Shown here: positions 1-43,296 of the stretch, piece after piece | Layout: each line of letters begins with the position of its first letter | How positions within the stretch are numbered: the stretch's first letter is position 1 | DNA from: Candidatus Geothermincola primus | GTDB taxonomy: Bacteria; Actinomycetota; Geothermincolia; Geothermincolales; Geothermincolaceae | Direction of reading: 5' to 3' | Length of the DNA: 43,296 nt | Assembly (NCBI GenBank): GCA_015711725.1 | Contig: JACVIX010000010.1 | Span: 1-43,296, forward strand | Program-made: the position numbers and the translations under genes | Notes under the pieces: model-generated | The model's input: only the letters and a program-made list of their open reading frames with translations | What the model was told of the DNA's origin: nothing | Database searches by the model: none

Positions 1-28
1 CCTTGACCCGATCGTGGCTTGCCGCCAC
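1..28 (-). CDS. 5' end of an unidentified gene running off the left edge
   Basis: On the minus strand a GTG codon (26-28) opens a frame that stays open to the edge and reads M-A-A-S-H-D-R-V-K. An AGGAGGGG ribosome binding site lies six bases upstream (about 35-42), which is strong for this window. Only nine codons are visible, so no function can be assigned. Confidence 0.4.
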
Positions 29-318
29 CTATATCCCCTCCTGTAAAAACAGCGTTTCTTCGTTATTAGATAAAATTCTATCCTATTTTTCTTTCATCTC
101 GAATCATTCTCTCCATATTTTTGATATCGGAACTGCTAGAGGCTTCCATATCTTTATCCACGTTACCTAGCATACACGATCGCGATTTCGGGTCCCATCG
201 CCTTTACTTGACTCCCGTGGAGGAGATAGTAGGACAATGAACTTTGTACTCGAAAGCTCTCTTAGCGTCGAGTAAATATCCGCCTTTCCGCCATGCGCTT
301 GACAGAAACGGGTTCCTC
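29..318. other. Intergenic region, AT-rich
   Basis: No convincing gene on either strand. The minus-strand ribosome binding site for the left-edge gene lies just inside. A near-palindrome (GATAAAATTCTATC, 69-82, 12 of 14 positions symmetric) sits about 45 bp upstream of that start and could be an operator. Confidence 0.35.
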
Positions 319-696
319 TTAACTCTGTAGCTCACCGATAAGGGGCAAGCCCAGGTGTCTTAAGAGAAGGTTGACTTGGCTTCTAGCCTTGTCCCGAGGA
401 ACCATCCCTATAGATCCCCCCTTATCGATAACCAATTCCCCAGGCATGAGGCCTAGGGTGAAGATGCGGTTGATCATAGGTATCTTCACCCACGCCTCCA
501 GGCGACAGAAGCCACCCTCCAGGGTTACCTGAAGCATTTGAGGCGCGACCAATATACCCGTGCCTCTCTGATAGAGAATCGAACTCTCCGTCCGCGAAAC
601 CGGCTTATATCCGCTCTGCTGCGCCCAGGAAGCCACGATATCCCACAGATTCGTCGGGGGTTGAAACTCCCGTATGGTCCTGCCTTTGACTTTCAT
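319..696 (-). CDS. Hypothetical protein, about 125 aa
   Basis: I chose the ATG that begins MKVKGRTIREF because AGGAGAAAGGGGG lies just upstream. The frame extends 17 codons further, but that part is basic, low-complexity and has no binding site. The protein is soluble, with no signal peptide or TM segment. It mixes hydrophobic strands and charged residues and has a Trp-rich N-terminal part (LWDIVASWAQ near residues 16-25), suggesting a small alpha/beta domain. I do not recognise the family. No co-directional neighbour is close enough to form an operon. Confidence 0.6.
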   Translation of the reverse strand: MKVKGRTIREFQPPTNLWDIVASWAQQSGYKPVSRTESSILYQRGTGILVAPQMLQVTLEGGFCRLEAWVKIPMINRIFTLGLMPGELVIDKGGSIGMVPRDKARSQVNLLLRHLGLPLIGELQS

Positions 697-940
697 GCAT
701 TCATCCCCCTTTCTCCTACGCTTGCTCTTGACGAACGGGCTGACCAAAAAATATTTACAATACGCAATATTTTACGCCGTCATTTACGCCACACCCCGGC
801 GGTTTGACTCTCCACTGAACCATCTCGAAGCGGGCCTTTTCCGGAGATCGAAACGCCTACGGAAACTTATTTCCCGTGATACCTCAATACCATCCGCATA
901 ACATTTTAACACTTTAGCTAGTAAAAAAGGGTGGACACGA

Positions 941-1116
941 GCGTCATCGCTTTTATACCCTAATCAATGCTTAGATTCACCACCAATCAATGCCAAAGCG
1001 GACTCGCTTATGATATCGCAAATCCGCCTGGAACTTCTTTCTCATGACATTTCATCCATTTTAAACTATACTTTTCAGCCTGTAAAATTTAATGGAAAGC
1101 ATGTATCACCAAGCGG
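941..1116. repeat. Tandem 176-bp direct repeat, copy 1
   Basis: The unit starts GCGTCATCGCTTTTATACCC and ends CATGTATCACCAAGCGG. It recurs almost identically 190 bp downstream. The 3' half can fold: CCATTTTAAA pairs imperfectly with TTTAATGG around a loop containing TTTTCAGCCTG. No open frame spans both copies. An intergenic duplicated element, perhaps a tandem small RNA, is the most that can be said. Confidence 0.8.
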
Positions 1117-1130
1117 GTGAGGAGATGGGC

Positions 1131-1305
1131 GCGTCATCGCTTTTATACCCTAATCAATGCTTAGATTCACCACCAATCATGCAACAGCGGACTCGCTTAT
1201 GATATCACAATTCCGCCTAGAGCTTCTTTCTCATGACATTTCATCCATTTTAAACTATACTTTTCAGCCTGTAAAATTTAATGGAAAGCATGTATCACCA
1301 AGCGG
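1131..1305. repeat. Tandem 175-bp direct repeat, copy 2
   Basis: Second copy of the unit at 941-1116, with about seven substitutions or single-base indels concentrated in the middle. The last ~75 bp are identical. A short third fragment (TTTCAGCCTGTAAA) occurs near 1613-1626, and a diverged piece (GGAAAGCA plus GTAT) near 1515-1530, so the element may once have had more copies. Confidence 0.8.
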
Positions 1306-2088
1306 TTGATAAGAATATCTGGTTAGGGGTAGTCTCAAAGAGCTCCATAAAATCCAATCTCGCTGCTCGCCCGGATGACGTGGGAGTCCTAGCCAAGCGA
1401 TCTGAAACTGCCATGGGAAGGCAACTGGGGAGGCGGGGATTCAGGCAGCAATAACCACGCATATTTTGGGTACCGACCGCTCGTTTACATCCTCCCCGCT
1501 TCCCTTAAGGTGTAACGGAAAGCAAAGTATACAACCTGTCCGACACACCTCAGCGTCTTTATGGCAAACAACCTAGCTAATGGCGATAGTTAACCAACGT
1601 TGGTGCCATTTATTTCAGCCTGTAAACTCTGGGGAGAAAATAAGGCTTGACGCAGGGCATCCTCTCAAGGCTTACCAAGATATCAACGCCTAACACTTGC
1701 TTCCGCGAAAGATCGGCCATTTGCCGAAACCCTAGGGCATCCTCCTTCCGCACGCCATATAGGGGAGTTGTAGCTCTCGGGCAAGGTCGAGGAAACGGGC
1801 TTTTCGGGCTGGAGAGCATTAGTAAAAGAACCTACACCTTCACGAAGATCAGGGCATGGATAAAATTAAACTCATTTAATCTCAACCAAAGTTAGAAATG
1901 TTGAATGATTGGCTTTTCATTAAACCGTCCCCGCGACCTTTAAATTGAACGAAATTTTTTCAGTACAAGATGCTAGCCCCCTTCCATTCTCTAGAAACAT
2001 CGACTTTCGCGCACAACATGGAGGGAAGCAATGAAAAACTCACCTATCGGGCGTGTGGTTGAAACTGCCCCGAATCTATTGTGAAACG
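1306..2088. other. Long intergenic region with no supported gene
   Basis: Two short overlapping frames on opposite strands (about 1610-1895) have no ribosome binding site and no recognisable composition. Fragments of the upstream repeat are present near 1508-1531 and 1605-1627. Nothing else is supported. Confidence 0.4.
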
Positions 2089-3111
2089 TTAATTTTCCAG
2101 AAAAACCCGGTGTCCGCGAAGGAAATGGGCCTCGGGAAATCCTGCCCCTCTCTTTGCCAGGTAGTCTTGGTCAAAGGGATTTTTCATAAACTGTAACTTT
2201 AAGGACTCTTTCCATCCTAAGTTAAGGGGCCAGGTCACCGGCTGGAGGGGAATGGGATAGTCGGTACCCTGAATAATTCTTTCCCGCACCACATCGTCGG
2301 AGAGGATTCGCCTCCGATAAACACCGCGTAGTAAGGCGGTCAAGGCGGCGGTATCCCCGTACAGCCTCTCAAACTGGCGCACCATGGACGCGAAGTGAGG
2401 AAAATATTCCGTTCGGTGGACCCAACCGCTGGTACCACAATGGCCTGCCACCACCTTCAAGCCCACCTCCAAGGGCAGGCGGAGCTTAAAGGGATCGCCC
2501 AAAGACTGGTCCATAACCCTGATGGTATGCTCATACCCGGTATGACTGGAGAGCGTCAGCTCCAATTCACCCATGCGTTCGTAGAACTTCAGGTAACGAC
2601 GGTCGGAGGGGTCGATATTTTGCGAGGGGGGCACCCATTTCACGCACACCGCCCCCGCCGCCGCGCATCGCTCCAGCTCTTCCAGGGCATCGGGGCGGTT
2701 GGGATGAACGCTGACTCCCAGAAGAAATAGGTGGGGATGGCGCCGCACCGCCTCAATAGCCCAGTCGTTGGAGACGATGACATCGGTGCGAGGATCAAGC
2801 TTACCTCGCTCATCATAGACGCCATCCAAGGCAAAGACTAGGGCTTTATCCAAGTGACGCGCCTCCTCGACTAGACGAGCCAACCGATCAACGTAAGCAA
2901 AGTCCAATTCCTCGTCGCTAGCTCGTTGATCCAGCCCCAATACCCGGCGCAACAGCTTCGTCATCGCGCTTCCGCGCTTCCTCTCACTCAGGAAATTGCC
3001 GTGATTCCTTTCATCGAAACCCACCAGATGCACATGAGCGTCGATGCGCAGGACGCCTTTCTCCATCGTCCTCCAAGCCTCCTCCCTCGTATATTCACCG
3101 GGCAATCTCAT
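2089..3111 (-). CDS. Amidohydrolase family (amidohydrolase_2 / ACMSD-like) metal-dependent hydrolase
   Basis: 340 aa, a TIM-barrel amidohydrolase expected to hydrolyse or decarboxylate a small carboxylated or cyclic substrate in the cytoplasm. The metal-site pattern is visible: DAHVH at 24-28 (H26, H28), a lysine in VKW at 158, H190 in SSHTG, H224 in VAGHCG and D284 in QGTDYP. This matches the HxH...H...H...D order of the amidohydrolase_2 family. Length is normal for the family. The start is not certain: ATG at 3111 has a weak AAGG just upstream, whereas ATG at 3066 (MEKGVLRIDAHVHL) has GAGGAGG about 11 bp upstream and removes 15 residues that lie outside the fold. The substrate cannot be read from sequence. 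It is monocistronic and divergent from the flavoprotein at 3521. Confidence 0.85.
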   Translation of the reverse strand: MRLPGEYTREEAWRTMEKGVLRIDAHVHLVGFDERNHGNFLSERKRGSAMTKLLRRVLGLDQRASDEELDFAYVDRLARLVEEARHLDKALVFALDGVYDERGKLDPRTDVIVSNDWAIEAVRRHPHLFLLGVSVHPNRPDALEELERCAAAGAVCVKWVPPSQNIDPSDRRYLKFYERMGELELTLSSHTGYEHTIRVMDQSLGDPFKLRLPLEVGLKVVAGHCGTSGWVHRTEYFPHFASMVRQFERLYGDTAALTALLRGVYRRRILSDDVVRERIIQGTDYPIPLQPVTWPLNLGWKESLKLQFMKNPFDQDYLAKRGAGFPEAHFLRGHRVFLEN

Positions 3112-3235
3112 CCTTAAATCTTCCTTGGTTTAGACGGTCGGGGCATAGCCTGAGAAGCGCCGATTAAATTGTATCCTCAAGTGTCATGAATTGCCATATG
3201 ACGTTCCCATTTTGCTCTGACGATATATAAATTCT

Positions 3236-3259
3236 ACAATATATTTTTATTTATATTGT
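3236..3259. promoter_or_regulatory. Perfect inverted repeat, possible operator
   Basis: Arms ACAATATA and TATATTGT (8 bp, perfect) separated by eight A/T bases, inside an AT-rich stretch between the divergent genes at 3111 and 3521. Position and symmetry fit a shared operator. A hairpin role is less likely because no transcript would end here. The rest of 3112-3520 holds no supported gene. Confidence 0.4.
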
Positions 3260-3520
3260 TTTCGGGCAAAGCACGAGTTTGTTTATTTCAGCCCTCAAAC
3301 ACCGCCAATCGTCGTCCGGATGTCCATCCCCGGTTGTGCCCGGTTGAAACCGTGCGCCTTCCCTTTCCTCGCCTCCTCTTACTGTCCACGCCGGCAATTC
3401 GCGAACCCATCGTCAACTTCTGGATATCATCCCTGTTCGTCTTTGTTCTTGCCGAAATTAACCCACCAACGTGTTAACATAGATACAGCCGCCGAAAGAA
3501 TTCGGAGGAGGTGAGCTGAC

Positions 3521-4873
3521 ATGGCCGAGGAATGCGACGTGCTGGTGGTGGGAGCTGGAACTGCGGGTTGTTACTTCGCCCGGGAGGTAGCGAGGCGGGG
3601 CCACTCCGTGATCTTGCTGGAGCGAGATGAGAGAAACCAAGTAGGCAAACGCTTAGATATCTTTCATATAGACAGCATCAGGTTTCGCCAGTTCGGAATC
3701 GAGGAGCCGACGGAAGGTAGCGCGGAGCTGATAGCCATCCACCCCGAGGGACTGTGCCTCTCCCCTGACGGTAAGATAGCCAAGCCGGTGAAGTACAGTT
3801 TTCACGTGATGAGGCTCACCCCTTTCATCCAACGCCTGCAGCGAGAGGCGGAGGCGGCGGGAGCGCTCTTGGTGGATAATTGCGAGTTCAAGGAGCCTTT
3901 GTTGGAAGGAGGGAGACTTTCGGGCGTGCGGGCTTTTTCCGCTGGAGAGAGCGTGGAATATCGCGCCAGACTGGTAGTGGACGCATCGGGTACCACCGCG
4001 GCGGTGAGAACCTCCTTGCCCCCTGACTTCGGTGTGGAGACCTTCGCGCTGGGACCAGGGGACGTGATGTTCACCGTCCTGCGCTACATCAGGTGGAAGG
4101 ACCCGCAATCCCCTCATCCCCGAGGACTGAACTTCTGGCCTTTCTACAAGGTCTTCTGCAATCCCAGTTACACCGAGGAGGAGGCTATTTTGGGAGTGGG
4201 GCAACCTGAGTCTTTCCAGCGCTCCGAGGAGGTCCTGGAAGAGTTCCTTTCCAAGGTTATCCTGCCTCCATTTGAGATCATAAAAATAGAAAGGGGCATA
4301 ACCCCCTATCGCCGACCACCCCTCTCGCTTGTGGGCGAGGGTTTCCTCTGTCTGGGGGACGCGGCATGCATTACCAAACCCTTCTCCGGGGAGGGAGTTA
4401 CCGCCGCCTGGACCCTCTGTCAAATCGCCGCCGAGGAGGTGCATGTCGCCCTCAAGCACCCCGGGCCTTTGGGCCGGCGATCCCTCTGGAATGTTAACGT
4501 GAGGTACTTCCAGGATCAGGGAGCCAAATTCGCCGAGCTGCTCGCCCAAATCCCTGGCGCGGCGGGTCTAACTTCTGATGAACAGCAATATCTCTTCCGT
4601 AAAGACATCATCTTCAGCAGCCAAGAGCTTGAGGAGATAAATCGGGACTATGGGCTTCGCGTCTCTTTCTCCGGCATGGCTAGGATGGGCGCGCTTCTAG
4701 TCTGGGGAGTGCTCTCCCGCCAATTCTCCCTGAAAAACCTCCGGTCGTTGCTGGGATCCATAGCCATCTCCGGAAAGATAGCCAAACATTATCGCTCCTA
4801 CCCGCGAACCCCGGAGGGGTTCTCCGCTTGGGAAAAAAGAGCCAAGGGGCTGTGGTCGAGGGCCGGATTCTGA
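3521..4873 (+). CDS. FAD-dependent oxidoreductase, geranylgeranyl reductase family
   Basis: 450 aa flavoprotein. The N-terminus is a Rossmann FAD-binding fold with GAGTAG at 11-16 and E34 at the end of the second strand (ILLER), which binds the ribose. The second FAD motif GD is at 279-280 (FLCLGDAACITKPFSGEG), followed by a helix as in geranylgeranyl and archaeal lipid reductases. Members reduce isoprenoid double bonds or act as electron-transfer flavoproteins. Which applies here cannot be told. GGAGGTGAG lies 6 bp before the ATG, giving a secure start. The C-terminal ~100 residues are helical and basic, consistent with membrane-surface attachment. No partner gene adjoins, but another polyene-type flavoprotein lies at 9506-12151. 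Confidence 0.82.
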   Translation: MAEECDVLVVGAGTAGCYFAREVARRGHSVILLERDERNQVGKRLDIFHIDSIRFRQFGIEEPTEGSAELIAIHPEGLCLSPDGKIAKPVKYSFHVMRLTPFIQRLQREAEAAGALLVDNCEFKEPLLEGGRLSGVRAFSAGESVEYRARLVVDASGTTAAVRTSLPPDFGVETFALGPGDVMFTVLRYIRWKDPQSPHPRGLNFWPFYKVFCNPSYTEEEAILGVGQPESFQRSEEVLEEFLSKVILPPFEIIKIERGITPYRRPPLSLVGEGFLCLGDAACITKPFSGEGVTAAWTLCQIAAEEVHVALKHPGPLGRRSLWNVNVRYFQDQGAKFAELLAQIPGAAGLTSDEQQYLFRKDIIFSSQELEEINRDYGLRVSFSGMARMGALLVWGVLSRQFSLKNLRSLLGSIAISGKIAKHYRSYPRTPEGFSAWEKRAKGLWSRAGF

Positions 4874-5382
4874 GGGGAGTTCCAACTCGAATTATCGCAC
4901 AATAATCCCGAAATATATATTTATCAGACCATGGCGAGCTCGATTCTAGTAAAGTTTCAGGATTCCTCATTCAAGAATTAATCAATCTCGAGTTCAAAAC
5001 CGCATCCCGATATCAGGGATTCATTCATATCATCGGAAAGACGGCGAACTTGCCGCAAAGGTAAAATCAACCCATAACATTATTTTCACAATGTAAATTA
5101 TATTATTTAAATCGTCATCGCCATAATTTAATTCTCTAAGATATCCGGCAATGTATTTAGAACGCGCATGTGTTGGGGAGCGGAGTAAGAACAAATCAGG
5201 TGGCAATCGTAAAATAGGCTCAGCCCCATATTCCCCCATTTTACCTATGGGCGTTCGACCTCCGTCTTCCCTGGATCGGAAAGAGGAGGGTATAATGCGC
5301 TGTTCGCGACTCTCCAAGAGGCCAATCTGCCTTCGGTTATCAGGGATTCTCGTTTCGGGCAAGAACTTGGTCGATATTGCGC
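4874..5382. other. Convergent intergenic region
   Basis: Lies between the ends of the flavoprotein gene and the SDR gene. A minus-strand frame covering 5030-5524 overlaps the SDR 3' end, has no binding site and an unnatural composition, so it is not called. A TTTCACAATGTAA sequence (5084-5096) is a weak match to the recurrent TTACATTATGTAA motif. No terminator is obvious. Confidence 0.4.
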
Positions 5383-6198
5383 TCAGAAGGGACGCGATGG
5401 GTCTTTTTTCCAAGCATCCATGGATTTGTCCACCCCGAAGAGGTGAAAGATAGAGTCCAATACTTTGGGGAAGCACAAACCCCTTAAAAAAGCCACCAGA
5501 CGGACGTTTGCCCGGGGCACGCATACTTCGGCTTTATTCTTCTTCACCGCCCTGATTACCGCGTCGGCGATCTTTTGGGGATCCTGCCAGTGGGTGATGA
5601 TGGGCACTTTGCCACCTTCGAACATCCCCGTAGCCACGTAACCGGGGTTGACGATGGTGAAGTTGACCCCGCTTCCCCTAAGCTCCATGCGTATGGAGTC
5701 GGTTATTCCGATGTCGGCGAACTTTGTGGCGCAATAGCCTCCCATCTTGGCGGTTCCCGTCTTCCCCGCCACCGAGCAGATATTCACCACATGGCCGCTT
5801 CCCCGCCTGACCATCTCGGGCACGAAAGCCTGCATCATCCATACGTAGCCTAGGTAGTTGACCTCCATCATACGGCGCACCGACCTCTCCGAGAGATCCA
5901 GCACTGCGTAGCACTCAGTGACCCCCGCGTTATTCACCAGCACGTCCACGGGACCCACTTCCGCCTTGACCTTTTCCGCCAATGCGAAGCAAGCCTCGCG
6001 GTCGGAAACGTCCAAAACATAAGGATATACCTCATAGCCGCGGCTTTTCAGCTCCTCCGCTGATTTATTCAATTCCTCCTCGTCCACGTCGGTCATCACC
6101 ACGATGGAACCCTCGGCGCAGAAATTTGCCGCATGTAGCTTTCCCATCCCCCGCGCGGCACCTGTGACCAGAACCACTTTAGCTCTAAGGTCCTCCAT
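5383..6198 (-). CDS. Short-chain dehydrogenase/reductase (SDR)
   Basis: 271 aa classical SDR. The cofactor motif TGAARGMG is at 12-19, D37 after strand 2 favours NAD(H) over NADP(H), NNAG is at 89-92, and the catalytic Ser-Tyr-Lys are S142, Y155 and K159 (YCATK). NPGYV follows near 184-188. The C-terminal ~50 residues (PKVLDSIFHLFGVDKSM) resemble SDRs that act on lipophilic acyl or sterol-like substrates, but the substrate is unknown. AAGGAGTGGTG precedes the ATG. It is a single gene with an operator-like palindrome 30-46 bp upstream of the start codon. Confidence 0.9.
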   Translation of the reverse strand: MEDLRAKVVLVTGAARGMGKLHAANFCAEGSIVVMTDVDEEELNKSAEELKSRGYEVYPYVLDVSDREACFALAEKVKAEVGPVDVLVNNAGVTECYAVLDLSERSVRRMMEVNYLGYVWMMQAFVPEMVRRGSGHVVNICSVAGKTGTAKMGGYCATKFADIGITDSIRMELRGSGVNFTIVNPGYVATGMFEGGKVPIITHWQDPQKIADAVIRAVKKNKAEVCVPRANVRLVAFLRGLCFPKVLDSIFHLFGVDKSMDAWKKDPSRPF

Positions 6199-6228
6199 GC
6201 GTTCACCACTCCTTCCTTATTCCATGCG

Positions 6229-6245
6229 ATTATCGTTTCGATAAT
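6229..6245 (-). promoter_or_regulatory. 17-bp palindrome upstream of the SDR gene, probable operator
   Basis: Arms ATTATCG and CGATAAT (7 bp, perfect) around TTT. It sits between the SDR ribosome binding site and a TTGACG hexamer further upstream (minus strand), so a bound repressor would block transcription. A TetR-type ligand-responsive regulator is plausible. No such gene adjoins, and the TetR at 13321 has a different candidate site. Confidence 0.5.
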
Positions 6246-6596
6246 GTTCCTATCTTCGCCTGAAGCTGCCAGTCGTCAATTTATTTTTATCCCAAACCCA
6301 TCAATTAAAACCCATATGCGTTTCCAGGCTTTTCAGACGAGGACATTATGATTTGCGGTCATGAGGTATGACGGGAAATTATCGGTTGCTTGAATAATGG
6401 CATATCTCCGAATACCGTATTAGACATAAGCATGACTAAATCACATTTTACGCTATGCAATAGATATTGTCGTCACGATCTTCCCATCGCGGAATCCACG
6501 AGTGATTCGCATATAAAAACGTGAGTGATATTTTCCCGTGGACTAGTTATGGGTGGCGCGAGAATAATAGTTCCAGTCGCACTTACCAAGACAAGG
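6246..6596. other. Intergenic region between SDR and sortase genes
   Basis: AT-rich, no supported gene. A TTGACG hexamer on the minus strand (about 6269-6274) may be the SDR -35 element. No good -10 was found at 17-bp spacing. Confidence 0.3.
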
Positions 6597-7283
6597 CTAT
6601 CTGCTGTGAACCAGATGGCCCTTAATAATGAGGCGGTAGCGGCCGGAGCCGATGGGGTGGCAAGTGATAAGAGTCACCGTGGGGCCAGGGGTGGGATCCA
6701 TCACCCACACGTCATTAGGCGAAACCACCAAGGAGCGATCCACCACGTAGCCATACTCCCTTCCCAGGTTGTCGTAGAGCAAGATCAAGTCCCCGGGCTT
6801 AAGCTCACCCAATCGGTAGAAAGGGCGGGTGAAGGTGGAACGATGGCCAGCGAGCACGCAGTTTCCAGCCTGTCCGGGAAGGGCGGTTTTGCCCAGATGG
6901 CATGGACCGCGGTCCAGGGGAGGCTGGTCGTCCACGTGAGCCATCTGCAGCAGCGCGCTGTCGACGCCCACGCTGGGTATGACGATCCTTCCCACCACCT
7001 CTCCGGAGTAAAAGTTGGAGGTTTTGGAGGGAGGGCCGATCTTTGGGGGTGGAGCCGGCTCGCTCTGAACGGAACTCGCCGGCTGGCTCTCAGCCTTCTG
7101 CTCTGGCTCCGCAGCCTGGGAAGCGGCAGAGGGCGCATCTAAAGTATTGCTGTGAGAGGATTGCGCGAGATAACCCAAACTGGCGATAAAGATAAAGACG
7201 GCAAGCGAAAATACTATGATAAGCTTGGAAACTGGTGAAAATATCTTGTTGTCTCCGCTCGCCACGCTTGTCAGCCGTTCCAT
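6597..7283 (-). CDS. Sortase, class E/D-like transpeptidase
   Basis: 228 aa. Short cytoplasmic N-terminus, one TM segment at about 20-40, a Pro/Ala/Glu/Ser-rich linker (50-90), then the sortase beta-barrel. The catalytic triad is visible: H147 in LAGHRS, C208 in TLITCHP and R215 or R217 in GSGRYRL. The TLxTCxP...R signature and the early N-terminal anchor are typical of class D/E sortases of Gram-positive bacteria, which attach proteins to the cell wall or polymerise pili. No LPXTG-like substrate protein was noticed in the window, so this looks like a housekeeping enzyme. It supports a monoderm host. The start ATG lacks a strong binding site. Confidence 0.88.
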   Translation of the reverse strand: MERLTSVASGDNKIFSPVSKLIIVFSLAVFIFIASLGYLAQSSHSNTLDAPSAASQAAEPEQKAESQPASSVQSEPAPPPKIGPPSKTSNFYSGEVVGRIVIPSVGVDSALLQMAHVDDQPPLDRGPCHLGKTALPGQAGNCVLAGHRSTFTRPFYRLGELKPGDLILLYDNLGREYGYVVDRSLVVSPNDVWVMDPTPGPTVTLITCHPIGSGRYRLIIKGHLVHSR

Positions 7284-7879
7284 TGTTTCCTATGCTTTCC
7301 TCTGTCGCAGCTTCGCTTGCCGTCCTTTTATGTCTCTATTAAAGTAATCGGCAAGCTGCAGCAAATCTTGAAGATAACCGCGAAAAATCGGGGAAAATTT
7401 TCATGACCGCTCTGGAAAAAGAGAGATATCCCAGGAAGGTGATTCGTGAGGAGATAGACGGAACGATCTTTCAAAAAGATCTGTCCTTTCCGCGAATTAC
7501 CATTTAAAGCAAGGCTGTTCGAGAATATGTTTCTTTCAAGAAGGATCTTGCCTGATTTTATCCCAGAAACCTGTAAATCAGGGCGCGAAGGAAGGCGGAT
7601 GAGAACATACCGCATCCCTTGATCTCCCCCCAATGCTGCACGTCGCAAAAGGAAACCGAAAACTCGATAATTATTATTTACATTATGTAATAATAAAGTA
7701 ATCCTCTATTTCACCCTGCGTATAAACATCCAAAAATGTTTAGAATAAAAAAAGATTGTGAATAATATGCTTGTGACATTCGTAATATTTTTATTGAAGA
7801 ATGGCGAACAGAGGACTTCTCCAGGCAAGATCGAAAATTAACGCCTGGGGGCACAGGAATTTCCGAGGAGGGATGAAAG
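7284..7879. other. Intergenic region with recurrent palindrome
   Basis: A minus-strand frame at 7328-7648 has no family resemblance or binding site and is not called. TTACATTATGTAA (7678-7690), flanked by TTATTA and TAATAA, is a near-perfect palindrome repeated elsewhere in the window. Here it lies 190 bp upstream of the ferritin-like gene. Confidence 0.4.
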
Positions 7880-8158
7880 ATGCTCTCGCAGATACCGATG
7901 AACCTGCAGAAGCTGAGTCAGGAGGAGCTGGACCGGGAGATTCTCCGAGCAGGCATTATCGCCGAGCTGGACGCCATCAATCTCTATGAACAGATGGCCT
8001 CCATGACCGAGAACCAGCTTATAAGGAAAGTACTGCTGGAAATCGCCCGGGAGGAGAAGACCCACGTGGGTGAGTTTCAGACCCTGCTGCTCCGACAAGA
8101 CCAAGAACAGGTCCGGGAATTGGAAAAGGGCCGGGAAGAGGTGGAGGAACTATCCTGA
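7880..8158 (+). CDS. Encapsulated-ferritin-like (EncFtn/rubrerythrin superfamily) protein
   Basis: 92 aa, two predicted helices. E29, E59 and H62 (AELDAINLYEQ ... REEKTHVGEF) have the same spacing, 30 and 3 residues, as the E32/E62/H65 iron ligands known in encapsulated ferritins. Such proteins assemble as annular decamers and oxidise Fe(II) at subunit interfaces, usually inside an encapsulin shell. No encapsulin gene is next to it. The C-terminal ~25 residues (REEVEELS and preceding) are highly charged and could hold a targeting tail, but no clear cargo peptide is seen. AGGAGGG lies 8 bp before ATG. Role in iron or peroxide handling is inferred from the ligands. Confidence 0.82.
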   Translation: MLSQIPMNLQKLSQEELDREILRAGIIAELDAINLYEQMASMTENQLIRKVLLEIAREEKTHVGEFQTLLLRQDQEQVRELEKGREEVEELS

Positions 8159-8512
8159 CAATATGCTAGCGTGATGCTCTTCGGTCTTTTACGTTTATTT
8201 ATCATTGAATTTTTCCCATTTATCCATAAGTCTTAAGCTTTTTACCATAAGAAAGTCATTTCGGGAAAAGGGTCATGAAACTTGGTGGAGCTATTTCGCC
8301 TTGGTCTTTCGAGCGAATGATGGCGACATCGTTATCGCTCATGTGAGAAAATTCTCAGGAGATTATAATGGTTTTGACGGGATGGATCTTTAACAGGTTA
8401 TCTCAACGGTTACAATTTCAACTTTCATAGGAAGTTGGCAACTTGTTTAACCGCCAGATCAAATGATAATCGATTAGTCAAAGGAAAATACCGCAAATCG
8501 GGAGAGGTGGAG
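8159..8512. other. Intergenic region, no supported gene
   Basis: A short plus-strand frame (8205-8393, TTG start) lacks a ribosome binding site and recognisable sequence. It includes the leader of the ferredoxin gene at 8513. Confidence 0.35.
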
Positions 8513-9379
8513 ATGATGAAAGGTATGGCAAATACCGGAGAGCGGGATGATCTATGCCGGCGGGCGATTCGCCCTCTTCTATCCCTTTGCGCTTCGACAT
8601 TCGTCATTTCTGCTCTGATCAACCCTATTCACCTGGTGGATGCCTTCATAGGGGAAGAGAGCCCCTTGCGCCTGTGGATGCTGAAAAATTACGCCCGTGT
8701 GGAAGTGAGATTCATACGGCTGCTCTTCTGGATATTGCGTCGTCCCTTCCTCTCCCATCGTTGGGCCAGGAAATTCATGTATTACGCCGGGGCGAAGTTC
8801 ATCGGGGAGAGAGCCATCGTGGGCCAGGTGATGACCTTGGGGGAGATGGAGGAGTTTATCCGGAAACTGCCTGAGGGGAGCGCCATCGCGGTGGGTCCCT
8901 GCCGCTGCCGCCTAGCAACCCACGGATGTGCTCACCCCATGGAAACGGATATCTATATACTCACCGGCGCCCCCATCTGGCTGGAGGTCTTTCCCCAGGA
9001 TTATCGAACCATCGACAAGGAGGAAGCAATAAAGATAGTGAGGGAGAGCAACCAAGCGGGACTGGTACAGATGGTGGACCGGCATATGTACTTCAGGGAG
9101 AACGCTAATTACTTCGTCATCTGCAACTGCTGCAGCTGCTCTTGCATCGTCATAAACGGCTACCGGACCTTTAAGTATGACGGGTACCACCTCATCCCCT
9201 CTACCTATCGCGTGGAGCTGAACTCGGAGAGATGCCAAGGATGCGGTAGCTGCGTGGAAGCCTGCAATTTTGGGGAGCGAGTGGTTCGCGCGGGAAAAGC
9301 CCGGGTGCTGGACTGCCAGGGATGTGGGCTCTGCGTACGGGTCTGTCCCAATCAAGCCAACTATATGGTGAAAAGGTAA
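8513..9379 (+). CDS. Cysteine-rich ferredoxin-type protein, paralog A (CxCR / CxCCxCxC / 2x[4Fe-4S])
   Basis: 288 aa from the ATG preceded by GGAGAGGTGG. A longer frame opens at a TTG 78 bp upstream but has no binding site. Residues 60-110 form a basic, aromatic region that may contact the membrane. A first cysteine group, CRCR at 130-133 plus C139, is followed by a helix (TIDKEEAIKIV near 166-176) and a second group C204-N-C-C-S-C-S-C211. The C-terminus is a classic 2x[4Fe-4S] ferredoxin: C241/244/247/251 and C268/271/274/278. Paralogs at 19416-20486 and 26730-27551 share the entire layout. Electron transfer is near certain. The partner and the nature of the middle clusters are unknown. Confidence 0.82.
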   Translation: MMKGMANTGERDDLCRRAIRPLLSLCASTFVISALINPIHLVDAFIGEESPLRLWMLKNYARVEVRFIRLLFWILRRPFLSHRWARKFMYYAGAKFIGERAIVGQVMTLGEMEEFIRKLPEGSAIAVGPCRCRLATHGCAHPMETDIYILTGAPIWLEVFPQDYRTIDKEEAIKIVRESNQAGLVQMVDRHMYFRENANYFVICNCCSCSCIVINGYRTFKYDGYHLIPSTYRVELNSERCQGCGSCVEACNFGERVVRAGKARVLDCQGCGLCVRVCPNQANYMVKR

Positions 9380-9505
9380 GGAGCCCGAAGCGCCCTTCGC
9401 CATCCAAGTTAAACTTTCTACAGAATAAGAGGCGCCCGCGCTCCCAATCTAGCCAAAGCCCGCGAAACCTTTCTAGTCCCCAAGGGTCCAGACCTTGACC
9501 ACGAT

Positions 9506-12151
9506 TTATATCCTTATTCTTAAGTCTCCTAGAGGGTAGCTCATGCAGGGATGGATATAGCCAGCCTGTTGGTCCGACCAGCGCAGCTTCACTCTCTCCG
9601 GGGTGAAGACCTTACCAGAGAGAAGACGTGTGCGACAGGCAGAGCACTCCCCTGAGCGACATACCGCTGGGACCACGACCCCCCCACGCTCCAATGAGAC
9701 CATCAGGGGCTCGCCAGCCCGCGCTTTTACCCTGGCGCCAGAACGCTCTTCCACCACCTCGAACTCACTGTCCGCGTCTAAGCCAGGCCAGCCTGGATCC
9801 TGGGTTATGTCCTCGGGAGGCCCATATGCCTCTTTCCTTATAGATTTGCGGGGAACCCCCAGCACCTCCAGCGCCTCCTCGCAGAAGGCGTACATGGGAG
9901 TGGGCCCGCAGATGAAGAAGGTCTTACCTTCGACGCTTCCCACCCGCTCTATGATCATGTCCGCGTCCAGCAAGCCACAGAGTCCTTCCCACTCCTCCGG
10001 GGGCTCGGAGATAACCAGGTCCACTTTTATATTGGCGCTTCCCTTCTCCAACTCCTCCAGCTCCTGAGCGAAGATGATATCACCGGGGTCCCTGCTCCCA
10101 TAGATAAGGTGGATATTGATAGGCAGTTTCCTCTCCGCCGCCTCCCTGATCATGGAGGCGAAGGGGGTAATCCCGCTTCCGCCCGCCAGAAAGACCAAAT
10201 CGGTGGAATCCCTGAGGGGCTCATAATAAAAGCTCCCGCTTGGCCCGGTGCACTGGAAGGTGTCGCCGGGCTTGACCCGGTCCAGCAGGAAATGGGAGAC
10301 GAAGCCCTTCTCGACCCTCCTCACCGTGAGGTCAAAGTAGGGCTTCCCCGGGGGCGAGGCGATGGAATAGGGTCGGGAAGTCAACACTCCATCGATCTCC
10401 ACGAAGAGATTGACGTATTGCCCCGCTCGAAAATAAGGAACTTCGCCATTCTGGGGGATCATCCTGAAGGTCTTGGCGCTCGCGGTCTCCTCTATGACTT
10501 GGTCCACTCTCAAGGAAAGTCTTCGGGGATGGAGCCTGGCGACAACTTTTTCCACGTGCAAGGGCTCCAGCTTTATCTCCTCGGCGGATCCCGACTGACT
10601 CTCCATGGTGCTTTTCAATGTCTCCATCACCACCGGATCCCTGCCTCCCCGCTCCATATCTTCCAATGCTTCCTGGGCGGCGGTGTAACCGGAATCGATA
10701 CAGGGCTGAAATCCTCCCCCCAGCCTCATCCAGGCGTTGGCGAAGTAGAGGCCCTCCAGGGCACCGCGGTTGGGCAGGCGCATGATGGCGGCTTCCTGGG
10801 GGGTGTTCACATAACCATAGACCGCACCGTCCACGTTGCCGGTGAAATGCATGTTGGTTAGCGGGGTGGAAACCTCCACCTCTTCCACATGCCTGGTGAT
10901 TCCCGGGGCGGCATTCTCCGCCATGGCGATAAGCCGCGAGGCCAGCCGGTTCTTGGTATCTATATATTCCGCGGGTGAAAGCCTGGTCCAGAGGTCCCCA
11001 TAGGTGAGTTTCGCCAATACTAAGTTGGTGGTGCCAGGCGGTGAGAAATCGGGGTCCACAACGTTATAAGGGGTCATCACCACCATGGAGGGTTCGTAAT
11101 CCAGGCTGGTCCTGGCCATCTGGTAAGGTTTCTCCATATCGTAGCTGGTATTCAGAGCTATCTCGTGATTATGCAAGCCCAGCTCGTCACAGGAGCAATC
11201 CAGCCCCATAAAGACGCAGAAGAGCGAGGTGCCGATCTCTCCCCAACCCAACCTGCGCAGGTACCAGCTGGGTATCTTCTCCCTCCCGATTAAATCCAGG
11301 CAAGTCGTAATGGGATTCACATTACAGATAACGTATGGGGAGAGGATCTCGCTACCGTCATCGGTGACCACCCCTTGGACTTTTCCTTCCTCCACCAATA
11401 TGCGGGAGACCCCATTGTTAAACCAAACCTCCCCGCCGTGTTCCTCAATGGAATCCACAAAAGCCTGGGAGAGAGCCTGTGACTTCCCCTTCACATGCAC
11501 AGGACCATATTTTAAATAAGTGGCATGAGCCACCGCGAAGAGCAGAAGGGAGAGCCGGGAGGGAGGCTGACCATAATAGCCCCAGAGTTGGGCGATCACC
11601 GCTCTGGCTCTTTGGTCAGATACCTCCCTGTCGAGCACCTCCGCCAGCGTGCTGTTGAGGTAGGTTAGTAAATGGGAGAAGGAGGAGGGCTCTTTAGCCA
11701 TAGCCTCCGTGCCTTCGCGAGATAACCTGTCCACCTCTTCCTCGATGCCGAACATGATTTCTGTGAATCGCTTAATCCCCTCTCGGTCCTTTGGAAAATG
11801 AGAGCAGAGCACCTCCTCCCAGCCCTGACGATCGCAGGGCACCACTATATCTAGGTCGGGAAACACGCTCCGATAAAAATCGGGTATGTCCAAAAATTCC
11901 ACCCGATGAGCCACATCGAGATATTGGAGCCGCTTATATAAGGGACCTCTCCTCTCCGCGTGTCCCAGTCCGGAGAGTTCGTGGAGTGAGACCTCGAACT
12001 CGAAACGACCTCGGGTGAAGGTGCTGGCATAGCCCCCAGGAACGTTATGTCTCTCCAGCAAAAGAACCTTTTTGCCCTCAACCGCCAGGGAGGCCGCGGC
12101 GGAGAGTCCTCCCAAGCCCGCGCCCACCACCACGGCATCGTAATCTTTCAT
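9506..12151 (-). CDS. Fusion: phytoene-desaturase/RetSat-type flavoprotein + ferredoxin reductase + 2Fe-2S ferredoxin
   Basis: 881 aa in three modules. Residues 1-500 are a CrtI/CrtISO/retinol-saturase-like FAD oxidoreductase: GAGLGG at 10-15, VPGGYA at 37-42, C-terminal FAD motif near 468-490 (YFANAWMRLGGGFQPCIDSG). After a linker (500-540), residues 545-785 are an FNR-type reductase: RPYS at 593-596 binds FAD, GGSGITP at 657-663 and CGP at 748-750 bind NAD(P)H. Residues 795-881 are a plant-type ferredoxin with C831, C836, C839 and C869. This lets NAD(P)H electrons reach the first flavin within one chain, so a self-sufficient reductase of a polyene or other conjugated lipid is inferred. AAGGAGG precedes ATG. 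The modules are colinear in one uninterrupted frame, so an assembly artefact is unlikely. Confidence 0.85.
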   Translation of the reverse strand: MKDYDAVVVGAGLGGLSAAASLAVEGKKVLLLERHNVPGGYASTFTRGRFEFEVSLHELSGLGHAERRGPLYKRLQYLDVAHRVEFLDIPDFYRSVFPDLDIVVPCDRQGWEEVLCSHFPKDREGIKRFTEIMFGIEEEVDRLSREGTEAMAKEPSSFSHLLTYLNSTLAEVLDREVSDQRARAVIAQLWGYYGQPPSRLSLLLFAVAHATYLKYGPVHVKGKSQALSQAFVDSIEEHGGEVWFNNGVSRILVEEGKVQGVVTDDGSEILSPYVICNVNPITTCLDLIGREKIPSWYLRRLGWGEIGTSLFCVFMGLDCSCDELGLHNHEIALNTSYDMEKPYQMARTSLDYEPSMVVMTPYNVVDPDFSPPGTTNLVLAKLTYGDLWTRLSPAEYIDTKNRLASRLIAMAENAAPGITRHVEEVEVSTPLTNMHFTGNVDGAVYGYVNTPQEAAIMRLPNRGALEGLYFANAWMRLGGGFQPCIDSGYTAAQEALEDMERGGRDPVVMETLKSTMESQSGSAEEIKLEPLHVEKVVARLHPRRLSLRVDQVIEETASAKTFRMIPQNGEVPYFRAGQYVNLFVEIDGVLTSRPYSIASPPGKPYFDLTVRRVEKGFVSHFLLDRVKPGDTFQCTGPSGSFYYEPLRDSTDLVFLAGGSGITPFASMIREAAERKLPINIHLIYGSRDPGDIIFAQELEELEKGSANIKVDLVISEPPEEWEGLCGLLDADMIIERVGSVEGKTFFICGPTPMYAFCEEALEVLGVPRKSIRKEAYGPPEDITQDPGWPGLDADSEFEVVEERSGARVKARAGEPLMVSLERGGVVVPAVCRSGECSACRTRLLSGKVFTPERVKLRWSDQQAGYIHPCMSYPLGDLRIRI

Positions 12152-12631
12152 TTCTTAACCTCCTTGAACGTCATCCTCAAATCGGAAATTTTCCAAATGG
12201 GACTATTGATTTTATACCCAGGCGCTCCCGCCGTTAATCTCTTTTGTCGACAGCCAGGTGTGGAGAAAGAGACACGTGCTGATGAAGCGGGCAGCGTTAA
12301 ATAAGGCGCCATTCTAGATGAACAACGGCGCGAGGTAAACTTTACCAACGCCGCTTTTGAGGCTTACATCAACTTGTAAGCTTTCCTCACCTTAGATAGT
12401 TGACCCACTGAGGAGATTCTCGGCCGCGAAGCCGAGAGAAATATATGGCACCTCAAGCAAAGACTCGAACGCATTTGGGGGTTATTGCCAATTTTTTAAG
12501 ATTTGTAAAAAAATGTGGAGCGCTTCAGGTAAAGACCCAGACGCGCGACATAAAGCCGCCATAATCTGCGAGGCCGATATCTATACGGCTTTAGCGCTAA
12601 GCCGGCAGAGGGTATAGCCTCGCTCTGTAAA
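12152..12631. other. Leader and promoter region of the fusion gene, with hairpin
   Basis: Contains the promoter/operator at 12311-12346 and a ~150-nt leader of the minus-strand fusion gene. A perfect hairpin (TCTCGGC 12418-12424, GCCGAGA 12431-12437, loop CGCGAA) has no T-run on either side. A second imperfect palindrome (GGCTTTAGCGCTAAGCC, about 12585-12602) lies just past the TetR stop and may mark the end of its transcript. A 66-codon minus-strand frame in the leader is not supported. Confidence 0.45.
12311..12346 (-). promoter_or_regulatory. Promoter of the fusion gene with palindromic operator over the -35
   Basis: Minus strand: -35 TTTACC (12334-12339), 17-bp spacer, -10 TAGAAT (12311-12316). 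The predicted start near 12304 gives a ~150-nt leader. The perfect palindrome GGTAAA-C-TTTACC (12334-12346) includes the -35 hexamer, the usual place for a repressor. The TetR encoded just upstream is a candidate, though its own putative site differs. Confidence 0.55.
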
Positions 12632-13321
12632 TCAACCCGCCCCCTCTGCTCCCCGCTTTACCCCTTTCATGGCGCTTCGCACTGACCTCTGTATGTCGGT
12701 TCCCCGGGGAGCCAAGGCGCGGATATGGTACTCCATGAATTCATCGCTCAGTCGCTCCAGGTTGACCCTCTTCCTCCCCAGCAATCTGTCCCTAATCACG
12801 TTGATGGTGGACCCCATGACCATGGAGGTCACCGTTTCCAAATCGCAATCCCTCAACATACGATGGCGCTCCATGAGCCTGAACCCTTCCAGAAGCTTCT
12901 TTCTGGCCAGCCGGGATAATTCGTCCACCCGCAGGGAGAAGTCCTCGTCCCTGCCCATGGCTTCCCCGTAGACGATGGAGGTGAGGTGGGGATTATCTCT
13001 ATGATAGAGGAAAACTCGGTAGATATTCTCCCTCCAGGCGGCCAATGCGTTCCCACCCTCGAGAAAGGCTTCTTCCAGCCGCCTCTGGTTCTCCTCCAGC
13101 ACCTGGGCGAATCCCTCAAAATATGACTCTATGAGCTCCAGGAAGATCTCTCTCTTGGACTCGAAATAGAGGTAGAAAGTTCCCCTTCCGATCCCCGCCA
13201 CTTCCACGATATCGGTGATGGAGGTGGTGCGATACCCCTTGCGGGCGAAGATCTCCGCAGCCACTTGGAGGATATGCTCTCTGCGTTCCCACCCATTCAT
13301 GCGCTTTTTTGGTACTGACAT
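12632..13321 (-). CDS. TetR/AcrR family transcriptional regulator
   Basis: 229 aa. The N-terminal helix-turn-helix covers about 17-62, with the family pattern AAEIFARKGYRTTSI...GIGRGTFYLYFESKREIF. The C-terminal helical domain would bind an unknown, often lipophilic, ligand. Same strand as, and 480 bp upstream of, the three-module flavoprotein, making that gene a likely target. There is no ribosome binding site before the ATG, and the promoter places transcription start at the ATG itself, so the mRNA is probably leaderless. Length and domain order are typical. Confidence 0.9.
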   Translation of the reverse strand: MSVPKKRMNGWERREHILQVAAEIFARKGYRTTSITDIVEVAGIGRGTFYLYFESKREIFLELIESYFEGFAQVLEENQRRLEEAFLEGGNALAAWRENIYRVFLYHRDNPHLTSIVYGEAMGRDEDFSLRVDELSRLARKKLLEGFRLMERHRMLRDCDLETVTSMVMGSTINVIRDRLLGRKRVNLERLSDEFMEYHIRALAPRGTDIQRSVRSAMKGVKRGAEGAG

Positions 13322-13356
13322 GTCATTATTCTATGACTTTAAGCCTATCCAGTCAA
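13321..13356 (-). promoter_or_regulatory. TetR promoter with overlapping inverted repeat, leaderless start
   Basis: Minus strand: -35 TTGACT (13351-13356), exactly 17 bp, -10 TAGAAT (13328-13333). Seven bases on is the A of the ATG (13321). GTCAT (13322-13326) and ATGAC (13333-13337), six bases apart, flank the -10 and could be an autoregulatory operator. Confidence 0.6.
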
Positions 13357-13668
13357 TCGGAAAGCTATGAATTAATATTTTCGGTAGCGGCTGTCGCGAC
13401 TCGGAAATCCATTCTACTATATATGTATCTTGAAACGTCAAATCGCTCTTGGATGGAGAGAAATTGCCAGCCAACCTCAATTTTCGATTATCAACTCCCT
13501 CTCTTCTTATACCAAAGGAAGCGAAAGTTAAATTTCGAAGGGCAAGGAAAAGGGCAAACGCGAAGAGAAGACTAGAAAAAGACAGACACGCTATCCGAGT
13601 CTCGTATCCGCGACATGGTAAGATTTGGTAAGAAGATGTTTGTTTGAAAAGCGCGAAGGAGGTAAGAA
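13357..13668. other. Intergenic region, nothing supported
   Basis: Divergent spacer between the TetR gene and the 13669 gene. No clear promoter for the rightward gene. A GAAGGAGG ribosome binding site lies at its right end. Confidence 0.3.
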
Positions 13669-13980
13669 ATGGAAGGCACGGAAGAAAAGAAATCCACTTA
13701 TACGGCTTGGCAGAAGGCTATCCTGGCGGGCTGCCTGCTGGTGGCTCTGGTAGGAACATTGGTTATCATAGGTGGAATGGTGAAGCTCTCCGCGGTGATC
13801 GCCGATTACGGCGGATCGGTGGGGGCCCCCTTCTTTCTGGTGTTCCTCACCGGGATGATATCCATCTGGCTTTTCACCGCATCGGTTGCCCTGATGGTAT
13901 ACGTGGCCAAGACCAACCAAGAGATCGCTTTCTGGATAAAGAAGAGTTCTTCCCAGCAGCGAGAGTCGGTGGCGAGATGA
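13669..13980 (+). CDS. Small membrane protein with two TM segments
   Basis: 103 aa. TM helices at about 17-42 and 53-79, charged N-terminus (MEGTEEKK) and a polar C-terminal tail (KTNQEIAFWIKKSSSQQRE). GAAGGAGG lies just before ATG. It is separated by only 57 bp from the secreted phosphodiesterase gene at 14038 and is probably co-transcribed, so it may anchor or help export that enzyme. No known family recognised. Similar small two-TM proteins are common in Gram-positive bacteria. Confidence 0.7.
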   Translation: MEGTEEKKSTYTAWQKAILAGCLLVALVGTLVIIGGMVKLSAVIADYGGSVGAPFFLVFLTGMISIWLFTASVALMVYVAKTNQEIAFWIKKSSSQQRESVAR

Positions 13981-14037
13981 CAAAGAGCCTTCTCTAAAGT
14001 ATTTCCTAGCGACCATTGCTGAAAAAGGGGTGAAAAC

Positions 14038-16911
14038 ATGAAAACGCGCTCTAAATATACGTGGAGGATAACTTCTTCGCTCGCCCCTCTAGCGCTTATC
14101 ATAGTCCTGCTCATCTGCCTTCCTTCCCCACCATATCCAGAAGCGGAAGAGCTACCTTCTCCAGGCGTGGGAGGGGCCACATTCGACCTCTACGCCATGT
14201 TCGGAGAGCAGATCCTCGCCCCCTCCAGGGGAATTTCCTCCACCTTTTACAATGTGGACGTGCGTAATATCTGCGATAGCGACGCTCATGTGGAGCTATC
14301 CGTATCATGCGAATCCCCCTTTTTTCAAGTGGCGGTCCATCCCCAAACGGTCAATCCCGGAAAGGGCAAGGGCTCCGCTCGAGCGAGGGTAGAATTGCAC
14401 TGCGACCCTCAAACCCCCGAGGGGGAAGTAGGATGGACTCGGTTGGTGGGGCGCCGGGGCGAGGAGGAACACCGCATCTGGCTCAAAGTCACCGCTCTCT
14501 CCTCCCAGCCCAAGCTGGAGTTCTCCCGGGGAGTGGCGTTGACCGGCGAGGGATACACCGACCCGGAGCTACAAGTATTTACTGGCAAAGCCCTCACCTG
14601 GAAGATCGCCGCCACCAATCAAGGCGGGGCTGAGGACATCTACGAACTGGGATACCAGGCGAACTTCCCCTGCCAGGTCACCTTCCGCGACCGTTCAGGC
14701 AGAAAAATCGATAAAGTGAAACTACATGGCGTTACTCGTAACTTGCTCTACGCAAAACCCTTCGAATTAAAAGCCGAAGTTGTTCCCTTGGCGGAACTAC
14801 CTAAAAATCAGCCCCAGACTTTAAGCTTCACCCTGGGACCGGGGGAACAATCCTCATCGGTAGCGAGCCTGGAGGCGCGAGTGATGAACCCAGGAATGCT
14901 CTTCTGTGTCAATGACCTGTCGGGCCTGCGCCCCCATCCCCACCAGGTCATGCCTGGAGAGACCACCTCCTTTATCTTCCACCTGAGCAACCTGGACGCG
15001 CAAACCACCGATATTGAGCTGACCCTCTCCGGTCAGCGCCAAGACTGGAAGGTGGACCTGGAGCGGAAAACCATCCAATCGCTTCCTCCAGGGGAGACGG
15101 AACAGGTGTACCTGGAGGTAACCCCTCCCAAAGACGCTCGAGTTGGGGAAATCCTTTTCCTGGACGTGAGCGCCGAAAGCGGCACCGGCAGGAGGGAAAC
15201 CCTCCAGGTGGCGGTGGAGGTGACCGGAACTCGTAATATCTATTACTTCTCCATCGACTCAATGAATCCGGAATACCTCTATCTCAACCGAGAAGGGACC
15301 GGTCCTGGCTCTGAGGGGGATTGGCTCATGCCCAACCTCCACGCTTTCCTTGAAAGCGGCGTCAATTACACCAACGCCAAATGTTATCTTCCCTCAGCCA
15401 CCGACATGAACCATACCAACGCTCTGGCGGGCACCTTAACCGGCACCCAGGGCATCTATATGGTAGGGGGGACCTACGCTAGATTCACCGAGCATGATGA
15501 GGTGATAGCTCGATCCAACTCCATGGAACAGATGTATTATGGAGAAGAAGGCAAACCGCTGAAACGAATCTATGAGGTGGCTAAAGAACAGACTGGAGGT
15601 AAAGCCCTCTGTGGCTTCTGGTCCAACAAGGATTGGCTGGCGAATTTAGAGGGGGAGAAGACCGTGGAGATCATCGGAAATAGCGAGCGATGGCCCTTCT
15701 TCTTCATGCCTCCCTGGAAATACCGCGCGGCGGGAGACCCACAAAGCGACGAAAATCCTCAGGACCGTCTCTCCGCTTCCTTCGGCGACTGCTGCATGCA
15801 CAGCAATAACGCCGAGGAGACCACTATACCCACAATGCTGGGACAGTTCGACTTATACCTGGCCTTCAGGTTTTTAAATATGCCCATATCCTTGCTTTTT
15901 GGGAAAGTGCCGGGGATGCACGCCGAAGATCGTTATATCGCCGAATCTTTTATACGTTCCGTCCTGGAAGAGGACCCAGATGTCTGCTACGTCAACCTCG
16001 CCGATTTGGACAATACCGGACATTTCACTGGAGCGTCCTGGTTTTTAGAGGAATGGGAACCGGGTGGTAAAAAGGGGATTGAAAACGATCGAAGCAGGTT
16101 CAGCCCTTGGCCTCGCCGGGAGGAGTGTCTGGACATATTGAGGGAAGCAGACCTGCTCTTCGGGGAATTCATCCGTCTGCTCAAAGACCGTGGGGTCTAC
16201 GACAATAGCATAATCGTCTTCCTCTCCGACCACGGTATGGAGAACGCGAAGGACCCGGAGGAGGGTTACCAGTTTATAGATTTGCGGGAAATCCTGAGAA
16301 AAAATGGCTTCCTCCACCGTGAGGATTACTTCGAGTCCGGGGGGACCGAGATCAACCTGATCTGGTGCGATGACCCCACAAAGACAGAGCTCATCGAGAA
16401 GGTGTTGGAGGACTATACTGTAGAGGACAAGGAATTGGGGACGGTGCATCCACTATGCGTGATCAATCGTCAGGAGATGCGGGATGGGGTGGATTACGGC
16501 AAGTTCGGCCGAGTGCGACCCAGGGAGCTATACTCCGAATATTGGATAAACCACCCCGAAGCCAGGGAAGGTCAGCGCTGGCCCAACCTTTTCGTCTTTC
16601 CCCTCTATAACTACCAGCAGGCGGCTCACGGGGATATCTTCGCTACCGGAAATAACGCGGTGGGAATCAAGCTGGGAATCAAGCTGGCGGAATCGGTGAT
16701 CATCGGCATGCCTGGCACGCATGGGGGGCTTCAGACTACCAGCATCCCCCTTATCTTCAAAGCTCCCGCTGGCTATCCTCTTTACTCTGGAGGCACGGAG
16801 TATGACGGAGAGGTGGAAGTTGGAGACATCGCCCCCACCATCTACCGCATCATGGGTTGGCCCTTCCCGGAAAACGTGGATGGAAAGCCCCTACAAGCCC
16901 GCGGGAGGTGA
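14038..16911 (+). CDS. Secreted type I phosphodiesterase/nucleotide pyrophosphatase-like enzyme with N-terminal beta-sandwich domains
   Basis: 957 aa. Signal peptide or anchor at 1-38 (LAPLALIIVLLICLPSPP). Residues 45-395 are beta-rich and carry repeated NEW3-like modules (VHPQTVNPGKGKG, VTPPKDARVGE). Residues 400-957 are an alkaline-phosphatase-superfamily domain of the NPP type. The two-metal site can be traced: D407 (FSIDSMN), nucleophile T455 (LPSATDMNHTN, aligning with PSKTxPNH of NPPs), D658 and H662 (DLDNTGH), D731-H732 (LSDHGM) and H895 (PGTHGG). It should cleave a phosphodiester outside the cell, perhaps a nucleotide sugar, phospholipid or wall polymer. Start ATG has AAAAAGGGGTG upstream. 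It is second in a likely two-gene operon. Confidence 0.85.
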   Translation: MKTRSKYTWRITSSLAPLALIIVLLICLPSPPYPEAEELPSPGVGGATFDLYAMFGEQILAPSRGISSTFYNVDVRNICDSDAHVELSVSCESPFFQVAVHPQTVNPGKGKGSARARVELHCDPQTPEGEVGWTRLVGRRGEEEHRIWLKVTALSSQPKLEFSRGVALTGEGYTDPELQVFTGKALTWKIAATNQGGAEDIYELGYQANFPCQVTFRDRSGRKIDKVKLHGVTRNLLYAKPFELKAEVVPLAELPKNQPQTLSFTLGPGEQSSSVASLEARVMNPGMLFCVNDLSGLRPHPHQVMPGETTSFIFHLSNLDAQTTDIELTLSGQRQDWKVDLERKTIQSLPPGETEQVYLEVTPPKDARVGEILFLDVSAESGTGRRETLQVAVEVTGTRNIYYFSIDSMNPEYLYLNREGTGPGSEGDWLMPNLHAFLESGVNYTNAKCYLPSATDMNHTNALAGTLTGTQGIYMVGGTYARFTEHDEVIARSNSMEQMYYGEEGKPLKRIYEVAKEQTGGKALCGFWSNKDWLANLEGEKTVEIIGNSERWPFFFMPPWKYRAAGDPQSDENPQDRLSASFGDCCMHSNNAEETTIPTMLGQFDLYLAFRFLNMPISLLFGKVPGMHAEDRYIAESFIRSVLEEDPDVCYVNLADLDNTGHFTGASWFLEEWEPGGKKGIENDRSRFSPWPRREECLDILREADLLFGEFIRLLKDRGVYDNSIIVFLSDHGMENAKDPEEGYQFIDLREILRKNGFLHREDYFESGGTEINLIWCDDPTKTELIEKVLEDYTVEDKELGTVHPLCVINRQEMRDGVDYGKFGRVRPRELYSEYWINHPEAREGQRWPNLFVFPLYNYQQAAHGDIFATGNNAVGIKLGIKLAESVIIGMPGTHGGLQTTSIPLIFKAPAGYPLYSGGTEYDGEVEVGDIAPTIYRIMGWPFPENVDGKPLQARGR

Positions 16912-17241
16912 TGAATATCATGCTTGGGACTTGAGGCCGCATCTGAGTATCTCATTTTATCCACTTCAGCAGATGGGTTGTTGTAGTGGATAAATTTGAG
17001 GGTAGCTCGATTTTTCCGGCTGAGAAAGGTTACACAAGGTTCAGTGTCGGCAATTTCCGTCTGAAAATCGTTTGAAGCCCGCTCGGGAAGGCGGATACTT
17101 AACCTCTAGTCGATCATGATGTTAATAGCTAGTAGCGATAATGAATTCACGGCTCGTAATTTTCTTCATCCCTTTTTATTCATTGTTGCTCATTTTGATA
17201 TTATTCAACATGTCAAATTTCCCATCGAGCTCGCGTCTTTT
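16912..17241. other. Intergenic region
   Basis: No supported gene. A short TGAG/CTCA hairpin followed by TTTTAT (about 16952-16968) could be a weak terminator for the phosphodiesterase operon. Confidence 0.3.
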
Positions 17242-17286
17242 TCGAGTAAATGCTCAATTTACTCGACAATTAATAAAACATATATT
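17242..17286 (+). promoter_or_regulatory. Promoter with a perfect 10-bp-arm palindromic operator
   Basis: Arms TCGAGTAAAT (17242-17251) and ATTTACTCGA (17257-17266) around GCTCA. The right arm contains a -35-like TTTACT (17258-17263). Exactly 17 bp later is TATATT (17281-17286). Predicted start near 17293 gives a ~38-nt leader to the receptor gene at 17331. A dimeric repressor bound here would occlude the -35. Confidence 0.6.
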
Positions 17287-17330
17287 AGCCGACCTTCTCG
17301 ATTTGTTCCTAGCACCCAGGAGGTAAGAAA

Positions 17331-18269
17331 ATGAGTTATAGAAGGGCATCAAACAGCTATAGAAAAAGGAAGTCGCGCATCCTCTATCAAGTTACCTTTT
17401 TAATAGTGTTGGTTTTGACCGCCACCGGAGTGGCCACATTTTTTATCGCGAGCAATTCGGAAGAACGCCTAATCAATAAGAGTATCGACAGGCTGGTCAT
17501 CACCGAGGCGGAGAATATCTATTCCAGTTATGATTACATTATCGAGATACTCTACCCTGTCTATCTGGAAAAGTGCCTGAAGTTTAGTTTCGAGGAACTA
17601 GCTAAAGCTTATAAGGAAAGTCGGATCACCGAGCTCCAGGAAACAGTAAATAAGCAACTGAAGACCATGGTGGAAACTGGGCTGCTGGGGCTTAGATACA
17701 ATTTGTTTATCTTCGTCACCTCTCCCTTATCGCCAGACAACACCCTTTATTGCTCCAGTGACCCCAGCCTCATCTTCAACTGGCAGGTTCCCGACTACAT
17801 CTCCAACGCCATTAAAATTGGAACCCCTTACATCTATATGGAAAGGGGCTGTCCGGAACTGGGTCTACAGGATGAATGCCTCATTGTTATTAAAAAATTC
17901 GCTGTGCCGGGCTTCGACTTCGTCTCCGGCTTCGTGGGGGTAAAAACCATGCACGACGAGATCTCCTCTATCAAAGAATTCTACAACGACAACAAGAAGA
18001 GGACCAATATATATTTAGCGCTGATCATCCTGGCATCTATCCTGGTGGTGGTGCTCATCACCTTTTTCATTCTAAGCTACCTGATTAGGAAGCGCATCAC
18101 CCAACCCATCGAGGAACTGTCGGCGACGGCGAAACGGGTGATGGGGGGCGACTTGGACGTAGAAATTGAAGTGCGCAAGGGCGAGGAGTTCGAGCACCTC
18201 AAGTTAGCTTTCCGAGAGATGGTGGAGAGATGGCGCGATCTGGTGGAGAGGTCCACCAAGGGTGATTAG
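17331..18269 (+). CDS. Membrane receptor-like protein ending after a HAMP domain
   Basis: 312 aa. TM1 at 19-40, an extracytoplasmic region of about 185 residues (41-226) with the helix-then-alpha/beta look of a Cache-type sensor, TM2 at 227-251, then a HAMP domain (251-304) with KRITQPIEELSATAKRV and GGDLDVEIEVRKGEEFEHL. The chain stops eight residues later with no kinase, cyclase or methyl-accepting domain. CAGGAGG is 7 bp before ATG. A similarly built protein is at 41747. Such proteins might signal by pairing with another HAMP protein, for example the chemotaxis receptor at 29747. No frameshifted output domain is visible downstream. Confidence 0.82.
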   Translation: MSYRRASNSYRKRKSRILYQVTFLIVLVLTATGVATFFIASNSEERLINKSIDRLVITEAENIYSSYDYIIEILYPVYLEKCLKFSFEELAKAYKESRITELQETVNKQLKTMVETGLLGLRYNLFIFVTSPLSPDNTLYCSSDPSLIFNWQVPDYISNAIKIGTPYIYMERGCPELGLQDECLIVIKKFAVPGFDFVSGFVGVKTMHDEISSIKEFYNDNKKRTNIYLALIILASILVVVLITFFILSYLIRKRITQPIEELSATAKRVMGGDLDVEIEVRKGEEFEHLKLAFREMVERWRDLVERSTKGD

Positions 18270-18410
18270 ACAGGATTGAGGGCGGAAACTATCTGAATAA
18301 AAGTTTTGCGCCTGATCAATTAAGCAAGCTCGTAGTTTAATCGGAACTTAATTTTGTCTGACGCCTCCAAGTGGTCGCAACCATCAACCGTTCTTTTCCT
18401 GTGCTTTACC

Positions 18411-19181
18411 TTACTCCTGGCCAAAGCGTTCCATCAGCCTGGCGAAGGGAAGTTCGTAGTTCATGCTAGGGGGAATAGGATAGCGAACACCCCGACCTGA
18501 GGTCGCCTCCAAGCCTTCCAGAATCCTGTCCGTCCAAGCCGCAGGGAAAGAACACGCCATCTCGCCGTCTTGAGTAGCGGCGAAGACGCGATCCCCGTTG
18601 CCAGGAAGCACCATGCGCGGGCGATCCTTCAAGAAAGGCAAGATCACCCCGTCGTTGCAGGAGCCCCCTATACCTCCGAAAGCGCCGGTGACCTTCTCCC
18701 CCTCCCAACGGGAGATGGCCTGGGCTAGGCGCATCATCTGGGCGGGATTCCCGTAAACCATGATGAGATGAGGCTCCACGCGAGTCCTGGTAAGTGGGGA
18801 TAATATTAACATATCGTAATTGTATGGCGGCAGCTTACCCAGCCCTTCCACCCTCGTTTGAGCGGCTTTCTCGTCCCGCGCATAATTCATAGCTTGGAAG
18901 AAGCCAACCATTAAAGCTGGGTCAATCTCCGGACTCCACCCCATGGATATGGTTGCCAGAGGGCAGCTGGAGTCCTCCTTTCCCATGGCTACGGTCCAGC
19001 CCATGCGGCGTGCTAAGGTGATAGCCTGACAGAGGGCGATGGGGACGCCTACTTCTTCCAGGGGCCTGCGCGCTCCCTGAGGGAGTTCTTCTCCCTTAGC
19101 GAGGAAATGTATCGCCAGGGGGAAGGTGGAGGGCCGCAAGTACCTCTCCAAAGCCTCTCCCGCGCTTCTCCATTTCTCCAT
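18411..19181 (-). CDS. DUF169 family protein
   Basis: 256 aa from the ATG (MEKWRSAGEAL) preceded by AAAGGAGGGG. A nine-codon longer frame lacks such a site. Family hallmarks: the LAIHFL strand near residue 24, CQAITLARRMGWTVAM (about 51-66), SSCPLA (about 71-76) and a C-terminal GGSCNDG...GDRVFA region. Cytoplasmic, with conserved cysteines suggesting metal or cofactor binding. Function of DUF169 is unknown, although members often neighbour redox or C1 genes of anaerobes. It converges on the HAMP receptor, has a strong own promoter at 19303-19332 and a ~115-nt leader. Confidence 0.85.
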   Translation of the reverse strand: MEKWRSAGEALERYLRPSTFPLAIHFLAKGEELPQGARRPLEEVGVPIALCQAITLARRMGWTVAMGKEDSSCPLATISMGWSPEIDPALMVGFFQAMNYARDEKAAQTRVEGLGKLPPYNYDMLILSPLTRTRVEPHLIMVYGNPAQMMRLAQAISRWEGEKVTGAFGGIGGSCNDGVILPFLKDRPRMVLPGNGDRVFAATQDGEMACSFPAAWTDRILEGLEATSGRGVRYPIPPSMNYELPFARLMERFGQE

Positions 19182-19302
19182 GATGTCCCCTCCTTTATCG
19201 CTAACCAATTAAAACAATTTCAAACCAATCAATAGCTGAGAACGGCAATTGCCTAGCCGCGTATCTGTATGGAGGCAAGGAATATTCGAGGCCGATTATC
19301 TC

Positions 19303-19332
19303 ATTATAAATATTTAAATTACATTTTGTAAA
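19303..19332 (-). promoter_or_regulatory. Promoter of the DUF169 gene
   Basis: Minus strand: -35 TTTACA (19327-19332), 18-bp spacer, perfect -10 TATAAT (19303-19308). The -35 overlaps the palindrome TTACATTTTGTAA (19319-19331), a version of a motif that recurs in the window. Start expected near 19296. Confidence 0.55.
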
Positions 19333-19415
19333 TAATTCTCTACATAACATTCTTCTAGTTAATTAAAGGTTTTCAACTGATCGCGCTTTAGGATCCAATC
19401 ACAGATTTAACATCA

Positions 19416-20486
19416 TCAGTCTTTCAACATACTGACGATATATTCTTGTAAAGTGGGTATAGGTTTGGCGCCAGCTCTGCGTCGCAGGGAAACAGCCCCT
19501 TCCGAACAGGAGGAAACGCACACCCCACAACCTAGACAGAGATCGGCATCCACCCTGGCGACCTCCTCATCGCCCAGGGTTATCGCCCCTACAGGGCAGC
19601 GCTCCTCACAGGTGGCGCAAGCGGTGCAAGAATTTGTATCCACTGCCGCCATATAACTGGAAGGAGAGATGGCGTGTGGGAACCCCAAGTTTTTTCTCGC
19701 TTGAAGAAAAGCGCAGCAACATCCACAACAGCAACATAGAGTGGCGATCTTCCCTTGGTAATTCTCCACCGAGAATACCAGTCCTTCCCGGTGTGCTTCG
19801 CTTAACTTCTCCCATGTTTCCTCCAGGCTAAGGGGGCGTCCCATCCCCTGGTCCACGATATACTCACCCATAGACCCAAAATGGAAACAGTTCTCCCGCT
19901 CATGGTTGCACCCCTCGCCTTGATAGGCCTTCATCTGCCGGCAGGGACAGTAAGCAACCGCGATATAATCGGCCCCCTCAACCAACTGCATGACGGTCTC
20001 ATAGGGCAAAACTTCCGAGGCGGTGTCGATCTCCGCCTCCACCGGCACCACCCTCAGCAGGGGTACTTCCCTCTCTCCTATCTCTCTACCCCAACCGGAA
20101 ACCAGATACTTGGTCCACAAAGGTGCGAGCCTGCGCACTTCATGGTTGTCCTTGCCAGGCCAGAAAGGAGTCTCCGCAATGCCCACCAACGTGGGCAGCA
20201 GGCGATATTTTACCTCATCGCCCCGTCTTTTCCTGAAGACGGTCCCTTTGGAGGCCATGCGCTCCAACATCTCTCCCAATTCCTGGGGATGCCTGTTTAG
20301 CATTTCTGCCAGTTCTTCCAGGGTTTGGGAGGAGAAAGGAAGCCTCACAGCCAGTTCCGCCTCCTCGGGGGTGTAGAGTATCCGCAGAATCTCCAGTAGC
20401 TCCTCGCTCAAGGGCGCCCCAATGGGGGCCTCGTCCAGGTGCTCCGCCAGCTCCACGTACACATCCTTCTCTGCCAACGCCCTCAC
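19416..20486 (-). CDS. Cysteine-rich ferredoxin-type protein, paralog B, with N-terminal winged-helix-like domain
   Basis: 356 aa. Residues 25-100 resemble a winged helix (SSQTLEELAEMLNRH...MASKGTVFRKRRGDEVKYRL), absent from paralogs A and C. Then CPCR at 180-183, C193 and C200, a helix after MGRPLSLEETW, the dense group CCCCGCCC (251-258), and a 2x[4Fe-4S] ferredoxin (C287/290/293/297, C317/320/323/327). The start is GTG at 20486. A TTG three codons later has GGAGGTGAGG at good distance and is equally possible. A DNA-binding-like head on an iron-sulfur body could be a redox-sensing regulator, but the helix may only mediate dimerisation. A TGTTT/AAACA palindrome (20555-20566) lies upstream. 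Confidence 0.8.
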   Translation of the reverse strand: MRALAEKDVYVELAEHLDEAPIGAPLSEELLEILRILYTPEEAELAVRLPFSSQTLEELAEMLNRHPQELGEMLERMASKGTVFRKRRGDEVKYRLLPTLVGIAETPFWPGKDNHEVRRLAPLWTKYLVSGWGREIGEREVPLLRVVPVEAEIDTASEVLPYETVMQLVEGADYIAVAYCPCRQMKAYQGEGCNHERENCFHFGSMGEYIVDQGMGRPLSLEETWEKLSEAHREGLVFSVENYQGKIATLCCCCGCCCAFLQARKNLGFPHAISPSSYMAAVDTNSCTACATCEERCPVGAITLGDEEVARVDADLCLGCGVCVSSCSEGAVSLRRRAGAKPIPTLQEYIVSMLKD

Positions 20487-20713
20487 CTCCGCCTCATCTT
20501 CCCGTGAAACACCTTCATCTTACATCTTGAGAGCGCGTTAAGGAAACTAGTTTATGTTTGTAAACAAGCCATGCCAGGAAAAGGACAATTCCTTCGTTTA
20601 TTGCCGGGTAGACTTTTCCACCTTCGTCTTCCTTTCTCAATATTAGTATGGCTACTAAATGTAAATCCTCACCCCGACATCGCGCCGCGACGCGAATACC
20701 AAATCCCAGAGGT
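20487..20713. other. Divergent intergenic region
   Basis: Separates paralog B from the P5C dehydrogenase gene. Holds the palindrome TGTTT-GT-AAACA (20555-20566), 69-80 bp upstream of the GTG of paralog B, a candidate operator. A 69-codon minus-strand frame here has no binding site and is not called. Confidence 0.35.
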
Positions 20714-20742
20714 TTGAGCATCACTTTCTTTTCTGATATAAA
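20714..20742 (+). promoter_or_regulatory. Promoter of the P5C dehydrogenase gene
   Basis: -35 TTGAGC (20714-20719), 17-bp spacer, extended -10 TG-A-TATAAA (20734-20742). Start expected near 20749, giving a ~110-nt leader. Confidence 0.55.
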
Positions 20743-20860
20743 TTCATCGGGATGAAATTTTTTTATTAGGGTATGGACTTTAGCCCAGCGAAGAAAGGGT
20801 TCGGAAACCCGGGAAGGCAGAAACCAGGTTTTCGGGTTGGCCTATGAAAGGAGGCTTATC

Positions 20861-22492
20861 ATGTTCAACGGTATCTTTCATATCCCCAAACCAGAGAACG
20901 AACCGGTCTTGTCCTATGAACCAGGAAGCAGAGAACGGGCGGAGCTCAAAGCCAGGCTCAATGATATGCTGGCCAACCCCGTGGAAGTTCCTTGCATCAT
21001 CGGGGGCAGAGAGGTTACCACTGGGGATTTGGTGGAGATGAGGGCTCCCCACAACCATACCCAGGTTCTGGGGAGATACCATCGCGCAGGTCCCCGGGAA
21101 GCTGAGATGGCAATAGACGCCGCCAACCAGGCCAAAGGGGAATGGAGCGAGGTAGAGTGGTCCTCCCGAGCCACCGTTCTGTTGAAAGCCGCGGAGCTCC
21201 TCTCCGGCAAATACCGCCAGATCCTCAACGCCGCCACCATGTTGTGCATGAGCAAATCCGTCCATCAGGCGGAGATCGACTCCGCCTGCGAGCTCATCGA
21301 CTTCTGGCGTTTCAACCCTTACTTCATGACCCAGGTCTACGACGACCAGCCTATATCCGTAAAAGGAGTGCTCAATTACATGGAGCACCGTCCCCTGGAG
21401 GGCTTCGTCTTCGCCATCTCGCCTTTCAACTTCACCTCCATAGCGGGAAACCTTCCCACCGCACCGGCGTTGATGGGCAACGCGGTGGTTTGGAAGCCTT
21501 CCTCCTTGGCGGTGCTGCCAGCTTATTACATCATGCAGATTCTCAAGGAGGCGGGGATGCCCGACGGGGTCATCAACATGGTACCGGGGCCGGGACCGGT
21601 CATAGGACCACCTGTACTCAACCACATCGACCTGGGAGGGGTGCATTTCACCGGGTCAACTTATGTCTTTTCCACCATCTGGCTAACCATCGGATCGGAT
21701 ATCCGCAAATACGCCGACTACCCCCGCATCGTGGGCGAGACCGGCGGCAAGGACTTCATCTTCGCCCACGCCTCCGCGGATATAGACGCCCTGGTGACAG
21801 CTATCGTGCGTGGAGGTTTCGAATACCAAGGTCAGAAATGTTCCGCCCCCAGCCGCATCTATATACCGGACAGCATATGGCCGCGGGTAAAGGAACAGTT
21901 ACTGGACGAAGTGGCCACCATAAAGATGGGCGACGTCTGCGATTTCAGGAACTTCATGAACGCGGTTATAGATGGCGAGTCTTTTAAGAAGATCTCCGAG
22001 TACATCGAGTTCGCCAGAGAGGACCCCAACCTGGAGATTCTCTGCGGGGGCAATTGCGATCAGTCAGAGGGCTATTTCATTGAGCCCACGGTGGTCCAAA
22101 CTAAAGACCCTCACTCCCGACTGATGTGCGAGGAGATCTTTGGGCCGGTGGTTACCATTTTCGTCTACCCGGAAAAGCAGTACGAAGAGACTCTGGAACT
22201 CTGCGATGGAACCAGCCCCTACGCCTTGACTGGCGCCATCTTCGCCCAGGATCGCTTTGCCATCATAAAAGCCTTGAAAGCGCTCCGCCACTCAGCCGGC
22301 AACTTTTACATCAACGACAAGCCCACCGGAGCGGTGGTGGGACAGCAGCCCTTCGGTGGCTCTCGCGCCTCCGGCACCAACGACAAAGCGGGAAGCTGGC
22401 TTAACCTGGAAAGATGGATCTCGCCCCGCTCCATTAAGGAGAACTTTCTTCCCCCCACCAATTACCGGTACAAGTTTATGGAGAAAGAATAA
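20861..22492 (+). CDS. pruA: L-glutamate gamma-semialdehyde (1-pyrroline-5-carboxylate) dehydrogenase
   Basis: 543 aa from the ATG (MFNGIFHIPKPENEP) that follows GAAAGGAGG. It oxidises glutamate semialdehyde, from proline or arginine breakdown, to glutamate with NAD+. Aldehyde dehydrogenase landmarks: SPFNFTS (N190), E293 in VGETGGKD, catalytic C327 in GQKCSAPSR, and EEIFGPV later. Length and N-terminal sequence (VEVPCIIGGREV, APHNH) match the subgroup that includes eukaryotic ALDH4A1 rather than the shorter RocA type. No proline dehydrogenase gene is in the window. It stands alone with its own promoter, pointing to amino-acid catabolism. Confidence 0.92.
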   Translation: MFNGIFHIPKPENEPVLSYEPGSRERAELKARLNDMLANPVEVPCIIGGREVTTGDLVEMRAPHNHTQVLGRYHRAGPREAEMAIDAANQAKGEWSEVEWSSRATVLLKAAELLSGKYRQILNAATMLCMSKSVHQAEIDSACELIDFWRFNPYFMTQVYDDQPISVKGVLNYMEHRPLEGFVFAISPFNFTSIAGNLPTAPALMGNAVVWKPSSLAVLPAYYIMQILKEAGMPDGVINMVPGPGPVIGPPVLNHIDLGGVHFTGSTYVFSTIWLTIGSDIRKYADYPRIVGETGGKDFIFAHASADIDALVTAIVRGGFEYQGQKCSAPSRIYIPDSIWPRVKEQLLDEVATIKMGDVCDFRNFMNAVIDGESFKKISEYIEFAREDPNLEILCGGNCDQSEGYFIEPTVVQTKDPHSRLMCEEIFGPVVTIFVYPEKQYEETLELCDGTSPYALTGAIFAQDRFAIIKALKALRHSAGNFYINDKPTGAVVGQQPFGGSRASGTNDKAGSWLNLERWISPRSIKENFLPPTNYRYKFMEKE

Positions 22493-22939
22493 GAGAAAGA
22501 CTCGCTCAATATGGATTCCCTTATATGTCGACGAGAAAAGGCTTGATCATTAGAAATAGCCGTTAATTTGACCTGGAATCGGCGCGGGTCTGCCTAAACG
22601 CTCGAGGGGGAACGAAATGACCATGGGCAGACGCTGAGTTGCTTAGATACTATCATACTAAATATTATGTGGACCACTATCATCTAACTGAATGCTTTCT
22701 CGGACCGCTAAGATTAACCTTCGCCGTGGAAGTCTTTTTAGTCATTTCTTACATTATGTTAATATTTTAGTGTACAAATTAAAGCGAAAGATTGTTGGTC
22801 GTTTATCTCCACAAACGGCAAACCAGCATTTCTTTCCCAACGTATACTTTCTGGAGACCAATGAGGCAAGCATATTCTCAACAAGTCGGGACGGACCAAA
22901 TCCATCGATTCTGATAAAATAAGCATAAAGGAGGGTTGG
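22493..22939. other. Intergenic region with candidate promoter
   Basis: No supported gene. TTACATTATGTTAA (22749-22762) is another copy of the recurrent motif. An extended -10 sequence TG-A-TAAAAT (22912-22920) lies just before the ribosome binding site of the 22940 gene and would give a leader of only ~13 nt. No -35 is recognisable. Confidence 0.4.
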
Positions 22940-23698
22940 ATGGGAACAATTTTAATCATCATAGGATCTCTAGCCTGCCTAGTGGGAATTTTTCTGCTCC
23001 TGACCGGGATGAGACCCGCGAGCAGATATTGGTTGATCAAACGCTCTCCTCTGATAACTCTAGCCGCTTTGAGTGAGAAACCCGCCAACAGGAGGGGTTT
23101 CCGAGTAGCAGTATCCGGCATCGTAGAATCGGAGAGAGAGCTCATCGCCCCTGGTTCCAAGACTCCTTGTGTCTATTTCCGTCATCAAGTGGATAGACGA
23201 CTCGAATTGAAGAAGTTCACCGATATGGCCGACTCTTACCTGGAACCTACCTGGGACCGCCTGCACGATTGGAGCGTTTCCGTGCCTTTCCGGCTGGTGG
23301 AAAACCACGCCACCGTCCAGGTGAATCCTCGTGGAGCAAGTTTTATAGCTAAACAGGTTTTGCTCGAAGACGAATCGGCTCCCGGATATGGTCCCAGCAA
23401 ATGGTCCCCGGAAGAAGAACCCTCCTCAAGAACTCCATACGAATTTAGGAAGGTATCGGAGGTTCACCGGGTAACCGAGTGGGTAATCCCCACCGAGCAC
23501 CGGGTTTGCCTCTTCGGAATAGCGAGGAAAGAAGGTGGGACGCTGGTTTTCAGCGGCGATCCCGGTCCTCTTATTATCAGCCATTTCCCCCGCGATGAGA
23601 CCCTGAGTGAGTTCCAAAAAGGTTTTGTTATGTTAATTTTAGGATTGATCACGGCGTTTGCCGGGTTGCTTATGTCCCTGGTCGCAGTTCTGCTCTAA
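22940..23698 (+). CDS. GIDE-domain membrane protein (MUL1/E3-ligase-like middle domain)
   Basis: 252 aa. TM1 at about 4-23, TM2 at 227-250, and between them a GIDE-type (BAM) domain: VSGIVESE...LIAPGSKTPCVYFRHQV (58-82), WSVSVPFRLVENHATVQVNP (110-129), EWVIPTEHRVCLFGIARKEGG (180-200), ISHFPRDE. In eukaryotes this domain sits in the mitochondrial ubiquitin ligase MUL1. Bacterial versions lack the RING finger, as here, and their role is unknown. The domain may face either side of the membrane. AAAGGAGGG is 4 bp before ATG. No operon partner. Confidence 0.78.
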   Translation: MGTILIIIGSLACLVGIFLLLTGMRPASRYWLIKRSPLITLAALSEKPANRRGFRVAVSGIVESERELIAPGSKTPCVYFRHQVDRRLELKKFTDMADSYLEPTWDRLHDWSVSVPFRLVENHATVQVNPRGASFIAKQVLLEDESAPGYGPSKWSPEEEPSSRTPYEFRKVSEVHRVTEWVIPTEHRVCLFGIARKEGGTLVFSGDPGPLIISHFPRDETLSEFQKGFVMLILGLITAFAGLLMSLVAVLL

Positions 23699-23721
23699 GT
23701 GTCTCTCTCTAAAAGCAAGGA

Positions 23722-23828
23722 TATGCAATTTTCATCTATTGCGAAAATGAAGGCTACTATTCGCTGTCCCGGTGCACATGTCGTCATAAACGTATACGAT
23801 TTTCACCTATTGCAGATATGAAAGCGAC
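23722..23828. repeat. Pair of ~35-bp degenerate direct repeats, 71 bp apart
   Basis: Unit 1 (23722-23757) and unit 2 (23793-23828) share about 28 of 36 positions, best in TTTTCAYCTATTGC. Each can form a short hairpin (TTTTC/GAAAA or TTTCA/TGAAA). A similar string, ATCTATTGCGA, occurs near 27722. Function unknown. Confidence 0.55.
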
Positions 23829-24179
23829 GGGCAATTTATCTTAAAAGTAATCGGCTCTACAAACTTTATAACCTCAACCCGATATTTAGCTCTATATATA
23901 TTGGTCATACGCAAGATCGAAAGCGACATGCCGTCAAAACAGTCACCCCCAGCGAACCAGGGATAACTTGGTTGGGTTAGCACTCTTTACGTACCGCAAC
24001 CTCGAAATAGAGAGAAGACTCAGCAACCGCAGAAAAGAAAGTGATCCTCAAACTTCGCGAGAATCGCTTTCTAATAAATATCCCGCACCGACGAAGATGG
24101 CATAAGGGAAAATGCTTTTTAAGTTTGCTATGATCTTTTTTTACGCGCATTTTTATACCACTTGACTTTAACTCCCCGG
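23829..24179. other. Intergenic region, no gene
   Basis: AT-rich spacer. Only a small hairpin (AACCA 23955-23959, TGGTT 23969-23973) was noticed. No open frame or promoter is supported. Confidence 0.3.
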
Positions 24180-24525
24180 CTATTTATGAACCTTGCTTTT
24201 TCCGCCACAAACGGGACAGGTGATAACCTCGGTAATCTTTCCGGTTCCTCCGCACGCACCGCACGGTCGATACCTTCAGGTAGGGCTCCAACCAACCGCC
24301 ACACGCCTCACAAGTTTTAGTCAAATCTATTTTTCACTTCCCGCCGCATTTCGTGCAAGTGGTGTAGGCTGACCCTTGACTCACCGTGATGGTCACATGA
24401 GTTCCCTCGGGGAAGGAAGCTCCCTGAGCCAGGCTGCTGGCGCAAACCAAACCACGGGCGATGGATTCGGATAAACGCGGGCTACTTCCACATGAAAACC
24501 CAATTCATTGACGAGGGCCAGCTTG
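24180..24525 (-). pseudogene. Decayed gene with DnaJ-type zinc-finger motifs
   Basis: Reading the minus strand in joined frames gives a coherent protein: LALVNELGFHVEVA, shift near 24475, LSESIARGLVCASSLAQGA, EGTHVTITVSQGSAYTT, CTKCGGK, TGA stop (24334-24336), KIDLTKTCEACGG, shift near 24260, CGACGGTGKITEV, then CPVCGGKSKVHK and TAG. Four CxxCGG motifs match the zinc-binding repeat of DnaJ. The stop could be a single GGA-to-TGA change (CGGKG to CGGK-stop). Two frameshifts plus a stop indicate a dead gene. The N-terminal part does not look like a J-domain, so the ancestor was probably another zinc-repeat protein. Confidence 0.65.
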
Positions 24526-24571
24526 AGTCTCCGCCATCCCGATTACCGCAGGCATGATAGCCATATAACTG

Positions 24572-24580
24572 TGTTACAAT
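24572..24580 (+). promoter_or_regulatory. Extended -10 element upstream of the thioredoxin-like gene
   Basis: TG-T-TACAAT, the same layout as TG-T-TATAAT at 41673. Start expected near 24587, leaving a ~36-nt leader with AAGGAG at 24606-24611. No -35 is evident. Confidence 0.4.
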
Positions 24581-24622
24581 TGTTTCGATAACGCATTCTT
24601 ATCAAAAGGAGTTGAAAGAACT

Positions 24623-25012
24623 TTGAAAAGGCTCGCTTACATCAAATACATAACCCTACTATTGGCTTTAATAATAATCTTCGCAGGTTGCGGCAAGAAA
24701 GCCGATACTACCCCAGAAGGACGTAACGGTCAAGCAACCGACAAAGCGCAGCTGATTTTTTTCACCCAGCCCGGTTGAGGTCCCTGTATACCCGCTGAGG
24801 CCCTGGTGCAGGACCTGTTGAAGGAAATAAGGGACCAGGTGGATTACCTAAAGGTGGACGTTAGGAAAGACCCGCAGACCGCCAGAAAGTATAGGGTGCA
24901 GGCGACTCCAACCATAGTTATCCTGGACAAATCGGGCAGGTTGGTGAAGACGCTGGTGGGTGTGCCCACTTACGCTGAGCTAAAGGGCGCTGTAAACGAG
25001 GCAGTCAAATAA
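24623..25012 (+). CDS. Thioredoxin-like lipoprotein, probable selenoprotein (TGA = Sec at residue 52, U-G-P-C)
   Basis: 129 aa if the in-frame TGA at 24776-24778 is read as selenocysteine. TTG start with AAGGAG 11 bp upstream. Lipoprotein signal: K2R3, hydrophobic 9-20, lipobox FAGC with C23, so the domain lies outside the membrane. The thioredoxin fold follows: LIFFTQPG, then U52-G-P-C55, an IPAEALVQDLLKEI helix, DYLKVDV strand, cis-Pro96 in ATPTIVIL and a C-terminal helix. TGA replaces exactly the first cysteine of CGPC. The frame is otherwise intact on both sides. A 37-nt hairpin begins immediately after TGA (24779-24815). Standard callers would report only the part after residue 61. A plain nonsense mutation is the alternative, and the decayed gene next door keeps that open. 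It ends 5 bp from the convergent polyferredoxin gene. Confidence 0.65.
24779..24815 (+). promoter_or_regulatory. SECIS-like hairpin directly after the in-frame TGA
   Basis: GGTCC (24779-24783) pairs with GGACC (24811-24815). After a bulged C, TGTAT (24785-24789) pairs with GTGCA (24806-24810) using two G-U pairs. The ~16-nt apical part contains GCTGAGG and may close further with CC/GG. Size and position match bacterial SECIS elements such as that of E. coli fdhF, which is about 38-40 nt and starts right after UGA. Pairing was done by eye. Confidence 0.5.
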
Positions 25013-25017
25013 TTTGG

Positions 25018-25881
25018 TCAGGACTTCCCGCCCGCTCTCAGATTGGCTCCATTCCTGAAAAATCCAGAGGTTATCGCCTTCTCCGGACATGCTTTCTTGC
25101 ACTCCAAGCATCTGATACATTGGGGAGAGTTGGGATCTTGGAAGATATGGATATCCACGGGACAAACCCTCTTACATCTCCCGCAGCCCTCGCACTTAGA
25201 ATCATCGATGGCTAAGCGATAGAGGCTGAAGCGATTAAACAATCCCAGCATGGCCCCCAGAGGGCAGATCACCCTGCAGAAGGGACGTTTAGAAGCTACC
25301 ATCCAGGCGAGGAAGACACCCAATAGACCCAGTTTGAACCAGAAAAACCATCCCACGGGAGGAAGAGTAGCTTCCGGCGGCAGCAACTTCAAAGGGATGG
25401 CTCCCTCTAGCGCTCCCGCCGGGCATAGCCTGGAAAACCAGCTCACACCGGTTATTAAGGGAATTAGCGCCACCGCTATCATCAAGAAGAGATACCTCCC
25501 CCACCCCATCCAGCGGGGAAGACCCAGTTTCGTAGTGGGGATTTTGTATAGCATGTCCTGGAGTAGGCCGAAGGGACAGATCCAACCGCAGGGAAGGCGT
25601 CCAAGGATCGCCCCCACCAAGCCCACTGAGCCCAGCACGTAGAGAAGGGCTCCCCAAGCCTGGGCGAAGTAGGCCTTGGTCCTGGACGAAAAAAGGACAA
25701 AGGCTTGCTGTAAGCTACCGATGGGGCAGGAGAAGACGGCCAGTGGGCAAGCGTAGCAGTTTAGTCCAGGAACACATAAGTTCTTCAGCCAACCCTGGTA
25801 GATAGTCCTCGTGGAGAAATAAGAGAAATAAGGGTTGATGGCGAGTGCGCTTAAAACCTGGCTTACCCTCCGTGTGCGCAT
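25018..25881 (-). CDS. Membrane polyferredoxin, NapH/RdxA-like 4Fe-4S protein
   Basis: 287 aa with about four TM segments (74-95, 128-146, 178-196 and a weaker N-terminal one). Two CxxxCP motifs, C98-C102-P and C202-C206-P, are the signature of the NapH/CcoG/RdxA family. A further cluster C36, C42, C45, C52 lies near the N-terminus, and two [4Fe-4S] sets follow: C230/233/236/240 and C255/258/261/265. It would carry electrons across or along the membrane, often to an extracytoplasmic acceptor. The 5-bp convergence with a thioredoxin-like lipoprotein suggests, but does not prove, a shared extracytoplasmic redox role. No Shine-Dalgarno precedes ATG. TAATAT five bases upstream hints at a leaderless transcript. 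Confidence 0.85.
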   Translation of the reverse strand: MRTRRVSQVLSALAINPYFSYFSTRTIYQGWLKNLCVPGLNCYACPLAVFSCPIGSLQQAFVLFSSRTKAYFAQAWGALLYVLGSVGLVGAILGRLPCGWICPFGLLQDMLYKIPTTKLGLPRWMGWGRYLFLMIAVALIPLITGVSWFSRLCPAGALEGAIPLKLLPPEATLPPVGWFFWFKLGLLGVFLAWMVASKRPFCRVICPLGAMLGLFNRFSLYRLAIDDSKCEGCGRCKRVCPVDIHIFQDPNSPQCIRCLECKKACPEKAITSGFFRNGANLRAGGKS

Positions 25882-26729
25882 TTTCTATATTAGCCCGATA
25901 CAGTCGAGACAGATAATAACGGCATGGTATAAGACGGTGCGAGGTCCATCCCAAAACAAAGACAAAACTATCATTAGGGCAAAAAGAATTATCAGCAAAA
26001 GGGCTGGCTTAAATCTTTTTAAAAAGAGCAAGTTCTTTTCGCGCATTGTTTTTCATATTCTGGATGTGCCTTCTTATCCATTTTAACAAAACTTAGCTCA
26101 TTAAGACATAATGTCTTGTTTTTTCAAACACTTACACCTCGTCAGATAATTAAACAATCGTTAAGTAAACTTTATCCCACTCTTCTTAATTGTTTAAATG
26201 CCTAAGCATAAGCAAATATAGCTTCATGGGGCTATGGCCTTTGGTTGAGTTGATTCACTAACCAACGCTCAGCTTAAATTTCCCATGTGCGCCTCCTTAA
26301 AATATACAGTCCTCTATTCGTATATCCTAATTCTGCTAATGAAGAAGCGTTCTTTTCACCTGGAATCGCTTGGTCGCTAAGATATTCACAAAAATAATTA
26401 TATCAACGATTTATTATGCGCCACTTCTTCTGCTTCCCCAAGTTAAAGAAGGGGAACTATCAACGCGATATAACCGATCTCAATCACTTTAGTTCTCAGT
26501 AAAATTGATCCTCGCGTTAAGGAAACTCGTCAATTTTATAACCATTATGAAATACTCTCATGTAGATGGAAATCGAGTGAAAAACGTTACGGTGCCATCG
26601 TTCAGTGAAAACCATATCCGGGTTCTTCCCGCTTAGGTAAAACAATCGTTGTTTTATCAAAATCTCAGTTCATTATTGCCCATTTTCCTGCGCTCAACGC
26701 TGGCAACAGCGCAATCTATATTCTTAATT
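25882..26729. other. Long AT-rich intergenic region
   Basis: No supported gene on either strand. AAGAC/GTCTT hairpin (26103-26117, loop ATAAT) is followed by GTTTTTTC and could act as a plus-strand terminator, though no gene leads into it. TTGGTT and AACCAA (about 26244 and 26261) form a second inverted repeat. The 15-mer CGCGTTAAGGAAACT (26513-26527) also occurs at 20534-20548. Confidence 0.35.
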
Positions 26730-27551
26730 TCAGGTGACATCCGCAAACTTCTCGATGCGCCGGAAAGCCTCGGTGAGCATCAAATCGCCGTCTTCCACCC
26801 TAATCTCGATGGCTTTTTTGGGACAGACCGAGGCGCATATACCGCAGCCCTTGCACTCATCGGAGATCCTCGCCATCTTATCCTCTATGGAGATGGCATG
26901 GGCGAAACAGCGGTCCACGCACTTCCCGCACCCATTACAACGGTTAGTCACGCTGATGTTCAGCCCTTGAAGTCTATTCATACGCTTCCTCATCTCCGGA
27001 GCCCAGCTCGCCATGTTGCGCATGGCGATGCAGCAGCAGGGGCAACAGAAACAGAGGGTGAGAAAGCGATTCCGGAATTTTTTTTCGATCCCCAGCATGA
27101 AAGGATCCGGGTCTACCCTGCCAATCTGAAGTATTAACCCTGATTGAACCGCTCTATCCACGTGATGGAGAGCTTCCTCCACGGAAAGAGTCCTCCCCAT
27201 GCTGGGATGAATCTGCCGGGCGCCCTCACCCATAAATATGCAACCTATCTCCATGGGATATCTCTCGCAGCGACATCCCACCCGACACATACACATAGGC
27301 AGGACAAAACGATAGGCGGAGCGCCTGATCATCTCCTCCACCACCTGACGGGGTATAACCGTTGATTCTCCCTGCTCCAACTCCTTATTGACGGGAACGA
27401 AAGTGACGTTGTAATGCTCATCATTGATTAGGTACTGAGAGATCTTGCCCAACAATGGCCAAGAGGTAGTCCGAGCCCAGAAATCGGTCAAGGGCTGCCA
27501 GAAAGGTATGGCCCAGAGAAAGGTTCTCCATTCAGTCTTCTTCCATAACAT
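26730..27551 (-). CDS. Cysteine-rich ferredoxin-type protein, paralog C (CxCR / CxCCxCCC / 2x[4Fe-4S])
   Basis: 273 aa. The N-terminus (1-35) is aromatic, not a typical signal. First cysteine group: C87-M-C-R90, C93, C95, C104. Then MGRTLSVEEALHHV (118-131), nearly the same helix as in paralog B. Second group C167-F-C-C-P-C-C-C174. C-terminal 2x[4Fe-4S] ferredoxin: C205/208/211/215 and C233/236/239/243. It lacks the winged-helix head of paralog B. AAGGGGGGCGG precedes ATG. It stands alone, so its electron partner is not evident. Three scattered copies in 19 kb suggest distinct partners for a common module. Confidence 0.82.
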   Translation of the reverse strand: MLWKKTEWRTFLWAIPFWQPLTDFWARTTSWPLLGKISQYLINDEHYNVTFVPVNKELEQGESTVIPRQVVEEMIRRSAYRFVLPMCMCRVGCRCERYPMEIGCIFMGEGARQIHPSMGRTLSVEEALHHVDRAVQSGLILQIGRVDPDPFMLGIEKKFRNRFLTLCFCCPCCCIAMRNMASWAPEMRKRMNRLQGLNISVTNRCNGCGKCVDRCFAHAISIEDKMARISDECKGCGICASVCPKKAIEIRVEDGDLMLTEAFRRIEKFADVT

Positions 27552-27799
27552 AGCCGCCCCCCTTTTTTACTATCTTCTTCCTGTAAATTCCTATAATAGA
27601 GAAGTCAATTCCTTTACCCGTTGCCTCTCTTTAAGGTTCAAATTATTCAGCTTTTTTGTTAATTATTCCCGCAACAAAATTTTTGTAACGTGAAAATTTA
27701 AAGTGGGATAATCGCTGAAGAATCTATTGCGATAAAGGAGGGCGGGAAAAGACTGACCTCGTCTATTTATCCCTTAAAGCTCCCTAAACCATTCCGCAT
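27552..27799. other. Upstream region with an orphan ribosome binding site
   Basis: AAAGGAGGGCGGG (about 27736-27748) is a strong binding site with no ATG, GTG or TTG at usable distance. A stop-free frame follows from a CTG, but its composition is not protein-like and it overlaps the RNA candidate below. It may be the remains of a lost gene start. Confidence 0.3.
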
Positions 27800-27942
27800 G
27801 TCGCCACCTCTGCCGCGGTTATCGCTAGGTCACTGTGGCGGACCTACTTATAGGTCGCTCTCCAAAATATTCGGTGAGAAAACCGCGTCAACTGGGCCTT
27901 CGGAGGCAGATGCGACAAGCCTAAAGCCTTTCGGTTGTTTTT
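27800..27942 (+). ncRNA. Candidate structured RNA ending in a terminator
   Basis: Nested pairing seen by eye: GTCGC (27800-27804) with GCGAC (27912-27916), TCTGCC (27809-27814) with GGCAGA (27905-27910), GCGGTT (27815-27820) with AACCGC (27881-27886). Inside are hairpins GACCTA/TAGGTC (27841-27846, 27851-27856) and CTCTCC/GGTGAG (27858-27863, 27873-27878). TAGGTC also occurs at 27826-27831, so GACCTA has two mutually exclusive partners, as in switches. A hairpin with a T-run closes the element. It matches no riboswitch class I know, and no gene follows on this strand. Confidence 0.4.
27915..27942 (+). terminator. Rho-independent terminator of the RNA candidate
   Basis: ACAA (27915-27918) and CC pair with GG and TTGT (27935-27938) around an 11-nt loop with one bulged G, followed by five T. 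Moderate stem strength. Confidence 0.45.
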
Positions 27943-28035
27943 CACAAAGTTTTATAAATTAACTGAACGCACCCATTAACTTATTCGTATCTTGCGCCCA
28001 ATTGGAGATTCTTTCACTGAAAAAGTAGAATTAAC

Positions 28036-28488
28036 TCAATCCAAGTCAACTTCAATTCCGCAGTTTCTGCACCTCTTCGCGCCACGGAACAGCCGATAGC
28101 CACACTGAGGACAATGATAGCGCTTCTCCTCCTCATGGACCCATTTTTCTGTCCCCAGCTTTCTCCACGCGGGTATAGCGCGCAACATCACCTTTTTCCC
28201 CACCGGGTAGGGAAATTCGCGCACGAAGTCGCAAGGCCAATCCTCACACTGGTGACATCCCTGGATACCTCTTTCGGCGCAACAGTCCCGTACTGGGCAG
28301 ATGATGCAATAGATAAACTTATCATCTGAGAGACAACCCTGGCAGCGGATCTGCTCGGTGGAACTCAGGCCATATACTCCCAGTAGCCGCTCTTTGAATT
28401 TCTCGTTGTTATCACGGTAGGCAATGAGCACGGCGCATACCCCACAGTAGAGCCCGCATGGCGCCAACAAATTTCTATCGATTTCCAG
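28036..28488 (-). CDS. DUF3795 domain protein, cysteine-rich
   Basis: 150 aa if it starts at CTG (28486-28488), giving (M)EIDRNLLAPCGLYCGVCAV, which is where DUF3795 proteins normally begin. GGAGGTGGGGG lies just upstream of that CTG. The open frame continues 34 codons further upstream, but that part overlaps operator-like repeats and has no binding site. Cysteines: APCGLYCGVC (9-16), a middle CQGC...CIICPVRDCC...CHQCEDWPC set, and a C-terminal zinc ribbon CPQC...CRNC. Probably a metal-binding cytoplasmic protein of unknown function, common in anaerobes. It is divergent from another cysteine-cluster protein at 28913. Confidence 0.75.
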   Translation of the reverse strand: MEIDRNLLAPCGLYCGVCAVLIAYRDNNEKFKERLLGVYGLSSTEQIRCQGCLSDDKFIYCIICPVRDCCAERGIQGCHQCEDWPCDFVREFPYPVGKKVMLRAIPAWRKLGTEKWVHEEEKRYHCPQCGYRLFRGAKRCRNCGIEVDLD

Positions 28489-28530
28489 CTTCCCCCACCT
28501 CCATAAAATATAAAAAGTTCTACTTATCCC

Positions 28531-28639
28531 ATATCTCCCATTAGGTTTGATTGTATCAATTTGATGAGCGATCATATCGCACAAAAGCATAGCGGTACTA
28601 TATTTCTCCCTTCAGGGCTGATTGTATCAACTTGATACA
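28531..28639. promoter_or_regulatory. Duplicated 35-bp element with palindrome TGTATCAA-C-TTGATACA, likely operators
   Basis: Copies at 28531-28565 and 28602-28636 agree at 28 of 35 positions, and the core TGATTGTATCAAYTTGAT at 17 of 18. In copy 2 the core is a perfect palindrome (28623-28639). In copy 1 the right arm is degenerate. They are 71 bp apart and lie in the divergent region between the DUF3795 and YkgJ genes, so a regulator binding both could control one or both. Confidence 0.55.
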
Positions 28640-28912
28640 CCTGGAACAATCGCCTCCCAACGGGATGTCCTTTTCTTCTGATAAAATATCAACGATGCAG
28701 CGAGATTGTAGCAAGACTCAAAAGCGTCTTGGTAAGTGTCAGATTCCAAGAAGGAGCGATATGCAGACCGATTTTGGGAAGGTATCCTTTTCGATACGAA
28801 TGAAGGTAAAAAGTGGTTTTAGTGAGCTTCGAAGACCAGCGATAGATACAAGTAAAGGTTTTCTTTTGGATATGAATGAAAAGAGAGGTTTATCGAGTTT
28901 TAAAGGAGGATT
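28640..28912. repeat. Degenerate repeats upstream of the YkgJ gene
   Basis: 28779-28804 and 28855-28880 match at 22 of 26 positions (AAGG...TTTT.GATA.GAATGAA), 76 bp apart, with a weaker third copy near 28661-28687. The 76-bp period does not preserve reading frame, so the plus-strand frame across them is not a protein. Confidence 0.45.
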
Positions 28913-29461
28913 ATGGAGACCGATCCCAGGAAGGTAAAGAGAATGGCCGCTAAAAGAGAGGATGAGATGGAGGCCTTCTGCCTCAGTTTGAAGGATTGCG
29001 GTGTATCCTCCAGGAATTTAGATGCCATGTTGAGGAAGAGCCTTCGCCAGGTCATTCCCCAGCTGGACTGCACCAAGTGCGCCTCCTGTTGCAAGGAGGC
29101 TTACGTGGTAGTGGACACCGATGATATAGCCCGGATGGCACAAGCTCTGGGCATGAAGCGCTCGGAGTTTCGGGCGGAATACATTGGGAAAAATGAGGAG
29201 GGGGACACGGTCTTTAACCGGCGGCCCTGTCCTTTTCTACGCAGAAACCTTTGTACCCAGTACGACTCCCGACCCGAATGCTGCCGCCAATACCCCCAAT
29301 CCCTGGCGGTGGACTGCACCGAGAAACTGGAGAACCTGAGCGCCAATTACTTGGTCTGTCCCGCAGTATTCCATGCCCTGGAGCAACTCCGCGAATCCCT
29401 CCCAGCGGTAACTACCAGGCGGGAACAAAAATCCAATAGAAAAAAGACTGGAAAACCATAA
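28913..29461 (+). CDS. YkgJ-family cysteine-cluster protein (zinc/iron-chelating domain)
   Basis: 182 aa. The defining motif C53-x2-C-x2-CC60 (LDCTKCASCC) is followed by RPCPFLRRNLCTQYDSRP...CCRQYP, as in the CxxCxxCC domain family. These proteins bind an iron-sulfur cluster or zinc. In several bacteria they are linked to flagellin or protein modification, in most the role is unknown. AAAGGAGG is 5 bp before ATG. The C-terminal 20 residues are basic and probably disordered. Divergent neighbour is the DUF3795 cysteine-rich protein, and the shared upstream region carries duplicated operator-like sites. Confidence 0.87.
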   Translation: METDPRKVKRMAAKREDEMEAFCLSLKDCGVSSRNLDAMLRKSLRQVIPQLDCTKCASCCKEAYVVVDTDDIARMAQALGMKRSEFRAEYIGKNEEGDTVFNRRPCPFLRRNLCTQYDSRPECCRQYPQSLAVDCTEKLENLSANYLVCPAVFHALEQLRESLPAVTTRREQKSNRKKTGKP

Positions 29462-29746
29462 TAGCGGGAATCCTAATTCCTCAAGAACCAAGTCTTTTTA
29501 AACCCAAACACTAACTTGAGAGTTTGGGGGATTCCCCATGCCCATTTCTCCTGGAGCATAAGTTTTCAACTATAGGATAACCGCGAGGCCGCTTACCCGG
29601 TGAAAGGTTATGATGAAGGAAGGGTCGCTTTTTGTCACAGCCAACCACAAGGTTCGAAAGAGCATGCTCACGTAGCCGATAGTGGCAAATCCTAGGCGCT
29701 AGCAAGAACCCGAAACGATCTTTTGATTCTTACAACGTACGATCCT

Positions 29747-31906
29747 TCAGATGCGGAACTTTTCCACCAGTCCCTTCATCTTCTCCGCGAGTGCCGAGAG
29801 TTCCACACTAGTGGAAGCCAGCTCCTGCATGGAGGCGGTCTGCTCCTCCACCGAGGCAGAAAGTTCCTCGCTGGAAGCAGCGTTCGCCTCGGCGATATTG
29901 CGGATATCCCCCATCGCCTCTAGAGCCTTTCTCCCCAATTCCAGATGCCTTTGCGAGGTCTCCGAAATAAGCGTGGATAGCTCCTCGGTCTTAATCACGA
30001 ACTCATATATGCGTTCCAATGAATTGCCCACTATCTGGGTGGCCTCCATCCCGGAAGTGACCTCCTCGGCTCCTCGATGGGTCGCCTCTACCGCGCTGGC
30101 AGCGAATCTCTGAATCTCTCTCACCAGCCCGGCTATGCGAGAGGTGGACTTGGAAGACTCCTCGGCTAGCTTGCGCACTTCCTCCGCTACCACTGAGAAC
30201 CCCCTGCCGTGTTCCTGGGCTCTCGCAGCCTCGATAGCCGCGTTCAGCGCCAGTAGATTGGTTTGATCGGATATATTGTCGATAATTTCCACGATCACTC
30301 CGATCTCCCCGGAGAGCTCGCTCAAGGACTCGATAATGCGTTCCGTCTCCGCGATGGCTTCCTTTGCCTGAGAGAGACGTCCTATGGCGTTCATGGCGTC
30401 TTCCTTACCTTTTTCCGCTAGGCTGGAGGAGGTGCGGCTGATCTCCACCCCTGAATCCGCCTGCGCGGTGCTGGACTCCAAGGCTGAGTAGATTTCTTGG
30501 GTCAAGGAATAGACGTTATCCGCCTTGCTCGCCTCGGTGGAAGCGTTCTGCGCCAGTTGCTGAATCACCGTGGAGAGTTGCTGGAGAGATGCCTGCATCT
30601 CCTCGGTGGTGGCGGAAACCTCTGTCGCACCCACGCTGGCTCTCCCAGCGGCGTTGATGCTCTCAGCGCTGATCTCGCGCAAACTTTTTACCATACGGAA
30701 GAAGGATTCGGACAACTCCCCGATCTCGTCGGACGAAGAAACCGGCACGCCCACGGTTAGATCTCCCCCAGAAACCTCTATAGCTTTCTCCTTCAACTCC
30801 TCCAACGGTCTCACCACGCTGTCAGAGGTAAGCCAGGTGAGCAGCAGGGCTACCCCGATCACCAAAAGACCGATACAGGCGAAAAAGGTCCCGATGTTGG
30901 AGACTCCCTCCATAAAAGGGGGTAGAGGAATGATCTTCACCAACCAGTAACCCGTCTCCCCCACCTCCGCTTTCACCGCCAAGCAGTTCATTCTCCGGTC
31001 CATGACGGACGCCTCGCCGGCATCCTCCAGCGCTTCAAGCATTTCCTTTTTCTTCTCGGCGCCGAACCCTCCACCGGTATCAAAGGAATAAACCACTTGG
31101 TCAGAAGGGTCCAGCAAAAGCACGCTCTCCTGGCGCGCAAGGAAGAAACGCTGGGCTTTGCTTTCCAACTCAGCGTAATCGCCCTTTAGCACGTCGCCAA
31201 TCACGCTGTCAGAGAGGAGCGTGACATTCTCGCTTCCTCTCATGCGCATATCTTTCTGGACTATAAAAGTGCTTCTGGTCACCGCGGTCACCCAACCCAT
31301 AAATACGGGAAAAATAGTGAGCACCGCGGCTAGAGTGATTATTTTGGTTTTTAAAGAGATAGATCCCTTATTACCTTGAGGAATGCCGAAATAGCTGTAG
31401 ATCTCTCTCCTCAAAGGCTCCATGAGCCGGTAGAGGACATGGTACTCCAGATAAGCGACGGTAAGCGCCAGCGTCAAGCCCAGGAGTAAGTAGTAGGCAC
31501 ATAAGGATCCGTTATATTTTCCTATGAAATAATAGATAAAATCGCCCACTACGACTCCGGCTAAACCCACCAAAAAAGCCACACCAGCGAGTCTCAAGGG
31601 ATAGGTCTCCATGCTCCTTGCCGCGTTCAGGTCAAAATGGGTCTCTCCGGAGGCTTTCCCCAGTATCGCCATCTCACAGTTGCCCATCACCCGTTTGAAA
31701 CCGGTGTAGAGAATCAATGCGGCGGGTGGAAGCAGGGCGATGCAAGATACGCCCGTGGCGATGGCGTAGAGGATCATCATTCGTCCATCGAAATTGAATA
31801 TCAGAAGTACGCAGAGGGTTATCGCTATGATAAAGAAAGACACGGAGATGATGAACCCGAGAACGTTCACCCGCCGTACCAAGGTTCGTAGTTCTTCTCT
31901 ACTCAT
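29747..31906 (-). CDS. Methyl-accepting chemotaxis protein with six TM segments
   Basis: 719 aa. Four N-terminal TM helices (16-36, 43-68, 104-128, 136-157), then the usual receptor unit: TM5 at 188-208, an extracytoplasmic region of about 125 residues (210-335), TM6 at 337-358, HAMP at 359-412 ([18 protein letters not shown]) and a long coiled-coil signalling domain. The tip that binds CheA/CheW is at 541-575 ([20 protein letters not shown]). The four extra helices form an unusual second membrane module. No che or flagellar genes are nearby. An extended -10 (TG-A-TATAGA, minus strand, 31959-31967) may be its promoter. GAGG precedes ATG. Confidence 0.92.
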
Positions 31907-32370
31907 ATCCTCAATTGCCTTTAATCCGTTATTCCTACGTAGTCTTGCTAAAACAAAATCTATATCAATAAACCACTATATTTTCGGCTTATATGGGATA
32001 TTCTTTTAGCGAATCACAAATGAATTTTATTTGTTGTTTACAACATGAAAAATTGTTCCTATTCGCAAAGGTTAACAAGACGATATATGAGCTAAAAGGC
32101 TATTGTCGAAATCGCGTGGAGAACCCTCATTTTCACCCAGCCAAAACCCCAATGACAAACTCAGTGGCTCTCCACCACGCTCTCCCTTCAAATAGTCTAT
32201 ACTCCCTCTCGCCCTGCCCGAGGGCATGAAAACTAATCATCGCTTCGCTGCAATCACCAAATTTTTTTCTCGTTCCTTAGTCTTTGCGTCCATCCCACGG
32301 GTTGCGAGAAAAAGCCCCATAATATACAAATAAACCGTCGGCTTCAATCTCTTGACCCCGGTATCTTAAC
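31907..32370. other. Intergenic region upstream of the chemotaxis receptor
   Basis: No supported gene. GTTGT-TT-ACAAC inverted repeat lies near 32034-32045. A plus-strand frame at 31993-32229 lacks a binding site and protein-like composition. The start of the small gene at 32371 has no Shine-Dalgarno sequence. Confidence 0.35.
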
Positions 32371-32550
32371 ATGAAGGATAAGAGGGATAAGGATTTTAAA
32401 ACCAGCATAGTGGATATCTTCAGGTCGATGCGGAAGGATATGCCCAGGCCTACCGTGAGCGCCGACCCCAGAAAGGGAAAGGGACATAAATACAATAAAA
32501 AGGACCGTTCCTCCTGGAAAAAAGAGTGGGGAGACAAGAAGGGGTTTTAA
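32371..32550 (+). CDS. Small basic protein, 59 aa
   Basis: ATG KDKRDKDFKTSIVDIFR then SMRKDMPRPTVSADPRKGKG, ending WKKEWGDKKGF and TAA. About one third of residues are Lys or Arg and the C-terminal half looks disordered. The RKxMPxPT...K core resembles small conserved hypothetical proteins of anaerobic bacteria that I cannot name with certainty. Nucleic-acid binding is a guess from charge. Opposite-strand frames covering the same bases are less natural. No ribosome binding site is seen upstream, a weakness of the call. Its stop codon lies inside the first copy of a 37-bp repeat. Confidence 0.5.
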   Translation: MKDKRDKDFKTSIVDIFRSMRKDMPRPTVSADPRKGKGHKYNKKDRSSWKKEWGDKKGF

Positions 32551-32643
32551 TCTATCTGTCGCTAGGTGAGTCTCCTCGATGACACCCAAACCTATTCCTT
32601 TTTTATAAGAAAAGGTTTTAACCTTTCTGTCGCTAGGTGAGCC
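32536..32643. repeat. Two 37-bp direct repeats, 71 bp apart
   Basis: Copies at 32536-32572 and 32607-32643 share AAGAA, GGTTTTAA and TCTGTCGCTAGGTGAG, with five mismatches. The 34-bp gap makes this look like a single-spacer CRISPR, but the repeats differ too much and no cas gene is present. Confidence 0.55.
32597..32619 (+). terminator. Weak terminator-like hairpin after the small gene
   Basis: CCTTTT (32597-32602) pairs with AAAAGG (32610-32615), loop TTATAAG, followed by TTTT. AU-rich and therefore weak. Confidence 0.4.
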
Positions 32644-32673
32644 CCAAGGACTTTCCGAAAAGCGTGGGCACCC

Positions 32674-34233
32674 TCATTTCAAAAGGCCCTCCGGAGCGAT
32701 CTGCCCCTCCGCAGCTTCCTCGAGCTCCGTCGCCAGGGCATCTTCCGTCAACCCTCGCCTGGCTAGCATCTCATGGTAACTGGCCATCTCCGCGATAGCC
32801 CTGCAGCCCATCTCCACCGATGAGAACGCCGCTAAATTATTGGGGTCTCCAGGCTCCGGCTCTTCCCCGGTGATCTCCTTGCGGCTCAAGTTGGATACCA
32901 CGTAGAAGGGTATGCGCAGCTCTCGCATTAGCTCGTAAAGCTCGGTCATATGGGAGAGCAGCTGCAGGTTGACCTGATCCCATATCTCTCTCAAATCCAA
33001 ACCTCGGTTAGCGAAAGGAGGGGTGCGCACTCCCGGGTCCCGGGGAGAAGCCACGAAGATGAACATGATGGAGTCCACCTCGCCACTGGACATCAAGGTC
33101 CTAGTGATGGGAAGGATCACGGAGAAATCCAGACCAGCCACCAAGTCCACCGGGTTTCCAGGAACCCACCATTCCGGTAGGTGCCTGCCTAACTCCTCCA
33201 GAACTCGAGGGGAAAGTCGCGCAACCTCCAAACCCTCATCGGTACAGACATCGGAGGCGATCACTCCCAGTCCTCCCCCACCAGTGATGATCCCCACCCT
33301 TCTCCCCCGGGGAAGGGGGCGGTGGAGAAAGGAAGCCGCCAGTACCCCCGCTTCCTCCACGGTATGGGCGCGAATCACTCCCGCCTGGCGACAGGCCTTT
33401 GAGAAGAGCTCGTCGCTCACCGCCATGGCCCCGGTATGGGAACGCGCCGCGGCCATCCCAGAGCTGGTCCGTCCCCCTTTCATCAACACGATGGGCTTTC
33501 TTGCCGATACCTCCCGGGCTACCTCGAAGAAGCGGCGACCGTCGAGGCTACCCTCCACATAGGAGAGGATCACTTGGGTCTCGGGGTCCTCCGCCAGGTA
33601 AGAAAAGTAGTCCTCCATGCGGATATCCGCCTCGTTGCCGCTGGATACCGCCTTGCATACCCCCTGGCCACATCGATAGACCTCCCCGATCATCATGTTG
33701 AGGATATTTCCGCTCTGGGAAACCATGGATATGCTTCCCGGAGGAGGATAGAGCAGAGGCATCCAGGGGAAAAGGCGGCTCTTAGGACAACTCATCCCCT
33801 GTCCATTGGGACCCACCAAGACCATTCCCGCCCTTCGCGCCCTTCTCACCATCTCCTTCTCCAGCTCGGCACTATCCCCGCCCAGCTCCTTGAAACCAGC
33901 GCTAATCACCAAAGCCGCCTTCACCCCCTTGGCCCCGCAATCGTCGATGGCATCCGGGACTTGCCTGGCGGGAATGGTGAAGACGGCTAAATCCACCTGA
34001 TCGGGAATATCTCGCACCGTGGGATAAGCGGGGTGACCCATCACGCTCTGGCGGCTGGGGTTAACCGGGTAGATTTTACCCTCATATCCACCCATAAGAA
34101 AGTTATTGAAGACGATAAACCCCCACTTTCTCGCGGTCTCAGTGGCGCCTATGAAAGCGACGGATCTGGGGTTGAAGAGATAATCAAGATTCCTTAGTCT
34201 TCGATCCAATCCTGCTGCAACGTCGTTTCGCAT
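32674..34233 (-). CDS. ADP-forming acyl-CoA synthetase alpha-type protein (CoA-binding + succinyl-CoA-ligase-like)
   Basis: 519 aa. Residues 15-145 are a CoA-binding Rossmann domain (LFNPRSVAFIGATET, KIYPVNPSRQSVMG, VGPNGQGM). Residues 160-305 and 305-480 are the succinyl-CoA-ligase-like flavodoxin domains. H266 in RSHTGAM is at the position of the phosphorylated histidine of acetyl-CoA synthetase (ADP-forming). The ATP-grasp (beta) part is missing from the chain and from the neighbourhood, so ATP formation would need a subunit encoded elsewhere. Otherwise it may act on another acyl-CoA. It is divergent from an acyl-CoA ligase/thiolase pair, supporting acyl-CoA metabolism. The binding site before ATG is weak (AAGGT). 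Confidence 0.85.
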   Translation of the reverse strand: MRNDVAAGLDRRLRNLDYLFNPRSVAFIGATETARKWGFIVFNNFLMGGYEGKIYPVNPSRQSVMGHPAYPTVRDIPDQVDLAVFTIPARQVPDAIDDCGAKGVKAALVISAGFKELGGDSAELEKEMVRRARRAGMVLVGPNGQGMSCPKSRLFPWMPLLYPPPGSISMVSQSGNILNMMIGEVYRCGQGVCKAVSSGNEADIRMEDYFSYLAEDPETQVILSYVEGSLDGRRFFEVAREVSARKPIVLMKGGRTSSGMAAARSHTGAMAVSDELFSKACRQAGVIRAHTVEEAGVLAASFLHRPLPRGRRVGIITGGGGLGVIASDVCTDEGLEVARLSPRVLEELGRHLPEWWVPGNPVDLVAGLDFSVILPITRTLMSSGEVDSIMFIFVASPRDPGVRTPPFANRGLDLREIWDQVNLQLLSHMTELYELMRELRIPFYVVSNLSRKEITGEEPEPGDPNNLAAFSSVEMGCRAIAEMASYHEMLARRGLTEDALATELEEAAEGQIAPEGLLK

Positions 34234-34603
34234 ACCTTGACACTTTCTTTGAACTGCACAAGCACAACTATATTAAACAGTCAGTAAGTGCCCTCGGTCA
34301 AGTAGCGCCATATTCTTCCCTCTTCTCCTTACCTGGAAATGTTAAAGCGTGACCCTTAAAACTTTCGACCCGTAAAAGCTATGACGCCGCAAAACTAAAC
34401 TTATTTTCACGCCGCGTATCAAAAATCCGGCTATATCGCGCACTGCTTTCCTTTTCCGTTTCTCATGTTACCGTCCCGCAATATCTCATGCCCGTAAGAT
34501 AACCCTTTCTTTCTAGCATTTACGGTTTTCCGCATCCCGGAAATGGGTATATATATTCGAAAAAATTATTCGAAAAAATCGAAGGGCGCAAGGAGGCGAT
34601 CGA
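34234..34603. other. Divergent promoter region with short tandem repeat
   Basis: No gene supported. ATTCGAAAAAAT occurs twice (34555-34566 and 34568-34579, 13-bp period) directly upstream of the ligase gene and could be a tandem operator. AT-rich TATATATATTC lies beside it. Confidence 0.4.
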
Positions 34604-36463
34604 TTGGAGCAGGGGAAGACCTTTTCCGCATTGGTGCGCGGATTACCCGCCATGATACGCATGGAAGAGACCAAGGGTCTGGGAAGAACCCTCAAGAAAC
34701 AGTGGGGTGGGGGTTGGAACACCCTGAAGATAGTCTACGGGATATTCACCGGTGGGAGGGGTTTGGTCGCCAACCTGAGGGATTTAAGCAAGGTCAAAGT
34801 GGGTAAGATCATACCCAACTGGGTACTGGGGATGTGGGATACTTTTCCGGACCGCGAAGCTATTGTGGATGGGGATAAGCGATATACTTTCAGGGAGGTG
34901 AAGGAACGGTCCCTGCGCCTGGCTAATGGCCTCCAGTCCCTTGGGGTAAGGCCCAAGGACGCGGTTGCAGCCATGCTCTTCAACAGCTCCGAGTTCTTGG
35001 AGACCCTCTACGCCACAAGTCTCATAGGCGCCACCATGCCCTTCGTCAATTGGCACCTCACAGGGGATGAACTGCTCAAGACGGTTAACTTAAGAAAACC
35101 TGTCGCCTTGATATTCGATCACGACTTTTTAAGCGAGATAATGGCGATAAAAGGCGGCCTTTCCACGGCAAAGCACCTGATCATGGTGGGCGGGAACGCC
35201 TCGCCGCCGGAGGGGATCATCCCCTTCGAAAAATTAATAGTGGATTCCCCAAATCGTCTTCCTCAGGTCGATTTTATCATGGCTTTTAACCCCTACACTG
35301 GCGGGACCACCGGTATCCCCAAAAGTTCCAACCTTTACGACAGCCTGGGCTATCTCCTCTCCGACTTAACCGAAGACCCGCGGGAGCCCTTTGAAAGTTA
35401 CCTCCAATATAACTCCAGAGCCCTAAGCTATTTCTACTGGTTCGGGGGGGAACATATCTCCGACCCTATAACCGGCAACATAAGGTCCTTAATCGTCACT
35501 CCCATGTATCACGCGGGAACCGCCGCCTCCTGGGCTCCCTGCTTTATGTTGGGAGGAACGGGAATCATCATGAGGAAATTCGACGCCGAGGAATTCCTCA
35601 GACTGATCGAGAGGGAGCGAGTCAACTGGACTTTCGTCGCCCCCACCATCCTTCAGCGGGTACTTGCACTTCCCGATGGGATAAAAAGGAAATATTACCT
35701 GGGCTCCATGCGCGCTTTGATCTGCGCAGCGGCGCCCTGCCCGCCCCAGGTCAAGCGAGACATCAACCGACTGTTCATGGAGGGCGGAACAGCCGGTCCG
35801 GTTTTTGGAGAGTACTATGGCAGCGCCGAAACCGCCATCATCACCGTGCTTCTACCACGAGATTATCTGGAGAAACCTCGCCGCCTGAACAGCGTAGGCA
35901 AGGCGCGCTGCGGCGACTTAGGTATCTACCTGGAAGAGGAGAAACGGTGGGCCGAGCCGGGCGAGGTGGGCAAGGTTATGGGAAGGACTGCCTCCACCCT
36001 TTCCCTGCGCTATCCCGGCTCCGAGGAAAAGCTGCATGAATCTTTGAGAATCATCGATGGGCGGGAGTGGTACGACGACGGGCTGCTGGGCTATCTGGAT
36101 GAAGACGGCTTTCTCTACCTCACGGGAAGGGTGAAGGAGATGATAATCAGCGGGGGAGTGAACATCTATCCTATAGAGATTGAAGAGGTCATTTTACGCC
36201 ACCCCGACGTTTTTGACGTGGCGGTGGTCAGGCTCCCCCATCCCGATTTAGGAGAAGTTCCTATAGCTTGCGTTCAGCTACATCAGGGAAAGAAGGTGGG
36301 AGAGGAGGAGATTCTGGACTTCTGCAGAAAAGAAGGCCTTTTCGGATACAAGATACCGGCTAAGGTGGAATTCCTGGAGGAGCTGCCCCGTCATATAGAT
36401 GGAAAGATCATCAAAAGTGAGTTGGAGAAGCGCTTCTGGAAAGAGCAGGAGCCGGGAGGATAA
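34604..36463 (+). CDS. AMP-forming acyl-CoA synthetase/ligase
   Basis: 619 aa. TTG start with AAGGAGG 7 bp upstream. It activates a carboxylic acid with ATP to an acyl-AMP and then the CoA thioester. Motifs: P-loop YTGGTTGIPK at 231-240, YYGSAET at 404-410 (A5), YDDGLLGYLDEDGFLYLTGR at 490-509 (A7/A8) and catalytic K601 in HIDGKIIKSE. An N-terminal ~70-residue extension (LVRGLPAMIRM...IFTGGRGLVANLRDLSKVKVG) precedes the core and is also seen in long-chain or steroid-type ligases, perhaps for membrane contact. Likely operon with the thiolase 10 bp downstream, pointing to beta-oxidation-like use of the product. Substrate unknown. Confidence 0.9.
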   Translation: MEQGKTFSALVRGLPAMIRMEETKGLGRTLKKQWGGGWNTLKIVYGIFTGGRGLVANLRDLSKVKVGKIIPNWVLGMWDTFPDREAIVDGDKRYTFREVKERSLRLANGLQSLGVRPKDAVAAMLFNSSEFLETLYATSLIGATMPFVNWHLTGDELLKTVNLRKPVALIFDHDFLSEIMAIKGGLSTAKHLIMVGGNASPPEGIIPFEKLIVDSPNRLPQVDFIMAFNPYTGGTTGIPKSSNLYDSLGYLLSDLTEDPREPFESYLQYNSRALSYFYWFGGEHISDPITGNIRSLIVTPMYHAGTAASWAPCFMLGGTGIIMRKFDAEEFLRLIERERVNWTFVAPTILQRVLALPDGIKRKYYLGSMRALICAAAPCPPQVKRDINRLFMEGGTAGPVFGEYYGSAETAIITVLLPRDYLEKPRRLNSVGKARCGDLGIYLEEEKRWAEPGEVGKVMGRTASTLSLRYPGSEEKLHESLRIIDGREWYDDGLLGYLDEDGFLYLTGRVKEMIISGGVNIYPIEIEEVILRHPDVFDVAVVRLPHPDLGEVPIACVQLHQGKKVGEEEILDFCRKEGLFGYKIPAKVEFLEELPRHIDGKIIKSELEKRFWKEQEPGG

Positions 36464-36473
36464 AGGAGGATCG

Positions 36474-37715
36474 ATGGAGCTAAAAGAGGTAGTGGTGGTG
36501 GAAGCGGTGCGCACGCCCACCGGCAAATCGGGCTGGGCCGGCGCGGCCAAGGGCGGCGTATTTTCCGGGGTGTCAGCTCAGAACCTGCTGGTGGCGGCGC
36601 TCCAAGGATTAGTGGAGAGAGTGCGGGAGAAAGCCAAGGATTTCGATCCAGCTAGCATAGAAGACGTTGCGGTGGGATGCTTGAGCCAGATCGGCGAGCA
36701 AGGCCTCAACCTGGGAAGGATAGGCGTGCTGGCGGCCGACTTACCGGAGGAGGTGGCGGGATGGACGGTTAACCGCTACTGTAACGCCGGGCTGCAGGCC
36801 ATCAATTCCCAAGCCCACGCCTTAATGTGCGGTTCGGGAGACATCGCCATCGCCGCGGGAGTAGAAAGCATGAGCCACTACAGCATGGGGTCTGACTTAA
36901 CCGCGGCTACCCAGGCGGGTTTTCCTGTGTCCATCCACCCCCGCGCCATGGAGAGGGCGGCGCTGCACCCCATGGGGGTGAGCGCCCAAATGGTGGCGGA
37001 CCGCTTCAATCTCAGCAGGGAGGATATGGACCTCTTCGCCCTCTGGAGTCATCAAAAGGCGGTAAAGGCCATGCGCGAGGAGGAGTGGTACCGCAAGCGG
37101 GTAGTTCCGGTGGAAGTTACTGGAGAAGGAGGTCAACCTATCTTAGTGGACAAGGACGAGCCCCCCAGGGAACAAGCCCTGGACGACCCCGAGGCCGCCT
37201 TGGAGAAGATCCGCTCCCTCCCCCCCCGATTCCGGGATGACGGTACGGTTACCGCCGCCACCTCCTCCGCTATCGTGGACGGAGCGGCGGCCGTAATGCT
37301 CATGACCTGGGAAAAGGCGGATGAGCTAGGCCTTAAGCCCCTGGCGCGCATCGCCTCCACCGCGGTGGCGGGCTCCGAGCCGCTGATTATGCTCCTGGGA
37401 CCCATCCCGGCCATGAGGAAAGCCTTAAAAAGAGCGGGGATCACCATGGATGACGTTGAGGTCTTCGAACCTAATGAGGCTTTCGCTTCGCCGGTATTGG
37501 CTTTCTGTAAGGAATTCGGCTTGGCTTTCGACGATCCCCGCATCAATCCCACCGGAGGCGCCATAGCCATCGGGCACCCCATTGGCTGCTCCGGGGTGCT
37601 CTATTTCACCGAGATGGTTCACTGGATGGCGCGCAACAAACTGCGTTACGGGATTCAGACCCTCTGCGGAGGTGGAGGGGTGGGCATCGCCACCGTGGTG
37701 GAGGGGATAGATTAG
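36474..37715 (+). CDS. Thiolase (acetyl-CoA C-acyltransferase)
   Basis: 413 aa from ATG (MELKEVVVVEAVRTP) with AAAGGAGG 4 bp upstream. Catalytic residues: C103 in NRYCNAGLQA forms the acyl-enzyme, H368 in GHPIG and C398 in TLCGGGG complete the site, and NEAF is at 334-337. These define a degradative or biosynthetic thiolase of normal length rather than an SCP-x type, since the C-H-C set is complete. It sits 10 bp after the acyl-CoA ligase, so the two are co-transcribed. The dehydrogenase and hydratase steps of beta-oxidation are not in the window. Confidence 0.93.
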   Translation: MELKEVVVVEAVRTPTGKSGWAGAAKGGVFSGVSAQNLLVAALQGLVERVREKAKDFDPASIEDVAVGCLSQIGEQGLNLGRIGVLAADLPEEVAGWTVNRYCNAGLQAINSQAHALMCGSGDIAIAAGVESMSHYSMGSDLTAATQAGFPVSIHPRAMERAALHPMGVSAQMVADRFNLSREDMDLFALWSHQKAVKAMREEEWYRKRVVPVEVTGEGGQPILVDKDEPPREQALDDPEAALEKIRSLPPRFRDDGTVTAATSSAIVDGAAAVMLMTWEKADELGLKPLARIASTAVAGSEPLIMLLGPIPAMRKALKRAGITMDDVEVFEPNEAFASPVLAFCKEFGLAFDDPRINPTGGAIAIGHPIGCSGVLYFTEMVHWMARNKLRYGIQTLCGGGGVGIATVVEGID

Positions 37716-37727
37716 GTAACGTGGATT

Positions 37728-37749
37728 AGGCATTTCGAAAAATTTGCCT
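37728..37749 (+). terminator. Terminator-like hairpin after the thiolase gene
   Basis: AGGCA (37728-37732) pairs with TGCCT (37745-37749), 12-nt A/T-rich loop, followed by TATTCTT. Modest stability. It lies between convergent genes. Confidence 0.4.
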
Positions 37750-37856
37750 TATTCTTCCAGGGAACGGGGTTATCGACTTATAAGTTTCCAATAATCGGAA
37801 ACCCCTAGGGCTGAAAGGGGACAATATTGCGGAACTATTTACTCCGGAAAATCCGA

Positions 37857-38753
37857 CTAGTTGTCCTGGGACTTCTCCAGGAATTCCCTCTCCCTGCGAG
37901 CCGCTTCCCTGAGCTCCTCCATGCATTGCGTGCTGCAGGTGATGATGAGCAGGCTCTTGTTTCCCTTTCTAAAGATAAGATCATTGGATACTAAAACGGC
38001 ATACACCGTTTTTAATGAGTGGGCGAGGGGTAGGGGAACGATGACCCCATGTTCCCCATCGAATTCCAAGCCAGGGTAAGGTTGTAGAGTGGCGAAGTGA
38101 ACCTCTTCCCTTTCTTTGATATCCTTACCACACCACGCGCATCGGAGATATATTCTTCCGTCGATATCCTTTCCCAACCATTTCAGTTCCCGCGCCTCCG
38201 CTCTATCAAACTCCCGAAAGTCCTCCTCCGTGAAGAATCCCTCCTCAATCAACCAGGCCCTTATCTTTTCGCACTTCCATGGCAGGATATAAGATTCCTC
38301 CTCCAGATAGAGGTGAGATTGATCACCGCCTTCGCCTTCAACGCGCTCCCTAAATAATGTATGGGAGTCTCGCTCGTCCTCATCGGACTCAAAATCGTCC
38401 TCAACTTCGCAAGCTCCGCATTCCTCGCAAATAGCCCAGTGCCCACATTCCAAGTCCCCGGATACGATGGGGGCGTAGCACTCCGGGCACCATAAGTATC
38501 CGCAATCCCGGCAGAGCCCCACCACCGCCTCCAGCCCCTCTATATCCAGGCAATCTAGGGTATTATCGCTTCCGCAATAAGGACATGGGCCCAACATCAC
38601 TTCCGAAAGGAACTCCTCACAATCGGAGCGGGGTCGTCGCATAGCTTTCTCCAGCAAATCTCTTATTCTCGGCTCCAGGTATCTCCAGATGGGATGGATA
38701 TCTTCCGGCCTTCCCCAGGCCATCTCCCCTCCATTCTCTCCAGGAACGCTCAT
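37857..38753 (-). CDS. Hypothetical multi-zinc-ribbon protein
   Basis: 298 aa. Paired cysteines suggest several zinc sites: C57/C60, C81/C84, C89/C92, C103/H105, C109/C112 (with C115) and a second group C205/C208 with C273/C277. An acidic low-complexity stretch (EDDFESDEDERDS, 118-130) separates the two halves. Residues 160-200 (KIRAWLIEEGFFTEEDFREFDRAEARELKWLGKDIDG) are helical. No known domain recognised. DNA, RNA or protein binding is possible. The start is ATG at 38753 with AAAGGGG. ATG at 38723 with GGAGGGGAG is an alternative. Confidence 0.7.
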   Translation of the reverse strand: MSVPGENGGEMAWGRPEDIHPIWRYLEPRIRDLLEKAMRRPRSDCEEFLSEVMLGPCPYCGSDNTLDCLDIEGLEAVVGLCRDCGYLWCPECYAPIVSGDLECGHWAICEECGACEVEDDFESDEDERDSHTLFRERVEGEGGDQSHLYLEEESYILPWKCEKIRAWLIEEGFFTEEDFREFDRAEARELKWLGKDIDGRIYLRCAWCGKDIKEREEVHFATLQPYPGLEFDGEHGVIVPLPLAHSLKTVYAVLVSNDLIFRKGNKSLLIITCSTQCMEELREAARREREFLEKSQDN

Positions 38754-39200
38754 CTACTATCCCCTTTCCCCTGCGTTCCAAACTCTCTTATTTCACTATC
38801 CACTATATCGTCATTTTTGTCCATTACCAACTGGGAAGTCTTAAAAAAGCCGCTCGAGCCCGGATGGTTATATTTTATTACAGAATGTAAAATAAATCAT
38901 GGAGATAGAAGTGGCGGTTATAAGTTTTCCCTGCCATACCTTCGGACGACTTTACGGGGTCAATCGGGTCATATAGGATCGAGTCAGAAAAGTTAAGTAA
39001 AATTTCTCTAAAATAATGAAAATCGTTGGGTATCCACCTTTAAATCGTGGATACTTATTTCGAGGATATTTCTCGTAAACATTGTTCCCGATAACAAGAC
39101 TCATCAAAATTTAAGTCTTTGGCTCAGGGGATTAGCGGAGAAATATGCCCCTTGCGGAAAATTTATCTGGCGTGAAAATGCCTGGCCTCGAGGTAGTGGG
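38754..39200. other. Divergent intergenic region
   Basis: No gene supported. Contains TTACAGAATGTAA (38878-38890), a copy of the recurrent palindrome, about 125 bp upstream of the zinc-ribbon gene, the hairpin at 39030-39054 and a small TTGTT/AACAA repeat near 39082. Confidence 0.4.
39030..39054. promoter_or_regulatory. Perfect 8-bp inverted repeat
   Basis: GTATCCAC (39030-39037) and GTGGATAC (39047-39054) around CTTTAAATC, then TTATTTC. It could be an operator for the cyclotransferase gene or a weak terminator. Confidence 0.4.
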
Positions 39201-40004
39201 ATGATGGCTATGCGCGGATTTTCAAATTTAAAAGGATTGTCTATCGCGATCTTGATTCTTTTCACAATCACCTGCGGATGTGGCGGCAAGGGAAATAGCC
39301 AAGCCGTGCCCAGGGTATACGGGTACAGGGTGGTGGCGCGTTACCCTCACGACAGCTCTCGCTATACCCAAGGTCTCGTCTTGGACCAAGAATATATCTA
39401 CGAAAGCACCGGGCTAAGAGGCCATTCCAAGCTGGTGAAATCGAAATTTCCCTCGGGAAAAGAGATGAAAACCATCCATCTTGAATCCGAATATTTCGGC
39501 GAAGGCATCACCATTCTGGGCGACGAGATTTTCCAGCTCACCTATAAATCCCACGTCGGTTTCGTGTATGATAAGCGCAATCTGGAACTACGGAGGACCT
39601 TCAATTACACCACTGAGGGTTGGGGGCTCACCGACGACGAGAGGGAATTGATTTTAAGCGATGGCACGGCGGTTCTTCGTTTTTTTCATCCTGTATCTCT
39701 GGAGGAGACCAGAAGCGTGATGGTAACCGACGAAAATGGACCCGTGGTCAATCTCAACGAGCTGGAATACGCGGAGGGCTTAATCTATGCCAACGTCTGG
39801 AAATCGGATCGCGTCGCCATAATCCATCCCATGACTGGGAAAGTGGTGGCATGGCTGGACTTAAGCGGCCTTAACCCCGATCCGGAATGGCTCACCGGAG
39901 ACTATGTTCTCAACGGCATCGCCTATCATCCGCCAAGTGGGCACTTCCTGGTAACCGGCAAGCGTTGGCCGGAAATCTATGAAATAGAGATACTTCCTCC
40001 ATAG
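39201..40004 (+). CDS. Glutaminyl-peptide cyclotransferase, secreted (plant/bacterial beta-propeller type)
   Basis: 267 aa. Hydrophobic signal 13-24 ending ITCGCGGKG, probably a lipoprotein with C25 or C27 modified, although the lipobox is imperfect. The mature part shows the PF05096-type pattern: PHDSSRYTQGLVLD (49-62), YESTGLRGHSKL, EYFGEGITILGDEIFQLTYK, GWGLTDD, LNELEYAEGLIYANVWKSD and YVLNGIAYHP near the end. The enzyme cyclises N-terminal glutamine to pyroglutamate, here outside the cell. GAGGTAGTGGG precedes ATG. Three possible in-frame ATGs lie in the first four codons. Monocistronic. Confidence 0.88.
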   Translation: MMAMRGFSNLKGLSIAILILFTITCGCGGKGNSQAVPRVYGYRVVARYPHDSSRYTQGLVLDQEYIYESTGLRGHSKLVKSKFPSGKEMKTIHLESEYFGEGITILGDEIFQLTYKSHVGFVYDKRNLELRRTFNYTTEGWGLTDDERELILSDGTAVLRFFHPVSLEETRSVMVTDENGPVVNLNELEYAEGLIYANVWKSDRVAIIHPMTGKVVAWLDLSGLNPDPEWLTGDYVLNGIAYHPPSGHFLVTGKRWPEIYEIEILPP

Positions 40005-40127
40005 TGGGACAACAAGATGAATTGATCCCGCATGCCCACATTTTGCATCAATAGCCTCACTTTATGGCGGAGATTTAATCGATATACCTTAAGAAAAGCA
40101 TCGCTTTATTTACATAGATTATAAATA

Positions 40128-41438
40128 TCAATAACCCCATTTTATGGCGGTGGGGTAATTGGTGTAGGACACATATGTACCGTTCATCCACATAACCTTG
40201 CATGGCGGCTGAGATCCTCTAGGAACCACGGGCCTGAGATTGTCGGCAGTGGAGAGAGAGGTAACCTCTTCCACCTTTATCCACTGATTTCCGGTGGCGT
40301 CATATTGGAACTTATGTATCTCCAGGTAATTTTGGCCAGGCGGCTTGACGGAACAGTAGCAGATGTGGGGGTCCTCATGGTCTAGGCAGACACCGGGTGA
40401 ATACTGGCTGGAGGCTCCGGATAACCCTCCGCGATTGGAATCGCCTATCTTGGCTATATCCCAAGAAGAGCCATTCCAGACCGCCGAATAGTACTGATGA
40501 TTTAAGGTATTGATATTATGGGCGAAGACTATCACCGGATTATTCGAGGAGTCGACCGCCACATCCCAAATCCAGGTATTGCCCCCTCCATAATCATCGC
40601 TTTCGAAAACCAATTCCGCGCTTGATTCGGTCACCGGAAGGTTCAGCTCGCCGTCATGGGTCTTCCAGCGAGCACCATCATAATAGAACCAGTAGATGTT
40701 CCTGTAGCTCCCGGGCGAACCAGGCGGATTGTGGTCGCACCTCGATCCCGCGATATGAATTTGATCACCCCTTGCCGCCACCTTTATATATAACTCGTTG
40801 TATTTATAGGGATCCGGTAAGCTGCGATCGTGGAAATCAATCAGTGTCACTCCTTTAAGAGATGGGTCGGGTACCCAGGAGGTCCCATCATCATCGGAAT
40901 ATCTAAATCTGGTCTTAAAATGGTCGGGGTCTCCGTTGAAACGGTAAAAGAGCCATAGTCTATCGTCGGAGGTTCTCACCAGGTTGGGATAGGTGCAGGA
41001 ATACTCGCTGGTGACCTCCACCGTATTTCCCCACGAGGAAATATCCTCCGGGGAAGCGCTCCTCTGCATCTGAACCTTCGCCGTGGTTGCAGGCGGGTGC
41101 TTGGTATAGAAGATTAGTATTTTACCGTCCAGGCCCGGAACGATAGCAGGCGCGTCATGGTCATCCCTCACGGACCAGTCGTTCCTCACCGTTATCGGAG
41201 CGGATGTAATTCCTTGGTCGTGATCGAGATAAGCCACCATGATATCGGCATTGTCCGGCGAGTCATTATCTACCCATCCGAAATAAGTCCTGTGATGAGC
41301 GCCGGCATAGTAGCAGGCCCGAGGATCCTGGAACCAGCACCAACCTCCCGCCAGCGGATCGGGATTGGGGGTCTGGTAACACGAGGGCTCAACTCCACCC
41401 ACGGCGCAAAGAGCTAAAATCACCACGCTCGCCATCAT
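40128..41438 (-). CDS. Secreted BNR_4-type beta-propeller protein, signal peptide separated by a frameshift
   Basis: 436 aa as an open frame. The mature part begins GGWCWFQDPRACYY and contains YFGWVDNDSPDNADIMVAYLDHD, VRDDHDAPAIV and DGKILIFYTKHPP, the pattern of BNR-4 proteins related to polysaccharide-binding or ulvan-lyase-like propellers. ATG at 41438 has no binding site and leaves a short signal. At 41475 an ATG with GGAGGGACGGG begins MLRKK, but seven A (41461-41467 on the other strand as T) put it out of frame. With six A it reads MLRKKKTIELCAMMASVVILALCAVGG, a standard signal peptide. Either a slippage/phase-variation tract, an inactivating indel or a sequence error. Confidence 0.75.
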   Translation of the reverse strand: MMASVVILALCAVGGVEPSCYQTPNPDPLAGGWCWFQDPRACYYAGAHHRTYFGWVDNDSPDNADIMVAYLDHDQGITSAPITVRNDWSVRDDHDAPAIVPGLDGKILIFYTKHPPATTAKVQMQRSASPEDISSWGNTVEVTSEYSCTYPNLVRTSDDRLWLFYRFNGDPDHFKTRFRYSDDDGTSWVPDPSLKGVTLIDFHDRSLPDPYKYNELYIKVAARGDQIHIAGSRCDHNPPGSPGSYRNIYWFYYDGARWKTHDGELNLPVTESSAELVFESDDYGGGNTWIWDVAVDSSNNPVIVFAHNINTLNHQYYSAVWNGSSWDIAKIGDSNRGGLSGASSQYSPGVCLDHEDPHICYCSVKPPGQNYLEIHKFQYDATGNQWIKVEEVTSLSTADNLRPVVPRGSQPPCKVMWMNGTYVSYTNYPTAIKWGY

Positions 41439-41672
41439 CGCGCACAGTTCGATTGTCTTCTTTTTTTCTCAACATGCCCCGTCCCTCCATTTATCTGGAT
41501 AAGCTCATAAATTCGAAACTAAGTTATCTCCAAAAGGCGGCTTATTATCGCAATCCTCGTACAAATCCTAAAATGACCATAAACGATTATAACCTAAGCG
41601 AGCTCAAGCATAAATTATCAAGAGAACGACCTCCGGAATTCGCCCACCCCTACCCGCGCATTTTTTTACATT

Positions 41673-41681
41673 ATGTTATAA
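41673..41681 (+). promoter_or_regulatory. Extended -10 promoter element of the second HAMP gene
   Basis: Perfect TG-T-TATAAT, joined to TTACATTATGTTA (41666-41678). Start expected near 41688, ~60-nt leader. No -35 is seen, which extended -10 promoters tolerate. Confidence 0.5.
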
Positions 41682-41746
41682 TTGCGCTGTCTCTAAATAA
41701 TATTTAAAATAAAACATAATAAATGTTTTCTTGTTTATAGATAGGG

Positions 41747-42550
41747 ATGACACACATGAAGGGTGAGAATCGCAGATTCATGTTGGTGGTTATGGTATCC
41801 TTCTTTATATTGTTGGCGGGCATTACCGCCACCACTCTCATCTTCACCATCAACTCCATCAACCGTAACGCGGACACCAGTCGCAAATCCCTGGAGAGGC
41901 TGATCAGGGAAAGCCTGGAGGAAAAAGCGATGGAGTTTTCCCGCATGCTCCGCAACCCCTTTATCCAAGACTTTTTCGCCCGAGGAATGGGAGGGGATCC
42001 CAAGCGAGGGGTCATCGCCCTCTTTAACATGCTCATCATATCCTTCGAGGACCCTTACTATCTCGCCATAGTTCAAAACGGCGAGGTAGTGGCTTCCAAG
42101 CTTCCCGAGGAGATAGGAAAACCTGCCCCCGGGGATCTGCTGGTTAAAGGAACGGAAATGCTGAACTCCTTTCGCATGAAGACGGGCGATCTAATTATGA
42201 TCAGCTCTCCCCTCGACGAAAAACTTCGGGTCGTGGTGGTAAAGGATATCACCAAAGAGATACAGGAGATCGACAAGCCCTTCTCCCAACAAAAAAGCAG
42301 GGTGCTTTGGGTCTCCTTGGCTCTTCTGGGCGTGTTCCTGGTCTTCGCGGTGCTCATCGCCCTTTTGGTAATCGGTCCAGCCAACTCTCGTTACATCTCC
42401 AGACCTATAAAGGAGCTGGAGGAGAAAGCTTTGAGGATCATGGATGGGGATACCACCGTGGAGATCGAGGTGGATGAGAAGAGCGATTATTACGCCCTGC
42501 AAGCCTTGCTGGACAGCATGCGTATGCTCTTGCACAAATCCGAGCAGTGA
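41747..42550 (+). CDS. Membrane receptor-like protein ending after a HAMP domain, second copy
   Basis: 267 aa. TM1 at 11-36, extracytoplasmic region of about 150 residues (37-186) containing a small PAS/Cache-like sheet (YYLAIVQNGEVVASKL, DLIMISSPLDEKLRVVVVKDI), TM2 at 187-210, HAMP at 211-262 (RPIKELEEKALRIMDGDTTVEIEVDEKSDYYALQALL). It stops within five residues of the HAMP end. Same architecture as the protein at 17331 but little sequence identity outside HAMP. The first ATG has only GGG nearby. The ATG four codons later is equally plausible. A strong terminator-like hairpin lies ~275 bp downstream. Confidence 0.8.
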   Translation: MTHMKGENRRFMLVVMVSFFILLAGITATTLIFTINSINRNADTSRKSLERLIRESLEEKAMEFSRMLRNPFIQDFFARGMGGDPKRGVIALFNMLIISFEDPYYLAIVQNGEVVASKLPEEIGKPAPGDLLVKGTEMLNSFRMKTGDLIMISSPLDEKLRVVVVKDITKEIQEIDKPFSQQKSRVLWVSLALLGVFLVFAVLIALLVIGPANSRYISRPIKELEEKALRIMDGDTTVEIEVDEKSDYYALQALLDSMRMLLHKSEQ

Positions 42551-43037
42551 GCGCTTGTTAACAGAGGATTGAAATATTTTCGGCCAAAGAAAGTATAAGA
42601 AGTTTTTTTTATTTTAATCATTGGAAGTGATTTTCCGACACGCGTTTGATTCCCGATGGCTTCATCAACATATAAAAAAGCGGAAACAAGATTTCATTTG
42701 CTTGGGTCTAGATAGCGGATCGCGGGAAGCGCCAGAAACCTGTTAAGATTCCATCAAGATCAGATGAACCCAGGCGATGATATCATCGAATATCATTGAG
42801 ATCCGCTCATCTCCCGCTTAAGAAAAGGAGCCGGACTACCCAGCCCCTTTTATTTATGCATTGCCTCGCCGCCTCATTCTAGCTAGCGACGGGAATAAGA
42901 ATGCTTACTCCTTCTCGCGACACGATATCCTTCCGCAAAACCATGCCTGTTTATTTGACCGACTCTTTCTTGCCATGTTCTCCGCGCGTTTCCGGCTTGC
43001 CCTTCTTGTTCGACTATCCCTATTTCCGCGGAAAGCG
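42551..43037. other. Convergent intergenic region
   Basis: No gene supported. A poly-T stretch (TTTTTTTT near 42603) follows the HAMP gene without a clear stem. The terminator at 42823-42851 is the main feature. Confidence 0.35.
42823..42855 (+). terminator. Rho-independent terminator
   Basis: AAAAGG (42823-42828), GC (42830-42831) and GG (42833-42834) pair with CC, GC and CCTTTT (42840-42851), with two A-C mismatches and loop ACTAC, then TATTT. It can serve the plus-strand HAMP gene, and partly the convergent gene. Confidence 0.55.
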
Positions 43038-43296
43038 CTATTTGGAGAATTGATCCTTTAAAATTTCTTTCAGATCCCGCTTGAGAATCTTGCCCACCCC
43101 GCTGGTGGGGAGCTGGTCCATGAATTCTACCACTTTGGGAACTTTATAGGGTGCCACATTCTCGCGCAAGTAGGCGATTATTTTTTCCTTTTCCGCGTCG
43201 CTCTTCTCCACTCCCGGCTTGAGCACCACCGCGGCGGCCACCCGTTCCGATCCGGGCCTATCCGGATCGGGAATGCCCACGGAGGCGGCCATCTCC
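43038..43296 (-). CDS. C-terminal end of an AMP-forming acyl-CoA synthetase, cut by the right edge
   Basis: About 86 codons are visible, continuing off the window. The sequence EMAASVGIPDPDRPGSERVAAAVV, then YLRENVAPYKVPKVVEF, LPTSGVGKILKRDLKEIL is the C-terminal lid domain of AMP-forming ligases. The catalytic lysine is in SGVGKILKR. The tail is related to but distinct from that of the ligase at 34604. The substrate cannot be judged from this part. Confidence 0.88.
   Translation of the reverse strand, partial: EMAASVGIPDPDRPGSERVAAAVVLKPGVEKSDAEKEKIIAYLRENVAPYKVPKVVEFMDQLPTSGVGKILKRDLKEILKDQFSK

Follow-up and report, generated by a model that had tools for sequence, protein, structure and literature searches.

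A probable selenocysteine-containing thioredoxin lipoprotein in Candidatus Geothermincola primus and its relatives

Introduction

In the 43,296-nucleotide stretch of Candidatus Geothermincola primus DNA analysed here (the window), one reading frame would encode a thioredoxin-like lipoprotein, except that a TGA codon occupies the position of the first active-site cysteine. Is this codon a stop left by a nonsense mutation, or is it read as selenocysteine (Sec), as the original prediction proposed? Pipelines that take TGA as a stop would end the protein at residue 51 and drop its thioredoxin domain; for this reason, gene catalogues may lack a redox protein that is near-universal in the class and is also found in several relatives.

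Results

The gene and its predicted product

The locus comprises the following elements:

24607..24611, plus strand: Shine-Dalgarno-like AGGAG, recognized from the sequence, 11 nt from the TTG start (a long spacing)
24623..25012, plus strand: coding sequence of the predicted selenoprotein, with lipoprotein signal, linker, and thioredoxin domain
24776..24778, plus strand: in-frame TGA at the first cysteine of the CxxC motif, read as selenocysteine on the basis of the homolog alignment and the sel genes

A single frame runs from TTG (24623) to TAA (25012) and is intact save for the TGA; its translation is LKRLAYIKYITLLLALIIIFAGC-GKKAD...FFTQPG-U-GPC...ATPTIVILD...NEAVK. The N-terminus begins with basic residues, continues into a hydrophobic segment, and reaches a lipobox cysteine (LIIIFAGC), the features of bacterial lipoproteins, and the predicted lipid-bearing cysteine of the FAGC lipobox is residue 23. 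A lipobox is present in most homologs. The active-site motif is U52-G-P-C55 and TPT occupies residues 95–97. The intact frame, the TGA, the lipobox, the linker, and both of these motifs thus lie where the original prediction had placed them.

The read-through protein scores 47.5 bits against the Pfam thioredoxin family PF00085 (cut-off 23.5) and 35.4 bits against PF13098 (gathering score 27), in the latter case with UxxC present. AlphaFold predicts a thioredoxin fold over residues 41–129 (pLDDT 96–98), in which U52 sits just ahead of helix 55–69, and the best PDB matches of the predicted structure are thioredoxins or thioredoxin fusions. By gathering score and modeled fold, the predicted product is a member of PF00085.

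The signals upstream of the gene are less clear. An AGGAG is present ahead of the start, where a binding site had been proposed, but it lies rather far from the TTG. The extended -10 element that was said to accompany the binding site found no support, as a simple scan detected no sigma-70-like promoter upstream. Neither the window nor the SECIS stretch had a relevant match in Rfam. Further upstream, on the minus strand (~24130–24560), lies a decayed remnant of a DnaJ-type zinc-finger gene (CGACGGTGKITEVITCPVCGGKS), which is split over frames with stops and corresponds to the pseudogene noted in the original prediction.

The TGA codon in relatives

The homolog search took in 31 genomes of the class and found a direct homolog in 26 of them, at ~30–45% identity and with frames open on either side of the TGA or Cys codon. 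In the column of the first active-site cysteine, 21 of these 26 homologs carry TGA and five carry TGC or TGT, whereas no other stop occurs there. Moreover, each of the 21 TGA-type homologs has exactly one in-frame TGA, always in the identical alignment column. The replacement of a single CxxC cysteine, which had been taken as a mark of Sec, thus goes beyond what chance would give, and random stops and frameshifts were not found in the relatives. On the tree of homologs, at least five changes between Sec and Cys can be counted; the Cys form of genome G004, for instance, is nested beside the Sec form of G003. Approximately 27 further homologs with TGA at the same position come from distant classes and from a second in-class group; most have UPxC, and they carry a lipobox or are anchored in the membrane. 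Three loci of the second in-class group (L134, L135, and L136) encode a UxxC thioredoxin, with TGA and a hairpin, to which an N-terminal zinc ribbon and a transmembrane segment are fused.

A sequencing error does not account for the TGA, given its recurrence in dozens of genomes that were assembled independently. Reassignment of the genetic code was also considered and was ruled out, because TGA is the normal stop of 12 of the 25 large open reading frames in the window.

A nonsense mutation was the caveat attached to the original prediction: the gene would be a pseudogene, like its upstream neighbor, and the decay of the adjacent zinc-finger fragment is in keeping with such a process. This explanation is countered by the occurrence of the identical TGA, flanked by intact frames, in many genera and in several classes, by its replacement by Cys alone, by the covariation of the SECIS element, and by the presence of selA in all TGA-type genomes of the class (see below). 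We consider it extremely improbable.

The SECIS hairpin

24799..24815, plus strand: predicted bacterial SECIS apical hairpin, supported by covariation, RNAalifold, absence in Cys homologs, and consensus fit

A SECIS-like hairpin had been predicted to start directly after the TGA. A hairpin that covaries and is absent in Cys homologs does exist, but it begins ~20 nt farther downstream. Its stem pairs 24799–24804 with 24810–24815 around the loop GGTGC (24805–24809), in which G-T at 24806–24807 is invariant, and the distance from the TGA to the loop is 26 nt. Covariation was scored in an alignment of 14 homologs that is gap-free from the TGA, where pairs 24-40 to 29-35 correspond to 24799–24815 of the window. 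Across these homologs, 92.9% of the stem cells are paired, double compensatory changes occur in five of the six pairs, and the covariation score is 0.451, compared with 0.166 for shuffled controls (0/500) and at most 0.154 for slid controls. G31 and T32 of the loop do not vary among them, and RNAalifold recovers the same stem unprompted. In the Cys homologs (n = 4), the stem pairs form in 45.8% of cells and no covariation was found. The published bSECIS model has G followed by G or U at the first two loop positions, 16–37 nt from the UGA (PMC13188914), and the hairpin agrees with it in both loop and spacing.

The case for the predicted SECIS is comparative and does not lie in the stability of the window's own hairpin. 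The latter contains one C.A mismatch, its stability is unremarkable (synonymous-shuffle p = 0.2), and the covarying hairpin is not seen in the global minimum free energy fold of the lone window sequence; a longer alternative fold that uses bases beside the TGA occurs in the window sequence alone. When protein and codon usage were held fixed, folding exceeded expectation in Sec copies (mean z -0.89) and did not in Cys copies (0.04), a difference that is supportive only, because the copies are related. In the sister subgroup with the motif WQPGU, the hairpin lies in a shifted register and its loop, CGTGCT, likewise has G then U; 88.1% of its cells are paired and double changes are absent, in a set of only six sequences.

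The selenocysteine machinery

The host genome (3.17 Mb, 99.7% complete) has selA, selB, selC, and selD, the four genes for which the original prediction had recommended a search. The tRNA-Sec (76 bits, anticodon tca), SelA (600 bits), and SelB (406 bits) are encoded in one cluster, with SelB and SelA side by side on contig C16. SelD is encoded on contig C18 and has a Sec codon in its own active site (UAAK), consistent with UxxK as a known Sec motif of SelD (PMC13188914). All TGA-type genomes of the class contain selA, and the gene is missing from the Cys-type genomes G001 and G018, which fits a loss of Sec in these two. Among the genomes outside the class with further TGA homologs, 22 of the 24 tested have selA; it was not detected in G118 and G061, drafts of 97% and 91% completeness, respectively. 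These two cases are possibly assembly gaps, because congeners are positive.

It could also be argued that the real product is a 51-residue lipopeptide ending at the TGA, or that a standard amino acid is inserted at this codon, given that the TTG start and the long Shine-Dalgarno spacing suggest weak expression. The conservation of the thioredoxin domain 3' of the TGA, the Cys found at this site in homologs, the SECIS structure, and the complete set of sel genes all speak against both versions, and such a product is very unlikely. The alternation of TGA and Cys, the sel genes, and the covarying SECIS together argue for a conserved selenoprotein and against a nonsense mutation, and the TGA at 24776–24778 is almost certainly decoded as selenocysteine.

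A NapH-like neighbor and a CxxC microprotein

Two genes on the opposite strand adjoin the predicted selenoprotein gene:

25018..25881, minus strand: NapH-like membrane protein that carries Fer4_5 motifs as well as two ferredoxin motifs of the [4Fe-4S] type, proposed electron donor
25885..26046, minus strand: 53-residue microprotein with one transmembrane segment and the C-terminal sequence ICLDCIGLI, encoded 3 nt ahead of the NapH-like gene, proposed as a relay through its CxxC

The selenoprotein and NapH-like genes stand tail-to-tail, 5 bp apart, and within the order this convergent pair is shared by all 10 genomes with this thioredoxin type. Of the 31 class genomes, 29 have one copy of the NapH-like gene, and the CxxC microprotein is strongly conserved (25 loci, the window included). 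The microprotein scores 25.7 bits against NF040920 (CD1871A), below the curated cut-off of 32. The domains DsbD_TM and DsbD_2, which represent CcdA/DsbD, were undetected in eight of the 10 pair-bearing genomes, i.e., the window's genome and seven of the nine others. The recurrence of the pairing and this lack of detectable CcdA/DsbD suggest that the NapH-like protein and the microprotein may supply electrons to the Sec-thioredoxin, and a ferredoxin-fed membrane route to it is plausible. The more detailed scheme, in which CcdA/DsbD-free transmembrane thiol reduction would proceed from the NapH-like [4Fe-4S] protein via the outward CxxC of the microprotein (ICLDCIGLI) to the lipid-anchored thioredoxin, is tentative, and we regard it as rather doubtful. 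Literature searches on CD1871A, and on a coupling of NapH to thioredoxin, turned up nothing.

The gene order is not uniform throughout the class. In the WQPGU group, the NapH-like gene is located elsewhere and was undetected in genome G007, while outside the order, class genomes encode a thioredoxin-like lipoprotein that lacks CxxC upstream of the NapH-like gene. For these reasons, the coupling of the two genes may be simply an inherited gene order. The CxxC-less lipoproteins, with GKSSKS as one example of their motif, were observed at loci L146–L150 and L152–L158.

Gene neighborhoods in other lineages

In other lineages, homologs of the Sec-thioredoxin have different neighbors. A CcdA-like gene follows the homolog at L129. 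Genes for TrxA and a metal-sensing repressor adjoin the homologs at L109, L110, L118, and L125 and lie near the homolog in the f24 group, and cytochrome genes are also nearby at L109, L110, and L125. These neighborhoods agree with an extramembrane redox role for the Sec-thioredoxin, as do two of the arrangements described next, at L131 and at L117, L122, and L123.

Several arrangements were noted in addition. At L117, L122, L123, and L126, two Sec-thioredoxin genes are close together, with a cytochrome-like gene between them in the first three. Bases ~276–980 of L131 encode a peroxiredoxin lipoprotein whose frame contains a TGA (FTPVU), and the gene of a Sec-thioredoxin lipoprotein follows immediately. 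At L113, the Sec-thioredoxin gene is followed downstream by a glutaredoxin-like gene with TGA (TTSTUPYC) and then by a thioredoxin-reductase-like gene.

The reductant of the predicted selenoprotein may be a carrier other than the NapH-like module, or the protein may act as an oxidase or isomerase. In favor of this possibility, homologs elsewhere adjoin CcdA (L129), TrxA and the repressor, the Sec-peroxiredoxin (L131), or the thioredoxin-reductase-like gene (L113), and the NapH-like gene is distant from the Sec-thioredoxin in part of the class. The invariable adjacency of the pair in the order and the infrequency of CcdA/DsbD among the pair-bearing genomes weigh in the other direction. On balance, we give another reductant or role slightly better than an even chance.

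Discussion

Proposed mechanism

Taken as a whole, the locus very probably encodes an exported, lipid-anchored Sec-thioredoxin whose UGA is decoded through SECIS and SelB and which would act as an extracytoplasmic thiol-disulfide reductase or exchanger. Sec decoding, the lipobox, and the thioredoxin domain are established at the level of sequence. The likely function is that of an extracytoplasmic thiol-disulfide (selenenylsulfide) reductase; the direction of the reaction and its substrates are inferred. According to this model, the SECIS within the coding region, ~26 nt after the UGA, would recruit SelB with Sec-tRNA(Sec), and the UGA would be read as Sec, the nucleophile in the first position of CxxC. 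The exported protein would cycle through the formation and reduction of a selenenylsulfide, and would serve as a reductase or exchanger for proteins outside the membrane. More speculatively, the NapH-like [4Fe-4S] protein encoded alongside and the CxxC microprotein could pass electrons to it across the membrane, a route that is proposed because no CcdA/DsbD was found in the genome.

Conservation of the predicted Sec-thioredoxin lipoprotein extends throughout a bacterial class that has been little studied and into the wider phylum. Its lipoprotein signal would place a Sec thioredoxin outside the cytoplasm, and the finding points to a testable membrane redox module, made up of the NapH-like protein and the microprotein, where CcdA/DsbD was undetected.

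Comparison with known systems

Sec thioredoxins of the UxxC type (PF00085; e.g., WP_010956703.1) include an experimentally verified entry (PMC13188914). The protein described here likewise has a thioredoxin domain with Sec first in the motif, but adds a lipoprotein signal and a linker. We take the verified Sec thioredoxin to be cytosolic. Against the thioredoxin equivalog TIGR01068, the predicted selenoprotein reaches 52.1 bits, short of the NCBIfam cut-off of 96.8. A second relative is the predicted Sec 'thiol:disulfide interchange protein' of family PF13098 (UxxC, WP_011366075.1; PMC13188914, PMC1794560), which was reported from a few deltaproteobacteria (Geobacter, Syntrophus; PMC1794560). 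Both proteins share the PF13098 match and UxxC, and are likened by domain and motif only. By the domain-plus-motif rule of these studies (PMC13188914; PMC1794560), the predicted selenoprotein is a UxxC thioredoxin. SaoT (NF040730, cut-off 65) is similarly a small UxxC selenoprotein with a thioredoxin fold; the window protein has no match to this model, and two distant homologs of the phylum score 23–25 bits.

No NCBIfam selenoprotein model matched above its cut-off, no equivalog exists there for a lipid-anchored Sec-thioredoxin form, and no paper on such a form was found in a literature whose coverage is incomplete. On these grounds, together with the score below the equivalog cut-off, the lipid-anchored, lineage-wide UxxC thioredoxin form seems new. 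The original prediction had called the protein unusual, which holds for this form, but not for UxxC Sec thioredoxins as such, since these were already known (PMC13188914).

The closest functional parallel is with thioredoxins of the ResA/CcmG type, which are also extracytoplasmic and membrane-anchored and share the thioredoxin fold; the reductase role of the present protein is the presumed part of the likeness. ResA/CcmG-type proteins are fed by CcdA/DsbD, whereas here no DsbD_TM or DsbD_2 domain was detected in the genome and the gene has a NapH-like neighbor instead.
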